Shown one piece after another: positions 1-64,000 of a stretch of DNA of 64,000 nt. The translations under genes were made by a program, and so were the position numbers. The DNA comes from Roseicella sp. DB1501. GTDB taxonomy: Bacteria > Pseudomonadota > Alphaproteobacteria > Acetobacterales > Acetobacteraceae. A model generated the notes under the pieces. The model made no database searches. It worked only from the letters and a program-made list of their open reading frames with translations, and was not told the DNA's origin. The stretch spans positions 310,001 through 374,000 of the forward strand of contig NZ_JABFHG010000002.1 in assembly GCF_013112485.1 (NCBI RefSeq). The letters are read 5' to 3'. Each line of letters begins with the position of its first letter. Within the stretch, counting starts at the first letter, position 1.

Positions 1-181
1 CGAGGCGCCGATGGGCCGGGTGCTGGCGCGGCTGCGGGCGGCGCGGGCGCCAGTGCCGGGCAGCGAGGTGGCGGCGCTGCGGAGCGCCTGCCCGCCCGCC
101 GAGGGCCGGCCGGCCGACCTCGCCACGGCGCAGACGCTGCTCGAGCAGGCGGAGGCCTATGACACGGCGCTCGGGCGCTGA
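1..181 (+). CDS. C-terminal end of an unidentified protein (5' truncated)
   Basis: An open frame enters from the left edge and stops with TGA at 179-181, giving about 59 visible residues that end in LEQAEAYDTALGR. The tail is rich in Ala, Leu and Arg and looks helical. No motif is recognisable in this fragment, so no function is proposed. It lies 123 bases before rpmG on the same strand. The frame is supported by sensible amino-acid composition only, so this could also be non-coding sequence left open by the high GC. Confidence 0.45.
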   Translation, partial: EAPMGRVLARLRAARAPVPGSEVAALRSACPPAEGRPADLATAQTLLEQAEAYDTALGR

Positions 182-304
182 GCGGCTGCTGCGGGCCGGC
201 ATGCGGGCTTGGCGCGGCAGCGAATCCTTGACGCCACCGCCTGTCCCGCTACTGTCCCGCCCCTTCCGCCAGCCCGGCAGACCGAACACGACGAAGGCGT
301 CATC

Positions 305-472
305 ATGGCCAAGGCCAATACCATCCAGATCAAGCTCGTCAGCAGCGCCGATACCGGCTTCTTCTACGTGACCAAGAAGAACGTGCGGACGACGACCAGC
401 AAGCTGGAGAAGAAGAAGTACGACCCGGTGGCGCGCAAGCACGTCGTCTTCCGCGAAGCCAAGATCAAGTAA
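305..472 (+). CDS. rpmG: 50S ribosomal protein L33
   Basis: Encodes the 55-residue large-subunit protein L33. The sequence [19 protein letters not shown], followed by a Lys-rich core with the TKKN and KYDP motifs, is typical of proteobacterial L33. It is the cysteine-free form: the CxxC pairs of the zinc-binding paralogue are absent, so it should not bind zinc. The ATG at 305 is used because it gives the family length; an upstream in-frame ATG at 209 would add an unrelated N-terminus. The purine run GACGAAGG about nine bases upstream can act as ribosome binding site. The gene faces pleD convergently. Confidence 0.97.
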
Positions 473-600
473 TATCAACGGCCCTCAGACGCCGGGCGCG
501 AACCTCCGCTTCGCTTGGCCGCGCGACCTGGACCATTGTTTGATCGCGTGAGTCTTGCCTGCGGTGAGTCCACCTCAGACGATCACGCTCTGGGTCGCGG

Positions 601-639
601 GCCCCGTTCGGGGCTTCGGACCGGTCAGGCGACCGGTCC
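601..639. terminator. Tandem hairpins between convergent rpmG and pleD
   Basis: Two adjacent perfect inverted repeats: GCCCC-GTTC-GGGGC at 601-614 and GGACCGGTC-AGGC-GACCGGTCC at 618-639 (9 bp stem). They sit in the 291-base non-coding gap between the stops of two convergent genes, which suits a bidirectional terminator. There is no T-tract, so the role is inferred from position. I see no gene in the rest of the 473-763 gap. Confidence 0.5.
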
Positions 640-763
640 GTTGGTCTGACCCCCCGAACCGATCGCCGGAGATGGTTGCAGGCGGGCGGCCGGAGCGATC
701 CGGTCGCCTTTCGGCATGTTCGGACCTCGTCGCATGGGTCGGCGGTCGCCGGCCCGCGCCGCC

Positions 764-2158
764 CTACCGCTCCGCCACCGTGGCCGGTGGCGGCTGGGCG
801 GCGATGAAATCCTCCGGGACCGCCGGCTCCACCCGGTTCCGCCCGTTCGCCTTGGCGCGGTAGAGCGCGGCATCCGCCGCCGCCACGGCGCCCGCGACGG
901 AACAGCCGGCCGGCGCGATCGCCAGGCCGATGCTGACCGTCACCGGCAGCAGCGCCGGGCCGACCGCGATCGGCTCGCTGCTCAGCGCCGCGCGCAACCG
1001 CTCCGCCACCATGGCGGCGTAATCGGTCGGCGCCCCGGCCAGCACCACCATGAACTCCTCCCCACCGTAGCGGGCCAGGACATCGACCGCGCGGAGATGG
1101 GATTTCAGCCGCTCCGCCACCTCCTTCAGCGCGACATCGCCGGCGGCATGGCCGTAGGTGTCGTTGATCGCCTTGAAGCGGTCGACATCGAGCAGCATCA
1201 CGGCGGCATCGGTGCCGCGCAGCACGCCATCCAGGTGCCGCTGCACGTAGCGGCGGTTGCGCAACCCGGTCAGCGGATCGGTCACCGCCAGCTCCAGCGA
1301 CCGGTCGAGCTCGTTGCGCAACCGCTCCTGGTACCATTTGCGGCGGACCTGGTTGCGGGCCCGGGCGCGCAGCTCGTTGGCGTCGATCGGCCGCAGCACA
1401 TGGTCGTTGGCGCCGAGGTCGAAGCCGCGCAGCACCAGGCCGCGCTGGCTCGGATCGGCGGTGAGCAGGACCGGCAGGTCGCGGGTCGCCGCCTCGGCGC
1501 GCAGCCGCGAGGCGAGGCGCAGCACGTCCCCTCCCTCCGGCGGCAGGCAGAGCACGGCCAGGTCGAAGCCGCCGACCAGCAGGGCGTGCCGCGCCTCGTC
1601 CGAGCGGACCGACTGGTGCACGACCACGCCATCCTCGGCGAGGGCCGCGGCGATCTGCCCGACCTCGCCCGGCGTCTCGGACAGCACCAGCGCATGCGCG
1701 CCGGCGATCCCGGCGCTCGGCTCCGGCGGCGGCTCGATGCCGAGCTGCCGGGCGGTCTCGGAGCGCTGCCGCCAGGCATCCAGCACCTGCTTCACCCGCA
1801 GCAGGGCGCGCAGCCGGGCGAACATGGTGGCGTCGTCGACCGGCTTCGAGAGGAAGTCGTCCGCCCCGGCCTCCAGGCCGCGGACCCGCTCCGCCTGGTC
1901 GATCAGCGCCGTGACCATGACGACCGGCATATGCGCGGTCGCCTCCTCCGCCTTCAGCCGGCGGCAGACCTCGTAGCCGTCCATGCCGGGCATCATGACG
2001 TCGAGCAGGATGACGTCCGGCGCCCAGCGCGCGGCCATGTCCAGCGCCTCCGGGCCGTTCGAGGCCAGCGCCACCTCGTAATACTCGGCCAGCAGCTTGG
2101 CTTCGAGCAGCCGAAGATTGGCCGGGACGTCGTCCACCACGAGAATGCGCGCCGTCAT
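764..2158 (-). CDS. pleD: PleD-type response regulator diguanylate cyclase (REC-REC-GGDEF)
   Basis: 464 residues, the usual PleD length and architecture. REC1 (about 4-120) has the acidic pocket D9/D10 and phosphoacceptor D53 in LLDVMMPGMDG, plus K105 in the FLSKP motif. REC2 (about 155-275) is an adaptor domain without a phosphoacceptor at the expected place (LAVLCLPPEG), as in Caulobacter PleD. The GGDEF domain (about 285-450) has an intact active site GGEEF at 365-369 and an RxxD product-inhibition site, R356-A-V-D359, five residues before it. It should therefore convert two GTP to c-di-GMP upon phosphorylation and be feedback inhibited. No kinase or divK lies beside it. A complete EAL phosphodiesterase sits 8 kb away. 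Confidence 0.93.
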   Translation of the reverse strand: MTARILVVDDVPANLRLLEAKLLAEYYEVALASNGPEALDMAARWAPDVILLDVMMPGMDGYEVCRRLKAEEATAHMPVVMVTALIDQAERVRGLEAGADDFLSKPVDDATMFARLRALLRVKQVLDAWRQRSETARQLGIEPPPEPSAGIAGAHALVLSETPGEVGQIAAALAEDGVVVHQSVRSDEARHALLVGGFDLAVLCLPPEGGDVLRLASRLRAEAATRDLPVLLTADPSQRGLVLRGFDLGANDHVLRPIDANELRARARNQVRRKWYQERLRNELDRSLELAVTDPLTGLRNRRYVQRHLDGVLRGTDAAVMLLDVDRFKAINDTYGHAAGDVALKEVAERLKSHLRAVDVLARYGGEEFMVVLAGAPTDYAAMVAERLRAALSSEPIAVGPALLPVTVSIGLAIAPAGCSVAGAVAAADAALYRAKANGRNRVEPAVPEDFIAAQPPPATVAER

Positions 2159-2307
2159 ATGTCAGCCCCGTGAATTTCGGCCCGGCCGGGCATGCTGAAA
2201 GCGGGAGGGGGCTTCGCCGCCGCGGCCGCCACTCCTATGCAAGGGCCGGTAGTGCATGGGTTGGTCGGGCACGACCCGGCCAGCGGCCATTCGGGACGGA
2301 GACCGGC

Positions 2308-2907
2308 ATGTCGGAGGCAACGGCGGGCGAGGATGCGACTCGGCGGCGGGCGGGCGATCCCTGGCTGTTCTTTCGCCGTTGGCTGGCGAACCCTCTGCAG
2401 ATGGGCTCGGTGGCCCCCTCCGCGCCGAGCCTCTGCCGCCGCATCGCCGCCCTGGTCCGGCGCGGCCCGGAGGAGATAGTGCTGGAGCTCGGCGCCGGCA
2501 CCGGTGCCGTCTCCCGCGCCCTGCTCGCGGCCGGCGTGCCGGCCGAGAGGCTGATGGTGGTCGAGATCGTGCCCGCCATGGCCGAGCACCTGCGCCAGGC
2601 CCTGCCGGGCGTGCAGGTGATCTGCGGCGATGCCTTCGCGCTGGAGCAGGCGCTGCCGCGGCGATGGCATGGCCAGGTGGGCACCGCGATCTGCGGCATC
2701 CCGCTGGTCCTGCTGCCGCTGGCGCGGCAGCGGCGCTTCGTCGAGGCGGTCGAGGCGGTCGCGCCAGGCAGGGGCTTCCTGCTCTATACCTACTGCGTCA
2801 CCTCGCCCCTGCCCCATGGCAGGCTTGGCCTGGACGCCCGCCGGGAGGCCTGGACGCCCTGGAACCTGCCGCCCGCCAGCGTATGGCGATATCAACTCAG
2901 GCGATAA
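2308..2907 (+). CDS. Class I SAM methyltransferase, phospholipid N-methyltransferase (PmtA)-like
   Basis: 199 residues. The N-terminal segment FFRRWLANPLQMGSVAPSAP is the characteristic opening of the PmtA group that methylates phosphatidylethanolamine to phosphatidylcholine in alphaproteobacteria. SAM motif I is seen as LELGAGTGAVSRAL (about 59-72), followed by an acidic motif II region (VVEIVPAMAEHL) and a CGDAF motif. The start at 2308 is chosen because an upstream in-frame ATG would add an atypical 46 residues; a GGACGGAG purine run precedes it. PmtA is normally membrane associated; no transmembrane helix is visible. Members of this group also include uncharacterised methyltransferases, so the lipid substrate is inferred. 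Confidence 0.78.
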   Translation: MSEATAGEDATRRRAGDPWLFFRRWLANPLQMGSVAPSAPSLCRRIAALVRRGPEEIVLELGAGTGAVSRALLAAGVPAERLMVVEIVPAMAEHLRQALPGVQVICGDAFALEQALPRRWHGQVGTAICGIPLVLLPLARQRRFVEAVEAVAPGRGFLLYTYCVTSPLPHGRLGLDARREAWTPWNLPPASVWRYQLRR

Positions 2908-3034
2908 TGCCTGCATACGCCTCGCCCAAAAAGTTGCAGCAGCGGGCGATCCGCCACTTCCGGTTCGGTGCTCTTAGCATAACCGTGAAGTCCGGTTGAA
3001 GGTTGGAGGTAGGGCATTTCGCCTAATGAATGTT

Positions 3035-3673
3035 TCATCCGCTGGTGAGGGTCACGTCCTGGCCGTCCTGGCGACGCAGCCGCGCGATCAGCCGGGCATG
3101 CGGGCTGCGGCGGACGCGGAGCGCCTCCTCCAGCCCGCGCTCGGCCAGCGCCGCTCGCACCGCATCGGCATCCGGATGCTCGGCCTCGAGTTGGAGGAGC
3201 CGTACATGGCTGTCGGGGATGCGCGTGGAGGCGCTTTCGCCCGGCCATTCGATCAGGGCGGGGATGAGGTTGTCCATGTCCTGGCGCTGCGGCGGGAAGG
3301 CCATGCGCCAGCGCAGGTTGCCGCGGCTCATCGCCTGGATCTCGCCGGCGCGCGGCCCGAGCCGGGCGGCCATGGCGTCCAGCACCGGCGTCCGCGCCAC
3401 CCAGGCGAGCAGCCGCGGCTCCGCCTCCAGCATCACCTTCACCGCCGGGTCGTCGAGGTCGAAGAGCCGGCCATGCGGCGGTTCCGGCTGGTCGGGATCG
3501 GGGGCGATGATCTCGAGATAGGTGCCGCGCCCGAGACCGAGCAGCATGTTGTGGGTCCCATGGCCCGGATGCGCCCCGCCGGGACGCGGCTTCGCGCCCA
3601 GATGCTGCTCAACGAAGGCGGCGCCCTCGGCAAGCGTCCGTGCGCCCAGCACGATGTGGTCGATCTCGGCCAT
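3035..3673 (-). CDS. VOC / glyoxalase-like domain protein
   Basis: 212 residues. The opening IDHIVLGARTL and the metal-site style strand H-x-G-T-x-N (HGTHNMLLGLG) followed by YLEIIAPDPDQP match the Glyoxalase_3 / VOC fold family, which has paired beta-alpha-beta-beta-beta modules. Such proteins are predicted metal-dependent isomerases or dioxygenases, usually of unknown substrate. The start at 3673 is supported by the strong ribosome binding site GAGGGAGGAAG just upstream; the open frame continues 129 codons further upstream but with unnatural composition. A perfect 14-base palindrome lies 25 bases upstream. Confidence 0.8.
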   Translation of the reverse strand: MAEIDHIVLGARTLAEGAAFVEQHLGAKPRPGGAHPGHGTHNMLLGLGRGTYLEIIAPDPDQPEPPHGRLFDLDDPAVKVMLEAEPRLLAWVARTPVLDAMAARLGPRAGEIQAMSRGNLRWRMAFPPQRQDMDNLIPALIEWPGESASTRIPDSHVRLLQLEAEHPDADAVRAALAERGLEEALRVRRSPHARLIARLRRQDGQDVTLTSG

Positions 3674-4092
3674 GCTTCCTCCCTCGGCGCGGCGCGCGCC
3701 CGTCCGGACGGGTCCTGGAGCCCGGCGGCTGTTCCGTGGACCGTCCTGCCCGCCATCCTGCCCGTCCGGAACTGCGCCGCCCATCCCGGGCTGCGGCGAC
3801 CGGCGGCCAGGGATTGAACGCGGCCCGGCGACGGGCTGTTGCCGGGACGGCGGCCGGCCGGGCGCATCGCCGGCCGGCGGGGCTGGCCAGAAGCGGAAGA
3901 GGCCGCGCAGCAGGGTCCGGGTGGTGCCGCGCTGCGGGCCGGGGAAGGTCCGCGGTCCCTGCGGGCTCGGGCTTCGACCGCGTCGCCACGGCGGGACCAG
4001 CCTGCCGACGCCATGGATTCGAAGGAAACCCGTACCGCGCGCGTCACCGCGACGCGACAAGCGCTACCGTCAGCGGCGACCGCGCGGCGCCG
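3674..4092. other. 419-base non-coding gap with a palindrome
   Basis: No convincing gene on either strand; the open frames here have Arg/Pro/Gly-rich translations typical of GC-driven noise. The one structured feature is the perfect palindrome CCCGTCCGGACGGG at 3699-3712, 25 bases upstream of the VOC gene start, which is well placed to be an operator or a hairpin in the leader. The region also separates that gene from the stop of the aminotransferase gene on the same strand. Confidence 0.5.
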
Positions 4093-5277
4093 TCAGGCGT
4101 TGCCGTTCAGATAGGCCATCGCCGTCTGCACCCCGCCCGCCTTGTGCGGCACGCCGGCCGCGGCGAGGCCCATCTCGACCCCGCCCAGCGTCCCGACCAG
4201 GGAGAGCGGTCCGAAGTCGCCCAGATGGCCGATGCGGAAGACCCGGTCGTTCAGCCGGCCGAGACCGTTACCGAGCGACATGTTGAAGCGTTCGAGGATC
4301 ACCCGCCGCAGCCCGTCCGCGCTGTGCCCCTCCGGCACACGCACGGCGGTGAGGGAGGAGGAGTAGTGCCGCGGCTCCTCGCACTGGATCTCGAGGCCCC
4401 AGTGGCGCACGGCGCGGCGCGTCGCCTCGGCGAAGCGGTCGTGCCGGGCGAAGACGTTCTCCAGCCCCTCCTCGAGCAGCATGTCGGTCGCCGCGTCGAG
4501 GCCGTAGAGCAGGTTGGTGGCCGGCGTGTAGGGGAAGTAGCCGGTCTCGTTCGCCTTCAGCATCGGCCGCCAGTCCCAGAAGCTGCGCGGCAGCTTCGCG
4601 CCCTCGGCCGCCCGCAGCGCCTTCTTCGAGACGGCGTTGAAGGAGAGGCCGGGCGGCAGCATCAGCCCCTTCTGGCTGCCGGCGACGGTGACGTCGACGC
4701 CCCATTCGTCGTGCCGGTAGTCGATGGAGCCGAGCGAGCTGATGGTGTCGACCAGCAGCAGCGCCGGATGCCCGGCGGCGTCGATCGCGCGCCGCACCTC
4801 GTCGATGCGAGAGGTCGCGCCGGTGCTGGTCTCGTTATGCACCACGGCGACCGCCTTGATCGCCTGCGCCTTGTCCTCGCGCAGCGCCGCCTCGATGCCG
4901 GCGGCATCGGCGCCGCGGCGCCAGTCGGTCTCGACGAACTGCGCCTGCAGGCCGAGCCGGTCGGCCATCTCGCGCCAGAGATGCGCGAACCAGCCGGTCT
5001 CGCACATCAGCACGCGGTCGCCGGGCGAGAGGGTGTTGGTCAGCGCCGCCTCCCAGGCGCCGGTGCCGGAGGCCGGGTAGATCACCACCGGCCCCTCGGT
5101 CTTGAAGACCGCGCGGACCTTCTCGAGGAGCTGCTTGCCGAAGCGGCCGAAATCCGGGCCACGATGGTCCATGGTCGGGTTGTCCATGGCGCGCAGCACG
5201 CGGTCGGGGACGTTGGTGGGACCCGGGATCTGCAGGAAATGCCGGCCGGCCACGGGCTTCGATTCGTAATAGGCCAT
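4093..5277 (-). CDS. Serine/alanine--glyoxylate aminotransferase (class V PLP)
   Basis: 394 residues, the family length. The N-terminus HFLQIPGPTNVPDRVLRAM is the classic start of bacterial serine-glyoxylate and eukaryotic alanine-glyoxylate aminotransferases. The PLP-binding lysine is K203 in VAGSQKGLMLPPG, with the preceding VDTISSLGSIDY region and PASGTGAWE phosphate-binding loop. It transfers an amino group from serine or alanine to glyoxylate, giving glycine. The start is set by GAGGAGG shortly before the ATG. It is divergent from the FAD/4Fe-4S oxidase gene with about 190 bases between, which suggests shared regulation in glyoxylate or hydroxyacid metabolism. Which amino donor is preferred cannot be told from the sequence. 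Confidence 0.92.
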   Translation of the reverse strand: MAYYESKPVAGRHFLQIPGPTNVPDRVLRAMDNPTMDHRGPDFGRFGKQLLEKVRAVFKTEGPVVIYPASGTGAWEAALTNTLSPGDRVLMCETGWFAHLWREMADRLGLQAQFVETDWRRGADAAGIEAALREDKAQAIKAVAVVHNETSTGATSRIDEVRRAIDAAGHPALLLVDTISSLGSIDYRHDEWGVDVTVAGSQKGLMLPPGLSFNAVSKKALRAAEGAKLPRSFWDWRPMLKANETGYFPYTPATNLLYGLDAATDMLLEEGLENVFARHDRFAEATRRAVRHWGLEIQCEEPRHYSSSLTAVRVPEGHSADGLRRVILERFNMSLGNGLGRLNDRVFRIGHLGDFGPLSLVGTLGGVEMGLAAAGVPHKAGGVQTAMAYLNGNA

Positions 5278-5465
5278 GGGTCGCCTCCTCGCTCGTGGCG
5301 GGTTATCGCCCCGATCCATCCCGGAGGCCAATGAGAAGGCGTGTTCGGATTGATGAGCATTATAGATCGGACAGGCCGGGGCCCCGCCGCTACTCTGCCG
5401 GGCGCACCACCTTCCCGCACGCGGCAGGCCGCGGCACCGCCCGCGCCGCCGCAGGACGACGCCGC

Positions 5466-8408
5466 ATGAACCACCTCACCCCGAAGCCCGCCGCCCGGAT
5501 CGGCGACAGCCGCCTCGCCGAGAGGCTGCGGCGCGAGACCGAAGGCGAGGTGCTGTGGAGCGCCGCAGATCGCGGCCGTTACGCGACCGATGCCAGCATC
5601 TACCAGATCGAGCCGGTCGGCGTGCTGGTGCCGCGCCGCATCGCCGATGTCGAGGCGGCGCTGGCGATCTGCCGCGAGGAGGGCATCCCGGTCCTGCCGC
5701 GCGGCGGCGGCACCAGCCAGTGCGGCCAGACGGTGAACCGCGCCCTCGTGCTCGACTGCACGAAATACCTGCGCGAGGTGATCGCGGTGGACCCGACGTC
5801 GCGCAGCGCCACGGTGCAGCCCGGCATCGCCCTCGGCGCGCTGAACGAGGCGCTGAAGCCGCACGGGCTGTTCTTCCCGGTCGATCCCTCGACCTGGGCG
5901 CGCTGCACCATCGGCGGCATGGCCGGCAACAATTCCTGCGGCAGCAAGTCCATCCGCTACGGGCTGATGGCCGACAATGTCCGCGCCATCGACGCGCTGC
6001 TCGCCGATGGCACGCGCTTTCGCTTCGGCGAGCTGCCGGACAATCTCGGCGCCGGAGTGCCGGCCGGCATCGCCGACCTGATCCAGCGCCTGCGGGCGCT
6101 CGGCGCGCGGGAGGCGGCGGAGATCGCCGCCCGCTTCCCCGAGCAGCTCCGCCGCGTCGGCGGCTACAACCTCGATGCGCTGACCCCCGCGGCGCGCGCC
6201 GCCGGGCGCGGCAACCTGGCGCGGCTGCTGGTCGGCAGCGAGGGGACGCTCGCCTTCTCCGCGGCGCTCGAGCTGCAGCTCTGGCCGATCAAGCCGCGCA
6301 AGGCGCTCGGCATCTGCCAGTTCCCGACCTTCCGCGCCGCGATGGCGGCCTCGCAGCATCTGGTCACGCTCGATCCGGAGGCGGTGGAGCTGGTCGACCG
6401 GACCATGATCGATCTCGGCCGCTCCATCCCGATCTACCGCGCGACCATCGACAAGATGGTCCGGGGCGAGCCGGACAGCCTGCTGATCGTCGAGTTCCAC
6501 GGCCAGGAGGACGCGCCGCTCGCCGCCGCGCTCGACCGGCTGGAGGAGATGATGGGCGACCTCGGCTATCCCGGCGCCGTGGTGCGCTGCATCGATGCCG
6601 GCTTCCAGGCGGCCGTCGCCGAGGTGCGCGAGGCCGGGCTCAACATCATGATGAGCATGAAGGGCGACGGGAAGCCGGTCTCCTTCATCGAGGACTGCGC
6701 CGTCGCCCTGCCCGACCTCGCCGACTACACCGAGCGGCTGAACCAGGTCTTCGCGAAGCACGGCACCAAGGGCACCTGGTACGCCCATGCCAGCGTCGGC
6801 TGCCTGCATGTCCGGCCGGTGCTGAACATGAAGGATCCGGGCGATGTCCGCCGCATGCGGGAGATCGCCGAGGAATGCTTCGCCCTGGTGCGGGAGTACA
6901 AGGGCAGCCATAGCGGCGAGCATGGCGACGGCATCGTCCGCTCCGAGTTCAACGAGCCGATGTTCGGCCCGCGGATCGCCCGCGCCTTCGAGCAGGTGAA
7001 GGACGCCTTCGACCCCGCCAGCCTGCTCAATCCCGGCCGCGTCGTGCGCGCCCCGCGGATGGATGACCGCAGCCTCTTCCGCTACTTCCCCGACTACCAC
7101 GCCGATGCCGCGGTGACGCCGGCGCTCGACTGGTCCGCCTGGGCCAACCCCCAGGGCACCCCCCGGGGCGACAATCTCGGCGGCCTGCTCGGCGCGATCG
7201 AGATGTGCAACAACAACGGCACCTGCCGCAAATTCGACGCCGGCGTCATGTGCCCGAGCTTCCGCGCCACGCGCGACGAGCAGCACCTGACGCGCGGCCG
7301 CGCCAACACGCTGCGCCTGGCGCTCACCGGCCAGCTCGGCCCGGAGGGGCTGGCCTCGGGGGCGGTGCAGGAGGCGCTCGCCCTCTGCGTCTCCTGCAAG
7401 GGCTGCCGGCGCGAATGCCCGACCGGCGTCGACATGGCGAAGCTGAAGATCGAGGCGCTGGCGGCGCGCGCCAGGACGCATGGCATCGGCGCCAAGGAGC
7501 GGCTGATCGCCAGCCTGCCGCGCTGGGCGCCCGTCGCCAGCATGCTGCCCATCCTCGCCAACGCGCGGGACCGCCTGCCCGGCCTCGCCGCCCTCTCCGA
7601 ACGGCTCTTCGGCTTCGCCGCCGGCCGCAGCCTGCCACGCTTCCGGCGCGACGCCTTCCGGGATGCCGAGCTGCCGGCGCCGGACGGGCGGGCGGGCGAG
7701 GTCATCCTCCTCCCCGATGTCTTCAACCGGTATTTCGAGCCGGAGAACCTGCGCGCCGCCATCCGGGTGCTGCGCGCGGCGGGCCGCCATGTCGCCCTCG
7801 CCCGGCCGCCGCGCGGCGCCCGGCCGCTGGACGAGGGCCGCACCCTGCTCGCCGCCGGGCTGGTGGAGGCGGCGCGGGCCGAGGCGCGGCGGACCCTCGA
7901 AGCCCTGGCCCCCTTCCCATCCCCGGTGATCGGCATCGAGCCCTCCTCGCTGCTGACGCTGCGCGACGAGTTCCCCTCGCTGCTGCCCGGCGCGCCGGCG
8001 GAGGCCCTGGCGGGGCGCGCCCTGCTGCTCTCGGAATTCCTGGCGCGCGAGAAGCCCGTCCTCGCCCTGAAGCCGGTGGCGCCGGCGGCGCATATCCACG
8101 GCCATTGCCATCAGAAGAGCTTCGGCGCCTTTCCCGCGGCCGTCGCCACGCTCTCGCTGGTGCCGGGGCTGAAGGTGGTGCCGATCACCTCCTCCTGCTG
8201 CGGCATGGCCGGCAGCTTCGGCTATGAAGCGGCAAATCTGGAGGTCTCGAAGGCCATGGCCGAACTCTCCCTGCTGCCGGCGGTGCGCGCCGTGCCGGCC
8301 GACCATCTGGTGGTCGCCGACGGCACCTCCTGCCGCCACCAGATCGCCGACCTCGCCGGGCGCGAGGCGCTGCACAGCGTGCGCGTGCTGGATCGGGCGC
8401 TGGCATGA
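5466..8408 (+). CDS. FAD-linked oxidase with C-terminal 4Fe-4S and CCG domains (GlcD-GlcF-like fusion)
   Basis: 980 residues. N-terminal FAD_binding_4 domain (PRGGGTSQCGQTVNRAL, then TIGGMAGNNSCGSKSIRYG), FAD-oxidase C-terminal domain to about residue 540 with HSGEHGDGIVRSEF. Next come two cysteine clusters for 4Fe-4S centres (CNNNGTCRKFDAGVMCPSF and CVSCKGCRRECPTG). The C-terminal CCG half carries HGHCHQK and SSCCGMAGSFGYE. This is the YdiJ / D-2-hydroxyglutarate or D-lactate dehydrogenase type, in which GlcD- and GlcF-like parts are fused. It would oxidise a D-2-hydroxyacid and pass electrons to the quinone pool. Glycolate, D-lactate or 2-hydroxyglutarate are all possible. The start at 5466 follows AGGACGACGCC. 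It overlaps the next gene by four bases (ATGA). Confidence 0.9.
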   Translation: MNHLTPKPAARIGDSRLAERLRRETEGEVLWSAADRGRYATDASIYQIEPVGVLVPRRIADVEAALAICREEGIPVLPRGGGTSQCGQTVNRALVLDCTKYLREVIAVDPTSRSATVQPGIALGALNEALKPHGLFFPVDPSTWARCTIGGMAGNNSCGSKSIRYGLMADNVRAIDALLADGTRFRFGELPDNLGAGVPAGIADLIQRLRALGAREAAEIAARFPEQLRRVGGYNLDALTPAARAAGRGNLARLLVGSEGTLAFSAALELQLWPIKPRKALGICQFPTFRAAMAASQHLVTLDPEAVELVDRTMIDLGRSIPIYRATIDKMVRGEPDSLLIVEFHGQEDAPLAAALDRLEEMMGDLGYPGAVVRCIDAGFQAAVAEVREAGLNIMMSMKGDGKPVSFIEDCAVALPDLADYTERLNQVFAKHGTKGTWYAHASVGCLHVRPVLNMKDPGDVRRMREIAEECFALVREYKGSHSGEHGDGIVRSEFNEPMFGPRIARAFEQVKDAFDPASLLNPGRVVRAPRMDDRSLFRYFPDYHADAAVTPALDWSAWANPQGTPRGDNLGGLLGAIEMCNNNGTCRKFDAGVMCPSFRATRDEQHLTRGRANTLRLALTGQLGPEGLASGAVQEALALCVSCKGCRRECPTGVDMAKLKIEALAARARTHGIGAKERLIASLPRWAPVASMLPILANARDRLPGLAALSERLFGFAAGRSLPRFRRDAFRDAELPAPDGRAGEVILLPDVFNRYFEPENLRAAIRVLRAAGRHVALARPPRGARPLDEGRTLLAAGLVEAARAEARRTLEALAPFPSPVIGIEPSSLLTLRDEFPSLLPGAPAEALAGRALLLSEFLAREKPVLALKPVAPAAHIHGHCHQKSFGAFPAAVATLSLVPGLKVVPITSSCCGMAGSFGYEAANLEVSKAMAELSLLPAVRAVPADHLVVADGTSCRHQIADLAGREALHSVRVLDRALA

Positions 8409-8998
8409 CGGGCCCCCGCATGAGCACGCCCGCCGGGCTGCTGGACTTCTGGTTCGGCGCCGAGCTCGAGACCTGGCAGCTCGAGCGCTGGTTCAAGCCG
8501 AATCCGGGTTTCGACGCCGCCTGCCGCGAGCGCTTCGGCACGCTGCTCGCCCCGGCGCGGGAGGGCGCCTTCGACGGCTGGGCGGCGACGCCCGAGGGCG
8601 CGCTCGCCCTCTGCCTGCTGCTCGACCAGTTTCCCCGCAACCTGCATCGCGGCACGCCCGAGGCCTTCGCCGCCGATCCGGCGGCGCGGCGCCTGGCCCG
8701 CGCGGCGGTGCTGCGGGACCGCCACGACCTGGCGCTGCCGCCCACCGCCCGCTGCTTCCTCTATTTGCCCTTCGAGCATGGCGAGGCGATGGCCGACCAG
8801 GATCTCTCGGTCGCGCTGTTCGAGGGGCTGCGCGACGATCCGGTGCATGCCGCGCCCGGCGGCAGCATCGACTATGCCTGGAAGCACCGCGAGGTGATCC
8901 GGCGCTTCGGCCGCTTCCCGCACCGCAACGCCATCCTCGGCCGCGCCAGCACGCCGGAGGAGCAGGCCTACCTGGCCCAGCCGGAGGCCGGATTTTAG
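8405..8998 (+). CDS. DUF924 family protein
   Basis: 197 residues with the DUF924 landmarks LLDFWFG near the start, LLLDQFPRN in the middle, PFEHGE and the late RNAILGR(A/E)STPEE motif. The family is a TPR-like all-helical soluble protein of unknown function, common in alphaproteobacteria. The ATG overlaps the TGA of the FAD oxidase gene (ATGA at 8405-8408), so the two are translationally coupled. The stop codon is followed after two bases by the first copy of the two-hairpin repeat element. Confidence 0.9.
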   Translation: MTGPRMSTPAGLLDFWFGAELETWQLERWFKPNPGFDAACRERFGTLLAPAREGAFDGWAATPEGALALCLLLDQFPRNLHRGTPEAFAADPAARRLARAAVLRDRHDLALPPTARCFLYLPFEHGEAMADQDLSVALFEGLRDDPVHAAPGGSIDYAWKHREVIRRFGRFPHRNAILGRASTPEEQAYLAQPEAGF

Positions 8999-9103
8999 TT
9001 ATCCCCACGACGTCGCTTCGCGCCGTGGTGGGGGCCCCGTGATTCGCTCCGGCCCGAGATCCATCACAGCCTGCCGCGGCGAAGCCGCGGCAGGGCAGCG
9101 GGT
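8999..9103 (+). repeat. Two-hairpin 3' element, copy A
   Basis: Begins immediately after the TAG of the DUF924 gene. Hairpin 1 spans 9003-9033 (CCCCACGACG paired with CGTGGTGGGG, one G-G mismatch). It is followed by a GGGGCCCC block. Hairpin 2 is a perfect 10 bp stem CTGCCGCGGC (9071-9080), loop GAA, GCCGCGGCAG (9084-9093), then GGGCAGCGG. The same layout recurs at 36665-36800 and, on the minus strand, 32284-32161. The rest of the gap to 9291 holds a small inverted repeat CCTTGC-N6-GCAAGG at 9160-9177 and no gene. Confidence 0.8.
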
Positions 9104-9291
9104 GGCGAGCGCAGTAAGCCTGCGCGTCGCAGAGTAGCGAATTGTGCGTTGCAACATTTCCTTGCGGCGCAGCAAGGCCCGATCTAAGCTGTTGGCAAGA
9201 CGAGGAGCAGCACAGCCACGGCCCGCCTTCAGGTCCATGCCGGACCGCGCCGACCGCCGCTGGCGGAGGGGCGCCGGCGCAAGGGGGTCTC

Positions 9292-10032
9292 ATGCTCCGT
9301 CGCAGCTTGCTGGGCGCCGCGCTCGCCTCTCCCGCCCTGTTCCGCACCACCCGCGCCCGCGCCGCCACGCCGGTGGATGTCGAGCTCGTCCTCGCCGTCG
9401 ATGTCAGCCGCTCGGTCGATCCCGAGGAGCAGGAACTGCAATTCGCCGGCTACGAGGCGGCCTTCCGCGACCGCCGGCTGATCGAGGGCATCATGGGCGG
9501 GCCGGTCGGCGCCATCGCCTGCACCATGTTCACCTGGTCGGACTGGAACATCCAGAGCGTGGTGGTGCCCTGGACCCGGCTCGACAGCCCGGCCAGCGCG
9601 CATGGCTTCGCCGATGCCATCGCCGCCGCGCCGCGCCGCACCTGGCTCTACACCTCGATCTCCGGCGCCATGGACTTCGCCGCCCGGCAATTCGGCCAGG
9701 GCTTCGAGGGCACCCGGCGCGTGGTCGACATCTCGGGCGACGGGGTGAATAATTCCGGCCGGCCGATCGCCGAGGCGCGGGAGGAGGCGCTGGCCCAGGG
9801 CATCACCCTCAACGGCCTCGCCGTGCTCGACCGGCAGCCGAGCCCCTTCCCGCAGACGGTCGGCCTGCCGCCTCTCGACGTCTATTACCGCGAGGAGGTG
9901 ATCGGCGGTCCCGGCGCCTTCCTCGTGGTGGCCGAGGGCTTCCCCGCCTTCGAGACCGCGGTCCGGCGCAAGATCATCCGCGAGATCGCCGCGGCGCCGG
10001 CCCCGGGCGCCAGGGTGGAGCGCTTCGCCTGA
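9292..10032 (+). CDS. DUF1194 domain-containing exported protein (VWA-like fold)
   Basis: 246 residues. The mature part begins VDVELVLAVDVSRSVDPEEQ, the DUF1194 hallmark and a MIDAS-like DxSxS motif of the von Willebrand A fold. Further family landmarks are the ISGDGVNNSGR segment and DVYYREEVIGGPGAF. The N-terminus has adjacent arginines followed by a hydrophobic stretch and an Ala-rich cleavage region (RRSLLGAALASPAL ... ARAA), consistent with a Tat or Sec signal peptide. The protein would act in the periplasm, probably in metal-dependent protein interaction; function in the family is unknown. The start is supported by AAGGGGG upstream. Confidence 0.88.
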   Translation: MLRRSLLGAALASPALFRTTRARAATPVDVELVLAVDVSRSVDPEEQELQFAGYEAAFRDRRLIEGIMGGPVGAIACTMFTWSDWNIQSVVVPWTRLDSPASAHGFADAIAAAPRRTWLYTSISGAMDFAARQFGQGFEGTRRVVDISGDGVNNSGRPIAEAREEALAQGITLNGLAVLDRQPSPFPQTVGLPPLDVYYREEVIGGPGAFLVVAEGFPAFETAVRRKIIREIAAAPAPGARVERFA

Positions 10033-10131
10033 CGGCGCGACGCGCGGGCACGATGCCAGGCGACGCCGGCCGGGCTTAGCATTCGCTTCACCTCGCACCG
10101 GCATGCTGCCGCCGCACAGAGGACAGGCAGG

Positions 10132-10989
10132 ATGCCGTCAACCCCGCCCGATCGCTCGCTGGCGATCGCCGCCACCCTGCTCGACCAGGGGCTGCGCCGT
10201 CGCCTGGCCGGCGCGCTGCGTCGCGCCCCGGCGCGCGGCGAGCTTACCCTGCACTACCAGCCGCGCTTCCGCCCCCGGGACCGCCGCCGCATGGGGGTGG
10301 AGGCCTTGCTGCGCTGGCACCACGCGCCCTACGGGCAGGTGCCGCCCGATGCCTTCATCCCGATCGCCGAGGGGTCCGACCTGATCCTCGCCCTCGGCGC
10401 CTGGGTGCTGCGCCAGGCCACGGCCGATGCGGCGCGGCATCCCGAGCTCGGCCGGGTGGCGGTGAATGTCTCCGCGCGGCAGGTGGCGAGCGGTGCCCTG
10501 CCGGCCCAGGTCGCCGCCGCCCTGGCGGAAAGCGGCCTGCCGCCGGAGCGCCTGGAGCTGGAGCTGACCGAGACCCTGCCGCTCGAGGACCGGCCGGAGG
10601 CCGCCACCATGTTCGGCCGGCTGCGGGATGCGGGCATCGGCCTCGCCCTCGACGATTTCGGCGCCGGCCATGCCTCCTTCGCACGGCTGCGGGCGCTGCC
10701 CTTCAGCACCCTCAAGCTCGATCGCAGCCTGATCGCCCGGCTGCCCGAGGCGCCGACGGATCTCGCCATCCTGCGCGCGATCCACGACCTCGCCCGCGCC
10801 CTGGGCCTGCGCCTGGTGGCGGAGGGCGTCGAGCGCCCGGCGCAGCTCGCGGCGATCGAGGCGCTCGGCTTCGACGAGGTGCAGGGCTTCCTGCTCGGCC
10901 GCCCGGTGCCGCTCGGGAGCCTCGCGCCCGTGCCGCCGCCGCCCGAAGCCCTGCGCCATCCGGCCGAGGCCATGGATCTGGCAGGCTAG
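10132..10989 (+). CDS. EAL-domain cyclic-di-GMP phosphodiesterase
   Basis: 285 residues, essentially a stand-alone EAL domain without a recognisable sensor. The signature E57-A-L-L is present, and the other catalytic and metal-binding residues are intact: NVSARQ, ELTET, DDFGAGHASF, LKLDRSL, VAEGVE and VQGFLLG. It should hydrolyse c-di-GMP to pGpG in the cytoplasm. The start at 10132 follows the AGGACAGGCAGG purine run. It is the natural antagonist of the PleD-type cyclase at 764-2158, though the two are not linked in an operon. Confidence 0.92.
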   Translation: MPSTPPDRSLAIAATLLDQGLRRRLAGALRRAPARGELTLHYQPRFRPRDRRRMGVEALLRWHHAPYGQVPPDAFIPIAEGSDLILALGAWVLRQATADAARHPELGRVAVNVSARQVASGALPAQVAAALAESGLPPERLELELTETLPLEDRPEAATMFGRLRDAGIGLALDDFGAGHASFARLRALPFSTLKLDRSLIARLPEAPTDLAILRAIHDLARALGLRLVAEGVERPAQLAAIEALGFDEVQGFLLGRPVPLGSLAPVPPPPEALRHPAEAMDLAG

Positions 10990-11046
10990 TTGCGCCAGGA
11001 GCGGCATTCGCCGCCGGCCGGCGATCCGCGATAGGCTCGGCCCGCC

Positions 11047-11640
11047 ATGTCCCTCTCCGACACCAGCCGCACGCCCGAACCCGAGACCCTGGCCGGGCTG
11101 CGAGAGGCGGCCTTCCAGCGGCTCGTCCAGGCCGTCGAGGACCGCCACAGCCCCTTCCGCACGCCCACCCTGGCGACGATCGGCCGCGACGGCGCCCCGG
11201 CGCAGCGCAGCCTGATCCTCCGCGCCGTCGACGCGGCCGCCCGCCATCTCGACCTACACACCGATTCCCGCAGCGCCAAATGCGCCGAGCTGGCGGCCGA
11301 GCCGCGCGCCGCGCTGCATCTCTACGATGCCGCCGCCGGCATCCAGCTCCGCCTCGCCGGCCGGGCGCGGCTGCATGCCGGCGATGTCCTGGCCCTCGCC
11401 GCCTGGGAGGCCTGCCCGGCCGCGAGCCGGCTGAGCTACGCCGCCGCCGCGGCGCCCGGCACGCCCGTCGCCGCGCCGCCGTCACCCCCCGCCGACGCGA
11501 CGGGGGCGGCGGCGCATTTCGCCCTCATCCGCTTCACCTTCGACCGCATGGAATGGCTCGACCTGCGCCGCACCGGGCATCGTCGCGCCCGCTTCGCCTG
11601 GACGGCGGGTGGATTGCGCGAAACCTGGCTGGTGCCATGA
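11047..11640 (+). CDS. Pyridoxamine 5'-phosphate oxidase-like FMN-binding protein
   Basis: 197 residues of the PNPOx-like split-barrel family. The N-terminal region RTPTLATIGRDGAPAQRSLILRAVD and the HTDSRSAKCAEL segment correspond to the FMN-binding part. The middle loop is Ala/Pro-rich and the C-terminus ends in a TWLVP-type PNPOx tail. Members include true pyridoxine phosphate oxidases and many flavin-binding proteins of unknown substrate; the divergent sequence favours the latter. It opens a tight run of small genes (followed after 25 bases by the DUF3253 gene). Confidence 0.8.
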   Translation: MSLSDTSRTPEPETLAGLREAAFQRLVQAVEDRHSPFRTPTLATIGRDGAPAQRSLILRAVDAAARHLDLHTDSRSAKCAELAAEPRAALHLYDAAAGIQLRLAGRARLHAGDVLALAAWEACPAASRLSYAAAAAPGTPVAAPPSPPADATGAAAHFALIRFTFDRMEWLDLRRTGHRRARFAWTAGGLRETWLVP

Positions 11641-11665
11641 CCGCCGCGGCGTATTCTGCCCCGCC

Positions 11666-11956
11666 ATGCCACATCCCGAGCCGCACGCCCCCGAGCCTGA
11701 CGCCATCGCCTCCGAAATCCTGCGCCAGACGGCCGCCTGCGGTCCCGCCGGCTCCATCAGCCCGAACGACGTGGCCCGCAGCCTCGCCGGCGGGGAGGAG
11801 GCGGCCTGGCGCCCGCTCCTCGGCCCGGTGCGGCAGGCGGCGATGGCGCTCGCCGAGGCGGGGCGGCTGGAGATTCTGCGCAAGGGCAAACCGGTGCCGA
11901 TCGCCGAGGTGCGGGGCGTCATCCGCCTGCGCCAGCCCGGCGGAGCCGCCGCGTGA
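11666..11956 (+). CDS. DUF3253 family small protein
   Basis: 96 residues. The pattern SISPNDVARSL ... WRPLLGPVRQAAMALAEAGRLEILRKGKPV is the DUF3253 winged-helix-like family. The function is unknown; the fold suggests nucleic-acid or protein binding in the cytoplasm. It lies between the PNPOx-like and DUF1499 genes on the same strand with short gaps, and may be cotranscribed. Confidence 0.82.
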   Translation: MPHPEPHAPEPDAIASEILRQTAACGPAGSISPNDVARSLAGGEEAAWRPLLGPVRQAAMALAEAGRLEILRKGKPVPIAEVRGVIRLRQPGGAAA

Positions 11957-12005
11957 GCCTCCCGCCGCCAAGGGCGAGAGCTGGGGCGAGAGCGGGGGCA
12001 AGGGC

Positions 12006-12455
12006 ATGAGCGCGCCCATCGCCGCGCTCTTTGGCCGGGGCATTGGCGGGCTGCCGCCGGCGGCACCGGTGGATTTCGCCCGGCTGCGCCTGCCAGCCTC
12101 GCCCAATACCTGCCTCGCCGCGCCGGCGGGGGCGCATCCGGAGGCGCATATCGCCGTGCCGCCCCTGCCGGTCGATGCCGCGACCGCCTGGCCGGCGCTG
12201 CGGGCGCTCGGCGACGGCATGCCGCGCGTCTTCCGCTACGGCGAATGGCCGGAGCGGCGGCAGGCGCAATGGGTCGCCCGCTCCGCGCTCATGAACTACC
12301 CGGACATCATCGCGGCCGAGCTGGTGCCCGGTCCGGCGGGCGCCGGCCTCTTCCTCTATTCCCGCAGCCTCTTCGGCTGGTCCGATCTTGGCGTGAACCG
12401 CAAGCGGGTCGAAGCCTGGCTCGCCGCCCTCGACGCCGCGCTGCGACGCCGCTGA
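12006..12455 (+). CDS. DUF1499 family protein
   Basis: 149 residues. The family is shown by the SPNTCLAAP segment near residue 33 and the C-terminal block SRSLFGWSDLGVNRKRVEAW. DUF1499 proteins are often exported or membrane-linked, but no signal peptide is visible here. Function unknown. The ATG is preceded by a purine-rich stretch with two GGGCGAGAGC repeats (about 11971-11995). The ABC transporter gene starts 27 bases after its stop. Confidence 0.82.
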   Translation: MSAPIAALFGRGIGGLPPAAPVDFARLRLPASPNTCLAAPAGAHPEAHIAVPPLPVDAATAWPALRALGDGMPRVFRYGEWPERRQAQWVARSALMNYPDIIAAELVPGPAGAGLFLYSRSLFGWSDLGVNRKRVEAWLAALDAALRRR

Positions 12456-12482
12456 CCCTCCCCGCGCATCCCGGAGACCTGC

Positions 12483-14222
12483 ATGCGCAGCCTCGCCTCC
12501 TTCCTGCACGATGCCTGGCGCATCGCCGCGCCCTATTGGCGGAGCGAGGAGCGCTGGCGGGCGCGGCTGCTGCTCGGCGTCGTCATCCTGCTGAACCTCT
12601 CGCTCGTCGGCATGAGCGTGCTGCTGAGCTACTGGAACCGCGAGCTGTTCAACAGCCTGCAGGCGAAGGACGGGCCGGCCTTCTGGGCGCTGCTCTTCTG
12701 GTGGCGGCAGACCGAGAGCGGCCCGATGCCGGGCTTCGTCTTCGTCGCCGCGCTCTACATCCTGATCGCCATCTACCAGCTCTACCTGCGCCAGGCGCTG
12801 CAGATCCGCTGGCGCGGCTGGATGACGCGGCAGGTGCTCGACCGCTGGCTCGCCAACCGGGCCTATTACCGCATTGCCCTCACCGATCCCGGCACCGACA
12901 ACCCGGACCAGCGCATCTCGGAGGACCTGCGCCTCTTCGTCGATGACAGCCTCGTCCTCGGCCTCGGGCTGATGCGCTCGGTCGTCACGCTGTTCAGCTT
13001 CATCCTGGTGCTCTGGGGACTCTCCGGCCCGGCGACGGTCTTCGGCATCGAGATCCCCGGCTACATGGTCTGGGTGGCGCTGATCTATTCCCTGGTCGGC
13101 ACCAGCCTGGCGCATGTCGTCGGCCGCGCGCTGATCCCGCTCAACTTCAACCAGCAGCGCGTCGAGGCGAATTTCCGCTACGCCCTGATGCGGTTGCGCG
13201 ACAATGCCGAGGGAGTCGCGCTCTATGGCGGCGAGGCGGGCGAGAAGCAGGGCCTGACGCATCGCTTCCGCGCGGTGATCGAGAATTGGTGGGGCATCAT
13301 GGTCGCCACCAAGCGCCTGACCGCCTTCACCGCCGGCTATTCCCAGGTGGCGATGATCTTTCCCTTCGTCGTCGCCGCGCCCGCCTATTTCGCCGGCCGC
13401 ATCCCGCTCGGCGCCCTGACCCAGACGGCGGACGCCTTCGGCTCGGTGCAGGGCGCGATGTCCTGGTTCGTCGACAACTACAGCAGCCTGACCGAGTGGC
13501 GCGCCACGGTGAAGCGGATCACCGGCTTTCTCGACGCCATCGAGACGGCACGGGGCGAGAGCGCCGCGGGCGCCGGCGTGCGGGCCGAGGCGGAGCCGCG
13601 GAGCGACCTCGCCCTCGATGCCGTCACCCTCGCCCTGCCCAACGGGCGGGTGCTGCTCGAAGGCGCCTCGGCCGGGATCCGGCGTGGCGAGGCGGTGCTG
13701 ATCGCCGGCCCCTCGGGCTCGGGCAAGTCCACGCTCTTCCGCGCCATCGCCGGGATCTGGCCCTTCGGGGCCGGGCGCGTGCGGGTGCCGGCCGATGCCT
13801 CGGTGCTGTTCCTGCCGCAGCGGCCCTATCTGCCGCTCGGCACGCTGCGCCAGGCCCTCTGCTACCCGCGCGACGCGGCGGCCTTCGGCGAGGCGGAGAT
13901 CCGCGCCGCGCTCGAGGATGCCGGGCTCGGCCACCTCGCGCCCCGGCTGGACGAGGAGGATGCCTGGGATCGCCATCTCTCCGGCGGCGAGCAGCAGCGG
14001 GTCGCCCTGGCCCGGGCGCTGCTGCTGAAGCCCGACTGGCTGTTCCTCGACGAGGCGACGGCCAGCCTCGACCCGGCCGCCGAGGCGCGGTTCTACGAGC
14101 TGCTGAAGGAGCGGCTGCCCGGCACCACCCTGGTCTCCATCGCGCACCGGCCTGCCGTCGCGCAGTACCACGAACGGGCGCTGCGGGTGCGGGAGGGCCG
14201 GCTGCAGGCGGGACCGGCGTGA
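12483..14222 (+). CDS. SbmA/BacA-like ABC transporter, fused permease-ATPase (YddA type)
   Basis: 579 residues. The N-terminal half (about 1-340) is an ABC_membrane_2 domain with several transmembrane helices, recognised by LLSYWNRELFNSLQAKD and the later FNQQRVEANFRYALMRLR (EAA-like) motif. The C-terminal ATPase has Walker A GPSGSGKST, signature LSGGEQQR and Walker B LFLDEAT. SbmA/BacA relatives with attached ATPase transport peptides, vitamin B12 or very-long-chain acyl compounds across the inner membrane. The substrate here is not predictable. It faces the cytochrome c operon convergently with 33 bases between stops. Confidence 0.9.
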   Translation: MRSLASFLHDAWRIAAPYWRSEERWRARLLLGVVILLNLSLVGMSVLLSYWNRELFNSLQAKDGPAFWALLFWWRQTESGPMPGFVFVAALYILIAIYQLYLRQALQIRWRGWMTRQVLDRWLANRAYYRIALTDPGTDNPDQRISEDLRLFVDDSLVLGLGLMRSVVTLFSFILVLWGLSGPATVFGIEIPGYMVWVALIYSLVGTSLAHVVGRALIPLNFNQQRVEANFRYALMRLRDNAEGVALYGGEAGEKQGLTHRFRAVIENWWGIMVATKRLTAFTAGYSQVAMIFPFVVAAPAYFAGRIPLGALTQTADAFGSVQGAMSWFVDNYSSLTEWRATVKRITGFLDAIETARGESAAGAGVRAEAEPRSDLALDAVTLALPNGRVLLEGASAGIRRGEAVLIAGPSGSGKSTLFRAIAGIWPFGAGRVRVPADASVLFLPQRPYLPLGTLRQALCYPRDAAAFGEAEIRAALEDAGLGHLAPRLDEEDAWDRHLSGGEQQRVALARALLLKPDWLFLDEATASLDPAAEARFYELLKERLPGTTLVSIAHRPAVAQYHERALRVREGRLQAGPA

Positions 14223-14255
14223 TGCCGTCCCGCCCTGGTCCGCCCCACTGGCCGC

Positions 14256-14909
14256 TCAGCCGTTGCGGCGGAGGATGGTGAGAACGGTGCCCCCGGAGAA
14301 ATTGCGCAGCTCCTCGCCCTCGTGCCGGTACAGCCAGCGCTCGAGCAGGAATTGCCGGTCCGCGGTCTGCTTGTCGCAATGCTCCTTGATGAAGATGCCG
14401 CCGACCGCCTCCTCCTCGCCCGTCGGCGGCGCGCTGCGGCAGGTCCAGCCCTCCTCGCCGAAGCGCGCCTTCACCTGGTCGCCGAACAGGAAGGCCTTGC
14501 GGCGCTGGAACAGCCTGGCCTCCGGATCCGTGCGCATGCGCAGCCCGTCGAGACGCGCGTCGCCGCCGATCAGCAGCGAGAGCAGCATCGGCTGGCCCGC
14601 CACCTTGGTGCCGGCATAGCGCTCGTTCGAGCGCGCCAGCGGCGTGGTCTGGTCGTAGCGGAAGCTGACCTCGTGCAGGCCGGTCTCCGCCTCGGCGGGG
14701 CAGCGCCGGTACTCGCTCCAGGCCTCCAGCCTGATCTCCGGCCGCGCCGCGCAGGCGAGCTCGACATAGCCGCTCGCCGGCAGGTCCGCGATCGGCATGC
14801 CGATGCGGAATTCGCGCAGCTCGTTCTGCTCGGCCATGGCGGGCGATGGTGCCGACATGGCGAGACCGAGGAGGCCGGCCAGGGCGCCGGCGCCGTAAGG
14901 GCGGCGCAT
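14256..14909 (-). CDS. Unknown exported protein in the PQQ dehydrogenase operon
   Basis: 217 residues. A typical Sec signal peptide (MRRPYGAGALAGLLGLAMSA ... AMA) precedes a mature part with four cysteines (CAARPE, YRRCPAE, WTCRSA, EHCDKQ), which could form two disulfides. I do not recognise a family. The ATG at 14909 is one base after the TGA of the cytochrome c gene, so it is the third gene of the dehydrogenase-cytochrome operon and probably works with them in the periplasm. Its place resembles that of accessory genes of methanol dehydrogenase loci, but the sequence does not look like the MxaJ/XoxJ binding protein. Confidence 0.75.
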   Translation of the reverse strand: MRRPYGAGALAGLLGLAMSAPSPAMAEQNELREFRIGMPIADLPASGYVELACAARPEIRLEAWSEYRRCPAEAETGLHEVSFRYDQTTPLARSNERYAGTKVAGQPMLLSLLIGGDARLDGLRMRTDPEARLFQRRKAFLFGDQVKARFGEEGWTCRSAPPTGEEEAVGGIFIKEHCDKQTADRQFLLERWLYRHEGEELRNFSGGTVLTILRRNG

Positions 14910-14910
14910 C

Positions 14911-15540
14911 TCAGCGCGCGATCGGCCGGCCGGCGGCATCGGTCGCCGGTTCGGCCGCGCCGGCGGGCCGGTAATGCTGGCACATGCGGGAGCTGTCGCC
15001 GAAGAAGCTGGTGCAGTCGGCGTAATTCGGCTCGCCCTTGCCCTTGATCTCGGCCAGCACGTAATCGACCACCGATTCGATCTCGCGCGGCCGCAGGGAG
15101 CGGGGCCCGGCCATCGGCATCGACTCGCCGAGCTCCTCGCGGGTGATGCCGTAGCAGCCATCCGCGGCATAGGCGTCGCGGTCGAAATAGGGCATGCCGG
15201 TATTCGGCCGGCCGCAGCGCACCACCTCCATGATCTGCTCCTTGGTCAGCGCCGTGGCGCGCAGCGACAGCGCCGCGCCGCCGTAGCCGCCGCCACCATC
15301 GCCGTGCCATTTGTGGCAGCCGACGCAATTGGCCTCCTTGTAGATCTTCATCCCCGCCGCGTTCGGCTTCATCAGGGGCGCCTCGGAGCTCAGGCGCCCC
15401 TCGGCGGCGGCGAGCCGGACGAGGCCGGCCGCGCCGGCCACCCCGAGACCGATCATCACCAGCGCGGCGTAACCGGTCCGGCGCTTCGAATTGCAGGACA
15501 ATGCACAGGCTCCGCAGAGTGGCGTGAAGGAGAATGGCAT
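14911..15540 (-). CDS. c-type cytochrome, likely electron acceptor of the PQQ dehydrogenase
   Basis: 209 residues with one haem c site, C72-V-G-C75-H76. A hydrophobic segment (about 24-46) precedes it and would serve as signal sequence or membrane anchor. Possible axial methionines lie in NTGMPYF and SMPMAG. It follows the PQQ dehydrogenase gene after 56 bases on the same strand, which suggests it accepts electrons from that enzyme, as the separate cytochrome does in methanol dehydrogenase systems. The first 20 residues include three cysteines and may indicate that the true start lies further in. Confidence 0.87.
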   Translation of the reverse strand: MPFSFTPLCGACALSCNSKRRTGYAALVMIGLGVAGAAGLVRLAAAEGRLSSEAPLMKPNAAGMKIYKEANCVGCHKWHGDGGGGYGGAALSLRATALTKEQIMEVVRCGRPNTGMPYFDRDAYAADGCYGITREELGESMPMAGPRSLRPREIESVVDYVLAEIKGKGEPNYADCTSFFGDSSRMCQHYRPAGAAEPATDAAGRPIAR

Positions 15541-15596
15541 GAAGGCGGGGCACCCCTCCGGGCGCCCCGCCGCTGGTCATCTCCGTCCGGTTCGGA

Positions 15597-17381
15597 TCAG
15601 AGCGCGAAGACGTAGAGCGTCGAGCTCGGCGGCACCGCCTTCAGCTCCGGCGTCGCCTCGACGAACCACTTGTCCCAGGCCCCGCCGAGGCCGACCAGGA
15701 TGGCGATGTACTGCTTGCCATCGGCCATGAAGGTCATCGGCGGCGCGTTCACGCCGCCGCCCGCCTCGAAGGACCAGACCTTCTCCAGCGTCTTGGCGTC
15801 GAGCGCGAAGATCTCGCCATCCGGCTGGCTGCCGAAGAGCAGGTCGCGCGTGGCGAGGAAGCCGCCGAGCTGCGGGAAATGCGTCTCCAGCTTGGCCGCG
15901 ATCTTGCCAGTGTTGACATCGATGGCGGTGACGCTGCCGGTGATCCGCTCATGCTGGCTCGGTCCGCCGCCGGTGAAGAACTCGCGCGGCTTGAAGGAGA
16001 CGCCGGGCTTCATCTCCTCGTTGGTGATCGTGTTGCAGCTCTCGATCACCGGGATGTACCAGTAGCGCAGCGTCGGGTTGTAGGCGGTCGGCGGCCAGTT
16101 CTTGCCGCCCATGTTGCCGGGGCAGATGACGGCCTTGCCGGTCTGGCGGTTGGCGACCGAGGCCGGCTGGTAGGTCTGGACCGGCTTGTTCGGGTCGTAC
16201 TCGTTCGGCTTGCCGCTCTCGGGGTTCAGGCCGGAGGTCCAGTTCACCCGCTTCACGAAGGGCGTGCCCCAGACGAAATTGCCGTTCGCCCGGTCGAGCG
16301 CATAGGCGAAGCCGTTGCGGTCGGCGGTCAGCGCCAGGCGGCGCGGCCCGGAGGCGCCAGCGGAGGGCAGATCGATCAGCACCTTCTCCGAGACGCTGTC
16401 ATAGTCGTAGGGATCGTTCGGCGTGTGCTGGAAGTGCCACTTGATCTTGCCGGTCTCGGGATCGAGCGCGAGGGTGCTGTCGGTGTAGAGGTTGTCGCCC
16501 GGGCGGTACTCGTTGTCCCAGTCCGGCCCGGGATTGCCGACGCCCCAGTACAGCGTGTTGGTCGAGGGCTCGTAGCTGCCGGTCACCCAGGTGGAGCCGC
16601 CGCCGGTCGCCGCGGCGTTGTAGCTGTCCTTCCAGGTCTCGGCGCCCGGCTCGCCCTTGGCCGGGATGGTATGGGTGCGCCAGACCTCCTTCTGGGTCTT
16701 CAGGTCGGTCGCCGCGATCCAGCCGCGGATGCCGTATTCGGCGCCGGAGACGCCGGTGATGGCGAGGTCCTTCACGATCAGCGGGGCCGCCGTGATCACC
16801 TCGCCCTTCTCGGGATCGGCGACCTGCCGCTGCCAGACCACCTCGCCGGTCTCCTTGTTGGTGGCGATCAGCCGGCCGTCGAGCGAGTGCGAGACGACGA
16901 CATCGCCCCAGAGCGCCACGCCGCGGTTGTCGACGCCGCAGCAGGCGACGGCGCCGGCCCAGTCGTGGTCGGTCTTGGGGTCCATCTTCCAGAGCAGCTT
17001 GCCGCGGCCGTTGCGGGCATCGACCTTGTAGACGGAGCCCCAGCCATCGGTGACGTAGAGGAAGCCGTTCTCGGCGATCGGCGTGCCCTCAAGCCCGCCA
17101 TGGCTCCAGATGCCGCCGCCCTCGGTGCCGCCGAGATGCAGGGTCCAGGCGACGCGCAGGTTCTTCACGGTGTCGCGGTTGATCTGGTCGAGCGGGGTGA
17201 AGCGCTGGCCGTCATAGCTGCGATGGTGGTTGAGCCAGTTGCCCGGCTCCTTGTCCACGTTCTGCAGCCGGTCCTGCGTCACCTGATCCGCGGCGCGGGC
17301 CGGCTGGCCGAAGGCTGCGGCGGCAAGCGCGCAGGTCAGCGCATAGGCGCTGACCCGGCCAAGGCGATGGTTGTTGGACAC
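15597..17381 (-). CDS. PQQ-dependent alcohol dehydrogenase with lanthanide-type Asp-x-Asp site
   Basis: 594 residues, starting at GTG 17381 after GGGGAGAGGG. A Sec signal peptide runs to about residue 31. The eight-bladed quinoprotein domain follows, with vicinal Cys147-Cys148 (the PQQ-site disulfide), repeated W-docking motifs and no haem domain at the C-terminus. In the active site the segment TPNDPYDYDSV gives catalytic D326 and a second Asp, D328, two residues on. Known lanthanide-dependent enzymes (XoxF, PedH) have this extra Asp, while calcium enzymes (MxaF, PedE) have Ala or Ser. A lanthanide-dependent periplasmic alcohol dehydrogenase is therefore predicted. A cytochrome c and an unknown exported protein follow in the operon. 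No pqq genes are in the window. Confidence 0.92.
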   Translation of the reverse strand: MSNNHRLGRVSAYALTCALAAAAFGQPARAADQVTQDRLQNVDKEPGNWLNHHRSYDGQRFTPLDQINRDTVKNLRVAWTLHLGGTEGGGIWSHGGLEGTPIAENGFLYVTDGWGSVYKVDARNGRGKLLWKMDPKTDHDWAGAVACCGVDNRGVALWGDVVVSHSLDGRLIATNKETGEVVWQRQVADPEKGEVITAAPLIVKDLAITGVSGAEYGIRGWIAATDLKTQKEVWRTHTIPAKGEPGAETWKDSYNAAATGGGSTWVTGSYEPSTNTLYWGVGNPGPDWDNEYRPGDNLYTDSTLALDPETGKIKWHFQHTPNDPYDYDSVSEKVLIDLPSAGASGPRRLALTADRNGFAYALDRANGNFVWGTPFVKRVNWTSGLNPESGKPNEYDPNKPVQTYQPASVANRQTGKAVICPGNMGGKNWPPTAYNPTLRYWYIPVIESCNTITNEEMKPGVSFKPREFFTGGGPSQHERITGSVTAIDVNTGKIAAKLETHFPQLGGFLATRDLLFGSQPDGEIFALDAKTLEKVWSFEAGGGVNAPPMTFMADGKQYIAILVGLGGAWDKWFVEATPELKAVPPSSTLYVFAL

Positions 17382-17818
17382 CTTCGTTCCCTCTCCCCGA
17401 TTTCCGGCGATTCCGGGCTTTTCCGCCCCGGTTCTTGCTGGGTCGAACCATGCTCGCGAACATGCGCGCCGGCCAAGGGCCTCCCGCCTGGCGCGAGATT
17501 TTGTGATCAACATGGCCTTAATGTTGCGTAATGCAGGAGTTTTCGCGGTGAAGTTGCGAAACCGGGACGGATTACAACGAGGATAGGAGTGGACCGTTCC
17601 CCTTGCCCGGGAAGCGCCTGCTCCCGGCTCCGGGAAGCTTCGGCCGCCGGATCGGGAGAATCGAACCATGGCCGCCCGCCCGGCGCCAGCCGTTTCCCTT
17701 GCGGCCTGGTCAGCCGGCGCTGGACAGCGGGGCCGGCCGGGGGAAACCTCGGCCCCGCATTGCCCGTTCTGGCCGCGATGCAGCCCGGGGCCGGCCGTCC
17801 CGCGGCGGGGAGAACGGC
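17382..17818. other. 437-base divergent intergenic region (PQQ dehydrogenase / YihY)
   Basis: No gene seen. The part from about 17500 to 17590 is noticeably richer in A and T than its surroundings and probably holds the promoter of the dehydrogenase operon on the minus strand. I could not identify a convincing -35/-10 pair or operator. The part nearer YihY is GC-rich and featureless. Confidence 0.4.
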
Positions 17819-18808
17819 ATGCTGCAGAGGGTCTGGGAGCTGATCCGCGGGAGCGTCGAGGGCTACATCGCCGACGACGCGATGAGCCGCGGCGCCGCAA
17901 TCGCCTACTACACCTTCTTCTCCCTCGCCCCGCTGCTGGTCATCGCCATCGCCATCGCCGGCCTGTTCTTCGGCTCGCAGGCGGTCGAGGGCGCGGTCGC
18001 GCATCACCTGCAGGAGCTGATGGGCGAGACCGGCGCGCAGGTGGTCGAGGGGCTCATCCGCAGCGCCGCCGACCGCCAGCAGGGCCAGATCGCGGCGGTG
18101 ATCGGCATCGTCGTCCTGCTGGTCACGGCGAGCAGCGTCTTCAGCGAGGTGCAGGCGGCGCTCAACATCATCTGGCGCGCGCCGCCGGTCGAGCGCGACA
18201 CGGTGCTGCACCTCATCCGCAACAAGCTGATCAGCATCGCCCTGGTCCTCGCCACCGGGGTGCTGCTCCTTGGCTCGATCCTCGCAACCGCGGTGCTGGC
18301 CGCCATCACGAGCTGGGCGACGGAGCTGGTGCCGGAGACCGGCGAGCTCATCGGGCTCGCCAATTTCGCCCTGTCCTTCCTGCTCACCGCCTGCGTCTTC
18401 GCCGGTGTCTACAAGGCGCTGCCCAACCGGCATATCGGCTGGCGGGATGTCGGCATCGGCTCGCTCGTCACCGCCTTCCTGTTCACCATCGGCAAGTGGC
18501 TGATCGGCATCTATATCGGTACCAGCGGCATCACCAGCACCTATGGCGCGGCCGGGGCCCTGATGGCGGTGCTGGTCTGGATCTACTACTCGGCGCAGAT
18601 TTTCCTGCTCGGCGCCGAGTTCACCAAGGTCTGGGCCGGCATGCAGGGCAATGCCGAGGCGCAGGAGGCGCTGGCCGCCGCGCCGATCAAGCCGGTGCGG
18701 CGGCCGCGCAGCGAGCGGCCGAAGAGTGAGCGGCCGAGCATGGCGCCGACCGTCGGAGCTGCGGCGCTCACCACCGTCGCGCTGACGCTGCTGAAGCGCC
18801 GCCGCTGA
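17819..18808 (+). CDS. YihY/BrkB family inner-membrane protein
   Basis: 329 residues. The segment DDAMSRGAAIAYYTFFSLAPLLVIAIAIAG opens the family, followed by about six hydrophobic helices and the ITSTYGAAGALMAVLVWIYYSAQIFLLGAEF block near residue 240. The tail after about 285 is Arg/Lys/Pro-rich and cytoplasmic, ending in LKRRR. The family was once annotated as ribonuclease BN by error; its function (possibly transport or envelope integrity) is unsettled. The start at 17819 follows GCGGGGAGAACGG. Confidence 0.9.
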   Translation: MLQRVWELIRGSVEGYIADDAMSRGAAIAYYTFFSLAPLLVIAIAIAGLFFGSQAVEGAVAHHLQELMGETGAQVVEGLIRSAADRQQGQIAAVIGIVVLLVTASSVFSEVQAALNIIWRAPPVERDTVLHLIRNKLISIALVLATGVLLLGSILATAVLAAITSWATELVPETGELIGLANFALSFLLTACVFAGVYKALPNRHIGWRDVGIGSLVTAFLFTIGKWLIGIYIGTSGITSTYGAAGALMAVLVWIYYSAQIFLLGAEFTKVWAGMQGNAEAQEALAAAPIKPVRRPRSERPKSERPSMAPTVGAAALTTVALTLLKRRR

Positions 18809-18905
18809 GGCCTCTTACCCGGCGCGCGACGTTCCAATCCGCGGCCCGCAGGGCCGAGCGCCCGCGGCCCATGCCGCGACGCCAGGCCGCAGGACGCGGC
18901 GCCGG

Positions 18906-18923
18906 TGCCCGCGCCTGCGGGCA
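18906..18923. terminator. Hairpin between convergent yihY-like and recQ genes
   Basis: TGCCCGC (18906-18912), loop GCCT, GCGGGCA (18917-18923): a perfect 7 bp stem in the 145-base gap between two converging stops. No T-tract follows. Assigned as a likely terminator from position only. Confidence 0.4.
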
Positions 18924-18953
18924 TGGATGTGGCAACATCAATGCACATCGGCA

Positions 18954-20783
18954 TCACCCCTCGGCCTTGACGAGCCGCAACACCTCATCGGCATAGCGCT
19001 CGAGCTTGCTGCGCCCGACGCCCGGGACCATCGCCAGATCCTCGGCGTCCCGCGGCCGCATCGTTGCGATGGCGGCGAGCGTCTCGTTGGAGAAAATCAT
19101 GTAGGCCGGCAGGCCCTGCGCCTCCGCCTCGCGCTTCCGCCAGGCCCGCAGCGCCTCGAACAGCGGGTCACCGGCCATGGCGGGCGGCGTGCCGCGGCCG
19201 GCGCGCTCGCGCGGTGCCGCCTCGCGCACCGTCTCGGCCCGCAGCATCACCTGCTGCTCCCCCTTCAGGATCGGCCGCGCCGCATCGGTCGGCACCAGCT
19301 CGCCATGGTTCTCGATGGCGACATCGAGCGCGCCCTGGGCGACGAGCTGCCGCGCCACGCCGCGCCAGGCGGCCTCCGAGAGATCCTTGCCGACGCCGAA
19401 GGTCGGCAGCCGGTCATGGCCGAACTGCGCCACCTTGTCGGTGACGCGGCCGCGCAGCACATCCACCAGATGCCCGACGCCGAAGCGGCGGCCGGTGCGC
19501 AACACGGCGCTCAGCAGCTTCTGCGCCGGCACCGTGCCGTCGAACAGCTTCGGCGGGTTGCGGCAGACATCGCAGGCGCCGCACCGCTCCTCCCCCTCCT
19601 CGCCGAAGCAGCGGAGCAGGATGCGGCGGCGGCAGGTGGCGGCCTCGGCGATCGAGACCATGGCCTCCAGCCGCGCCCGCTCGATCCGCTTCTGCTCCTC
19701 CGGGGCCGGGCTCTCCATGATCCGGTGGCGGGCGAGCGCGATGTCGCCGGCGCCGTAGAGCAGCAGGGCGCGGGCCGGCAGCCCGTCGCGGCCGGCGCGG
19801 CCGATCTCCTGGTACCAGCTCTCCGGCGAGCGCGGCAGGTCGAGATGCGCCACCCAGCGCACGTCCGGCCGGTCGATGCCCATGCCGAAGGCGATGGTCG
19901 CGGCCATGACCATGGCATCGCCGCGGGCGAAGCGGCGATGCGCCTCGCGCTTCGCCCCGGGCTCCATGCCGGCATGGAAGCAGAGCGCGTCATGGCCGTC
20001 GGCGCGCAGCCAGGCGGCGGTCTGCTCGGTCTTCGCCCGGCTGCCGCAATAGACGATGCCGGCGCCGGTGCCGTCCGAGGCCGCCTTGATGAAGGCGCGG
20101 AGCTGGCCGCGCTCGCTCTCGCGCGGGGCGGCGGCGATGTGGATGTTCGGCCGGTCGAAGCCGCCGCGGAAGACCGGGCTGTCGCTGAGGCCGAGCTGGG
20201 CGCGGATGTCCTCGACGGTGCGCGGATCGGCGGTCGCGGTGAGCGCCAGCCGCGGCACCGCCGGGAAGCGTTCCGCCAACAGGCCGAGGCCGCGATATTC
20301 GGGCCGGAAGTGATGCCCCCACTGGCTGACGCAATGCGCCTCGTCGATGGCGAAGAGGGCGAGCGGCCGGCGCGCCAGGAAGTCCAGCGTGCCGTCCAGC
20401 ACCAGCCGTTCCGGCGAGACGTAGAGCAGCTTCAGCGTGCCCTGGGCGAGGTCGCGCCGCACCTCCCGCGCATGGTCCTCCGGCAGCTCGGAATGCAGCG
20501 CGGCGGCGGCGATCCCCTGCTGCCGCAGCGCCGCCACCTGGTCCTCCATCAGCGCGATCAGCGGCGAGACGACGACGCCGAGGCCGGGGCGGCAAAGGGC
20601 GGGCACCTGGTAGCAGAGCGACTTGCCGCCGCCCGTCGGCATGAGGACGAGACCGGAGCCGCCCGCCATCACATGGCGAACGATCTCCTCCTGGCGGCCG
20701 CGGAAACCGGGATGGCCGAAGACACGATGGAGAACGGCCTCGGGCGTCTCGCCCGCGCTGTCCTGCCTCGGCTGGTCGAGCAT
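18954..20783 (-). CDS. recQ: ATP-dependent DNA helicase RecQ
   Basis: 609 residues with the full RecQ order: helicase core with motif I MPTGGGKSLCYQ, motif II DEAH in FAIDEAHCVSQWGH, and motif VI QEIGRAGRDG; then the RQC zinc cysteines (ATCRRRILLRCFGE, RCGACDVC); a winged-helix part; and a C-terminal HRDC domain with VPGVGRSKLERYA. It unwinds DNA 3' to 5' in recombination repair and restart. The start at 20783 (MLDQPRQDSAG) is preferred over an upstream ATG because it begins near the expected family length. It lies 66 bases beyond the stop of the lipoprotein gene on the same strand, with a strong hairpin between. Confidence 0.96.
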   Translation of the reverse strand: MLDQPRQDSAGETPEAVLHRVFGHPGFRGRQEEIVRHVMAGGSGLVLMPTGGGKSLCYQVPALCRPGLGVVVSPLIALMEDQVAALRQQGIAAAALHSELPEDHAREVRRDLAQGTLKLLYVSPERLVLDGTLDFLARRPLALFAIDEAHCVSQWGHHFRPEYRGLGLLAERFPAVPRLALTATADPRTVEDIRAQLGLSDSPVFRGGFDRPNIHIAAAPRESERGQLRAFIKAASDGTGAGIVYCGSRAKTEQTAAWLRADGHDALCFHAGMEPGAKREAHRRFARGDAMVMAATIAFGMGIDRPDVRWVAHLDLPRSPESWYQEIGRAGRDGLPARALLLYGAGDIALARHRIMESPAPEEQKRIERARLEAMVSIAEAATCRRRILLRCFGEEGEERCGACDVCRNPPKLFDGTVPAQKLLSAVLRTGRRFGVGHLVDVLRGRVTDKVAQFGHDRLPTFGVGKDLSEAAWRGVARQLVAQGALDVAIENHGELVPTDAARPILKGEQQVMLRAETVREAAPRERAGRGTPPAMAGDPLFEALRAWRKREAEAQGLPAYMIFSNETLAAIATMRPRDAEDLAMVPGVGRSKLERYADEVLRLVKAEG

Positions 20784-20818
20784 GCGGCGCCTATAGCACG
20801 CCGCGGAGGATTCCAACG

Positions 20819-20839
20819 CCCCCGGATGCGATCCGGGGG
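20819..20839 (-). terminator. Strong hairpin downstream of the OmpA-like lipoprotein gene
   Basis: CCCCCGGAT (20819-20827), loop GCG, ATCCGGGGG (20831-20839): a perfect 9 bp GC-rich stem 10 bases past the stop of the minus-strand lipoprotein gene and 35 bases upstream of the recQ start. It probably ends the lipoprotein transcript, leaving recQ to a promoter of its own or to read-through. Confidence 0.55.
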
Positions 20840-20849
20840 GTCGCGGCGC

Positions 20850-21254
20850 TCAGCCGCCGATCACGATCTCCACCCGCCGGGACTCGGTCGGGAAGCTGTC
20901 ATAGGGCACGGCGCCGCGCGGCTCGATCCTGATGCGGCCGCGGTTGACGCCGGCCTCCGCCAGATGGTCGGCGACCTGCTGCGCCCGCGCCGTCGCAAGC
21001 GCCTTGTTGAAGGCGCCGGTGCCGGCATCCGGCGCGGCGAAGCCGCGGACCCGCACCGGCTGGTCCGGCCGCCGCTTCGCCGCTGCCGCCGCCTGCAGAA
21101 TGACGTCATGCGCCTGGTCGTCGAGCGCGGCGCTGTCGGCGTTGAAGAAGACGACCGAAGCCGGCACAGGCTGCGGCGCTTGCGCCGGCGCCGGCTGCTG
21201 GCAGGCGGCCAGGGCCAGCAGAGGCAGGGCGGCGAGAGCAAGGCGGCGGCGCAT
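20850..21254 (-). CDS. Small OmpA-like lipoprotein
   Basis: 134 residues. A lipoprotein signal peptide ends in the lipobox LAAC with acylated C18, followed by a Gln/Pro/Ala-rich linker. An OmpA-type peptidoglycan-binding domain fills the rest (VVFFNADSAALDDQA ... ATARAQQVADHLAEAGV, ending in SRRVEIVIGG). It would sit in the outer membrane and touch the cell wall, like a reduced Pal. The start at 21254 gives an ideal signal peptide. Confidence 0.87.
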   Translation of the reverse strand: MRRRLALAALPLLALAACQQPAPAQAPQPVPASVVFFNADSAALDDQAHDVILQAAAAAKRRPDQPVRVRGFAAPDAGTGAFNKALATARAQQVADHLAEAGVNRGRIRIEPRGAVPYDSFPTESRRVEIVIGG

Positions 21255-21365
21255 GGGACGACTCCGGTTCGGACAGGAACAGGATTGCTCCCCGAAACCG
21301 TCCGGCCGTCAACCGTAACCGTAGGCGCCACCGCGGCGGCTACGCCCCGGCCGCGACCCTGGCGA

Positions 21366-22307
21366 TCAGCGCGAGCAGGCCGCGCCGCCGAGGACGCAGA
21401 ATTTCGCGCAATGCGGGTGGTTCAGCGGCACCGGCCGCACCGCCTCGGCGAGCGTGCCGCCGAGCTCGAACTGCGGATCATAGGGCAACAGGGTGCAGGC
21501 GAGCACCGCCGGCCGCGCCGCGCCGCGCCGCTTCACCACCATCCGGGCGGAGGCGCACATCAGGCTCTCCGGGCTCTTGCGCAGGATGCCCCAGCAGGCG
21601 GTGGTGATCTCGGGCACGTCGGCCGCCGCATCCATCTCCGGGAAGAGCATCAGCGCCACGGGATCCGCGGCATCGATCGGGATGCCCTGCGCGGCGAAGA
21701 GCCGGGCGAAGCCGGCCCGCATCGCCGCCTCCCCCTCCTCGCCGAAGGCGGCGCGGCCGGCGACGTTCAGCCGGAAGCCCTGCCGCGCCAACCAGCCGAG
21801 CCCGGCCAGCGCCTGGGCGAAGCTGCCCGCCTGGCGCTCCAGGTCATGCAGGGCGGCCGTGTGATGGTCGAGGCTCACGCGCAGCGTCAGCCGGTCGCCA
21901 TGCGCCGCGCGCAGCGCCAGCAGGGCATCGGCCTGGTGGCGCATCGGCTTCATCGCATTGGTCAGCACCAGGGCGCGCAGCCCGCGGCCCAGCACCGCCT
22001 CCAGCATCCGCGGCAGGTCGCGGTTGAGGAAGGGCTCGCCGCCGGTGAAGCCCACCTCCTCGACCGGCAGGCCGTCCCGGTCGATCTCGGCGAGGTAGGC
22101 CTCCAGCTCCGCCGCCGTGAGATAGGCGAGCGCGTCGTTGCGCGGGCTGCTCTCGATGTAGCAGTGGCGGCAGGTGATGTTGCAGAGCGTGCCGGTGTTC
22201 ACCCAGAGGGTGCGCAGCGCCCCCAGCGCCACGCTGGCCCGCGTCTCGCCCTTCGCGGTGACCAGGGGATCGCGGAATTTCGCCGGGTCGAGGGGCGGCG
22301 CGGACAT
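21366..22307 (-). CDS. Radical SAM protein with extra C-terminal cysteines
   Basis: 313 residues. The 4Fe-4S/SAM motif is C42-N-I-T-C46-R-H-C49, followed by the GGEPF motif (FTGGEPFLNRDL) typical of the family. The C-terminal part holds several further cysteines (ACWG, MCASA, ACTLLPYDP, CAKFCVLGGAAC) that could bind an auxiliary iron-sulfur cluster, SPASM-like. Substrate unknown. The ATG at 22307 has only a weak ribosome binding site; an in-frame start a few codons upstream is possible. It diverges from the large cyclase-homology gene (219 bases between). Confidence 0.82.
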   Translation of the reverse strand: MSAPPLDPAKFRDPLVTAKGETRASVALGALRTLWVNTGTLCNITCRHCYIESSPRNDALAYLTAAELEAYLAEIDRDGLPVEEVGFTGGEPFLNRDLPRMLEAVLGRGLRALVLTNAMKPMRHQADALLALRAAHGDRLTLRVSLDHHTAALHDLERQAGSFAQALAGLGWLARQGFRLNVAGRAAFGEEGEAAMRAGFARLFAAQGIPIDAADPVALMLFPEMDAAADVPEITTACWGILRKSPESLMCASARMVVKRRGAARPAVLACTLLPYDPQFELGGTLAEAVRPVPLNHPHCAKFCVLGGAACSR

Positions 22308-22526
22308 GGCGGCGGAGGACACGCGGCGAAGGCTCCCCGAGGGTTCGGGTTGAACGCGATCCGCTGTAGCACGACGGCGCCCGGCCCCATAACCGGGCTG
22401 CCCCGTCGTCGCCTTGGATCCTCGCCTCGGAACGAGACGCCGCATCTTCGTTGCCGAAGGAGCGTTTCCTTTCCCGCTTCCCCAACGAACACCGGACAGG
22501 GCCGGTCGGCCAGCGGAGGTGGAGCG

Positions 22527-25500
22527 ATGCGATGTGCGGCGTGCGGCGCGGCCAATCCCGATGCCCACGGGCATTGCGGCGCCTGCGGCGCGCGCCTCGA
22601 CCCGGCCTGCCCGGCCTGCGACCATGCCAACCCGCCGGACAGCCTCTTCTGCCGCCAGTGCGGGCTCGCCCTCGCCGCCGGCCTGCCGCTCCCCCTGCCG
22701 GGCCCGCCCCGCGGCAGCGGCGAGCTGAAGCAGGCGACGGTCCTCTTCGCCGATATCCCGGCCTCGGCCGAGCTGGTGGCGGCGCTGACCGCCGAGCAGG
22801 CGATGGAGCGGCTGGAGCAGATCGTCGCCGTCATGTGCCGCACGGTCGAGCGCTGCGGCGGCACTGTGACGACGCGGCTCGAGGACGGGCTGCTGGCGCT
22901 CTTCGGCGCGCCGCGCGCGCAGGAAGCGCATTCGCTGCTCGCCTGCCGCGCGGCGCTCGCGCTGCAGGCCGCCTTCCCGCCCGGCCCCGGGGCGCCGGCG
23001 CTGCGGATCGGTCTGCATGCCGGCGAGATCGTCGCCGATGCGCCGGATGCCGATCCCGGCCAGGCGCGGCAGGCGCATGGGCTGACCATCCATGTGGCGA
23101 ACCGGATCATGACGGAGGCGCCCGCCGGCGCGGTGCTGATCTCCGATGCGGTGGAGCGGCAGGTCCGCGGCCATGGCCGGACCCAGCCCTTCGGCCGGCA
23201 CGCGCTGCGCGGCGTCCCGGCGCCGGTCGGGCTGCACAGCCTGCTCGACCTCGCCGAGACCGGGCCGGGGTGGGATTTCCAGGCGCCCGGCCGCACCTCC
23301 TTCCGCGGCCGCGCAGTCGAGATGGCGCGGCTGCGCGAGGCGCTGGCCGCCGCCGCCGACGGCGCCGCGCCGCTCGTCGCCATCGCCGGCGCGCCGGGGG
23401 TCGGCAAGAGCCGGCTCTGCTTCGAATTCGCCGAATGGTGCCGCGCCGAGGGGGCCGAGGTGCTTGCCGCCCGGGCGCTCTCCTATGGCCGCGAGACGCC
23501 GCTGAGCCCGCTGATCGACATTCTCCGGCAGCTCCTCTTCGACCCCGTGCCGGACGAGGCGACGGAGGTGACGCCGGAGCGAGTGGCGGCGCGGCTCGCA
23601 CGGCTCGACGCGGCCTTCGCCGCCGATGCGGCGCTGGTCTGCAGCTTCCTCGGCCTCTCGGGCACGGAGGCCAACCCGCGGCAGATCGAGCCGTCCTTCC
23701 GCCTGCAACGGCTGCGCGAGATCCTTCGCGCCCTGCTCCGCCAGCGCGACGCCAGGGTCTCGCTCATCCTCATCGAGGATCTGCACTGGCTCGACGTCGC
23801 CAGCGAGGCGGTGGTGGCGGCGCTCGCCGAGGCGGCGCGGGGCAGCCGCACCATGCTGCTGCTGAACCACCGGCCGGAATTCCGCGCCGCCTGGCTGCAC
23901 GAGGCGGCGCCGCAGGAGATCGCGCTCGGCGAGATGGGTCTCGAGGAGAGCCGCGCCCTGCTGGGCGAGCTGCTCGGCGACCGCGCCGAGCTCGGCCGGC
24001 TGCGCGAGCATCTGGTGGAGCGCAGCGGCGGCAATCCCTTCTTCGCCGAGGAGCTGGTGCGCTCCCTGGTCGAGGCCGGCACGCTCACCGGCACGCCCGG
24101 CGCGCATGCGCTGGCGCCGGGCATCCGCATCGAGCAGCTCGCCCCCGGCCTGCCGCCGACCCTGCAGGCGGTGATCGGCGCCCGCATCGACCGGCTCGCC
24201 GCGCCCGAGCGCTGGCTGCTGCAGATCTGCGCGGTGATCGGCAAGGAGGTGCCTTTCGACGTGCTCGAACGGGTTTCCCGCCTGCCGGTGCGGCAGATCG
24301 ATGCCAGCCTGACGCAGCTCTGCGAGGCGGGGCTGCTGACGGCGCAGCCGGGGCCGGACGGCACCGTCTACGCCTTCCGCCACCCGATGATCCAGGAGGT
24401 GGCCTATGCGACGCAGCTGCGGGCGCGGCGCGCCCCGCTGCACGCCGCCGTCGCCGCCTTCATCGAGGCGCAGGACGCCGACCGCCTCGACCAGTCGGCC
24501 GGGCTGCTCGCCTATCACCACGAGGCGGCCGGACATCTACGCGAGGCGGCGATCTTCGGCGCCCGGGCGGCGCATTTCGCCGGCCGCTCCAGCCATGCCC
24601 AGGCGCTGCGGCACTGGCACCGGGTGCGGGACCTGCTGGGCGGCCAGGCGCGGGCGCCGGCGACCGACCCGATCCGCGTCATGGCGAGCGCGCAGATCGC
24701 CTATCGCGGCTGGATGGACGGCATGACGGCCGAGGCGGCGCAGCCCTACATCCAGGAATCGCTCGGCTGGGCGCGCGAGATCGACGACCGCATGGTGCCA
24801 CTGCTGCTCTTCGTCGACGGCCGGATCGCCGGGGCGAGCGGCGGCCCCGCCGATGCCTATGTCACCCGCGTGCGCGAGGCCATGGCCCTGCTGCGGCCCG
24901 GCCGCGATGCGGGGCGCAGCGCGACACTCAGCGCCTCGCTCTGCCAGGCCTATGGCTGGGCCGGGCTGCTGCGCGAGGCGCTGGCCGCGAGCGACGCGGC
25001 GCTGGCAGCGCTGCCGCATCTCGAGCCGGAGGACGAGCAGTTCCTCGGCTTCAATGTCGGCCACTGGATCACCAGCCTGCGCGGCCGGGTGCTGCTGCGG
25101 CTCGGCCGGCTGGTCGAGGCGCGGGCCTGCCTCGCCGGCATGCTGGCCATGGACGAGGCGCTGGTCGCACCGACGGTGCGCTACATCAGCCATTTCGGCC
25201 TGAGCGAGATCGGCTGCCTGGAGGGCGACCCCGCCGAAGCGGGGCGTCATGCCCTGCTGCTCTCCGGCCTGGCGGCGCGGCACCGCATGCCCTATCTGCG
25301 GGCCTGGGCCTATGACTGCGAGGCGAGCTACCGGCTCAGCATCGACGAGCCGGCGGAGGCGGCCCGGCTCTACACGGAGGGCCTCGATCTGGTGCGCCGG
25401 TCGCATGTCGCAATGGAGATCGAGGCCGACATGCTGGCCGGGCTGGCGGAATCGCGGCGCGGCATGGGCGCGGTGTCGCAGGCGCTCTCCACGGCGCTCG

Positions 25501-25742
25501 CCGCCGGCCAGCTCGCGCGTCGGCGCAATTCCCGCCTCGCCGAGGGCCGCGCCTGCATCACCCAGGCGGCGGCCTGGCTCGACCAGCAGGGCGCCGAGGG
25601 CGCCGACCGCGCGGCGACGCTGCTGGATCGGGCCGAGGCGCTGATCGCGCAGACCGGCGGCATCATCCTGCGGCAGCGCCTGGCGCCGGTGGCGGCGCGG
25701 CTGGAGCGGATCGCGGCGGGGCGCAAGCGTCCCGAAGCGTGA
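22527..25742 (+). CDS. Zinc-ribbon / class III cyclase-homology / AAA ATPase / TPR protein
   Basis: 1071 residues. The N-terminus is a double zinc ribbon (C3, C6, C17, C20; C28, C31, C42, C45). A class III nucleotide-cyclase homology domain follows (about 67-240) with metal-binding aspartates D76 and D120. The AAA-type ATPase has Walker A 288-295 (GAPGVGKS) and Walker B LILIEDLHWLD (413-423). The last 400 residues are helical repeats, TPR-like. This matches the multidomain adenylate/guanylate cyclase proteins common in alphaproteobacteria. The adenine-selecting Lys and Asp of true adenylate cyclases are not present (T and L at those places), and His replaces the transition-state Asn. Cyclase activity is therefore doubtful, and a regulatory ATPase role is equally possible. 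The start is fixed by GGAGGTGGAGCG. Confidence 0.9.
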   Translation: MRCAACGAANPDAHGHCGACGARLDPACPACDHANPPDSLFCRQCGLALAAGLPLPLPGPPRGSGELKQATVLFADIPASAELVAALTAEQAMERLEQIVAVMCRTVERCGGTVTTRLEDGLLALFGAPRAQEAHSLLACRAALALQAAFPPGPGAPALRIGLHAGEIVADAPDADPGQARQAHGLTIHVANRIMTEAPAGAVLISDAVERQVRGHGRTQPFGRHALRGVPAPVGLHSLLDLAETGPGWDFQAPGRTSFRGRAVEMARLREALAAAADGAAPLVAIAGAPGVGKSRLCFEFAEWCRAEGAEVLAARALSYGRETPLSPLIDILRQLLFDPVPDEATEVTPERVAARLARLDAAFAADAALVCSFLGLSGTEANPRQIEPSFRLQRLREILRALLRQRDARVSLILIEDLHWLDVASEAVVAALAEAARGSRTMLLLNHRPEFRAAWLHEAAPQEIALGEMGLEESRALLGELLGDRAELGRLREHLVERSGGNPFFAEELVRSLVEAGTLTGTPGAHALAPGIRIEQLAPGLPPTLQAVIGARIDRLAAPERWLLQICAVIGKEVPFDVLERVSRLPVRQIDASLTQLCEAGLLTAQPGPDGTVYAFRHPMIQEVAYATQLRARRAPLHAAVAAFIEAQDADRLDQSAGLLAYHHEAAGHLREAAIFGARAAHFAGRSSHAQALRHWHRVRDLLGGQARAPATDPIRVMASAQIAYRGWMDGMTAEAAQPYIQESLGWAREIDDRMVPLLLFVDGRIAGASGGPADAYVTRVREAMALLRPGRDAGRSATLSASLCQAYGWAGLLREALAASDAALAALPHLEPEDEQFLGFNVGHWITSLRGRVLLRLGRLVEARACLAGMLAMDEALVAPTVRYISHFGLSEIGCLEGDPAEAGRHALLLSGLAARHRMPYLRAWAYDCEASYRLSIDEPAEAARLYTEGLDLVRRSHVAMEIEADMLAGLAESRRGMGAVSQALSTALAAGQLARRRNSRLAEGRACITQAAAWLDQQGAEGADRAATLLDRAEALIAQTGGIILRQRLAPVAARLERIAAGRKRPEA

Positions 25743-25804
25743 ATCCGCTCCATCGACAACGATCGCCGCGGATCGCGGCGGGGCGCAGGCGTCCCGAGGC
25801 GTGA
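25707..25804 (+). repeat. Direct duplication of the 3' end of the cyclase-homology gene
   Basis: A 36-base unit covering the last codons and stop of the gene (25707-25742) recurs 62 bases later (25769-25804) with two A-to-G differences. The second copy includes a TGA at 25802-25804 but is not in frame, since 62 is not a multiple of three. It looks like a recent tandem duplication of the gene end that is now non-coding. Confidence 0.8.
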
Positions 25805-25814
25805 CGCCGCCGGA

Positions 25815-26462
25815 TCACGGCGGTGCGGGCGGCCGGCGCACCAGCAGGGTGAACTCGCCGAGGCCGTCGCCGCTGGCCAGCGTCACATCGGCGCCGAACG
25901 CGGTCTCGCAATGGCGGATCCAGGGCTCCGGCCTGGTGCGGTACAGCCCCTCGCGCCCCGGCTGGCCATCCGCCCGCGGCAGCATGAAATTCACCGCGAA
26001 GCCGCGCCGGCTGGTCGCGTGCAGGATGCCGAGCGTGTCGCGGATGAAGACCTCCCAGAGCGGCTCGGGATGGTCGAGCCGCACGTTGAACAGCCCGCTC
26101 GCCAGGCCGTAATCGGCGACGCGCCCGGGCGTCGCGCCGATGCGGAAGGCATGCCGCGGCCAGCGCCGCCGGGCGCGGCGGATCATGGCGGCGGAGAGAT
26201 CGGCGCCGCAGTAGTCGATGCCGGCCGGGTCGTGCCGCTCCGCCAGGAAGTCGAGCAGCGCGCCGTAGCCGCAGCCGAGATCGTTGATCGAGACGCCGTC
26301 CCAGGATTCGACGAGCTGCAGCAGGCGCGCGAAGCGGAGCTGCTGGGTCGGCAGGCAGCGCCAGTCCACGCCCAGCGGCGTCGCGCCGTGGCGGCGCAGG
26401 CAGCCGGTGTAGTAGCGCCCGACCGCGGCGTGGACAGCCCCCAGCCCTGGCGGCGCCGTCAC
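25815..26462 (-). CDS. Class I SAM-dependent methyltransferase
   Basis: 215 residues from a GTG at 26462. SAM motif I is NDLGCGYGALLDFL (about 57-70) with an acidic follower IDYCGADLSAAMI. The N-terminal HAAVGRYYTGCLRRHGATPLGVDW is shared with a group of small trans-aconitate/ubiquinone-type methyltransferases of unknown substrate. The start is set by GTGA overlap with the upstream gene (GTG at 26462-26460, TGA at 26461-26459) and AAGGACA as ribosome binding site, so it is translationally coupled to the unknown protein gene. Confidence 0.82.
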   Translation of the reverse strand: MTAPPGLGAVHAAVGRYYTGCLRRHGATPLGVDWRCLPTQQLRFARLLQLVESWDGVSINDLGCGYGALLDFLAERHDPAGIDYCGADLSAAMIRRARRRWPRHAFRIGATPGRVADYGLASGLFNVRLDHPEPLWEVFIRDTLGILHATSRRGFAVNFMLPRADGQPGREGLYRTRPEPWIRHCETAFGADVTLASGDGLGEFTLLVRRPPAPP

Positions 26463-27052
26463 TTGTCCTTCTTTTTCTTCGCCGCCTTCCGCTCCCCGGC
26501 CTTCTTCGGCGCGGGCGCGGGAGGCGGGGGCTGATCCGGCGTGCCGGGCGAGGCCGCGCCGCCGGACTGGCCGAGCCGCGGCCGCATCGGCAGCGAGACC
26601 GTCACGTAGTCCTGCGCCATGTAGTGCAGCGGCCGATCGCCGGCGGTGACGATGACCCGCCACTGCTTCTCGTCCTCGCCTTCGGCCGGATGGCTGGTGA
26701 AATGCACCGGCAGGACCGGATCGGCGGCGAAGTTCGCCAGCAGCGCCCGCACGATGCAGGCATCACCATCGACACCCGGTTCAGAGGACTGCATCTTCCG
26801 GAGGTCATCCAGGTATTTGAACCAGCGCGCCTTGGCCCGCGGGTTGTAGACTCCGCCGGTGCTCAGCAGCGCGACGCTTTGCGCGAAGCGGCGCCCCGCG
26901 CGGAAGATGTCGAACTCCTTCTGCAACGCGGCCAGCTCGGCGATGCCGGTGACCCATTCCGTCTCCTCCTTCATGGAGGGCGCGAAGCGCAGGTTCAGCA
27001 TGTCGAGGAAGGTACCGACGAAGATGTCGTCGGCCATCATGCGTCCGCCCAT
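26459..27052 (-). CDS. Unknown protein with Lys-rich tail, coupled to a methyltransferase
   Basis: 197 residues from ATG 27052, chosen because CCAGGAGAGAATGGC precedes it. The body (about 5-160) is a well-composed soluble domain starting MMADDIFVGTFLDMLNL and containing ALLSTGGVYNPRAKARWFKYL and a late HYMAQDYVTVSLPMRP segment. A Pro-rich linker then leads to a Lys-rich end (KKAGERKAAKKKKDK), suggestive of nucleic-acid or acidic partner binding. I recognise no family. The coupled downstream methyltransferase suggests joint function. Confidence 0.72.
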   Translation of the reverse strand: MGGRMMADDIFVGTFLDMLNLRFAPSMKEETEWVTGIAELAALQKEFDIFRAGRRFAQSVALLSTGGVYNPRAKARWFKYLDDLRKMQSSEPGVDGDACIVRALLANFAADPVLPVHFTSHPAEGEDEKQWRVIVTAGDRPLHYMAQDYVTVSLPMRPRLGQSGGAASPGTPDQPPPPAPAPKKAGERKAAKKKKDK

Positions 27053-27238
27053 GCCATTCTCTCCTGGGAATATCCGGCTGAAATGACGGCGCGCGGCGCG
27101 CCGTACGGGAGGCATCTCGGCGCGGCGCCGGCCCGGGCTCAAGCGCGATCCGCGTCCCCGGCATGCCGATTGCGTGAGGTCAATGCGGCGGCGCAACCCT
27201 CGCGCTGCCCCTCCCTTCGCGTCGGAAGGGTGGCCCGC

Positions 27239-28885
27239 TCAGCCCGCGGCCGGCAGCGCCCGGCCGCCGACCAGGCGAAGGATGCGGGTCGGCCGCTCCA
27301 CCCCGGTCAGGCGATGCGTCACCAGGATCACCGTGCGGCCGGCCGTCACCGCCTCCAGCGTCTCGAGGAAGGCGCGCTCCGTCTCGGCATCCAGCCCGGC
27401 GGTCGGCTCGTCCAGCACCAGCACCGGCGCGGCGGAGAGCAGCACCCGGGCGAGCGCGATGCGCCGCGCCTGGCCACCCGAGAAGCGCGCGCCGCCCTCG
27501 CCGCAGCGCGTCGCCAGCCCTTCCGGCAGGGCCCGCACCAGCTCGCCGATCCCGGCGCGATCGAGGGCGCGCCAGAGCGCGGCATCGGGCGCCGCCGGCG
27601 CGGCGAGGCGGAGATTGGCGGCGATGCTGTCGTCGAAGAGCCGCGCATCCTGGGTCAGGCAGGCGATCCGGTGGCGGACGAAATCCGAGGGCAGTTCGGC
27701 GATGTCGGTGCCGCCGAGGGTGATCCGCCCGGCCTGCGGTGCCGCCAGCTTCAGCAGCAGGGCGACGAGGCTCGACTTGCCGATGCCCGAGGGGCCGAGC
27801 AGCGCCAGCCGCGTGCCCTCCGGCAGGTCGAGATCGAGGCCCTGGAAGACCGGCCCGCGCGCCGCATCCCAGGCGAAGTCGAGCCCCTCGACGCGGATCG
27901 CATAGCCCTCCGGCTCCGGCGCCGGCCGGGCGGGCTCGGCGAGCGGGGGCGGCGCATCGGCCAGCTCGAACAGCCGCCGCGCCCCGGCCGCCGCGCTGGC
28001 GAGCGCGATGCCGGCGCGCGGCAGCAGGCCGAGCGTCTCGGCCGCGGCGACCGCGAGGAAGAGGCCGAGCACGGCGAGCGGCGCGGCGCCGGCGCCGCTC
28101 GCCAGACCCCAGGCCAGCGCCCCGAGCAGCGCCGCCTGCACCAGCAGCCCGCCCGCCGCCCCGGCCACCGCGCTGCGGCCGCCGAGGCCGCGCTGCGCCG
28201 CGGCGAGCTGCCGACCGGCCTCGGCCAGGCGCGCCGCTGTCGTCGCCTCGCCATTCGCCGCCAGCACGTCCTCGGCGCCGAGCAGCGGGTCGATCGCCGC
28301 GGCGCGCAGCCGGCCCTGGGCACGCGCCGCCTCGCCCGCCGCCCGGGCGGCGCCGGGCGCGAGCAGGAAGGGCAGCAGCAGGGCGAGGCCGAGCGGCAGG
28401 GCGAAGGCGGCGGCGAGCAGCGGCGCGCCGGCCAGCAGGGCGGTGCCCCCCAGCACCACGGCGAGGGCGGCGAGCGTCGGCACCAGGCTGCGGAGATAGA
28501 GGCCGTCCAGCGCATCGACATCGGCGACCAGCCGCCCCAGCAGGTCGCCGGAGCGGCCAAGGCCGATGCCGGCCGGCAGCCGCTCGGCGAGGCGGCGGAA
28601 GAACCAGATGCGGGTATCGGCCAGCGCCCGGAAGGTCGCCGCATGGGTGACCATGCGCTCGACCCAGCGGGCCGCCGGGCGCAGCAGGATGAGCGGGCGC
28701 AGCAGCAGCACCGCGACGCCGCCGGCGAGGGCGGCGCCGCCGAGGGCGGCCGCGACTCCCTGCCCCGCCAGGGCGAGCAGCGCCACGCCGAGCAGGGCCG
28801 AGCCGGCCGCGACGAGGATGCCGGCGAGCAGCCAGCCGGCCTGCGCCCGCCAGAGGCCGAGTACGCGGCGCAGGTCCCGCCACAT
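27239..28885 (-). CDS. cydC: Thiol reductant ABC exporter subunit CydC
   Basis: 548 residues. The N-terminal membrane domain with six helices includes the CydC landmark RPAARWVERMVTHAATFRALADTRIWFFRRLAERLPAG. The ATPase carries Walker A GPSGIGKSS, signature FSGGQARR and Walker B VLVLDEPT. CydDC exports glutathione and cysteine to the periplasm and is needed for cytochrome bd assembly and haem maturation. ATG 28885 follows GGAGGG at nine bases; a TTG at 28894 overlapping the cydD stop (TTGA) is an alternative start. It forms an operon with cydD. Confidence 0.92.
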   Translation of the reverse strand: MWRDLRRVLGLWRAQAGWLLAGILVAAGSALLGVALLALAGQGVAAALGGAALAGGVAVLLLRPLILLRPAARWVERMVTHAATFRALADTRIWFFRRLAERLPAGIGLGRSGDLLGRLVADVDALDGLYLRSLVPTLAALAVVLGGTALLAGAPLLAAAFALPLGLALLLPFLLAPGAARAAGEAARAQGRLRAAAIDPLLGAEDVLAANGEATTAARLAEAGRQLAAAQRGLGGRSAVAGAAGGLLVQAALLGALAWGLASGAGAAPLAVLGLFLAVAAAETLGLLPRAGIALASAAAGARRLFELADAPPPLAEPARPAPEPEGYAIRVEGLDFAWDAARGPVFQGLDLDLPEGTRLALLGPSGIGKSSLVALLLKLAAPQAGRITLGGTDIAELPSDFVRHRIACLTQDARLFDDSIAANLRLAAPAAPDAALWRALDRAGIGELVRALPEGLATRCGEGGARFSGGQARRIALARVLLSAAPVLVLDEPTAGLDAETERAFLETLEAVTAGRTVILVTHRLTGVERPTRILRLVGGRALPAAG

Positions 28886-28890
28886 GCCGC

Positions 28891-30564
28891 TCAACCCTCC
28901 GCCGCCCGGGACGGGCCGGCGACCCGGCCCTCGGCGATCTCCAGCACCCGGCCGAGCCGGGCCCGCGCCCCGCTATGGCTGGCGATGATGGCGGTGCGGC
29001 CGATGCAGAGGCGCTGCAGGCTGTCGATCACCAGCGCCTCGGTGCCGGGATCGAGATGCGCGGTCGGCTCGTCGAGCAGCACCAGCGGCCGGTCGCGCAG
29101 GAAGGCGCGGGCCAGGGCCACGCGCTGCGCTTGGCCGCCGGAGAGGCCCCAGCCGCCCTCGCCGACCAGGGTGTCGAGCCCTTCCGGCAGGTCCTCGGCG
29201 AAGTCGAGCACATGCGCGGCGCGGGCGGCGGCCTCGACCTGCGCCCCCGTCGCCTCCGGCCGGACGAAGCGGATGTTCTCGCGCAGCGTCGCGCGGAAGA
29301 GATGCGGGCGCTGCCCGACATAGGCCGAGAGCCGCCGCAGCTCGGCCGGGCGCAGCGCCATCGCATCCTGGCCGTTGATCGCCACACGGCCGGCATCGGG
29401 CCGGACGAAGCCCATCAGGATGCGCAGCACCGAGGATTTCCCGGCGCCGGAGGCCCCCGCCAGCACCAGAGTCTCGCCGGCGCTGGCGCGGAAGGAGAGG
29501 CCGTCGAGCGCCGGCGGCCGGGCCGGGTCGTAGGCCAGGCGGACATCGCTGAAGGTGACGGTGACGCGCGGCGGCAGCCCGGCCAGCCGGAGCCCGTCCT
29601 GCTGCACATCGGCGAGCAGGGGCGCCAGCGCCGCGGCGGCGCCGGCGGCCTGCATCCGGTCCTGATAGGCGGCGGCGAAGGCGCGCAGCGGGGCGAAGAA
29701 GGCGGGCACCAGCAGCAGGCTGAACAGCGCCGCGGTCGGATCGCCGCCATCGGTCAGCAGGTCGCGGTGACGCCAGGCGAGGCAGGCGAGCACCCCGGCC
29801 GAGAGCAGTTCGAGCGCCGTGCCGGAGAGGAAGGCGACGCGCAGCACCTTCATGGTGTGCCGCCGCAGCGCCGTCGCCGCCTCGCCCAGCGCCGCGGCCT
29901 CCGCCTCCTGCCGGTTGAACAGCACCAGGGTGGGCAAGCCGCGCATGCGGTCGAGGAAGCGGCCGGAGAGGCGGCCGAGCGCCTCGAATTGCCGCCGGCT
30001 CGCCTGCGCCGCGCCGATGCCGGTCAGCGCCATGGCCACCGGATAGAGCAGGCCGGCGAGTGCGAGGATGGCGCCGCTGCCCGGATCCGCCCAGGCGAGC
30101 CCGGTGCAGACCAGCACCGGCCCGGCCACGGCCAGCGCCGCCGCCGGGATCCAGCGGGCGAAGTACCCGTCCAGCGCCTCGATCCGGTCGACCACCAGGG
30201 CGGCCTGCTCGCCGATGCCGCTCGCCGCCCCGGGGGCGCGCTCGAGCAGCCGCAGGAAGGCCGCATCGCGCAGCCGGGCCCGCGCCGCCTCGCCGGCGGC
30301 GAGCTGCGCCCGTTCCTGCGCCAGGGCCAGCCCGGCCCCGAGCAGGGCGAAGGCGGCGGCGGCGGCGAGGTCCGGCCAGCCGGCCCCGCCATGGCCGAGC
30401 AGGGCGGCGAGCAGCCGCGCGACCAGCCAGGCGCCGGCCATGGCGGCGAGCAGGCCGCAGAGGCCGAGGAGGATCGGCAGTCCGACCTGTCGCCGCAGGG
30501 CGCGGGATTCGCGGCGCAACAACGACCGGGCCGCGCCGTCGCGGGCTGCCGAGGGAGAGTCCAT
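28891..30564 (-). CDS. cydD: Thiol reductant ABC exporter subunit CydD
   Basis: 557 residues. Six-helix membrane domain with the CydD-type helix-loop DRIEALDGYFARWIPA and LSGRFLDRMRGLPTLVLFNRQ, then the ATPase with Walker A GASGAGKSS, signature LSGGQAQR and Walker B LVLLDEPT. It partners CydC in the heterodimeric exporter. The first gene of a two-gene operon, divergent from the deacetylase gene (115 bases between). No cydA or cydB is in the window. Confidence 0.92.
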   Translation of the reverse strand: MDSPSAARDGAARSLLRRESRALRRQVGLPILLGLCGLLAAMAGAWLVARLLAALLGHGGAGWPDLAAAAAFALLGAGLALAQERAQLAAGEAARARLRDAAFLRLLERAPGAASGIGEQAALVVDRIEALDGYFARWIPAAALAVAGPVLVCTGLAWADPGSGAILALAGLLYPVAMALTGIGAAQASRRQFEALGRLSGRFLDRMRGLPTLVLFNRQEAEAAALGEAATALRRHTMKVLRVAFLSGTALELLSAGVLACLAWRHRDLLTDGGDPTAALFSLLLVPAFFAPLRAFAAAYQDRMQAAGAAAALAPLLADVQQDGLRLAGLPPRVTVTFSDVRLAYDPARPPALDGLSFRASAGETLVLAGASGAGKSSVLRILMGFVRPDAGRVAINGQDAMALRPAELRRLSAYVGQRPHLFRATLRENIRFVRPEATGAQVEAAARAAHVLDFAEDLPEGLDTLVGEGGWGLSGGQAQRVALARAFLRDRPLVLLDEPTAHLDPGTEALVIDSLQRLCIGRTAIIASHSGARARLGRVLEIAEGRVAGPSRAAEG

Positions 30565-30679
30565 GGGATGCTTCTAATCCCGCCGCACGGCCGCCGTCAC
30601 GCCGGCGCCTTACCATCTGCCTTGCCTGGGGCTGAAACCGCCGTCAGATGGGATCGGAAGGTTCCGGAGTCAGCCGCCG

Positions 30680-31570
30680 ATGCTGCCGAGCCATGGCCGC
30701 TTCGCCTATCACCCCTGGCCCGCGCGGGCACGCTATGCCTGGCCCGGCGGCGCCCGTCTCGCGGTCTATCTGGGCGTCAACCTCGAGCATTTCGCCTTCG
30801 GCGAGGGGCTGGGCGCGGAGCTCGCTCCGGCCGGGCCGCAGCCCGACATCCTGAACCATGCCTGGCGCGACTACGGCAACCGGGTCGGCGGCTGGCGGCT
30901 GCTCGAGCTGCTGGACCAGCTCGCCCTGCCGGCGACCGTGCTGCTGAACGGCAGCCTCTACGACCACGCGCCGCAGCTCGCCGCCGCCCACCGCGCCCGG
31001 GGCGACGAGATCGCCGGCCATGGCTGGACCAATTCCGAGCGGCAAACCCTGCTGTCGGAAGCCGAGGAGCGGCGGATGATCGCGGCCAGCACCGAGGCCA
31101 TCCGGCGCCATGAGGGGCGGCCGCCGCGCGGCTGGCTCTCCCCCTGGATCGCCGAGAGCCATGCCACGCCGGACCTGCTGGCTGAGGCGGGCTACGCCTA
31201 CACGCTCAACTGGTGCATGGACGACCAGCCGGTCTGGATGGCGACGCGGGCCGGGCGGCTGCTCGCCATCCCCTACCCGCAGGAGCTGAACGACATCCCG
31301 GCGATCGTCGCCCGCAAGGACAGCGCCGAGCAATTCGCCGCCATGATCCACGCCGAGTTCCAGGAGCGGCTGGAACAGGTGGCGCGCGACGGTGTTGCAC
31401 AGGTCATGGGCATCGCGCTGCATCCCTACATCATCGGCCATCCCTACCGGCTAAGGGCGCTGCGGGGCGCGCTCGCCGCCATCGCGGCGCGGCGCGACGC
31501 GGTCTGGATCACCACGGCGGGCGCCATCTTCGACCATGCCGCCGGCCTGCCCGAAGGGGTGGTGCCGTGA
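30680..31570 (+). CDS. Polysaccharide deacetylase-fold protein, PuuE-like
   Basis: 296 residues, NodB/polysaccharide-deacetylase fold of the PuuE group (LAVYLGVNLEHFAFGEG, DEIAGHGWTNSE, GWLSPWIAES, IALHPYIIGHPYRL). The usual zinc motifs of chitin or peptidoglycan deacetylases (TFDD and HxxxH) are replaced by VNLEH and HGWTN, as in the metal-independent allantoinase PuuE. No signal peptide is visible, so it is probably cytoplasmic. No purine-catabolic genes adjoin, and the substrate is open. Its TGA overlaps the GTG of the lipocalin gene. Confidence 0.85.
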   Translation: MLPSHGRFAYHPWPARARYAWPGGARLAVYLGVNLEHFAFGEGLGAELAPAGPQPDILNHAWRDYGNRVGGWRLLELLDQLALPATVLLNGSLYDHAPQLAAAHRARGDEIAGHGWTNSERQTLLSEAEERRMIAASTEAIRRHEGRPPRGWLSPWIAESHATPDLLAEAGYAYTLNWCMDDQPVWMATRAGRLLAIPYPQELNDIPAIVARKDSAEQFAAMIHAEFQERLEQVARDGVAQVMGIALHPYIIGHPYRLRALRGALAAIAARRDAVWITTAGAIFDHAAGLPEGVVP

Positions 31571-32124
31571 ACCGAGGCGCCCTGAAGCGCAGCCTGATGG
31601 CCGCGGCGCTGCTGCTGCCGGGCTGCGTCGCGCGGCCGGATGCGACGACGCTGCGGCCCGTCGCTTCGGTCGACCTGTCGCGCTATCTCGGCACCTGGCA
31701 CGAGGTGGCGCGGCTGCCGATGTGGGCACAGGATTCCTCCCGCGTCTCCTGCGAGGACGTCACCGCCACCTACAGCCTGCGTCCCGACGGGCAGGTGGCG
31801 GTGGTGAATCGCTGCCTGAACGCCCTGGCCGGCGACGCGCCGCGCGAGGCCAAGGCCACCGCCTATGTGGTGGAGGGCAGCCAGGGGGCGCGGCTACGGG
31901 TCAGCTTCTTCTGGCCCTTCTACGGCAATTACTGGGTGATCGGCCTCGATCCCGACTATCGCTGGGCGGTGGTGGGCGAGCCCTCCCGCCGCTGGCTCTG
32001 GGTGCTCTCCCGCACGCCGCGCCTGCCGCAGGCCGAGTTCGAGCGAGCACTCGGCATCGCCCGCGCCAATGGCTACGACCTCGCCCCGCTGAAGGTGGCG
32101 CGGCAGCAGCGCGGGCCGGGCTGA
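31567..32124 (+). CDS. Lipocalin family outer-membrane lipoprotein (Blc-like)
   Basis: 185 residues from GTG 31567, overlapping the previous stop by three bases. Signal peptide with lipobox LPGC (acylated C20). The lipocalin G-x-W motif is seen in YLGTWHEVARLPMWAQD, followed by CEDVTATYSLRPDGQVAVVNRC, FWPFYGNYWVIGLDPDYRWAVVG and the third motif SRRWLWVLSRTP. Blc-type lipocalins bind lysophospholipids at the inner face of the outer membrane. A GC hairpin with a short T run follows the stop. Confidence 0.93.
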   Translation: MNRGALKRSLMAAALLLPGCVARPDATTLRPVASVDLSRYLGTWHEVARLPMWAQDSSRVSCEDVTATYSLRPDGQVAVVNRCLNALAGDAPREAKATAYVVEGSQGARLRVSFFWPFYGNYWVIGLDPDYRWAVVGEPSRRWLWVLSRTPRLPQAEFERALGIARANGYDLAPLKVARQQRGPG

Positions 32125-32143
32125 GGGGCGTCGCGCCCCTTTC
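32125..32143 (+). terminator. Intrinsic-like terminator of the lipocalin gene
   Basis: GGGGCG-TCG-CGCCCC (32125-32139) directly after the TGA, followed by TTTCCC. A short but perfect 6 bp GC stem with a three-T run. Confidence 0.5.
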
Positions 32144-32160
32144 CCTGCCGCCAAGGCTGG

Positions 32161-32284
32161 AAGCTCGGAGCGCTTGTTAGCCTCCATTGCCCTTCCGAGG
32201 CTTTGCCTCGGAAAGCTGTGACGTCTCTGGGGCTGCGAGCCTCACCGGGGCCCCCGCGAAGAGGCGCAGCGGCTTCGTGGGGAT
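32161..32284 (-). repeat. Two-hairpin 3' element, copy C
   Basis: Read on the minus strand it starts at once after the TAG of the HMG-CoA lyase gene. Hairpin 1 pairs CCCC-A-CGAAG with CTTCG-C-GGGG, followed by GGGGCCCC. Hairpin 2 is TTCCGAGGC with GCCTCGGAA (plus-strand positions 32193-32201 and 32205-32213) around a three-base loop. Then come GGGCAATGG and a tail TAACAAGCGCTCCGAGC that resembles the tail of copy B. Stem bases differ from copies A and B by matching changes on both sides. Confidence 0.8.
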
Positions 32285-33184
32285 CTAGGCTGCCTGCCGC
32301 GCCGCCGGCACCCGCCGCATGGCGCCCCCCGGGGTCGCGCCCGGCACCGCCGCCGCCAGATCGGCCGCGACCAGCAGCTTCGCCCAGTCCGTGCCGGTCT
32401 CGACGCCCATGCGCCGGAACAGCCAGACCACGTCCTCCATCGCCACATTGCCCGTCGCGCCCGGCGCGAAGGGGCAGCCGCCGATGCCGCCCGAGGCGGC
32501 GTCGAAGATGCGGCAGCCCGCCTCCCAGGCGGCGGTCACATTCGCCACGCCCATGCCGTAGGTGTCATGGCCATGGAAGGCGAAGGGGTTGGGCCAGGTC
32601 TTCAGCGCATGCTCGAAGACCTGCCGCACCTGGTCGGGCGAGGCATTGCCCGTGGTGTCGGCGAGGGCGATCTCCATCTCCGGATCGAGCGCGGCGACGC
32701 GGCCGGTGAAGGCGATCGCCTCCTCTACCGGCACCACGCCCTCGAAGGGGCAGTGGAAGGTGCAGGAGAGATTGAAGCGGATCTTCGTGCCCTTCGGCGT
32801 GTCGCGCACGATGGCGGCGAGATCGGCGAAGCTCTCCTCCCGCGTGCGGTTCAGGTTCGCCTTGTTGTGGCTCTCCGTCACCGACATGAAGAGGCCGAGC
32901 CGGTCGGCGCCGGCATTGATCGCCGCCTCGAAGCCCTTGCGGTTCGGCACCAGCACCGTGCATTCGAGGCCGGCGAGCTGCTTCGCCGCCTGCAGCACCG
33001 CGCCGGTATCGGCCATCTGCGGCACAGCGCGGGGGGAGACGAAGCTGCCCACCTCCATGCGCCGCAGCCCGGCCTCGTAGCTGGCGCGGACCAGCGCGAT
33101 CTTGGTCTCGGTCGGCACGAAGGCGCCGATGGATTGCAGCCCGTCGCGTGGCGCGACCTCGGAGAGTTCCACCTGCCCGGTCAT
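32285..33184 (-). CDS. mvaB: Hydroxymethylglutaryl-CoA lyase
   Basis: 299 residues, HMGL-like TIM barrel. The N-terminal EVAPRDGLQ holds the catalytic Arg and Asp, HGHDTYGMGVAN holds metal ligands, and the signature GGIGGCPFAPGATGN contains the catalytic Cys. It cleaves HMG-CoA to acetyl-CoA and acetoacetate in leucine catabolism; close relatives cleave citramalyl-CoA. The ATG at 33184 overlaps the TGA of the CoA-transferase gene, so the two are coupled. The stop is followed by repeat copy C. Confidence 0.9.
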   Translation of the reverse strand: MTGQVELSEVAPRDGLQSIGAFVPTETKIALVRASYEAGLRRMEVGSFVSPRAVPQMADTGAVLQAAKQLAGLECTVLVPNRKGFEAAINAGADRLGLFMSVTESHNKANLNRTREESFADLAAIVRDTPKGTKIRFNLSCTFHCPFEGVVPVEEAIAFTGRVAALDPEMEIALADTTGNASPDQVRQVFEHALKTWPNPFAFHGHDTYGMGVANVTAAWEAGCRIFDAASGGIGGCPFAPGATGNVAMEDVVWLFRRMGVETGTDWAKLLVAADLAAAVPGATPGGAMRRVPAARQAA

Positions 33185-34386
33185 GCGCTTTCCTCCTTCG
33201 CCAGCATCTCGAAGACCTGCTCGTTGTGCGCGCCCGCCGCCGGGCCCGTCCAGCGCACCATCTCGCGCGGGCTGACACCGTCGAGGCGGAAGGGCGCCGC
33301 CGGATGCAGCACCTCGCCGATCAGCGGGTCCTGCACCGCCATCACCATCTGCCGCGCCTGGAAATGCGGGTCCTCGACGCAGTCGCGCATGTCGTAGAGC
33401 CGCGAGCAGGGCACCTCGGCCTTCTCCAGCACCGCCTCGGCCTCGGCCGCCGGCAGGGTCCGGGTCCAGGCGGCGATCATGGCATCGAGTTCGGCGACGT
33501 GCTCGCAGCGCAGCGCGTTGGTGGCGAAGCGCGGCTCGGCCGCCGCCTCCGGCCGGCCGATCGCGGCCATCAGGCGGCGGAAGATGAGGTCGGAATTGCC
33601 GGCGATGCAGAGCCACTTGCCGTCGGCGCAGGGATAGGTGTTGGTCGGCGCCGCGGTCTTGATGGCCGCGCCCTGCGGCTGCCGCACCCAGCCGAAAAGG
33701 CCGTATTCCGGCAGCATGCCCTCCATCAGCGAGAAGACGCTGCCGACGAGATCCACGTCGATCACCCGCCCCTTCGCCGCCGGGTCGCCCTTCACCTGCC
33801 AGCAGCCGGCGACCAGCGCCATGGCGGCGTACATGCCGGCGAGGTCGTCGCTGATCGAGACGCCGCAGCGCGGCGGCGGCAGCTCGGTCTGGCCGGGATT
33901 GGCGGTGAGGTGGCGCAGCCCGCCCATCGCCTCGCCGATGGCGCCGAAGGCCGGCTTGTCGCGATAAGGCCCGTCCTGGCCGTAGCCGCTGATGCGGGCG
34001 ATGACGAGGCGCGGATTGACCGCGTGCAGTTCCGCCGGGCCGAGGCCGTAGCGTTCGAGCTGGCCGGGGCGGAAATTCTCGACAAGAGCATCCGAGCGCG
34101 CCACCAGCCGGCGCAGCTTCGCCTTATCGGCGGCGTCCTTCAGGTTGAGCGTGACCGAGAGCTTGTTGCGGCCATGGACGCTGAACCAGACGGCGTGTCC
34201 CTCGACCGCCGAGCCCCAGCCGCGCACCGGATCGCCCTCGGGCGGTTCCACCTTGATCACCTCGGCGCCGAGATCGGCCAGCAGGCGGGTGGCGAAGGGG
34301 GCGGCGATGTAATGGCCGAGCTCGAGGATGCGGAGGCCGGCCAGCGGCAGGCGGGAGGGTCCCGCGACGGGGTCATTCTCGGACAT
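33181..34386 (-). CDS. Family III (CaiB/BaiF) CoA-transferase
   Basis: 401 residues. Family landmarks: PLAGLRILELGHYIAAPFATRLLADLGAEVIKVE at the start, GRNKLSVTLNLK, ENFRPG, and the GVSISDDLAGMYAA block with the Asp expected to form the covalent acyl intermediate. It moves CoA between carboxylic acids. Coupling to HMG-CoA lyase suggests it activates hydroxymethylglutarate (as human SUGCT does) or itaconate/citramalate for cleavage. It starts about 120 bases after the terminator of the small exported protein gene. Confidence 0.88.
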   Translation of the reverse strand: MSENDPVAGPSRLPLAGLRILELGHYIAAPFATRLLADLGAEVIKVEPPEGDPVRGWGSAVEGHAVWFSVHGRNKLSVTLNLKDAADKAKLRRLVARSDALVENFRPGQLERYGLGPAELHAVNPRLVIARISGYGQDGPYRDKPAFGAIGEAMGGLRHLTANPGQTELPPPRCGVSISDDLAGMYAAMALVAGCWQVKGDPAAKGRVIDVDLVGSVFSLMEGMLPEYGLFGWVRQPQGAAIKTAAPTNTYPCADGKWLCIAGNSDLIFRRLMAAIGRPEAAAEPRFATNALRCEHVAELDAMIAAWTRTLPAAEAEAVLEKAEVPCSRLYDMRDCVEDPHFQARQMVMAVQDPLIGEVLHPAAPFRLDGVSPREMVRWTGPAAGAHNEQVFEMLAKEESA

Positions 34387-34454
34387 GGCTGGCAGACATA
34401 GGCCAGATCGGCGCCGGCCGGAACCGCTGCACGGCCATGCGCCATGGAGTCGAA

Positions 34455-34502
34455 GGGGGCGGGTCCCGCGGCCGGGTTCAGACCCTGGCCCGACCCGCCC
34501 CC
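34455..34502 (-). terminator. Long GC-rich hairpin behind the small exported protein gene
   Basis: GGGGGCGGGTC (34455-34465) pairs perfectly with GACCCGCCCCC (34492-34502), 11 bp, and the 26-base loop contains a second small stem (GGGT/ACCC with flanking pairs). It begins 8 bases after the stop of the minus-strand gene ending at 34510 and separates it from the CoA-transferase gene. Confidence 0.6.
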
Positions 34503-34509
34503 GCGGGAC

Positions 34510-34788
34510 TCAGCGGAAGGGCATCGGCGGCTGCGGCATCGCCTTGCCCTTGGCCGCGTCCTGGTCGCTCATCCGGTTCAGGTTGCTGGTCGTGTCGGGC
34601 CCTGCGCCGGGCGAATTGGTGCCGGCCTGGGCGCGGGCGAGGCTCTGCGCGTTAAGCTGGTCCGCCATGTTGTCCTCGGACGCGCCGGGGGCGGCCCGGC
34701 GATGCTTCGTGCTCGCCGCATCCGCCGAACCGGCGGCAAAGGCGAAGGCCAGGGCCGCGACGGCCGTGGCGAAACCGGAAAGGCGCAT
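34510..34788 (-). CDS. Small exported protein, unknown
   Basis: 92 residues. A clean Sec signal peptide (MRLSGFATAVAALAFAFAAG with SADA cleavage) precedes a mature, disordered-looking part rich in Ala, Gln, Asn and Pro, with DNMADQLNAQSLARAQAG and a tail of MPQPPMPFR. The ATG at 34788 is preceded by AAGGAAGG; this and a strong terminator just downstream make it a real gene. No family recognised. The 284-base gap upstream to 35072 shows nothing clear. Confidence 0.75.
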   Translation of the reverse strand: MRLSGFATAVAALAFAFAAGSADAASTKHRRAAPGASEDNMADQLNAQSLARAQAGTNSPGAGPDTTSNLNRMSDQDAAKGKAMPQPPMPFR

Positions 34789-35072
34789 TCTTCCTTCCTT
34801 TCTCATGCTTGAAGCGGAGCCCGCGGGGCCCTCGCCGCTGGATCATTGGGCCATTGCCGCGCGGCCGGAATGGTCGCTCACGGCGAAGTTCCCCAAGCGC
34901 CACGAGCTTCCAACGGTTGATGCCCGCCGTCCACACCAATCGCAGAAGGCCGACCGGGTTTCACCGCCGCCGGAATTCGGCCAGCATGCGTCTCCGAACC
35001 GCGTCGGCGGATCGCCCTTCGCGTCGGTCCGTCCCGGCGGCGACGTGCTTCACAAGGGGGACCTTCCGGCCG

Positions 35073-35273
35073 ATGTCCGATTCCACGTCACGTCACGCCA
35101 TCCTGGCCGAGGCCGCGGGGCTGCAGCGCGCCTGGGCCGAGCACCGCGCCGATGTCGAGGAGGCGATCGCCGCCGCCGCCCGGCTGCATTCCAGCTTCGC
35201 CCGTCCGGCCGATCCCGCCATCGAGCCGCTGCCGGCGCAGCGCGCGCCGGAGCCGGTGGAGCACCGGCGGTGA
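35073..35273 (+). CDS. Small AtzG-like (DUF4089-type) amidase partner
   Basis: 66 residues, helical in the first 45 (HAILAEAAGLQRAWAEHRADVEEA), then a Pro-rich end. Size, place and composition match AtzG/DUF4089-type proteins, GatC-like partners encoded just upstream of amidase-signature hydrolases such as AtzE. The GTG of the amidase overlaps its TGA, so both are made together. The likely ribosome binding site AAGGGGG lies rather far upstream (about 14 bases). The family assignment is moderate. Confidence 0.65.
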   Translation: MSDSTSRHAILAEAAGLQRAWAEHRADVEEAIAAAARLHSSFARPADPAIEPLPAQRAPEPVEHRR

Positions 35274-36664
35274 CGGCGCCGCATCTCCTGCCGCTGGCCG
35301 AGGCGGCGGCGCTGATCGCCGCCCGGCGCCTCTCCCCGGTCGAGCTGCTGCAGGACTGCCTGGCGCGCATCGCCGCGCTCGAGCCGCAGTTGCATGCGGT
35401 GATCCGGCTGCTGGCCGAGGACGCCATGGCGGCGGCGCGCGCCGCCGAGGCCGAGATCGCGACGCACGGCCCGCGCACGCCGCTGCACGGCATCCCGGTC
35501 GGCCTCAAGGACATCATCGATCTCGCCGGCCAGCCCACCACCTGCCATTCGAAATTGCAGCTCGACCGGGTGGCGGGGACGGATGCCGCGGTGGTGGCGC
35601 GGCTGCGCGCGGCCGGGGCGGTCTTCCCGGCCAAGCTCGCCACGCATGAGTTCGCCATCGGCGGCCCGGCCTTCGACCTTCCCTTCCCGCCCGCGCGCAA
35701 CCCCTGGAACACGGCGCATCACCCGGGCGGCTCCTCCTCCGGCTCGGGCGCGGCGGTGGCGGCGCGGATGCTGCCGGCGGCGCTCGGCACCGATACCGGC
35801 GGCTCGGTGCGGCATCCGGCGACGCATTGCGGCCTGGTCGGGCTGAAGCCGACCTATGGCCTGGTCTCCCGCCGCGGTGTCTTCCCCCTCTCCTTCACCC
35901 TCGACCATGTCGGGCCGATGACGCGGACGGTGCGGGACAACGCGCTGCTGCTGAACGCCATCGCCGGGCACGATCCCGGGGATCCCGGCAGCGCTGCACG
36001 CCCGGCCGAGGACTACACGCTCGGCCTCAATGACGGCGTCGCCGGGCTGCGGATCGGCTTCGTGCGGCATTTCCACGCCGCGGACGTGCCGGCCTCGCCC
36101 GAGGTGGCGGCGGCGCTCGAGGCCGCGGCGGCGCTGCTCGCCGCCGAGGGAGCGGCGGTGCGGGACGTCACCCTGCCGCCGCTCGGCGAGTTCGCCGCGG
36201 TCAACCGCGCCATCATGCTGCCGGAGGCGGCCTCGGTGCACGAGGCCTGGCTGCGCGAGCGGCCGGGCGACTATGCCGCGCTCACCCGGCGACGGCTGCT
36301 GCCGGGGATGTTCATCTCGGGCGCCGACTACGTGCAGGCGCAGCGGCGGCGGCGGCAGCTCACCGAGGCGGTGCAGGCGGCCTTCGCCGAGGTGGACCTG
36401 CTGCTCTGCGCCAGCTCGATGGATCCGGCCTGCCTGATCGAGGATGCGGCGGAGGTGGAGCGCACCTATCCGCGGCAGGCCCGCACGCCCTTCAACGTCA
36501 CCGGCCATCCGGCGATCTCGGTGATGTGCGGCGTCAGCAAGGCGGCCGGGCTGCCGCTCGGCCTGCAGCTCGTCGGCCCCGCCTTCGGCGAGGCGCTGAT
36601 CCTGCGCGCCGCCGCGGCCTATGAGCGCGCCGCGCCCTGGCGGGAGATGATGCCGCGGCTCTGA
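35270..36664 (+). CDS. Amidase signature family hydrolase
   Basis: 464 residues from GTG 35270 (GTGA overlap with the upstream small gene). The catalytic Ser-cisSer-Lys triad is visible: K80 in VGLKDIIDLAG, cis-Ser S155 in PGGSSSGSG, and nucleophile S179 in GTDTGGSVRHP. It hydrolyses an amide or related bond in the cytoplasm; AtzE, allophanate hydrolase and GatA are relatives. Pairing with an AtzG-like protein points to a 1-carboxybiuret-hydrolase-type enzyme or similar, but this is inference. The stop is followed by repeat copy B. Confidence 0.9.
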   Translation: MTAPHLLPLAEAAALIAARRLSPVELLQDCLARIAALEPQLHAVIRLLAEDAMAAARAAEAEIATHGPRTPLHGIPVGLKDIIDLAGQPTTCHSKLQLDRVAGTDAAVVARLRAAGAVFPAKLATHEFAIGGPAFDLPFPPARNPWNTAHHPGGSSSGSGAAVAARMLPAALGTDTGGSVRHPATHCGLVGLKPTYGLVSRRGVFPLSFTLDHVGPMTRTVRDNALLLNAIAGHDPGDPGSAARPAEDYTLGLNDGVAGLRIGFVRHFHAADVPASPEVAAALEAAAALLAAEGAAVRDVTLPPLGEFAAVNRAIMLPEAASVHEAWLRERPGDYAALTRRRLLPGMFISGADYVQAQRRRRQLTEAVQAAFAEVDLLLCASSMDPACLIEDAAEVERTYPRQARTPFNVTGHPAISVMCGVSKAAGLPLGLQLVGPAFGEALILRAAAAYERAAPWREMMPRL

Positions 36665-36800
36665 TTTCCCCACGACGTCGCTGCGCGACGCCGCGGGGGC
36701 CCCGGTGAGTCGCTTCCGGCCCTGGATGCGCCACAACCTGCCGCGGCGGAGCCGCGGCAGGGCAACGGGAAGCGGCGGTTCTAACGGGCGCTTTCAGCAC
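36665..36800 (+). repeat. Two-hairpin 3' element, copy B
   Basis: Starts directly after the amidase TGA. Hairpin 1 spans 36668-36698: CCCC with GGGG, then CG..CGTCGC-TGC-GCGACG closing the loop. It is followed by GGGGCCCC and a CGGTGAGTCGC stretch. Hairpin 2 is CTGCCGCGGC (36738-36747), loop GGA, GCCGCGGCAG (36751-36760), then GGGCAACGG and a tail TAACGGGCGCTTTCAGC shared with copy C. Confidence 0.8.
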
Positions 36801-36802
36801 GT

Positions 36803-36830
36803 CCCGATCGGGTGCAATCACCTGATCGGG
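36803..36830 (-). terminator. Hairpin behind the amino-acid binding protein gene
   Basis: CCCGATC (36803-36809) pairs with GATCGGG (36824-36830), with an inner GTG/CAC stem around CAAT. It lies 11 bases beyond the stop of the minus-strand gene ending at 36841 and faces the end of repeat copy B. Confidence 0.5.
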
Positions 36831-36840
36831 CGACGGTGCC

Positions 36841-37896
36841 CTACCGGATCGGCGGCGCGTACATCAGGCCGCCCTTGGTCCAGAGCGCGTTCAGACCGCG
36901 CTGCAGCTTGACCGGACTCGCCATGCCGAGGTTGCGTTCGAAGATCTCGCCGTAATTGCCGACCGCCTTGATGGCGTTCGCCGCCCAGCCCGGCTCCAGC
37001 CCCATCAGCGCGCCATGGTCGCCGGTGAGGCCGAGCAGCCGCCGCACCTCCGGATTGGCGCTGTTGCGCTCGGCCTCGACATTCGCCTGGGTGACGCCGA
37101 GCTCCTCCGCCGTCAGCAGGGCGAAGAAGGTCCAGCGGACGATGTCGAACCACTGGTCGTCGCCATGCCGCACCACCGGCGCATGCGGCTCCTTGCTGAT
37201 GATCTCCGGCAGGATCACGTGCTCCTCCGGATTGGGAAAGCTGGCCCGCAGCCCGGCGAGCTGGCTGGCATCGGTCGAATAGGCGTCGCAGCGGCCGGCG
37301 AGGTAGCTGCGGCGCGCCTCGTCATTCTGCTCGAAGACCACTGGGCGGAAGTCCACATGGTTCAGCCGCGCCCAGTCGGTGAGGTTCAGCTCGTTGGTGC
37401 TGCCCGCGACGACGCAGATCGAGGCGCCCTGCAGGTCGGTCGCCTTGCCGACGCCGAGCGATTTCCGCAGCATGAAGCCCTGCCCGTCATAGAAGTTCAC
37501 CGCCGTGAAGTTCAGCCCCGTGGCGGCGTCGCGGCCCTGGGTCCAGGTGGTGGTGCGGATCAGCACGTCCACCTGGCCGGATTGCAGGGCGGGTAGGCGG
37601 GCGCTGCTGGTCAGCGGCATCCACCGGATCTTCGCCGGGTCGCCGAGCACCGCGGCGGCCAACCCGCGGCAGAGATCGGTGTCGAGGCCGCGATACTCGC
37701 CGCGGCTGTCCGGCAGCGAGAAGCCGGCGGCGCCGGTCGAGGTGCCGCAGACCAGAACGCCGCGTTGCCGGACCGCCGCGAGGGTCGGGCCGGGGGCCTG
37801 CGGCTCCGCCGCCCAGGCGGCGGGAATCGCAGCCGGCATGAGGGCAGGCAGGGCGGCCAGGAACAGGGCGAGAGCGGCGGCGACGGAGTTCGGCAT
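36841..37896 (-). CDS. Amino acid ABC transporter substrate-binding protein (AapJ/BztA-like)
   Basis: 351 residues. Sec signal peptide to about residue 29, then a family 3 solute-binding protein: RQRGVLVCGTSTGAAGFSLPDSRGEYRGLDTDLCRGLAAAVLG, VDVLIRTTTWTQGRD and the C-terminal LGLEPGWAANAIKAVGNYGEIFERNLG are typical of general L-amino-acid binding proteins. It acts in the periplasm. Its permease and ATPase genes are not adjacent, so it is an orphan here. Confidence 0.9.
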   Translation of the reverse strand: MPNSVAAALALFLAALPALMPAAIPAAWAAEPQAPGPTLAAVRQRGVLVCGTSTGAAGFSLPDSRGEYRGLDTDLCRGLAAAVLGDPAKIRWMPLTSSARLPALQSGQVDVLIRTTTWTQGRDAATGLNFTAVNFYDGQGFMLRKSLGVGKATDLQGASICVVAGSTNELNLTDWARLNHVDFRPVVFEQNDEARRSYLAGRCDAYSTDASQLAGLRASFPNPEEHVILPEIISKEPHAPVVRHGDDQWFDIVRWTFFALLTAEELGVTQANVEAERNSANPEVRRLLGLTGDHGALMGLEPGWAANAIKAVGNYGEIFERNLGMASPVKLQRGLNALWTKGGLMYAPPIR

Positions 37897-37999
37897 AGGG
37901 TCATTCCCGGTGGGGCGCGGCGATGATGCTGGCACCCGGCCGCCGGCCACAAGCCGGGCCGGGCTTGCAGCGACGCCCGCTCGGCCACACCTCCGCCGC

Positions 38000-38488
38000 A
38001 TGCGACGCCTGTTGCCGGCCCTGTTGCTGCTGCTGCTCGGGGCGCCCGCCGCCCTCGCCCAGGCCCGCTTCTCGGTGCCTGAGGAGGCGCGGATGCGCGT
38101 CGTCACCCGCGCCCTCGGCTGGACGGTGCTGCGCGACATCGAGGCGCCGGCCGATGCGGCGGAGACGGCGATGATCCTCATCCGCGCCCAGCGCCCGGTG
38201 CCGGCGGCGGCCCGGCGCGGGCATCTCGCCCGCCTGCTCTCCGGGCTGCGTCCCTTCCACTTCGCCACCCTGCCGGGGGAGGGCCAGCTGAATCTGGCCG
38301 GCCTGCCCGGCACGGTGATCGAAGCCCCGGCCATCGGCGCGCCGAGCGGCGTGCCGGTCCGGGTGCGGGCGATCTGCCTCTATGCCCGGGACCGCAGCTG
38401 GCTGCTGGTCGCCTCGGCCCCGGCGACGCAATGGGCCGCGATGGAGCCCGAGCTCAGCCGCGTGATCGCGGGCTTCCGGCCGGGCTGA
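38000..38488 (+). CDS. Exported protein of unknown function
   Basis: 162 residues. Signal peptide MRRLLPALLLLLLGAPAALA, then a compact soluble domain (RVVTRALGWTVLRDIEAP, LPGEGQLNLAGLPGTVIEAP, SWLLVASAPATQWAAMEPEL) that looks like a small periplasmic beta-rich protein. No family recognised. It diverges from the amino-acid binding protein gene (103 bases between) and converges on pdxY with 10 bases between stops. Confidence 0.72.
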   Translation: MRRLLPALLLLLLGAPAALAQARFSVPEEARMRVVTRALGWTVLRDIEAPADAAETAMILIRAQRPVPAAARRGHLARLLSGLRPFHFATLPGEGQLNLAGLPGTVIEAPAIGAPSGVPVRVRAICLYARDRSWLLVASAPATQWAAMEPELSRVIAGFRPG

Positions 38489-38498
38489 GCCGGCCGCG

Positions 38499-39347
38499 TC
38501 AGCAGGGCTCGGCTGGAAACAGCTGCCCCGGCGCGACGAACTCCTCCTGCGCCGCGACGGTGAGCAGCTCGCGCGAGCCCGCCGCGGCCGTGCGCCGCAG
38601 CAGGCCGTGGATCGAGGCCGCCGCCCGTTCCAGTGCGACGCGCGCGCTGCCCGAGCGCAGGCGGTGGAAGAGGAAAAGCGCGGCGATCGCATCGCCGGCG
38701 CCGTTGACCGAGATCGGCAGCAGCGGCGTGCGCAGGCGCCAGGCCTCGCCCCCCTCGGCCGCCAGCAGGTCGAGCGAATCCGGCGGCGTCTCGGCGGTGC
38801 CGAGCGAGGTGACGAGGACGCAGCGGGGTCCCCGCGCCTGCAGCGCCGCGACGGCGGCCTTCGCCGCGGCAAGCGTGGCGACCGGCCCGCCGGTCAGCCA
38901 TTCCAGCTCAAACTGGTTGGGCGTCACGATATCGGCCAGAGCCAGGGCGCGGTCGCGGAAGAATTCGGGAATGCCCGGCCGGACGAAGACGCCGCGCCCG
39001 ACGTCGCCGATCACCGGGTCGCAGCACCAGAGCGCGGCGGGATTGGCGGCCTTCACCCGCGCCACGGCGCCGAGGATCGCCTCCCCGGTCGCCGCATCGC
39101 CGACATAGCCGGTCAGCACCGCGTCGCAGCCGGGCAGCACGCCGCGCTCGGCGATGCCCTCGACGCAATCGCCGATCAGCGTCGCCGGCAGCACCTGGCC
39201 GCGCCAGGCGCCATAGCCGGTGTGGTTGGAGAATTGCACGGTGTGGATGGCCCAGACCTCGGCGCCGAGCCGCTGCAGCGGGAAGACCGCGCTGGCATTG
39301 CCGACATGGCCATAGGCCACCCAGGACTGGATGGAGAGGATGTTCAC
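38499..39347 (-). CDS. pdxY: Pyridoxal kinase PdxY
   Basis: 282 residues from GTG 39347. The N-terminus NILSIQSWVAYGHVGNASAVFPLQRLG is the standard PdxY/PdxK start, with WCCDPVIGD, IVTPNQFELEWLTGG and the anion-hole motif SVNGAGDAIAALFL. It phosphorylates pyridoxal with ATP to PLP (salvage). The gene diverges from the LIV-type transporter operon (about 195 bases between). Confidence 0.93.
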   Translation of the reverse strand: MNILSIQSWVAYGHVGNASAVFPLQRLGAEVWAIHTVQFSNHTGYGAWRGQVLPATLIGDCVEGIAERGVLPGCDAVLTGYVGDAATGEAILGAVARVKAANPAALWCCDPVIGDVGRGVFVRPGIPEFFRDRALALADIVTPNQFELEWLTGGPVATLAAAKAAVAALQARGPRCVLVTSLGTAETPPDSLDLLAAEGGEAWRLRTPLLPISVNGAGDAIAALFLFHRLRSGSARVALERAAASIHGLLRRTAAAGSRELLTVAAQEEFVAPGQLFPAEPC

Positions 39348-39541
39348 GCGCCGCAGCCTAGAGCAGATCGCGGACGGGTGTGAACGCCCCGGAGGCGTGA
39401 ATCGGCGAAGGCAACGGGCCAGGGCGGATGCGGCCGCCTCGGCCGCGCCCGCGCGGCGCCCCCTTTGCAGGGCGCGCGCCGACAGGCATGGTACAGTCAC
39501 GAACCGGACCGCAACCGGCCCTCCAGGGAGGACCCGCCTCG

Positions 39542-40858
39542 ATGACCCTCGCCGTCAGCCGTCGCGCTGCCATGCTCGGCGCCGCCGCCACCTCTGGCAG
39601 CCTGCTCTTCGCCGGCGGCCAGGCCGGGGCGCAGCAGAAGCCCGCCGAGCTGCGTGTCGGCATCACCACCTTCCTCTCCGGCCCGGCCTCGGTCTTCGGC
39701 GTGCCGGCGCGGCAGGCGGCCGACCTGCTCTTCGAGGAGATCAACAAGGCGGGCGGCATCGCCGGCATCCCGGTGCGCGCCTTCTATGTCGATGAGGGGC
39801 CGGGGACCGACCACCTCGTCGGCGAGTACCGGCGGCTGGTGCAGAACGAGGGCGTGCATATCGTCTTCGCCTCCATCTCCTCCGGCTCCTGCCTCGCCTG
39901 CACGCCGCTCTCGGACGAGATGAAGAAGACCACGCTGCTCTGGGATTGCGGCACGCAGCGCATCTTCGAGGAAGGCCCGCACCCCTTCGCCTTCCGCACC
40001 CAGGGCTACGGCACGCCCGAGGTGCTGGCGCCGCTGCTCTACCTGCTGAAGCACAAGCCGGATTTCCGCAGCATCGCGGTCATCAACCAGGACTATGCCT
40101 GGGGCCGCGATTCCTGGGAGCTGTGGAAGGCCGGGATGGACGCGCTGAAGCCCGGCGTGCGGGTGCTGGCAGAGCTCTTCCCGCGCTTCAACAGCACCGA
40201 TTTCAGCACCGAGATCACCCGCCTGCTGGCATTGCGCCCGGATGTCATCCTCTCCACCTCCTGGGGAGGGGAGCTGGTGACGCTGATCCGCCAGGCCAGC
40301 GAACGGAAGCTCTTCGACCGCTCGCTCTTCGTCCTGCCGGTGGCCGAGGCCTCGCTGCAGCAGCTCGGCAAGGCGATGCCGCAGGGCCATGTCATCGGCG
40401 CCCGCGGCGACCACTGGAACAACCATCCGAAGCCCAAGGACCCGGCGCGCTTCAAACGCTTCGTCGACACCTACCGGGCGAAGTACAACGAGTACCCGAT
40501 CTATCCCTGTCACCATATGGCGCAGGCCATCGCCGCCATGCAGGCCGGCATCGCCCGCGCCGTCGCGGCCAAGTCCGGCGGCTGGCCGAACGACCAGGAG
40601 CTGGCGAACGCCTTCCGCGGCCTGACCTTCGACAGCCCGACCTCGGAGATCACGCTGCGCGAGGACGGCCAGGGGCTGGAGGACCAGATCGTCGGCCTCT
40701 CCAGCTTCACCGACCGCTTCGCCTTCGCCGTGCCGAAGGACATGGTGATCTTCCCCGCCGCGATGGTCTCCACCCCGGTCGGCCAGAAGAGCGTGCCCTG
40801 GCTGAAATCGCTGAAGACGGATGTCCTGGACCGGATGCCGGCGCCGATCGCGGGCTGA
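39542..40858 (+). CDS. Branched-chain-amino-acid-type ABC substrate-binding protein (Tat signal)
   Basis: 438 residues. The N-terminus SRRAAMLGAAATSGSLLFAG is a Tat-type signal (twin arginine followed by a weak hydrophobic stretch). The mature protein is a periplasmic-binding-protein type I (LRVGITTFLSGPASVFGVPARQAADLL, INQDYAWGRDSWELWKAG). First gene of an operon with livHMGF. The ligand is not readable from the sequence; neighbours suggest an organic compound fed to oxidation. The start follows AGGGAGGA. Confidence 0.9.
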   Translation: MTLAVSRRAAMLGAAATSGSLLFAGGQAGAQQKPAELRVGITTFLSGPASVFGVPARQAADLLFEEINKAGGIAGIPVRAFYVDEGPGTDHLVGEYRRLVQNEGVHIVFASISSGSCLACTPLSDEMKKTTLLWDCGTQRIFEEGPHPFAFRTQGYGTPEVLAPLLYLLKHKPDFRSIAVINQDYAWGRDSWELWKAGMDALKPGVRVLAELFPRFNSTDFSTEITRLLALRPDVILSTSWGGELVTLIRQASERKLFDRSLFVLPVAEASLQQLGKAMPQGHVIGARGDHWNNHPKPKDPARFKRFVDTYRAKYNEYPIYPCHHMAQAIAAMQAGIARAVAAKSGGWPNDQELANAFRGLTFDSPTSEITLREDGQGLEDQIVGLSSFTDRFAFAVPKDMVIFPAAMVSTPVGQKSVPWLKSLKTDVLDRMPAPIAG

Positions 40859-40911
40859 GCCGGGACGCCGGCGCCGCCTCCTCGTTTCTCTATCTCCTCT
40901 AGGTCTGCTGC

Positions 40912-41847
40912 ATGGGCGCGTGGTTCTCGGAGAACGGGCTGCTGATCGGGCTGGCCCTGCTGGACGGCCTCGCCAATGCGGCGTTGATCTTCATGGTGGC
41001 GGTCGGGCTCAACCTCGTCTTCGGCGTGCTGCGCATCGTCAACGTCGCGCATGGCAGCCTGTTTGCCATCGGCGCCTATGCCGCCGCCTCGCTCGGCCTG
41101 TTCCTCGCCTCCCTCGGCCTGCCGCCGGCCCTCGGCTTCGCGGCACTGGTGGTGGCGGCGGCGCTGGTCGGCGGCATCCTCGGCCCGCTGATTGAGCGGC
41201 TGCTGCTGCGGCGGATCTACGACCAGGAGCAGGTGCTGCAGCTTCTCGTCACCTTCGCCCTCTTCATGATCCTCGAGGACGTGCAGAAGCTGGTCTGGGG
41301 CGTGCAGCCGATCCTGCAGGACGCGCCGATGAAGCTGCTGGGCACGGTGGAGGTGCCCTTCGGCGAGGACACGATCCCCTTCACCGCCTATCAGCTCTTC
41401 CTCCTGCCCGGCGTGGCGGTGGCGACGCTGGTCGGCCTCGCCTGGTTCCTGCGCCGGACGCTCACCGGGCGGGTCATCGTCGCCGTGACCACCGACAAGG
41501 AGGCGGCGATGGCCATGGGCATCGACGCGGCCAAGGTGACGCTGCTGACCTTCACCTGCGGCGCGGCGCTGGCCGCGCTCGGCGGGGCGCTCGCCTCGCC
41601 CACCACCTCGCTGGTGCCGGGCATCGGCGCACAGACCATCGTGCTCTCCTTCGCCGTGGTGGCGACGGCGGGGCTGGGGCAGATCGAGGGCGCGGCGATC
41701 TCGGCCCTGATGATCGGCCTCGGCCGCTCCATCGCCGTCTACCTGGCGCCGGAATTCGAGGTGGTGGTGCCCTATCTGATCATGGTCGCCGTGCTGCTGG
41801 TGCGGCCGCAGGGGCTGTTCGGCGTGCCGGAGACCCGGCGGGTATGA
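40912..41847 (+). CDS. livH: LivH-type ABC permease
   Basis: 311 residues with about eight transmembrane helices. LivH landmarks are GLANAALIFMVAVGLNLVFGVLRIVNVAHGSLFAIGAY near the start, GCAAL-like ALAALGGALASPTTSLVPGIG, and the C-terminal LLVRPQGLFG(V). It forms half of the membrane channel with LivM. The ATG of livM overlaps its TGA. Confidence 0.92.
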   Translation: MGAWFSENGLLIGLALLDGLANAALIFMVAVGLNLVFGVLRIVNVAHGSLFAIGAYAAASLGLFLASLGLPPALGFAALVVAAALVGGILGPLIERLLLRRIYDQEQVLQLLVTFALFMILEDVQKLVWGVQPILQDAPMKLLGTVEVPFGEDTIPFTAYQLFLLPGVAVATLVGLAWFLRRTLTGRVIVAVTTDKEAAMAMGIDAAKVTLLTFTCGAALAALGGALASPTTSLVPGIGAQTIVLSFAVVATAGLGQIEGAAISALMIGLGRSIAVYLAPEFEVVVPYLIMVAVLLVRPQGLFGVPETRRV

Positions 41848-42812
41848 GCACCACCGTCACCGCGCCGGCGCGCCGCGTGGCGCCGATCGGCGAGGCGCTG
41901 CTCGCCCTGCTCGGCATCGCCGCCGTCATCCTCGCCGCCTGGGCCGTGCCCTGGCTGAAATTCGTGCTCACCGTCGCGCTCGCCAAGGGCATCGCGGTGC
42001 TCGGCATCCTGCTGCTGCTGCGCGCCGGGCAGGTGAGCTTCGGCCACAGCATGTTCCTCGCCATCGGCGCCTATACCGTCGCCTTCCTGGCGCCCGCCCT
42101 CCCCGAGGCGCTGCTGCTGCTGCCGCTCGGCGCCGCCATCGCCGGGCTGTTCGGCCTCGTCATCGGCCTCTTCGTCGTGCGCTACCGCGACATCTTCTTC
42201 GGCATGCTGAACCTCGCCCTCTCCATGGTGCTCTACAGCCTGCTGGAGAAGCTCTACGACCTGACCAAGGGCACCGACGGCATCCGCGTCTCCGGGCTCC
42301 GCTTCGCCGGCATGACGCCCGACCTGCCGACCCAGGAATGGGTGACGTTCGGCCTCGCCCTCGGCCTCGCCCTGCTGTTCGGACTGCTGGTGCGGGCCTA
42401 TCTCGGCTCGCCCATGGGCCAGGCGCTGGCCGGCATCAAGACCCGCGAGACGCGGCTGGAATTCATGGGCGTCTCGGCCCGGCGGGTGCTGCTCTCGGCC
42501 TATGTCATGTCGGCCGCCATGGGCGGCATCGCCGGCACGCTGGTGGCGATGACCTCGCGGCATGTCACGCCGCAGCTCGCCTACTGGACCTCCTCGGGCG
42601 AGCTGGTCTTCATCGCCATCCTCGGCGGCGCCGGCAGCGCCCTCGGCCCCTTCCTCGGCGCCACCGCCTTCGAGCTGGTGCGGGTCTATGCCGCGGCGGC
42701 CGTGGCCGATGCCTGGCAGATGATCCTCGGCGCCGTGCTGCTGCTGGTCATCCTCTTCGCCCCGGGCGGCCTCTGGGGCATACTCGCCGGGCGGCTGGGG
42801 AGGCGCCGATGA
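41844..42812 (+). CDS. livM: LivM-type ABC permease
   Basis: 322 residues, about nine to ten helices. Landmarks: LLLLRAGQVSFGHSMFLAIGAYTVAFL, KTRETRLEFMGVSARRVLLSAYVMSAAMGGIAGTLVA, SGELVFIAILGGAGSALGPFLGA and the end LLLVILFAPGGLWG. ATGA overlaps on both sides couple it to livH and livG. Confidence 0.92.
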   Translation: MSTTVTAPARRVAPIGEALLALLGIAAVILAAWAVPWLKFVLTVALAKGIAVLGILLLLRAGQVSFGHSMFLAIGAYTVAFLAPALPEALLLLPLGAAIAGLFGLVIGLFVVRYRDIFFGMLNLALSMVLYSLLEKLYDLTKGTDGIRVSGLRFAGMTPDLPTQEWVTFGLALGLALLFGLLVRAYLGSPMGQALAGIKTRETRLEFMGVSARRVLLSAYVMSAAMGGIAGTLVAMTSRHVTPQLAYWTSSGELVFIAILGGAGSALGPFLGATAFELVRVYAAAAVADAWQMILGAVLLLVILFAPGGLWGILAGRLGRRR

Positions 42813-43573
42813 GCGGCCAGCCCCTGCTCTCGGCCCGCGGCCTCCGCCTCGCCTTCGGCGGCGTGAAGGCGGCGGACGGCATCGACCTCGACGTGATGCC
42901 CGGCGAGTTCCTCGCCATCATCGGTCCGAACGGCGCCGGCAAGACCACCTTCATCAACATGACCACGGGCTATCTGAAGCCGCAGGGCGGCAGCATCGCC
43001 TATGACGGCGAGCCCATCCTCGGCCTCTCGCCGCGCGCCATCGTCAGGCGCGGCATCGGCCGCAGCTTCCAGCTGCCGCAGCTCTTCACCGAGCATACGG
43101 TGCTCGAGAACGCGGCCCTCGCCATCGCCGCGCGCTCCGGCCTCTGGTCGCCGCTCGTCCCGCTGCTGCGCCCGGCCTGGCGGGAGGAGGCGATGGCGGT
43201 GCTGGAGCGCTTCGGCCTCGCCCCCCTCGCCGAGGCGCGGGCGGATGCGCTGAACGAGGGCGCGCGGAAGCTCGCCGACATCGCCATGGCCGTCGCCCTG
43301 CAGCCGCGCCTGATCCTGATGGACGAGCCGACCAGCGGCGTCGCCGCGGCCGAGAAGATGGGCGTGGTCGAGACCCTGGTGCGGGTGCTGCGGGAGGCGA
43401 AGGTGACGGCGGTCTTCGTCGAGCACGACATGGAGGTGGTCGAGCGCTTCGCCGACCGCGTCGCCGTCTGGAACCAGGGCCGCATCGCTGCCCTCGGCCC
43501 GCCGCAGCAGGTGTTGAACGACCCGGCGGTGCAGCGCGACGTCATCGGCATCGAGCCCGCGCACCATGCTTGA
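42809..43573 (+). CDS. livG: LivG-type ABC ATPase with divergent signature motif
   Basis: 254 residues. Walker A GPNGAGKT (39-46), Q-loop region SFQLPQLF, Walker B LILMDEPT (168-175), switch H in VFVEHDME. The ABC signature, normally LSYGQQ or LSGGQ, reads LNEGARK (148-154), which keeps only Leu and Gly of the usual pattern. Otherwise a normal LivG with the long insertion between Q-loop and signature. Overlaps livM by four bases and livF by eight. Confidence 0.9.
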   Translation: MSGQPLLSARGLRLAFGGVKAADGIDLDVMPGEFLAIIGPNGAGKTTFINMTTGYLKPQGGSIAYDGEPILGLSPRAIVRRGIGRSFQLPQLFTEHTVLENAALAIAARSGLWSPLVPLLRPAWREEAMAVLERFGLAPLAEARADALNEGARKLADIAMAVALQPRLILMDEPTSGVAAAEKMGVVETLVRVLREAKVTAVFVEHDMEVVERFADRVAVWNQGRIAALGPPQQVLNDPAVQRDVIGIEPAHHA

Positions 43574-44222
43574 GCTGCACGACGTCTCCGTCGATATCGT
43601 CGGCGTGCCGGTGCTGCGCGCGGTGCATCTCGTCGTGCCGCCGGGCGGCCGGGTGGCGCTGATCGGCCGCAACGGCGCCGGCAAGACCACCACGCTCCGC
43701 ACCTTGATGGGCCTGCTGCCGGTCCGCGCCGGGCGGGTGGTGACGGATGGGCAGGACACCACCGGCGTGCCGCCGCACCACCGCGCCCGGCTCGGCATCG
43801 GCTATGCGCCGGAGGAGCGGCGGCTCTTCGGCAGCTTCTCGGTCCGCGAGAACATGCTGCTGCCGGCGCAGGTGCTCGGCCTCGCGCCGGCCGAGGTGGC
43901 GCGCCGGCTGGAGGCCGTCTTCGCCCTGCTGCCCGAGCTCAAGGACCTGGCCGGCCGGCGCGCCGCCGGTCTCTCGGGCGGCCAGGGCAAGATGGTGGCG
44001 CTCGGCCGGGCGCTGATGGTCGGCACGCGGGCGGTGTTGCTGGACGAGCCCTTCCAGGGCCTCGCCCCAGCCCTCGCCCTGCGCTACGCCGAGGCGCTGA
44101 AGCGGCTGCACCAGGCGCTGCCCGACGTCGCCATCCTGATCACCGAGAGCAATCCGGAGCTGCTGCGCCCGCTGGTCGAGCGGACCTTCGTCATCGAGCG
44201 CGGCGAGATCGCCGCCGGCTAG
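43566..44222 (+). CDS. livF: LivF-type ABC ATPase
   Basis: 218 residues, slightly shorter than typical LivF (about 235). Walker A GRNGAGKT, LivF-type YAPEERRLFGSFSVRENMLLPA, canonical signature LSGGQGK and Walker B VLLDEPFQGLAP. The switch position reads ITESNPE rather than the usual VEQN-type loop. Pairs with LivG. The ATG overlaps the end of livG by eight bases. Confidence 0.9.
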   Translation: MLELHDVSVDIVGVPVLRAVHLVVPPGGRVALIGRNGAGKTTTLRTLMGLLPVRAGRVVTDGQDTTGVPPHHRARLGIGYAPEERRLFGSFSVRENMLLPAQVLGLAPAEVARRLEAVFALLPELKDLAGRRAAGLSGGQGKMVALGRALMVGTRAVLLDEPFQGLAPALALRYAEALKRLHQALPDVAILITESNPELLRPLVERTFVIERGEIAAG

Positions 44223-44264
44223 GCCCGCGCGCAGCCGCAACGCCACAGGGGGAAGCCACCCGTC

Positions 44265-45251
44265 ATGCCGCATCGCATCCTGTTGTGCCGCACCCTGCAT
44301 CCGGCCGGCATGGCCGTGCTGCAGGCGCGCTCCGATCTCGATCTCGTCGCGCTGCACGATCCGCCGGTGGAGCAGTTCCACCAGCACCTCTCCTCGGCCG
44401 ATGCCGCGCTCTGCTGGCTGGAGCGCGTCGATCGCACGGCGCTGGCGGCGGCGCCGCGGCTGAAGGTGGTCTCGCGCTACGGCGTCGGCTTCGACACGGT
44501 CGATATCGCCGCCTGCACCGAGCGCGACATCCCGGTGATGGTGACGAACGGCGCCAACGACCTCTCGGTCGCCGAGCATGCGATGATGCTGATGCTCGCC
44601 GTGGCCCGGCGCGCCCTTGACCATGATCGCCATGTCCGCGGCGGCGGCTGGTGGGACGGGCCGGATCCCCGCATGGTCGATCTGGCCGGGCGCAGCGTGC
44701 TGGTCGTCGGCTATGGCCGCATCGGCAGCCGCGTGGCGAATTACTGCCGCGCCTTCCATATGCGGGTGCTGGTGATGGATCCCGGCTTCCATCCCGCCCG
44801 CATCGCCGCCGACGGCTTCGCCCCGGTCCGCGACCTGCATCAGGGCCTGGCGCAGGCGGATGTGGTGTCGCTGCACTGCCCGCTGACGCCGGAGACGCGA
44901 CACCTGATGGACGAGGCGGCCTTCGCCGCGCTGAAGCCGGGCGCCATCCTGGTGAACACCGCGCGCGGCCCGATCGTCTCGCAACCCGCCCTGGTCGCGG
45001 CCTTGCAAGGCGGCCGCCTGCACGGCGCCGGGCTGGACGTGCTGGAAGTCGAGCCCTCCGACGCCGGCAACCCGCTCTACGCATTGCCCAATGTCGTGGT
45101 CAGCCCGCACAACGCCGCCAGCACCGAGGAGGGCCTGGCGCGCATGGCGCGGCAGGCGGCGCAGAACATCCTCGATGTGCTCGATGGCCGCCGCGATGCC
45201 GCCTTCATGGTCAATGCCGAACTCGCCCGCCCCCGAGATCTGCGCCGCTGA
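44265..45251 (+). CDS. D-isomer-specific 2-hydroxyacid dehydrogenase (phosphoglycerate dehydrogenase-like)
   Basis: 328 residues. The NAD-binding motif VVGYGRIGSR (149-154 for GYGRIG) and catalytic residues R234 (NTARGP), E263 (LEVEP) and H282 (SPHNAAS) are all present, with SRYGVGFDTVDI at the substrate side. It reduces a 2-oxoacid or oxidises a D-2-hydroxyacid in the cytoplasm. It follows livF by 42 bases on the same strand and is likely part of the same transcription unit, so the imported compound may yield a 2-oxo- or 2-hydroxyacid. Confidence 0.9.
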   Translation: MPHRILLCRTLHPAGMAVLQARSDLDLVALHDPPVEQFHQHLSSADAALCWLERVDRTALAAAPRLKVVSRYGVGFDTVDIAACTERDIPVMVTNGANDLSVAEHAMMLMLAVARRALDHDRHVRGGGWWDGPDPRMVDLAGRSVLVVGYGRIGSRVANYCRAFHMRVLVMDPGFHPARIAADGFAPVRDLHQGLAQADVVSLHCPLTPETRHLMDEAAFAALKPGAILVNTARGPIVSQPALVAALQGGRLHGAGLDVLEVEPSDAGNPLYALPNVVVSPHNAASTEEGLARMARQAAQNILDVLDGRRDAAFMVNAELARPRDLRR

Positions 45252-45261
45252 GGAGCCGATG

Positions 45262-45864
45262 ATGAAGCTGTTCCATTCCGCCGCCTCGCCCTTCGTCCGC
45301 AAGGTGACGGTCTGCGCCGCCGAGCTCGGCATCGCGCTCGAACGGCTGCCGAGCGCCCCGCATCCGGTCAACCGCGACAAGACCATCATCCCTCTCAACC
45401 CGCTCGGCAAGGTGCCAACCCTGATCCTCGATGACGGCACGGCGCTCTTCGACAGCCGCGTCATCTGCGAGTATCTCGATGCGCAGGCCGGAGCCCGCCT
45501 CTTCCCGGCGCCGGGCCCGGCGCGCTGGCGGGCGCTGACCGAGCAGAGCCTCGGCGACGGCATCCTCGATGCCGGCATCCTGCTGCGATACGAGGGTGTG
45601 GTGCGGCCGGCGGAGAAGCAATCCGAGGAGTGGCGCGCTGGCCAGATGGACAAGATCCTCTGCGGCCTGGCGGAGCTCGAGACGCGCGCCGCCGGCTTCG
45701 GCGAGCGGGTCGATATCGGCACCATCACCATCGGCTGCACGCTGGGCTGGCTTGATTTCCGCTTCGGGGAGATCGGCTGGCGGAGCGGCCGGCCGCAGCT
45801 CGCCGCCTGGTTCGAACGCTTCGCGCAGCGGCCATCCATGGCCGGCTCGCAGCCCGCCGCCTGA
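45262..45864 (+). CDS. Glutathione S-transferase family protein
   Basis: 200 residues. N-terminal thioredoxin-like domain with the SPFVRKV active-site loop, NPLGKVPTL (cis-Pro) and the ALFDSRVICEYLD (glutathione-binding Ser) motif, then an all-helical C-terminal domain. It would conjugate or reduce using glutathione. Two tandem ATGs occur; the second (45262) has better spacing to AGGAG. It is placed between the dehydrogenase and the flavin monooxygenase, fitting detoxification or cleavage of an imported molecule. Confidence 0.88.
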   Translation: MKLFHSAASPFVRKVTVCAAELGIALERLPSAPHPVNRDKTIIPLNPLGKVPTLILDDGTALFDSRVICEYLDAQAGARLFPAPGPARWRALTEQSLGDGILDAGILLRYEGVVRPAEKQSEEWRAGQMDKILCGLAELETRAAGFGERVDIGTITIGCTLGWLDFRFGEIGWRSGRPQLAAWFERFAQRPSMAGSQPAA

Positions 45865-45913
45865 GGCGGACCCCGCCCCGCTGCATCCGGCCCGGGCATG
45901 GGCGGTATTCGCT

Positions 45914-45930
45914 GCGGGAGTTGCTCCCGC
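45914..45930. terminator. Hairpin between the GST and monooxygenase genes
   Basis: GCGGGAG-TTG-CTCCCGC, a perfect 7 bp stem 50 bases after the GST stop and 46 bases before the monooxygenase start. It could end or attenuate transcription between the two; no T run follows. Confidence 0.35.
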
Positions 45931-45975
45931 GGCGCATCGCTGCGCTAGGCTCGCCGCAACCGGCGGAGAGCCCGT

Positions 45976-47301
45976 ATGCCCGCGAAGCAGCTGCATCTCG
46001 GCGCCTTCATGCGCCCGATCTCGATCCATACCGGCGCCTGGCGCTACCCAGGTGCCTGGCCGGATGCCAACTTCAACCTGAACGCGTATGTCCGGCTGAT
46101 CCGCAAGCTGGAGGAGGGCCGCTTCGACGCCTTCTTCATGGCCGACCACATGGCGGTGCTGAACATGCCGCCCGAGGCGCTGCGGCGCAGCCACACCATC
46201 ACCTCCTTCGAGCCGCTGACCCTGCTCTCGGCGCTGGCGATGGTGACGGAGCGGATCGGCCTGATCGCCACCGCCAGCACGACCTACAACGATCCCTATC
46301 ACGTCGCCCGGAAATTCGCCTCGCTCGACCATATCAGCGGCGGCCGGGCCGGCTGGAACCTGGTCACCACGGCCAATCCCGATGCCGCGCTGAATTTCGG
46401 TCATGACGCGCATATGGCGCATGGCGAACGCTACAAGCGGGCGCGGGAATTCTACGACGTCGTCACCGGCCTCTGGGACAGCTTCGCCGACGACGCCTTC
46501 ATCCGCGATGTCGAGAGCGGCATCTTCTTCGACCCGGCGCGCATGCACGTCCTCGACCACAAGGGGCCGGAGCTCTCGGTGCGCGGCCCGCTCAACATCG
46601 CCCGCCCCGTGCAGGGCTGGCCGGTCATCGTGCAGGCCGGCGCCTCGGAGGCGGGACGGCAGATCGCGGCGGAGACCGCCGAGGCGGTCTTCGGCGCCTC
46701 CGGCACCATCGAGGAGGCGCGCGCCTTCTATGCGGATGTGAAGACCCGCATGGACCGGCTCGGCCGCAACCGCGACCACCTGAAGATCCTGCCCGGCTGC
46801 TTCGTCGTCATCGGCAACAGCCTCGAGGAGGCGCAGGCGAAGCGGGCGCGGCTCGACGGCCTCGTGCATGCCGAGAGCGCCCTGGCCTCGCTCTCCGTCG
46901 CCCTCGGCGTGGATGCCTCCCGCTTCGATCCGGATGCGCCGCTGCCGGAGATCCCCGAGACCAACCAGAGCAAGAGCGGGCGCGAGCGGGCCATCGCCCT
47001 GGCGCGACGCGAGGGGCTGACGGTGCGCCAGCTCGCGCAGCGCCTCGGCGGCTATGGCGGGCTCGCCATGCTGGGCACGCCAGCGATGATCGCCGACCAG
47101 ATGCAGCACTGGCTGGAAAGCGAGGCCTGCGACGGCTTCAACGTGATGTTCCCCTTCCTGCCGGCGGGGCTGGAGGAGTTCGTCGATCACGTGGTGCCGG
47201 AATTGCAGCGGCGCGGGCTGTTCCGCCGCGCCTATGAAGGCCGGACGCTGCGCGAGCATCTCGGCCTGCCGCGGCCGGAAAACCGCTTCTTCCCGGCCTG
47301 A
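45976..47301 (+). CDS. NtaA/SnaA/DszA-type FMN-dependent monooxygenase
   Basis: 441 residues of the bacterial luciferase-like class, two-component group. Markers: LHLGAFMRPISIHTGAWRYPGAWPDANF at the start, FFMADHMAVL, TTYNDPYHVARKFASLDHISGGRAGWNLVTT and PVIVQAGASEAGRQIAA. Relatives oxidise nitrilotriacetate, dibenzothiophene sulfone, alkanesulfonates and pristinamycin using reduced FMN from a separate reductase. No reductase gene adjoins it. It is the last gene of the transport/catabolism cluster. A hairpin follows. Confidence 0.9.
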   Translation: MPAKQLHLGAFMRPISIHTGAWRYPGAWPDANFNLNAYVRLIRKLEEGRFDAFFMADHMAVLNMPPEALRRSHTITSFEPLTLLSALAMVTERIGLIATASTTYNDPYHVARKFASLDHISGGRAGWNLVTTANPDAALNFGHDAHMAHGERYKRAREFYDVVTGLWDSFADDAFIRDVESGIFFDPARMHVLDHKGPELSVRGPLNIARPVQGWPVIVQAGASEAGRQIAAETAEAVFGASGTIEEARAFYADVKTRMDRLGRNRDHLKILPGCFVVIGNSLEEAQAKRARLDGLVHAESALASLSVALGVDASRFDPDAPLPEIPETNQSKSGRERAIALARREGLTVRQLAQRLGGYGGLAMLGTPAMIADQMQHWLESEACDGFNVMFPFLPAGLEEFVDHVVPELQRRGLFRRAYEGRTLREHLGLPRPENRFFPA

Positions 47302-47307
47302 TGGGAA

Positions 47308-47337
47308 GGGCGGTGGTCGCCCGGCGACCGCCCGCCC
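47308..47337. terminator. GC-rich bidirectional terminator hairpin
   Basis: GGGCGG-T-GGTCGC (47308-47320), loop CCG, GCGACC-GC-CCGCCC (47324-47337), 12 bp with a small bulge, between the stops of the monooxygenase (plus) and psiF-like (minus) genes. Confidence 0.55.
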
Positions 47338-47353
47338 CGGCCTGTCTGGGAGC

Positions 47354-47701
47354 CTAGTTCTTCCCGGTCGCGGTGTTGCCGCTGAGGCAGCTGCTCATGA
47401 AGCGCTGCCGCGTGTCGCCGCTCAGCTTGCGGGTCGCCGCTTCGGCATTGCAGCTCTTCATCCGCTGCTGCTGCGCGGTGAGCGGCGCCTGCGCCGGGGC
47501 GGCGGCCGTGCGCCCGGCCAGGCAGTCGCGCATGAAGCCCTGGCGCTCGTCGCCGGCAAGGCTCTTCGTGCCGGCTTCGGCGTTGCAGCTCTTCATCCGC
47601 TCCTGCTGCGCCGTGAGTGGCGCCTGGCCGCTCTGCGCCCAGGCCGGCGCCGCGACGGCGGCCGCCAGGATGACGAGCGCCGGGAGGAAGGCGCGGGTCA
47701 T
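47354..47701 (-). CDS. PsiF-repeat exported protein
   Basis: 115 residues. Signal peptide ([22 protein letters not shown]) and two tandem copies of the PsiF repeat, each with PLTAQQxRMKSCNAEA and a second Cys about 25 residues on (FMRDC / FMSSC), so one probable disulfide per repeat. PsiF was named as phosphate-starvation inducible in E. coli; its role is unknown. Its ATG shares one base with the TGA of the aquaporin gene, so the pair is coupled. Confidence 0.9.
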   Translation of the reverse strand: MTRAFLPALVILAAAVAAPAWAQSGQAPLTAQQERMKSCNAEAGTKSLAGDERQGFMRDCLAGRTAAAPAQAPLTAQQQRMKSCNAEAATRKLSGDTRQRFMSSCLSGNTATGKN

Positions 47702-48486
47702 CAGCGCGGTTCCCGCGCGGTTGCCGGCGCCAGCGCCTCGGGCGTCGCGCTGCGCGCGCTCGCCTCGGCCGCGGCGCGGTCGAGGACGTCCACCGGGCCC
47801 TCGGTGCTCAGCCAGCGATGCACGACGCCCGCGACCACGGCCCCGATGATCGGCGCGACCCAGAACATCCAGAGCTGCTGCAGCGCGACGCCGCCGACCA
47901 CCAGGGCCGGGCCGGTGCTGCGCGCAGGGTTCACGCTGGTATTGGTCACCGGGATGCTGATGAGGTGGATCAGCGTCAGGCAGAGGCCGATCGCGATCGG
48001 CGCGAAGCCCTTGGGCGCCCGCTCCGAGGTGCTGCCGAGGATGACCATCAGGAAGAAGAAGGTCATCACCACCTCGGTGACGAAGCCGGCGCCAAAGGCG
48101 TACTTGCCCGGCGAGGCCTCGCCGAAGCCGTTGGTCGCCAAGCCCTTCACCGCGATGTCCCAGCCGGGCTGGCCGGATGCGATGGTGTAGAGCAGGAAGG
48201 CGCCGATCGAGGCGCCGACGAGCTGGGCGACGATGTAGGGCACCGCTTCGCTCGCCTTGAAGCGGCCAGAGGCGACGAGGCCGCAGGTGACGGCGGGGTT
48301 CAGATGACAGCCGGAGATGTGGCCGATGGCGAAGGCCATCGTCAGGACGGTCAGGCCGAAGGCGAGCGAGACGCCGACGAGGCCGATGCCGACCTGGGGA
48401 AAGGTGGCGGCGAGGACGGCGCTACCGCAACCACCGAGCACAAGCCAGAGCGTCCCGAAGAATTCTGCCGCGAGTTTGCGTGACAC
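47701..48486 (-). CDS. aqpZ: Aquaporin Z
   Basis: 261 residues, six helices and two half-helices with NPA motifs ([11 protein letters not shown] and SVNPARSTG). The second NPA is followed by the selectivity-filter Arg, and [11 protein letters not shown] supplies the filter His, so this is a water channel rather than a glycerol channel. The C-terminal 30 residues are an Ala/Glu-rich extension beyond the usual AqpZ end. GTG 48486 is preferred (GGAGGG eight bases upstream); a TTG one codon upstream is possible. Inner membrane. Confidence 0.93.
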
Positions 48487-48953
48487 CAACCGAGCCCTCC
48501 ACGAGGGGTAGCCCCTCTGGAACCCCTTCGCCGGGCGGAAGTGTAAACCGGGTTGCGTTCCTGGATCGACCTTCGCGGGAATGTGTCGGACGTCTCGATC
48601 CGATGCAGGAAATCACAGCTTGGCTTGAAGCTTTTGGTTGTTTTTTCCGGAATGACTATGCCGCATGTGGATAAAGCTGGACGATACTGTCCTGATTGCT
48701 TGCTTTTCTGCGGCGTCTCGCTAGACACGCGCATCCTCCACGCCCTGCCGGGCCGTCCACGGAGCCAGTGCTGAACCGAAGCAAGTCGTTGCGGGACGCA
48801 AACGCCCGGTATGCGACGTTGCAGGATGGCACAGCCGAGCAAAGCGTCCTTCCCGCGGGATAGCCGCCGGCTCAGGCCCCATGGCCGGAAACCACGATCG
48901 TGAACCGGCGTTGTGCGGGCCCTTTTGGCACCAACCGTTCCGGATCATTCGCG
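48487..48953. other. 467-base divergent intergenic region, AT-richer than its surroundings
   Basis: Between aqpZ (minus) and the transglutaminase-like gene (plus). The stretch 48600-48720 has clearly more A and T, including a TTTTTT run, than anything nearby, which suggests promoters for one or both genes. A small inverted repeat AGCTT-N6-AAGCT is seen around 48618-48634. No open frame has natural composition. I could not identify a specific promoter. Confidence 0.4.
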
Positions 48954-49814
48954 ATGCACATTCGTACCGGCTACACCTTGTCCTTCCTCACCTACGGCCC
49001 GACGCCGATGAACCTGCTGCTGAGCGTCCGGCCGGAGCGGAGGGGGGATCTGCGCAGCTCGGATGCCATCGCGGTCACGCCCTCCGTGCCGATGACGCAG
49101 CATGTCGATGCCTTCGGCAACACCGTCACGCGTCTGGTCGCGCCCGGCGGCCCGCTGACGCTCTCCGCCGATTTCCTTATCGAGGATAGCGGCCTGCCCG
49201 ACGATTTCGAGCCCGGCGCTCAACAGGTCGCGCCGGAGCACCTGCCGAACGAGGTGCTGCCCTTCCTGCTCGGCTCCCGCTATTGCGACACCGACAAGCT
49301 CTCGCAGATCGCCTGGAACCTGTTCGGCGGCACGCTGGAAGGCTGGTCGCGGGTCCAGGCCATCGTCGATTTCGTGCATCAGCGCCTGCGCTTCGACTAC
49401 CAGCTCGCGGATGCCACGCGCTCGGCCTCGGAGGGCTATTGGCAACAGGTCGGCGTCTGCCGGGACTTCGCGCATCTGGCGATCGCGCTCTGCCGCTGCA
49501 TGAATATCCCAGCGCGCTACGCCACCGGCTATCTCGGCGATATCGGCGTGCCGAAGGATCCGGCGCCGATGGATTTCTCCGCCTGGTTCGAGGTCTATCT
49601 GCAGGGTCCCCAGGGGGGCCGCTGGTACACCTTCGATGCGCGGCACAACAAGCGCCGCATCGGCCGCATCGTCATGGCGCGCGGCCGCGACGCCACCGAT
49701 TGCGCCCTGACCACGAGCTTCGGCACGGCGATCCTCACTCGCTTCGAGGTCCATACCGACGAGGTGATCGGCGGCTTCGCCAATGATGCGGGGAGGACCG
49801 CGATCGCCGCCTGA
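48954..49814 (+). CDS. Transglutaminase-like protein with Ser in place of the usual His
   Basis: 286 residues. N-terminal beta domain, then transglutaminase core with nucleophile C169 in GVCRDFAHLAIALCR and D228 in YTFDARHN. The region normally reading HAWxEVYL is DFSAWFEVYL here, so Ser209 stands where the catalytic His is expected. This variant is, as I recall, found in a subgroup of proteobacterial homologues, so it may be functional with another His or be a non-protease. No signal peptide. Peptidase or amidase activity is thus uncertain. Confidence 0.85.
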   Translation: MHIRTGYTLSFLTYGPTPMNLLLSVRPERRGDLRSSDAIAVTPSVPMTQHVDAFGNTVTRLVAPGGPLTLSADFLIEDSGLPDDFEPGAQQVAPEHLPNEVLPFLLGSRYCDTDKLSQIAWNLFGGTLEGWSRVQAIVDFVHQRLRFDYQLADATRSASEGYWQQVGVCRDFAHLAIALCRCMNIPARYATGYLGDIGVPKDPAPMDFSAWFEVYLQGPQGGRWYTFDARHNKRRIGRIVMARGRDATDCALTTSFGTAILTRFEVHTDEVIGGFANDAGRTAIAA

Positions 49815-49847
49815 GGCCAGGCGGCCGCGGGCAGGGAGGCGCGCACC

Positions 49848-50189
49848 ATGCAGCAGCCTATCACTGGTTGGCACGCCCATATCTACTACGACCCTGCCGC
49901 GAGCCGGCCGGCCGCGGAAGCGGTCCGCGAGGCGATCGCCCGGGACTTCCCCGAGGCGATCCTGGGGCGCTGGCACGATGTCCCTGTCGGGCCGCATAGC
50001 GCGGCGATGTACCAGGTCGCCTTCCCGCCCGCGCTCTTTGCCACGCTGGTGCCCTGGCTCGCCCTGAACCGGCGGGACCTGTCGGTGCTGGTGCATCCGG
50101 AGACGGGGCGGCAGCGCGCCGATCATGTCCGGCACGCGCTCTGGCTCGGCGCGCCGCTGCCCCTCAAGGCCGAACTGCTGCCCGAATAG
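49848..50189 (+). CDS. DOPA 4,5-dioxygenase family protein
   Basis: 113 residues, the full family length. GWHAHIYYD (H9, H11) and the C-terminal VLVHPETG and H-x3-A-L-W-L-G parts provide the expected histidines. The family is named after extradiol cleavage of DOPA in fungi and plants; bacterial members are mostly uncharacterised small metal-binding enzymes. The gene starts 33 bases after the transglutaminase-like stop, so the two may be cotranscribed. Confidence 0.88.
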   Translation: MQQPITGWHAHIYYDPAASRPAAEAVREAIARDFPEAILGRWHDVPVGPHSAAMYQVAFPPALFATLVPWLALNRRDLSVLVHPETGRQRADHVRHALWLGAPLPLKAELLPE

Positions 50190-50255
50190 CGCCGGCCCCA
50201 GTAACTTTGCCGCCCCTCGCCGCGTTGCCGCTGCCGCACCGCGGAGCCCAGGCGC

Positions 50256-52148
50256 ATGGCGCGCAGCACGACCGGCCACCCCTCCCCCACGCAAGCCGCC
50301 CATCCCGCGATGCGCGCGATGCTGCTCGGCGCGCTCGGCGTCGTCTTCGGCGATATCGGCACCAGCCCGATCTACGCCTTCCGCGAGAGCCTGCGGACCG
50401 CCACCGGCCAGGGCATCCCGGCGGATGAGGCGATCCTCGGCACCGTCTCGCTGATCCTCTGGTCGGTCACGCTCGTCGTCGCGGTGAAATACGTCGTCTT
50501 CGTCATGCGCGCCGACAATGATGGCGAGGGCGGGACCATGGCGCTGCTCTCCCTCGCCCTACCCGCCGCCGGCCGGTTCAGGCCCATCCTGCTCCCCATC
50601 GGCCTCGCCGGCGCCGCGCTCTTCTTCGGCGATGCGATGATCACGCCGGCCATCTCCGTCCTCTCGGCGGTCGAGGGCGCCGCCGTCGCCGCGCCGGCGC
50701 TGCAGCCCTATGTCGTGCCCTCCGCCCTCGCGGTGCTGGCGGCGCTCTTCCTCATCCAGTCGCGGGGCAGCGGCGGGGTCGGCCGCCTGTTCGGCCCGAT
50801 CATGGCCGCCTGGTTCCTGACCCTGGCCGGCACCGGGCTCTGGCATGTGCTGGACCATCCCGGCATCCTGGCGGCGATCGACCCGCGGCACGCCCTGCGG
50901 GTGGTCGGCACGGGCGGCGGCTTCGCCGCGCTCGGCAGCGTCTTCCTCGCCGTCACGGGCGGCGAGGCGCTCTATGCCGATATGGGCCATTTCGGCCGGC
51001 CGGCGATCCGCCTCGACTGGTTCTCCATCGTGATGCCGGCGCTGGTGCTGAACTATCTCGGCCAGGGCGCCCTCGCCTTGACGGATCCGGACAGCCTCGC
51101 CGACCCCTTCTTCCATCTCTTCCCCGCCTTCCTGCTCTTCCCGGCGGTCGGCCTGGCGACGGCGGCAACCGTCATCGCCAGCCAGGCGGTGATCTCCGGC
51201 GCCTTCGCCCTCGTGCAGCAGGCCATCCAGCTCGGCGTCCTGCCGCGGCTCGAGGTCCGGCAGACCTCGGAGGAGTCCGCGGGCCAGGTTTATGTCCCGC
51301 AGATCAACTGGCTGCTCGCCCTCGCCGTCTTCGGCCTGGTGCTCGGCTTCCGCAGCTCGGAGGCGCTGGCCAATGCCTATGGCATCGCCGTCGCGGGCGA
51401 CATGCTGGTGACAACGATCCTGGTCGCGCTCGTCGCGCATGCCCGCTGGGGCTTCAGGCTGGCCTGGGTGCTGCCGGTGGCTGGGCTGTTCTTCGCGCTC
51501 GATCTCGGCTTCGTCGCGGCGAACCTGCACAAGATCCCGGATGGCGGCTGGTTTCCGCTCGTCACCGCGGCGATCGCGCTCACGCTGCTGCTGACCTGGA
51601 TCCGCGGCCGGGCCATCCTGCTCGAGCACCGGGATGAGGATACGGCGGAGCTGCCGCGCTTCCTCGAGGGGCTGGCCAGTGCCGGCGCGGTGGCCCGGGT
51701 GCCCGGCACCGCCATCTATCTCACCACGCGGCAGGGCCTGGTCCCCGGCGCCCTAGCCCTCAACCTCAAGCATAACGGCGTGCTGCACGAGCGCATCGTG
51801 CTGCTGACCGTGAAAGGGGAGCGTGTTCCCCGCATTCCTGATGCGGAGCGCCTTCAGATCGAGCCGCTGGGCCATGGCTTCTGCCGCGTGCTGCTGCGCT
51901 TCGGCTTCGCCGAGCGGCCCAGCGTGCTGCCGGCGCTGGAACAGTGCCGGGAAGCGCTCGGCTTCGATCCCGCCACTGCCTCCTGGTTCCTCGGCCGCGA
52001 GGTGCCGGTGCCCTCCATGCGCCCCGACCTGCCGGCCTGGCAGGAAAGGCTCTTCGCCTTCCTGACGCGGAACGCCGTCGGCGCCACGGATTATTTCGGC
52101 ATTCCGGTCTCGCGCGTGGTCGAGCTCGGCACGCGGGTCGAGATGTAG
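50256..52148 (+). CDS. kup: Potassium uptake protein Kup
   Basis: 630 residues. GVVFGDIGTSPIYAFRESL (residues 28-46) is the Kup signature. About twelve transmembrane helices up to residue 450 and a soluble C-terminal domain follow, as in the family. It imports K+ with protons across the inner membrane. The start at 50256 follows the purine-poor CGGAGCCCAGG, a modest ribosome binding site. It converges with the efflux operon, 46 bases between stops, with no clear terminator. Confidence 0.95.
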   Translation: MARSTTGHPSPTQAAHPAMRAMLLGALGVVFGDIGTSPIYAFRESLRTATGQGIPADEAILGTVSLILWSVTLVVAVKYVVFVMRADNDGEGGTMALLSLALPAAGRFRPILLPIGLAGAALFFGDAMITPAISVLSAVEGAAVAAPALQPYVVPSALAVLAALFLIQSRGSGGVGRLFGPIMAAWFLTLAGTGLWHVLDHPGILAAIDPRHALRVVGTGGGFAALGSVFLAVTGGEALYADMGHFGRPAIRLDWFSIVMPALVLNYLGQGALALTDPDSLADPFFHLFPAFLLFPAVGLATAATVIASQAVISGAFALVQQAIQLGVLPRLEVRQTSEESAGQVYVPQINWLLALAVFGLVLGFRSSEALANAYGIAVAGDMLVTTILVALVAHARWGFRLAWVLPVAGLFFALDLGFVAANLHKIPDGGWFPLVTAAIALTLLLTWIRGRAILLEHRDEDTAELPRFLEGLASAGAVARVPGTAIYLTTRQGLVPGALALNLKHNGVLHERIVLLTVKGERVPRIPDAERLQIEPLGHGFCRVLLRFGFAERPSVLPALEQCREALGFDPATASWFLGREVPVPSMRPDLPAWQERLFAFLTRNAVGATDYFGIPVSRVVELGTRVEM

Positions 52149-52194
52149 CGCCGCAGCACCCCGCTCAGGCGCGTTCTCCTTCGGGCGTTCTCCC

Positions 52195-53715
52195 TCAGGC
52201 GCCGCCGGCCGGTGGCGCCGGCACCGGCTCCCAGCCGCCGCCGAGCGCCTTGTAGACCGCGACGAGATCGGTCGAGACCGCGGCGGAGCTCTCGGCTACC
52301 GCCAGCTCGGCCGACAGGCGCGTGCGGTCGGCATCGAGCACCTCGAGGAAGGTGCCGAGGCCGGCAGTGAAGCGCGTGCGGGCCAAGTTCGAGGCGCGCC
52401 GCGCCGCGACGACCTGGCGGCGCAGCCCGTCCCGCCGCCCCTGGTCGCCGTAATAGGCCGCCAGGGCGTTCTCCACCTCGTGCAAGGCATCGAGGACGGT
52501 GCGGCGCCAGGCGATGGCGGCGGTGCGCTGCCGCGCCTCCTCCAGCCGGATCTGCGCCCGCAGCCGCCCGCCCTCGAAGAGCGGGATGATGAGCGCCGGG
52601 CCGATGGAGAAGAAGCGACTCGCCGTCTCGAAGAGGTTGACCGTGTTGCCCGATTGCAGGCCGATCGAACCGTTGATGCGCAGGGTCGGATAGAGCTGCG
52701 CCGTGGCCACGCCGATGCGCGCCGTCTGCGCCGCCAGGGCAGCCTCGGCGGCGGCCACGTCCGGGCGGCGGCGGATGGTCTCAAGTGGCAGGCCGATGGC
52801 GACCGCGGGCGGCACGGGCGGGATCGCCTCCGGGGTCGACAGCCGATCGCGCAGCGTGCCCGGCTCCTGCCCGAGCAGCCGGCTCAGCCGATTCATCGCC
52901 TGCGTCACCTGAGTGTCGAATTGCGGCAAGGTCGATTCCGTGCTGGCGACCAGCGCATCGGCATTGGCGACGTCCACCTCGGTGGCGAAGCCCGCCGTGT
53001 AGCGCGACCGCGTCAGTTGCGCGTTGTCCCGCTGCAGTCCGAGGCTTCGCCGCGCGATCTGCTGCCGCGCCTGCAGGCCGCGCAATTCGAGATAGGCCCG
53101 CGCCGCCTCCGCGCGCAGCGACAACCGCGCATTGTCGAGCTGCCGCTCGGCCGAGCGGATATCGGCCTCGGCCGCCTCCACCCCCCGCCGGGTCCGGCCG
53201 AAGAGGTCGAGCTCCCAGGCCGCGTCGAAGCCCGCCTGGTAGATGGTGAAGCTGGGCTTCGGGCCGGTCGAGAGCGGCAGGCCGGCGGCGGCGTTGGGCT
53301 GCGCCGCGGTCGCCGAAGCGGCGCCGCCGGCGATGGCCGCGAAGGGGCTGTTCTCGCTGATCCGCAGCCGCGTGTCGGAGGCCTGGGCGTCGAGGGTCGG
53401 CCAGAAGCCGGCATAGGCGACGCGGCGCTGCTCGCGCGTCTCGGCGATGCGCGAGGTGGCCTCCTCGAGATCGGGATTGCCCTGCTCAACCGAGGTGACG
53501 AGCCAGGTCAGCGTCGGATCGTGGAAGCTCTGCCACCAGGCGGCATCGATCTCGCGCGCCTCCGCACGGCTGCGGGCATAGGCGGGGGGCGAGAGGCTCG
53601 CCGGCGTCCATCCGACCGGAACCTGCGGCGAGGGGCTGACGAAATCCGGCCCTACATTGCAGCCGGCCAGCAGGAGAGCGGCGGCCGGAACGATCCCGCC
53701 CGCCAGCCTGCGCAT
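52195..53715 (-). CDS. NodT/OprM-type outer membrane efflux lipoprotein
   Basis: 506 residues. Lipoprotein signal with lipobox LLAGC, then two OEP domains (PVGWTPASLSPP, WWQSFHDPTLTWLV, LSLRAEAARAYLELRGLQARQ, PVPPAVAIGLPLETIRRRPDVAAAEAALAAQTARIGVA) forming half of a TolC-like trimeric channel. ATG 53715 gives the best signal peptide; an ATG at 53760 overlapping the end of the upstream transporter gene would add 15 residues. Last gene of an EmrA-EmrB-NodT operon that should make a complete tripartite pump. Confidence 0.92.
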   Translation of the reverse strand: MRRLAGGIVPAAALLLAGCNVGPDFVSPSPQVPVGWTPASLSPPAYARSRAEAREIDAAWWQSFHDPTLTWLVTSVEQGNPDLEEATSRIAETREQRRVAYAGFWPTLDAQASDTRLRISENSPFAAIAGGAASATAAQPNAAAGLPLSTGPKPSFTIYQAGFDAAWELDLFGRTRRGVEAAEADIRSAERQLDNARLSLRAEAARAYLELRGLQARQQIARRSLGLQRDNAQLTRSRYTAGFATEVDVANADALVASTESTLPQFDTQVTQAMNRLSRLLGQEPGTLRDRLSTPEAIPPVPPAVAIGLPLETIRRRPDVAAAEAALAAQTARIGVATAQLYPTLRINGSIGLQSGNTVNLFETASRFFSIGPALIIPLFEGGRLRAQIRLEEARQRTAAIAWRRTVLDALHEVENALAAYYGDQGRRDGLRRQVVAARRASNLARTRFTAGLGTFLEVLDADRTRLSAELAVAESSAAVSTDLVAVYKALGGGWEPVPAPPAGGA

Positions 53716-53752
53716 CCTCTCCCCCGCCGTCCACACCCCGCGCCGCGTTACG

Positions 53753-55339
53753 CTATCCATGGCCACCTGACTTGGCTCCCTTCGGCAGGTCGCGCATCAG
53801 GAAGACCAGCGGCCAGAGCACCAGCACCGCCACGCCGAGCAGCCAGAACGCGTCCATATAGCTGAGCACCTGCGCCTGTGCCTGCACCTGGGCGGCCAGT
53901 TGCGCAAGAGCCACCTGGGAGGCCTCCCAGGCCCCGAGACCGGCGCCGCGCAGCGCCTGCTCGGTCTGCCGAAGCTGCTCGGTCCAGAGCGGGTTCGTCT
54001 CGGTCGCTGATTCGACGAGGCGATTCTGGTGGAATTGGGCGCCATGCACCACCACAGCATTCATCACCGAGATGCCGACCGAGGCGCCGAGATTTCGCAT
54101 CAGATTGATCAGCGCGCTGGCATCGTTGGTCTTGTCGGGGGGCAGCCCGACATAGGCTGCCGTGGTGATGGGCACGAAAAGGAAGGGCAGCGCCACCACC
54201 TGCAGCACGCGCAGGGTCGATACATGCCAGAAGGACATGCCGAGATCGATCCGCGTCGCATGCAGCAGCGCCGCCCCCGACCAGAGGAGCGCGACGAGGA
54301 TCATCCAGCGCGGCTGCACCAGCGTCGTCAGCTTCCCGGCGATCGGCATGACGAAGATGGTGCCGATCCCGCCGATGGCGAGCGTCAGCCCGGCCGTGGT
54401 GGCGTCGTAGCCCATCAGCTCCTGCGTCAGCTGCGGCAGGAGCTGCGTGGTGCTGAAGAGCGTGAAGGCGACCAGGAACATGATCAGGCTGGCCGCGAGG
54501 AAGGAGCGGTAGCCGAAGAGCCGCACATCCACCGCCGGCCGCGCCTGCCGGCGCTCCCAGGGGATCAGGACCACGAAGCTCGCCACGCAGGCGACGGTCA
54601 GCCAGGTCACCAGCGGCGACCAGAAGCCGTCATCGATCACGGCGCGGTCCAGCACGATCTGCAGGCTGCCGAGGGCGAGCGCGGCGAGGCCGAAGCCGAC
54701 CCAGTCGATGCCGCCGCCCGCCGCCAGGAAGCGCCGCCGATCCTCCTGCACCGCGGGCGGCTCCTGCACGAAGATGGAGACGAGGAGGAGCGACAGGGCG
54801 CCGACCGGCAGGTTGATCAGGAAGATCCAGTGCCAGGAGAAATTATCGGTGATCCAGCCGCCGAGCGCGGGCCCGATCGCCGGGGCGGTGACCACCGTCA
54901 GCCCGTAGAGCGCGAAGGCCTGGCCGCGCTTCTCCGGCGGGAAGGTGTCGGCGAGGATCGATTGCTCGACCGGCGCCAGGCCGCCGCCACCGATCCCCTG
55001 GATGGCGCGGCAGACCAGCAGCATCCCGAGGTTGGGCGACAGCGCGCAGCCGAGCGAGGCGAGGGTGAAGAGCGTCACGCATCCCATGTAGAAGCGCTTG
55101 CGGCCGAGCGCCGTGGCCAGATAGCCGGAGACCGGCAGGACGATGGCATTGGTGACCAGGTAGGTGGTCAGGATCCAGGTGCTCTCATCCTGGCTGGCCC
55201 CGACGCCGCCGGCCATGTGGCGCAGCGCGACATTGGCGATGGTGGTGTCGAGCACCTCCATGAAGGTGGCGATCGAGACGATGGAGGCGATGAGCCAGGG
55301 CGAGCGGCCCCCGGCGGCCGAGCGCGCCAGCCCGGCCAT
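53753..55339 (-). CDS. emrB: DHA2 family MFS drug transporter (EmrB-like)
   Basis: 528 residues, 14 transmembrane helices. EmrB landmarks: SIATFMEVLDTTIANVALRHMAG (motif D1), YLVTNAIVLPVSGYLATALGRKRFY, motif C GLTVVTAPAIGPALGGWITDNFSWHWIFLINLPVG. It exports hydrophobic drugs with proton import, feeding the EmrA adaptor. The ATG is immediately after the TAG of emrA with no spacing, and its end overlaps an alternative start of the outer-membrane gene. Confidence 0.93.
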   Translation of the reverse strand: MAGLARSAAGGRSPWLIASIVSIATFMEVLDTTIANVALRHMAGGVGASQDESTWILTTYLVTNAIVLPVSGYLATALGRKRFYMGCVTLFTLASLGCALSPNLGMLLVCRAIQGIGGGGLAPVEQSILADTFPPEKRGQAFALYGLTVVTAPAIGPALGGWITDNFSWHWIFLINLPVGALSLLLVSIFVQEPPAVQEDRRRFLAAGGGIDWVGFGLAALALGSLQIVLDRAVIDDGFWSPLVTWLTVACVASFVVLIPWERRQARPAVDVRLFGYRSFLAASLIMFLVAFTLFSTTQLLPQLTQELMGYDATTAGLTLAIGGIGTIFVMPIAGKLTTLVQPRWMILVALLWSGAALLHATRIDLGMSFWHVSTLRVLQVVALPFLFVPITTAAYVGLPPDKTNDASALINLMRNLGASVGISVMNAVVVHGAQFHQNRLVESATETNPLWTEQLRQTEQALRGAGLGAWEASQVALAQLAAQVQAQAQVLSYMDAFWLLGVAVLVLWPLVFLMRDLPKGAKSGGHG

Positions 55340-56512
55340 CTAGTCGCTGATCCTGACGCGCGGCACCACGGAGAGGCCCGGCGAGAGCGGCATGCTCTTC
55401 GCCCGGTCGTCCTCGATCACGATCTTGACCGGGACGCGCTGCGTCACCTTCACGTAGTTGCCCGTGGCGTTCTGCGGCGGCAGCACCGAGAAGCGGGCGC
55501 CGGTGCCGGACTGGATGCTGTCGATGCGCGCATTGAGGACCGGCTGCGGATAGGCATCGACCCTTACCTGCACGGATTGCCCGGGACGGATGCGCCGCAG
55601 CTGCGTCTCCTTGAAATTCGCTGTTACCCAGACGTCACGCTCGACGATCGAGAGCAGCGCCTGTCCCGGCGTCACGTAATTGCCAGCCTCAACGCCGCGA
55701 TTGGCGATGCGGCCGGCGACCGGCGCGGTGATGCGGGTATAGGAGAGTTGCAGCTGCGCATTGGCGAGGGCGGCTTCCGCCTCGCGCAGCGCGGCCTCGG
55801 CGGCGCGGCGCTGCGCCTCGGCCGCCGCCGCCTGGGCTTCCGCCGCACTCACCTCCTGCTTCGCCGCCTCGACCCGGGCGCGGGCGCTCCGGGCGGAGGC
55901 TTCGGCGTCATCCGTCTGCTGCCGGGTGACGGCGCGCGGATCGACGCTGCGGAAGCGCCGGAGCGTCGTTTCGGTATTTTCCTGATCGGCCTCGGCGATG
56001 ACCTGATTGGCGCGCGCCTGACCGATCGCCGCCCGGCGCACCGCCACCTGCGCCTCGGCCTCGGCGATCTGCGCCGCTGCGCTACCGCGCCGCGCCTCCG
56101 CATTGGCGAGGGCCACCTCGAAATTGCGCGGGTCAATCTGTACCAGCAGCGCGCCGGCCTCGACCTGCTGGTTGTCGTCCACCAGCAGCCGGGCCACGGG
56201 ACCCGAGATCTGCGGCGCCACGCGCGTCACATGCGCTTCGAGGAAGGCGTCGTCGGTCGATTCCCAGTGGCTGGCCTGCCACCACCAATAGGCGCCGCCG
56301 GCGAGGACCAGGATTGCCGCGAGAAGCCCGGCCGCGATCATCAGGCGCCGGCGGCGCGGCGAGGCCGGTTTGTCCTCGCCCCCCTCTTCCTTCGCCGAGC
56401 CCTCTTTCGGCGGTGCCCGATCGGATGCGGGAGGCTGTGCATTCGCTCGCGATGTCTCGTCGCGACGGCTCTCGACGTCTCGGTCCAGCGATCTCGGCAG
56501 CGCGTCATCCAT
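55340..56512 (-). CDS. emrA: HlyD/EmrA-type membrane fusion protein
   Basis: 390 residues. A cytoplasmic, charged N-terminus (about 1-55) precedes one transmembrane helix (about 57-77). A biotinyl-lipoyl-like domain follows (ESTDDAFLEAHVTRVAPQISGPV), then a long Ala/Glu-rich coiled coil (about 135-255) and a beta-barrel part with SYTRITAPVAGRIANRGVEAGNYV and DVWVTANFKETQLRRIRPGQ. It links the EmrB-like transporter to the outer-membrane channel. First gene of the efflux operon; no regulator gene adjoins it. Confidence 0.93.
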   Translation of the reverse strand: MDDALPRSLDRDVESRRDETSRANAQPPASDRAPPKEGSAKEEGGEDKPASPRRRRLMIAAGLLAAILVLAGGAYWWWQASHWESTDDAFLEAHVTRVAPQISGPVARLLVDDNQQVEAGALLVQIDPRNFEVALANAEARRGSAAAQIAEAEAQVAVRRAAIGQARANQVIAEADQENTETTLRRFRSVDPRAVTRQQTDDAEASARSARARVEAAKQEVSAAEAQAAAAEAQRRAAEAALREAEAALANAQLQLSYTRITAPVAGRIANRGVEAGNYVTPGQALLSIVERDVWVTANFKETQLRRIRPGQSVQVRVDAYPQPVLNARIDSIQSGTGARFSVLPPQNATGNYVKVTQRVPVKIVIEDDRAKSMPLSPGLSVVPRVRISD

Positions 56513-56622
56513 GCTCAGGCGGCCCTTGTCACGGCCGAAGCGCGCCGCCGGCGCCAGGGTTGCGGCGGGCGGGGATGGTCTGGCCGGGCCCGTCGCAGGA
56601 CCCGGGCCGCATCAACGCCGCG

Positions 56623-56880
56623 TCAGGATGCCGCGGCGAGCGGCCGCAGCCGCAACTGCCCGGAATGGCAGACGAGGCGCTCCGCATGCGCCTCCGCCTC
56701 CCGCGGGCTGAGGCTCGGCACGAAGACCGCCAGCAGGCCGCCCGCCTCGCCCAGCGCCTGGCGATGCGACAGGCCGCGCTCGCGGGCATCGAGATAGCGC
56801 GCCAGCACCGCGCGGGACCACAACAGCCCGAGCGGGACGACGGCGTCGCCGACATGCAGGGTCGCCATCGCCTGGGTCAT
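56623..56880 (-). CDS. Small protein of unknown function
   Basis: 85 residues from ATG 56880, supported by a perfect AGGAGG seven bases upstream. Sequence (TLHVGDAVVPLGLLWSRAVLARYLDARERGLSHRQALGEAGGLLAVFVPSLSPREAEAHAERL) is well composed and helical with no motif recognised. It lies between the efflux operon and the HAD gene on the same strand. Confidence 0.65.
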   Translation of the reverse strand: MTQAMATLHVGDAVVPLGLLWSRAVLARYLDARERGLSHRQALGEAGGLLAVFVPSLSPREAEAHAERLVCHSGQLRLRPLAAAS

Positions 56881-56984
56881 GCCCGAGCCTCCTGGCCTAG
56901 TGCGTAACGAGGTCATTTCGACGGGACCGATTCAACTCATCCCGGCGAGTCGCACCAAGCGCAGATGCGGGGAGAGCCGCGGCG

Positions 56985-57629
56985 TCAGCCAGCCGCCCGC
57001 AGCACGCCAAGCTCCACGAGCTCCTGCCGCAGCGCGTCGGGGCCGGTGAAATGGATGCCGTGCATGCCGAGCGCCGTCGCCGCCTCCGCATTGCGGCGAT
57101 TGTCGTCGATATAGGCGATGGCATCGGGCAGCAGCCCGTAGCGCTCGACGAGCAGGTGATAGATCCGCGGATCGGGCTTCACCACCCTCTCCTGGCCCGA
57201 GACGATGATGCCCTGGAACCACGCCAGGAATTCGAAACGCTCGAGCGCGATCGGGAAGGTCTCATGCGACCAATTGGTGAGGGCGAAGAGCGGCACGCCG
57301 TCATCCTTCAGGTCGCGCAGGATATCGACCGTGCCCTGGATCGGGCCGGCCAGCATCTCGGACCAGCGGAGATGGTAGGCGTCGATCAGCGCGGCCTGCT
57401 CGGGATGGCGGGCCCGCAGCAGGGCCGTGCCTTCCGCCCAGCTTCGTCCGCCATCCTGCTCGAGATTCCAGGCGCCGGTGCAGATCTCCGCCAGGAAGCG
57501 CTCCATGCCCGCCTCGTCGCCGGGGAAGAGCTTCCGGTAGAGGTGGCGCGGATCCCAGTCGATCAGCACGCCGCCCAGATCGAATACGACCGTGCTGCGC
57601 CTGAGCCCGGCCTGCGGCGCCTCGGACAT
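56985..57629 (-). CDS. HAD-superfamily hydrolase
   Basis: 214 residues. The four HAD motifs are visible: nucleophile D17 in VVFDLGGVLIDWDPRHLY, motif II Thr in ALTNWSHETF, motif III Lys in RVVKPDPRIY and motif IV AYIDDNRRN. The DWDPR variant is shared with a group of phosphatase-like HADs (YihX-like, sugar phosphate phosphatases). Cytoplasmic; substrate unknown. It sits 37 bases downstream of the Wzz-like gene on the same strand. Confidence 0.9.
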   Translation of the reverse strand: MSEAPQAGLRRSTVVFDLGGVLIDWDPRHLYRKLFPGDEAGMERFLAEICTGAWNLEQDGGRSWAEGTALLRARHPEQAALIDAYHLRWSEMLAGPIQGTVDILRDLKDDGVPLFALTNWSHETFPIALERFEFLAWFQGIIVSGQERVVKPDPRIYHLLVERYGLLPDAIAYIDDNRRNAEAATALGMHGIHFTGPDALRQELVELGVLRAAG

Positions 57630-57666
57630 CGGTCGTCCCCCTCCCGCACCGGGCAGCCCGCTGCCC

Positions 57667-59196
57667 TCAGGCGCGACGCCCCGTGCGGCGGGGCGGCGCC
57701 TTGTTCAGAATGACGGCGAGCTCCTTGGTTTCCGGCTCCCGCACCAGCCGCAGGATCTCCAGGAAGTCCTCCGGCTCGGCCTTGCCCCATGGCCCGACCA
57801 GCACCAGCGCATCGAACGAGCCGGTCAGGGCGCGGAAATCGCCCGACCGCCCTGGCGACGGCAGGTCAACCAGCACGAAATCATAACCCGATCCCACGGC
57901 TTCGACGAGGCCGGCGAGCCAGTTCGGCGGCCGCGGCGCGTCGGGCCCGCGCGCCAGGTCGAGCGGCAGCAGATCCGGCCCGCTCGCCGCGTCGGCGCGA
58001 AGCGGGACCGGCTTCGGCGCGCCGCCCTCGCCCTGCCCCGGCGATGCGGCCGCAGCCGGGGCCAGCGCGCGGCTGAGCCCGGCCTCGACGCGATCCGCAT
58101 CGACCAGCAGCGTCCGGTAGCCCGCGCCGGCGAGCAGGATGGCCAGGTTCGCCGCCAGCACCGTGCAGCCCGCTCCCTCACCCGCGCCGGCGAAGCCGAT
58201 CACCAGCCTCTCCCCGCCGCGCCGCCATTCCTCGATGCCGGACCGCACCAAGCGCAGCCGCTCGGTGGCTTCGGCCTCCGGCTGCTCCTCGACATGGCGC
58301 AGCGCGCTGCCCGCCGGCCCCGGCTGCAGGACGGGCACCAAGCCGAGGCAGGGCAGGCCGACCGCGGCTTCGACCTCCCGCGCGCTGCGCAGCCGCCGGT
58401 CGAGCGCCCCCCGCATCGCGGCGATGCCGGCACCCCCGGCCAGGCCCAGCAGCCCGGCGCCGAGCAGGATCACCGCCGTGCCCGGCCCGGCCCGCTCGAG
58501 CGGCGGGAGGGCCGGCGAGATGATGCGGGTCGTCGAGGCGGGATGGGCGCGATCGGTGACCAGCATGCCGAGCCGGCGCTGATCCTCGACGAAGGCGGCC
58601 GCGATGGCATTGGCGAGGCGCGCGGACAGGCCCGCATCGCGGCTGGTGACGCCGATATCCACCACGAAGGAGTTGCCCTGGCGCCGCACCCGCGAGGTGG
58701 TGCGGAGCCGCTCGAGCGCCGCCTGCTCGCGCAGCCGGGCTTCCTCGGGGCCGGCATCGGACGATGCGGACAGGATCATCCGCAACCGGCCGAGGAGCGG
58801 CCGCCGCACCTGCCCGTAATTCGGATCGTCGGCCAGGTGCAATTCGCGCACGACGGCGCCGAGGATGAGATCCGACTGGATGGTCAGGATCTGCGTGTCG
58901 ACATAGCCGAGATCGTCATTCGGGCTGCTCAGCTCCGCCGCCGGCCTGGGCCGCCGGTTGTCGACCACGAGGGAGGTGGTGGCGCTGTAGCGCGCCGGCA
59001 GCAGCAGGGCGGCGACGAGCCCCGCCAGCATCATCGCCGCGCCACAGCCCAGGATGAAGGCCCATCGGAGCCGCAGGAAGCGCAGCACGGCCCGCAATTC
59101 GGAGGGCGGCGCCTGCGCGGCCAGCAGCGCCGCAACCGCCCCGGACGGTTCCGTTCGTGGCAGCTCGATGCGAGGCAGAAGGCGCTGCGAGGCCAT
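57667..59196 (-). CDS. Wzz/tyrosine-kinase-like exopolysaccharide chain-length protein with altered Walker A
   Basis: 509 residues. The N-terminal Wzz domain has transmembrane helix 1 (about 45-67), a periplasmic segment with SATTSLVVDNRRPRP and a second helix (about 240-260). A BY-kinase/ParA-like ATPase domain follows (about 320-500). The Walker A region reads GAGEGAGCT (337-345): the essential Lys of GxxGxGK[ST] is replaced by Cys344. LLVDADRVEAG resembles the Walker A' motif, and FVLVDLP Walker B. There is no tyrosine cluster at the C-terminus. It is likely a non-kinase polysaccharide co-polymerase. It follows the beta-helix gene after four bases. Confidence 0.88.
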   Translation of the reverse strand: MASQRLLPRIELPRTEPSGAVAALLAAQAPPSELRAVLRFLRLRWAFILGCGAAMMLAGLVAALLLPARYSATTSLVVDNRRPRPAAELSSPNDDLGYVDTQILTIQSDLILGAVVRELHLADDPNYGQVRRPLLGRLRMILSASSDAGPEEARLREQAALERLRTTSRVRRQGNSFVVDIGVTSRDAGLSARLANAIAAAFVEDQRRLGMLVTDRAHPASTTRIISPALPPLERAGPGTAVILLGAGLLGLAGGAGIAAMRGALDRRLRSAREVEAAVGLPCLGLVPVLQPGPAGSALRHVEEQPEAEATERLRLVRSGIEEWRRGGERLVIGFAGAGEGAGCTVLAANLAILLAGAGYRTLLVDADRVEAGLSRALAPAAAASPGQGEGGAPKPVPLRADAASGPDLLPLDLARGPDAPRPPNWLAGLVEAVGSGYDFVLVDLPSPGRSGDFRALTGSFDALVLVGPWGKAEPEDFLEILRLVREPETKELAVILNKAPPRRTGRRA

Positions 59197-59200
59197 GGGG

Positions 59201-60772
59201 TCATGCGTCTCCGGGCATGTCGGTGAAGTACTGGCCGGCGACGCTGATCGCCGTCGTCTCGGTGAGATCGGCACCGGTCACCGGCGCGCCGGTGGATTGC
59301 CGCAGGAGATGCAGCTCTCTGCCGCCGCCATGCAGCACCGCGACCACCGGCTCGCCGCCCTTCCAGTGGCTGAGGACGGGCTGGAAGCCGATGCGATGCC
59401 CCTCGTCGGGGGCGGCCGCGGCATCGGGCAGGCCCTGGATGGTCACGGCGCCCCGCCCGGCCCGAAGCCCGCCGAGGCAGAGACTCAGCTCGAACACCGC
59501 CAGGCCGCCGATGCGCGTCACGGCGCCGAATTGCCGCGCCTGGACGATGCCGGCATCGCTGCCGGCGATGCAGAGCCGCGGCAGGAAGCGGCCGGGTTCC
59601 GACCAGGGCAGCTGCAGGTTGGTCGGCAGGCCCTCATGCACATTGCCGCCGAGGATCGTCGTCTCCCGCATCACCGCCGGGCTCGGCGTGGTTACGAAGG
59701 GCCCGAAGCCGGCGCTGCCGTAATCCCGCACCTCGAGGCCGAGGATCGTCGCACGCACCTGGCCGCAATGAACGGGGATGATGGTCCGCGGCGGCGGCAG
59801 GCTGGCGGCATCGCCATATTGCGAGAGCTGCACCGTGCAGGCGATGAGCCGCTGGTTGATGGCGTTGCCGCCGCTGCGGAAGCCGTAGCCGCCATTCTCC
59901 CGGCCCGGCGGCGCCGCATTGTCCGCGAGCCGCGGGCTGTCGGCGCTGCAGGCCATGAAGGTGTTGCCCTCGCCCTCGTCGAGGAAGCCGATCAGCAGCG
60001 GCGGGTCGGCGGCGTAGTAGGTGGACCAGGCATGCAGCCGGGCGAAGTGGTTGTGCGCGCCCGGCGCATGGAGGCCGATCGGAAAATGCTGCAGCACGCC
60101 ATCGGCGAAATGGCAATCGGAGGCCGCGACGACGAGGCCGCGCCGCCCGGGCGCCGGCGCCACGCCGCCATCGCGACGGCTGGCGGCGATCACCTCGAAA
60201 TTCTGGCCGAACAACTCGTAGCCGCCGTCCACCACCCAGCCATCCGCCAGGCAATTGCGGATCCGCAGGCCATCGACCCGGTCCTTCTGAGCATTGCCGT
60301 GACAGAGGCCGCCCACGCCGCTCTGGCGATTGCAGTCGATGACGAGATTGAGGAGGTTCGTGGCGCGCGCATAGCCGGCGGCGTCGTAGTCGATCCGCCG
60401 CCTCCGCATCGCCACCACGCTTTCCCCGCGGAAGCCCGGCGCGGCGCGGAAGCCGCCCCATCCGCCGTCGATGGTGACCCCGGCGCGAAGCTGGATGGTG
60501 TCCGTGACCTCGAGGATCCGGCCGTCCAGGACCAGCGTGCCGCCGCCGGCGAGCGAGAGCGTGTCGATCGCGGCCTGGATGCGGGCCGTCGGCGTGGCGC
60601 CGGGAAACATCTCCGGCACCTTCCGGAGGCCGGCGAGCTGCGCCAGCTCGGGCAGGTTGCGCGGCATCGCCTGCCTCGCCGCATCGAAGACCAGCTCGCC
60701 CAGGCGATGCTGCGCCTCCTCGAGATCGCAGCGCGCGAGAAGCTCCGCGATCCTGCGTTGCGCATCGGCCAT
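59201..60772 (-). CDS. Right-handed beta-helix protein of the exopolysaccharide locus (pectate-lyase-like fold)
   Basis: 523 residues. The N-terminal 60 residues are helical (MADAQRRIAELLARCDLEEAQ). ATPTARIQAAIDTLSLAGGGTLVLDGRILEVTDTIQLRAGVTIDGGW is the usual start of a pectate-lyase-3/glycosyl-hydrolase-28-type beta helix. The many short repeating strands with buried Asn/Gly then continue (NLLNLVIDCNRQSGVGGL, DGLRIRNCLADGW). No signal peptide is seen. ATG 60772 is preferred (GGAG upstream); a TTG at 60877 is possible. It could bind or cleave the polymer made by this locus. Confidence 0.8.
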   Translation of the reverse strand: MADAQRRIAELLARCDLEEAQHRLGELVFDAARQAMPRNLPELAQLAGLRKVPEMFPGATPTARIQAAIDTLSLAGGGTLVLDGRILEVTDTIQLRAGVTIDGGWGGFRAAPGFRGESVVAMRRRRIDYDAAGYARATNLLNLVIDCNRQSGVGGLCHGNAQKDRVDGLRIRNCLADGWVVDGGYELFGQNFEVIAASRRDGGVAPAPGRRGLVVAASDCHFADGVLQHFPIGLHAPGAHNHFARLHAWSTYYAADPPLLIGFLDEGEGNTFMACSADSPRLADNAAPPGRENGGYGFRSGGNAINQRLIACTVQLSQYGDAASLPPPRTIIPVHCGQVRATILGLEVRDYGSAGFGPFVTTPSPAVMRETTILGGNVHEGLPTNLQLPWSEPGRFLPRLCIAGSDAGIVQARQFGAVTRIGGLAVFELSLCLGGLRAGRGAVTIQGLPDAAAAPDEGHRIGFQPVLSHWKGGEPVVAVLHGGGRELHLLRQSTGAPVTGADLTETTAISVAGQYFTDMPGDA

Positions 60773-61061
60773 CCGTGATCTGCTCCGGACTGCGCGGGGC
60801 CTGCCGGATGAACCGGCGTGACTGGCCCCGATCGGCGTGAACTGGCTGGCAGACAGGGGAATGAAGGCCGCCTGCAAGGTCGGCGCATCCTAGGCAATCC
60901 CGGATGATGCGTCTCTCTTGCATAGCGTAACATTGACGTAATTGCATCGAAACCGGGCTCGCGCCGATACGCCAAGTTTGCGACATCTCCGGTGCCAGCA
61001 GGCAGGTCGCTCCGGCGGTGCGGCCGGGTCGCCGGATCTGGCGTCGCTGGAAGGACTCTCG

Positions 61062-62417
61062 ATGGCGCGTTGCGGCAAGGATCGGATCGGTCATCGGCCC
61101 GCAGGGCCACGGTCACGTCCTGGCGGATACGGGCGGGCGATGCTGCTCGCCACCCTTCTCGGCCTGACCGCCGCGCGGCCGGCCACGGCCGAGGACGCGC
61201 CCGCCTATCAGCTCGGGCCGATGGACCGGCTGCGCATCGCCGTCTCCGAGTGGTCGAGCGCCGGCGGCGAGATCCGCACGCGGCTGACCGGCGAGTTCAC
61301 GGTGGATTCCGCCGGCATCCTCTCCGTGCCCATGCTCGGCTCGATGCCGGCGGCCGGGCGGAGCATCGCCGAGCTGAGCGCGGCGATTTCCGATCGCATG
61401 CAGGAGCGCGCCGGGCTGATCAAGCCGCCGGTCACGGCCATCGAGATCGTCCAGTACCGCCCCTTCTACATCCTCGGCTTCGTTGAGCGGCCCGGCGAGT
61501 ATCCCTTCCGTCCGGGGATGACGGCGCTGCAGGCGGTCGCGGTCGCCGGCGGGATCTTCCGCGCGCCCAACACCGCCCATCTTCGGCTCGACCGGGATGC
61601 CGTCGCCGCGCGCGGCGAGGCCGAGCTGCAGCATGCGCGGCTCGACGAGCTGCTGGTGCGGCAGGCCAGGGTGCAGGCAGAGCTGGAAGATCGCCGCATC
61701 GTCGAGATGCCGCAGGCCCTGGCCGGCCGCGCCGATGATCCGGTGCCGGGACGGTTGCTGCACCAGGAGCAGACGGCCCTGCTGGCGCGCCGGGATGCGC
61801 TCGAGGCCCTGATCCGGGAGCAGCAGGAGCTGCGCAAGCTCGCTCAGGATGAGGAGGCCTCGCTGCGGGACCAGCTCAAGGCGCAGGAGCAGCGGCTGTC
61901 CGTCGTCGAGCGCGAGGCCGACGAGATCCGCTCGCTGAAGGCGCGCGGGCTCACCACCACCGCCCGCGAGTTCTCCATCGCCGCCGCCGCCGCCGAGGTG
62001 GAGGCCAGGCGCCGGGCGCTCTTCACGGAGATCCTGCGCGCCGGGCAAAGCATCGTGCGAGCCGAGCAGGCGGTGCGCCAGCTCCGCACCGACCGCCGCC
62101 TGCAGCTACTCCGCGAGGCGGAGGCGCTGCGCAGCCAGATCGAGGATGCGACCAAGCGGGGCCAGATGGCCGAGCAGCTGCGGGACGAGGCGGAGAGCAC
62201 CGCCCAGATGCTCGGCGCGACCCTGGCCGCGCAGCAGCGGGCGCCAACCTATCTGGTCATCCGGCAGAAGCAGGCGCCGATGCTGGCCAGCGAGGCGACG
62301 CCGCTCCTCCCGGGCGACATCCTGCAGGTCATCTCCCAGCCGGCGCCGCAGCGTCCCTGGCGCAGCGCCATGCTGCCGGGGAAGGCGGCCGAGGACGGCC
62401 TCACCCGCAGCGACTGA
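61062..62417 (+). CDS. Polysaccharide export protein, ExoF-like (poly_export/SLBB, long coiled coil)
   Basis: 451 residues. A basic N-terminus and signal segment (MLLATLLGLTAARPATA) lead to the Wza-type poly_export domain (YQLGPMDRLRIAVSEWSSAGGEIRTRLTGEFTVDSAGILSVPMLGS), an SLBB domain (PFYILGFVERPGEYPFRPGMTALQAVAVAGGI), then a long Glu/Ala/Arg-rich coiled coil (about 210-400). This is the ExoF arrangement of rhizobia rather than a Wza lipoprotein, as no lipobox Cys is present. ATG 61062 follows GGAAGGA. It diverges from the beta-helix gene; the 289-base gap between has an AT-rich part around 60912-60955 likely to be promoter. Confidence 0.87.
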   Translation: MARCGKDRIGHRPAGPRSRPGGYGRAMLLATLLGLTAARPATAEDAPAYQLGPMDRLRIAVSEWSSAGGEIRTRLTGEFTVDSAGILSVPMLGSMPAAGRSIAELSAAISDRMQERAGLIKPPVTAIEIVQYRPFYILGFVERPGEYPFRPGMTALQAVAVAGGIFRAPNTAHLRLDRDAVAARGEAELQHARLDELLVRQARVQAELEDRRIVEMPQALAGRADDPVPGRLLHQEQTALLARRDALEALIREQQELRKLAQDEEASLRDQLKAQEQRLSVVEREADEIRSLKARGLTTTAREFSIAAAAAEVEARRRALFTEILRAGQSIVRAEQAVRQLRTDRRLQLLREAEALRSQIEDATKRGQMAEQLRDEAESTAQMLGATLAAQQRAPTYLVIRQKQAPMLASEATPLLPGDILQVISQPAPQRPWRSAMLPGKAAEDGLTRSD

Positions 62418-62490
62418 CGCACCTGCCGCCTACGCCGGCCGGACGCGCCGGTGCCGATCCCCGATCGCCCCGAATCAAGGATTTCCCCTC

Positions 62491-63129
62491 ATGTTGGACG
62501 TCGTGCAGAGCGCGGATTACAAATACGAGGATCCGTTGCTCAACTCGTCGCACCGGTATCTTCTTCCGGCGGCGATCAAGCTGCTCGACGCCGCGGCCGG
62601 GACGGGCCTGGAACGCCGGGTCTTCGATCTCGGCTGCGGCAATGGCAGCGTCTCCGCCGCGATTGCCGAGCGGGGCTACAAGGTGACGGGCGTGGACCCC
62701 TCGGAGCGCGGGGTGGCGCTCGGCCAGGCGCGGTATCCAAAGGTCACGCTCCTCAACCGGTCGGGCTATGACGACCTCGTCGCGGAATTCGGCACCTTCC
62801 CGCTCGTAACCTGCCTCGAGGTAATCGAGCATGTGTACTACCCGCGGAAGTTGCTGAAGACCGCCTTCGATCTGGTGCAGCCGGGCGGCGTCCTCTGCCT
62901 CAGCACGCCCTTCCACGGATATCTGAAGAACCTGCTGCTCGCCCTCAGCGGCCAGCTCGACCGCCATTTCGATGTCCTAGAAGACAACGGCCACATCAAA
63001 TTCTTCTCCGTCCCGACCCTGCGCCGCTTGCTGGCGGAGGCAGGATTCACGGAGATCGAGTTTCATATGATCGGCCGAATGCCCGTAATTGCGAAATCCA
63101 TGATGGTGACGGCCCGCCGTCCCAGGTGA
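62491..63129 (+). CDS. Class I SAM methyltransferase of the exopolysaccharide locus
   Basis: 212 residues, UbiG/methyltransferase-11 type. SAM motif I VFDLGCGNGSVSAAIA (about 44-59), acidic motif VTGVDPSERGV, LVTCLEVIEHV (motif IV) and PGGVLCLSTPFHGYLKNLLLAL. The N-terminus YKYEDPLLNSSHRYL is common in sugar- or lipid-linked methyltransferases of polysaccharide clusters. It follows the exporter gene after 73 bases. Third-position base usage is slightly more relaxed than in neighbours. Confidence 0.88.
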   Translation: MLDVVQSADYKYEDPLLNSSHRYLLPAAIKLLDAAAGTGLERRVFDLGCGNGSVSAAIAERGYKVTGVDPSERGVALGQARYPKVTLLNRSGYDDLVAEFGTFPLVTCLEVIEHVYYPRKLLKTAFDLVQPGGVLCLSTPFHGYLKNLLLALSGQLDRHFDVLEDNGHIKFFSVPTLRRLLAEAGFTEIEFHMIGRMPVIAKSMMVTARRPR

Positions 63130-63243
63130 CGCGGGCGGCAGGATGCGCGATCGCGCTGCCGGTCCTGGAAGCCTGAAGCCGCGACGATCCCGGGCGGAGG
63201 CGCCCCGCCTCCTGCCTCTGCCGTCATCCCTGTGCGGCCTGGC

Positions 63244-64000
63244 CTACGCCCTCGGCGCCGGCGCCGCGAACAGCGTGATCGCGGCGAGAGCGACGGTGAC
63301 CTGCGCAAAATCCGTGGCGCGAAAGAAGAAGGTCTCCGTCAGATTGATCGTGAAGGACAGGATGACATAGCCGAAGGTCGCCTCGATACCGAAGCGCGCG
63401 CCGGGATCCAGCCGGGCCGCGCCGAGGATCGCCAGGCGCAGCCGCCGACAGAGCATAAGGACAAAGCCGGCGAAGAGCAGGTAGCCGAGCAGGCCCTGCT
63501 CGACGAGAAGCGCCACATAGCCGCTATGGAAATTGTCGAGCACCCAGCCATGGGTCCGCTCGAACAGCTCGTAGCGCAGGGGATCGGTCCAGAAGCCCTG
63601 GATGCCGAAGCCGAGGAGTGGCCGCTCCGTCCAGCCGCTGAGGGCGTAGTGCCAGATCACGGTCCGGTCGGTCAGGTCGATCTCGGCCCCGAAGAACGGG
63701 AAATAGGGCAGGTCCATGCCGACAAGGATGGCGATGCCGGCGCTGGCGAGGCCGAGGGTGACGGCCGGCAGGTAGGAGATCGCGCCCGCCAGCCTGGCCG
63801 ACCGCCTGGCCGCCAGCACGCAGACGACCGCCGCCACCGCCATCGCGGCCCCGCCCCGCGAACCGGCCCCGATGACCGCCGCGATGCCGGCGATGAGTCC
63901 CAGGATGGCAACGGGCGTGACCGCGTAGCAGAGCCGCAGCAGGCTCAGGAAGACCAGCGAGGCGGAAACCATGCCGAGCGTCTGCTTGGAGACGAAGAGG
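63244..64000 (-). CDS. O-antigen ligase/ExoQ-like polysaccharide polymerase (5' part beyond the window)
   Basis: The frame is open to the right edge, giving 252 visible residues with about six hydrophobic helices. The periplasmic loop DLTDRTVIWHYALSGWTERPLLGFGIQGFW and the later NFHSGYVALLVEQGLLGYLLF match the conserved region of O-antigen ligases and Wzy/ExoQ polymerases (R-x-x-x-W ... H-x-x-x-L). It would join repeat units at the periplasmic face of the inner membrane. It converges with the methyltransferase gene, 114 bases between, consistent with one exopolysaccharide locus continuing beyond the window. Confidence 0.85.
   Translation of the reverse strand, partial: LFVSKQTLGMVSASLVFLSLLRLCYAVTPVAILGLIAGIAAVIGAGSRGGAAMAVAAVVCVLAARRSARLAGAISYLPAVTLGLASAGIAILVGMDLPYFPFFGAEIDLTDRTVIWHYALSGWTERPLLGFGIQGFWTDPLRYELFERTHGWVLDNFHSGYVALLVEQGLLGYLLFAGFVLMLCRRLRLAILGAARLDPGARFGIEATFGYVILSFTINLTETFFFRATDFAQVTVALAAITLFAAPAPRA

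Follow-up and report, generated by a model that had tools for sequence, protein, structure and literature searches.

Interspersed palindromic sequences of bacteria are commonly described as located downstream of genes. Among the alphaproteobacteria, the Rhizobium-specific intergenic mosaic elements (RIMEs) are about 108 bp long and contain two palindromes. The REP and BIME sequences of the GTAG and CGTC superfamilies are short, palindromic and extragenic, are present in high copy number mostly downstream of genes, and in some cases lie within 15 nt of a stop codon (available portions of PMC3733652 and PMC12306157). A REP of these superfamilies is a palindrome of 20-40 bp that ends on one side in the tetranucleotide GTAG or CGTC. 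The ends of GTAG REPs often provide the TAG stop codon, and CGTC repeats are stated to be missing from the Acetobacteraceae (PMC3733652). For E. coli, the number of REPs within 15 nt of a stop codon is given in the available part of PMC12306157 as 446 of 4,072 (RepRanger) or 260 of 496 (an earlier study). Stop-adjacent structure in general is already known as well (PMC7518266, in part), and ribosome termination structures (RTS) are a statistical property of unrelated sequences found in 18-66% of genes (Chemla et al. 2020).

The window, a 64,000-nt stretch of the genome of Roseicella sp. DB1501 (6.0 Mb, 47 contigs), contains three copies (A, B and C) of an interspersed repeat of about 109 bp that is composed of hairpin 1, a variable linker, hairpin 2 and a conserved tail (Table 1). 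The layout common to the three copies is a TCCCC(A/G)CGA hairpin, GGGGCCCC, a linker, a second hairpin, and GGGCAACGG or a near-identical sequence. The original prediction had placed them, in this shared order, directly behind the stop codons and in the sense direction of three unrelated genes. All three were present where predicted, beginning 3, 2 and 1 nt past the stop codon of the sense gene, and the anchor genes were assigned by Pfam to DUF924 (A), amidase (B) and HMGL-like (C). The element consensus consists of hairpin 1 (15 modelled pairs, with the triloop T-N-C), GGGCCCC, a variable linker of ~30 nt, GTCACAG, hairpin 2 (11 pairs, with an RAA loop) and GGGCAACGGGnGGCGAC. The ~20 nt 3' of the tail form a further conserved stretch, which is weaker.

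Table 1. Coordinates of the element copies and associated features in the window.
Feature	Position	Strand	Evidence
Stop codon (TAG) of the DUF924 gene 8420-8998, to which copy A is anchored	8996..8998	+	Sequence, gene call, Pfam PF06041
Copy A, model positions 1-109	9002..9109	+	Profile match 9002-9108; 3 nt from stop
Copy A, hairpin 1	9002..9034	+	MFE fold; helix 1 of the counted structure
Copy A, hairpin 2, CCTGCCGCGGC-GAA-GCCGCGGCAGG	9070..9094	+	MFE fold; helix 2 of the counted structure
Copy B, 2 nt past the TGA (36662-36664) of the amidase gene 35270-36664	36667..36776	+	Profile match, Pfam
Copy B, hairpin 2	36737..36761	+	Sequence, MFE fold
Copy C, 1 nt past the TAG of the HMGL-like gene 32285-33184 (-)	32176..32283	-	Profile match, Pfam
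Copy C, hairpin 2; differs from A and B by pair-keeping changes (e.g. C-G to A-U)	32191..32215	-	Sequence, MFE fold, counted structure

We found that the element belongs to a high-copy family. Copy A, used as a DNA query, gave at least 42 matches in the Roseicella sp. DB1501 genome (40 candidates scored), the best non-self match having an E value of 5.2e-34. A covariance model built from 43 copies gave at least 150 matches in the same genome (150 of 150 scored candidates), the weakest at 70.5 bits. Because of these genome-wide matches to both the DNA query and the covariance model, the family is not due to chance. The original prediction had anticipated neither the high copy number nor the ~20-nt stretch after the tail, nor that extra hairpin-1 units can separate the stop codon from the element. 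Such units, ~44 bp each, occur in tandem between the stop and the full element at several loci, among them L034 (1921-2106), L077 (1411-1608), L158 (1413-1608) and L176 (1456-1598).

The distribution of the family is patchy. Among five genomes of the genus, with 65 candidates scored per genome, the element was found in two, the own genome and G003, its closest carrier. Matches were detected in 38 of 397 genomes of the family Acetobacteraceae, representing 7 of 102 genera, and in a class-wide draw of 385 genomes only the own genome matched and none of the 384 others did; 9-10 candidates were scored per genome in these two surveys, so that copy counts are floors and low-copy presence can escape. 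No Rfam 15 family scored above its gathering threshold over the element, either in the window or at 20 loci of other genera, in agreement with the earlier view that no named family fits, and we dropped a known RNA family as a candidate on this basis. The surroundings of copy A gave eight sub-threshold Rfam matches, the best with an E value of 0.22 and 17 bits against a cut-off of 80. A plasmid- or phage-borne repeat was also dropped, since no plasmid or phage match was obtained at blastn sensitivity in a set from which records of the own genome may be absent. The family is not described in the open-licence literature searched. In another genus, a small RNA of the mmgR/suhB type (RF00519, 43.1 bits, barely over threshold) lies at L153 508-593 (-), ~0.9 kb from a copy.

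To describe placement, we called genes with a simple purpose-written hexamer gene caller and placed 123 distinct full copies from the own genome. These are the copies in the stretches fetched, mostly around the best-scoring of the at least 150 matches; 15 partial or weak matches were excluded. The element starts 0-8 nt past a same-strand stop codon in 98 of the 123 copies, with a mode of 3-4 nt, and 120 copies have a gene of their own strand as the nearest upstream neighbor. All three stop codons are used upstream of these 120 sense copies (TAG, 52; TGA, 48; TAA, 20). By manual reading of the placement of the other 25 copies, nine have in front of them one or two extra hairpin-1 units, which begin at the stop, two lie behind a truncated hairpin-1 scar, five lie behind a different ~104-bp repeat that starts at the stop, and nine are left without such an explanation by the gene caller. 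A sample of twenty 20-kb stretches at fixed positions (400 kb) contained the element, full or partial, at four places, all in the sense orientation 4-5 nt from a stop codon. Four places are fewer than the ~10 expected from 150 evenly spread copies; the three copies in the window come on top.

Placement was similar outside the genus. Across five other genera (28 genomes), 59 of 69 copies had a stop codon 0-6 nt upstream that closed at least 60 open codons, compared with 1,081 of 27,200 random positions (4.0%) by the same criterion; the version based on the gene caller gave 55 of 69. This set left out matches that scored below 28 bits, started after model position 6, or ended before position 85. 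Most of the ten exceptions lie behind extra or truncated hairpin-1 units. Random placement with respect to genes or strand, copies in coding regions and a known transposon repeat, which the original prediction had named as contrary outcomes, were absent among the copies examined, a few exceptions aside. Pfam placed the ten upstream genes examined in different families; those for family A DNA polymerase and IMP dehydrogenase are among them. The first 3 nt past the stop are 57% A+T at genes with the element (n = 113) and 19% at genes without it (n = 293).

These properties set the element apart from the described systems in several ways. Unlike a REP or BIME, it is 109 bp long with two fixed hairpins and a conserved tail, and it has the nearly uniform orientation and close spacing given above. 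By eye, neither palindrome of its consensus ends directly in a GTAG or CGTC tag; a CGTC does occur a few bases 5' of hairpin 2 in Roseicella, and it is replaced in many copies from other genera. RTS are defined as stable structures directly past the stop that are selected for insulation of translation; in position and predicted stability, the element would agree with the structural part of this definition. Unlike RTS, the element is one homologous, covarying, dispersed family, and 167 element-free genes of the own genome had no clear peak of stop-adjacent structure. In bacterial group, length and possession of two palindromes the element resembles the RIMEs, a likeness drawn from the description of RIMEs only.

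The arrangement of neighboring genes suggests that the element lies at the ends of transcription units. The next gene was convergent for 76 of the 123 copies compared to 110 of 323 element-free gene ends in a 464-kb sample (p = 2e-7), and, over all loci fetched from the own genome, for 67 of 113 gene ends with the element and 187 of 495 without it. In the other genera, the next gene was convergent in only 30 of 68 cases. Where the next gene was codirectional, the intergenic distance was at least 145 nt in all 46 cases with the element; the median without the element was 34 nt. Classical intrinsic termination is unlikely because the element, whose tail is GGGCAACGGG, has no U-run. Scanning for terminators around copy A gave no site at either hairpin, and the intrinsic terminator was dropped as a candidate on both grounds. 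Within 220 nt, T-run sites were found at 8 of 113 gene ends that carry the element and at 29 of 495 that do not, about equally rarely.

Both hairpins covary. Among the 123 copies, 89.4% of the modelled pairs were standard compared to 85.5% in shuffles, 138 cells were changed on both sides of a pair compared to 55, and the covariation score was 0.130 compared to 0.068. Eleven pairs had a change on both sides, against 7.4 in shuffles, and 15 of 500 shuffles reached 11. Kinship among copies can inflate these measures. We also compared the own genome with G003. In 21 pairs of orthologous copies (2 of 23 were left out because of gaps), there were 14 pair-keeping double changes versus 1.4 expected (maximum of 6 in 500 shuffles), and the substitution level was 0.10 in stems versus 0.19 in unpaired columns. 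In the same 21 pairs, 48 single changes break a stem pair. A GTGA-TCAC linker helix and a helix between linker and tail, seen in single folds, were rejected, since covariation gave them weak support and neither appears in the RNAalifold consensus for the other genera; the initial RNAalifold structure was superseded by the two-hairpin structure.

The two strands of hairpin 1 are not equivalent. In the own genome (n = 123), its antisense form is the more stable one in 98 copies and its sense form in 11; in the other genera (n = 69), the counts are 60 and 2. The difference arises because A-C mismatches in the stems exceed G-U pairs (190 versus 47 and 103 versus 9, respectively, with the first pair excluded). 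The asymmetry of hairpin 2 is small (37 versus 17 of 121 in the own genome; 7 versus 5 of 69 in the other genera). The loop of hairpin 1 is conserved as GC-T-N-C-GC, and the opposite strand reads GC-G-N-A-GC, which we take to be an unusually stable DNA mini-hairpin motif. The antisense asymmetry may mean that the lower stem, which a ribosome would need to open at termination, is weakened in the mRNA, or it may mean that the other strand folds. The latter explanation, in which an antisense RNA or a convergent-gene RNA ends at hairpin 1, or single-stranded DNA forms a hairpin with a GNA triloop, would account for the greater antisense stability, the A-C excess and the conserved loop. We consider it improbable: the A-C excess comes mainly from pairs 6-30, 9-27 and 11-25, and ortholog changes at the remaining positions, pair 1 excluded, are near balance (11 A-C and 9 G-U by manual tally). 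Moreover, the asymmetry is present with a codirectional next gene (76 A-C, 23 G-U) as well as with a convergent one (114 and 24), hairpin 2 hardly shares it, and the tight anchor is the stop codon of the sense gene, not of the convergent gene. The same three observations, antisense stability, A-C excess and a loop that reads G-N-A on the antisense strand, nonetheless weigh against a plain sense-RNA module. The earlier interpretation as a 3'-UTR element, with a putative role in termination, in mRNA stability or as a small-RNA source, stands in part: placement, orientation, the unrelated host genes and the lack of an Rfam family agree with it, and its plain sense-RNA form would not predict the strand preference of hairpin 1.

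Comparison with G003 indicated conserved positions at which the interior sequence often differs more than would be expected. Among 77 orthologous gene ends, both genomes had the element at 23 (one of these a partial match overlapping a gene end), only the own genome at 6, only G003 at 1, and neither at 47; because loci in G003 were mostly fetched for the copies they hold, 23 of 29 retained is an upper figure. Three of the six sites found only in the own genome look like decay or deletion remnants in G003. One convergent gene pair (L041 in the own genome, L188 in G003) accounts, with its two ends, for the single G003-only site and for one of the six own-genome-only sites; here the element is inverted between the species and in each adjoins the stop of the gene to which it is sense. 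The number of hairpin-1 units differs at 7 of the 23 sites that both genomes share. Gene 3' ends are 88-99% identical, yet a paralogous copy in the own genome was as close as or closer than the ortholog in 16 of 21 pairs. The 60 nt past the element were clearly alike (z ≥ 3) in 15 of 21 ortholog pairs, to which the conserved stretch after the tail may contribute. These comparisons fit an exchange of copies, or a rapidly changing linker, at positions that are themselves conserved, and ectopic gene conversion is a candidate route for the exchange of interior sequence. Recent copies are few: a partner with ≥95% identity exists for 2 of 123.

The main rival explanation is a non-autonomous mobile palindromic repeat (REP- or MITE-like) whose machinery targets gene ends in one orientation and which has no function for the host gene, placement being the product of target preference and purifying selection. 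We regard this as possible but on balance unlikely. High copy number, the patchy distribution, the absence of the element at some orthologous stops and the exchange of interior sequence between copies all speak for it. The scarcity of recent copies and the continued pairing of the stems across orthologs speak against it. In addition, searches with PF01797 (Y1 transposase of the IS200/IS605 type) found none in the own genome (G000) or G003, and of the six genomes searched only the element-free G004 was positive. A control search was positive in 5 of 14, and G019 (g16), the one genome searched from the other carrier genera, had none. A REP/RAYT system, which is marked by a REP-associated Y1 transposase in the genome, was dropped for lack of this enzyme in the own genome and G003, which is a further difference from REPs. 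No terminal inverted repeat or target-site duplication, the hallmarks of a MITE, was evident by eye in the consensus or flanks, empty sites being too diverged for base-exact comparison.

A second palindromic repeat, ~104 bp long (TAGACCATGATCC...GATCACGCTCTA) and often CTAG-ended, occurs in the same loci (L061 1615-1718, L018 1895-1997, L142 693-796 and 27 more). It is stop-adjacent at 13 of 30 places, 8 in the sense and 5 in the antisense orientation, and looks like a MITE whose rare target, putatively CTAG, is often a TAG stop codon. It shows that such a target can yield stop adjacency, which speaks for the mobile-repeat explanation. However, it occurs in two orientations and mostly elsewhere (17 of 30 places), whereas the element is orientation-locked, has a variable spacer of 0-8 nt and uses any stop codon. 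Because the second repeat appears in both orientations, the sense lock of the element is not an artefact of the procedure.

The reading we tentatively prefer, giving it nearly an even chance, is that the element is a sense-strand module of the 3' UTR which, by folding as soon as the last ribosome has passed, protects or insulates the mRNA end. Position, orientation, covarying structure, gene arrangement and conserved position were observed; transcription, ribosome contact and protection are what we infer from them. The element would be transcribed together with its upstream gene. Given the footprint size of a terminating ribosome, hairpin 1 would be so near the stop that its lower stem should sit inside the footprint. 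On departure of the last ribosome, hairpins 1 and 2 would close at once, leaving no single-stranded RNA between ribosome and structure. The closed structure would stop 3' exonucleases, slippage or re-initiation, or early loading of Rho or RNase, and would thereby set the 3' end of the mRNA in a genome that seems to have few U-run terminators. Favoring this module are the stop-adjacent sense placement in the full copies, the other genera and the fixed-position sample; stems that covary among copies and between orthologs; and the convergent excess, the long codirectional gaps, the re-anchored L041/L188 pair and the AT-rich sequence past the stop. Weighing it down, besides the strand asymmetry, are the single ortholog changes that break stem pairs, the lack of a clear structure peak at element-free genes, the modest share of convergent next genes in the other genera, and the fact that protection of the mRNA end alone needs no spacing of 0-8 nt.

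Stop-proximal REPs of E. coli suggest another effect, in which translation is down-regulated because the terminating ribosome stalls at a hairpin <16 nt past the stop, and the element is in the same distance class (PMC12306157, in its available portion). We think such a role very unlikely here. It would be costly for the unrelated carrier genes, including the polymerase and dehydrogenase genes, and A-C mismatches in the lower stem of the sense strand would be expected to ease stalling, not increase it.

The 3'-UTR module and the stop-targeting mobile repeat are compatible, and both can hold. A mobile 3'-UTR cassette that spreads itself, homes to stops in one orientation and supplies a ready-made mRNA end is a conceivable, if rather doubtful, combination. 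The position at a given gene would then persist while the copy there is exchanged or acquires a new anchor, which in a convergent pair could even be the opposite gene. An orientation-locked family that keeps within 8 nt of stop codons across several genera would allow a test of whether structure beside the terminating ribosome is selected, and also of how stop-adjacent structure can spread. One genome alone provides at least 150 copies of such a structure, and element-free orthologs from sister species can serve as controls.

Element-free Roseicella orthologs of genes that carry the element (three species) had an unusually stable fold directly past the stop in 8 of 17 comparisons, which derive from six genes, versus 7 of 47 for the orthologs of other genes (p = 0.016). 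Without the two loci that prompted the comparison, the count was 4 of 11 (p = 0.19), and we take this difference as a hint of little weight. The orthologs of the HMGL-like gene in G004 and G001 (L194 and L196) are element-free and have other hairpins directly past the same stop codon.
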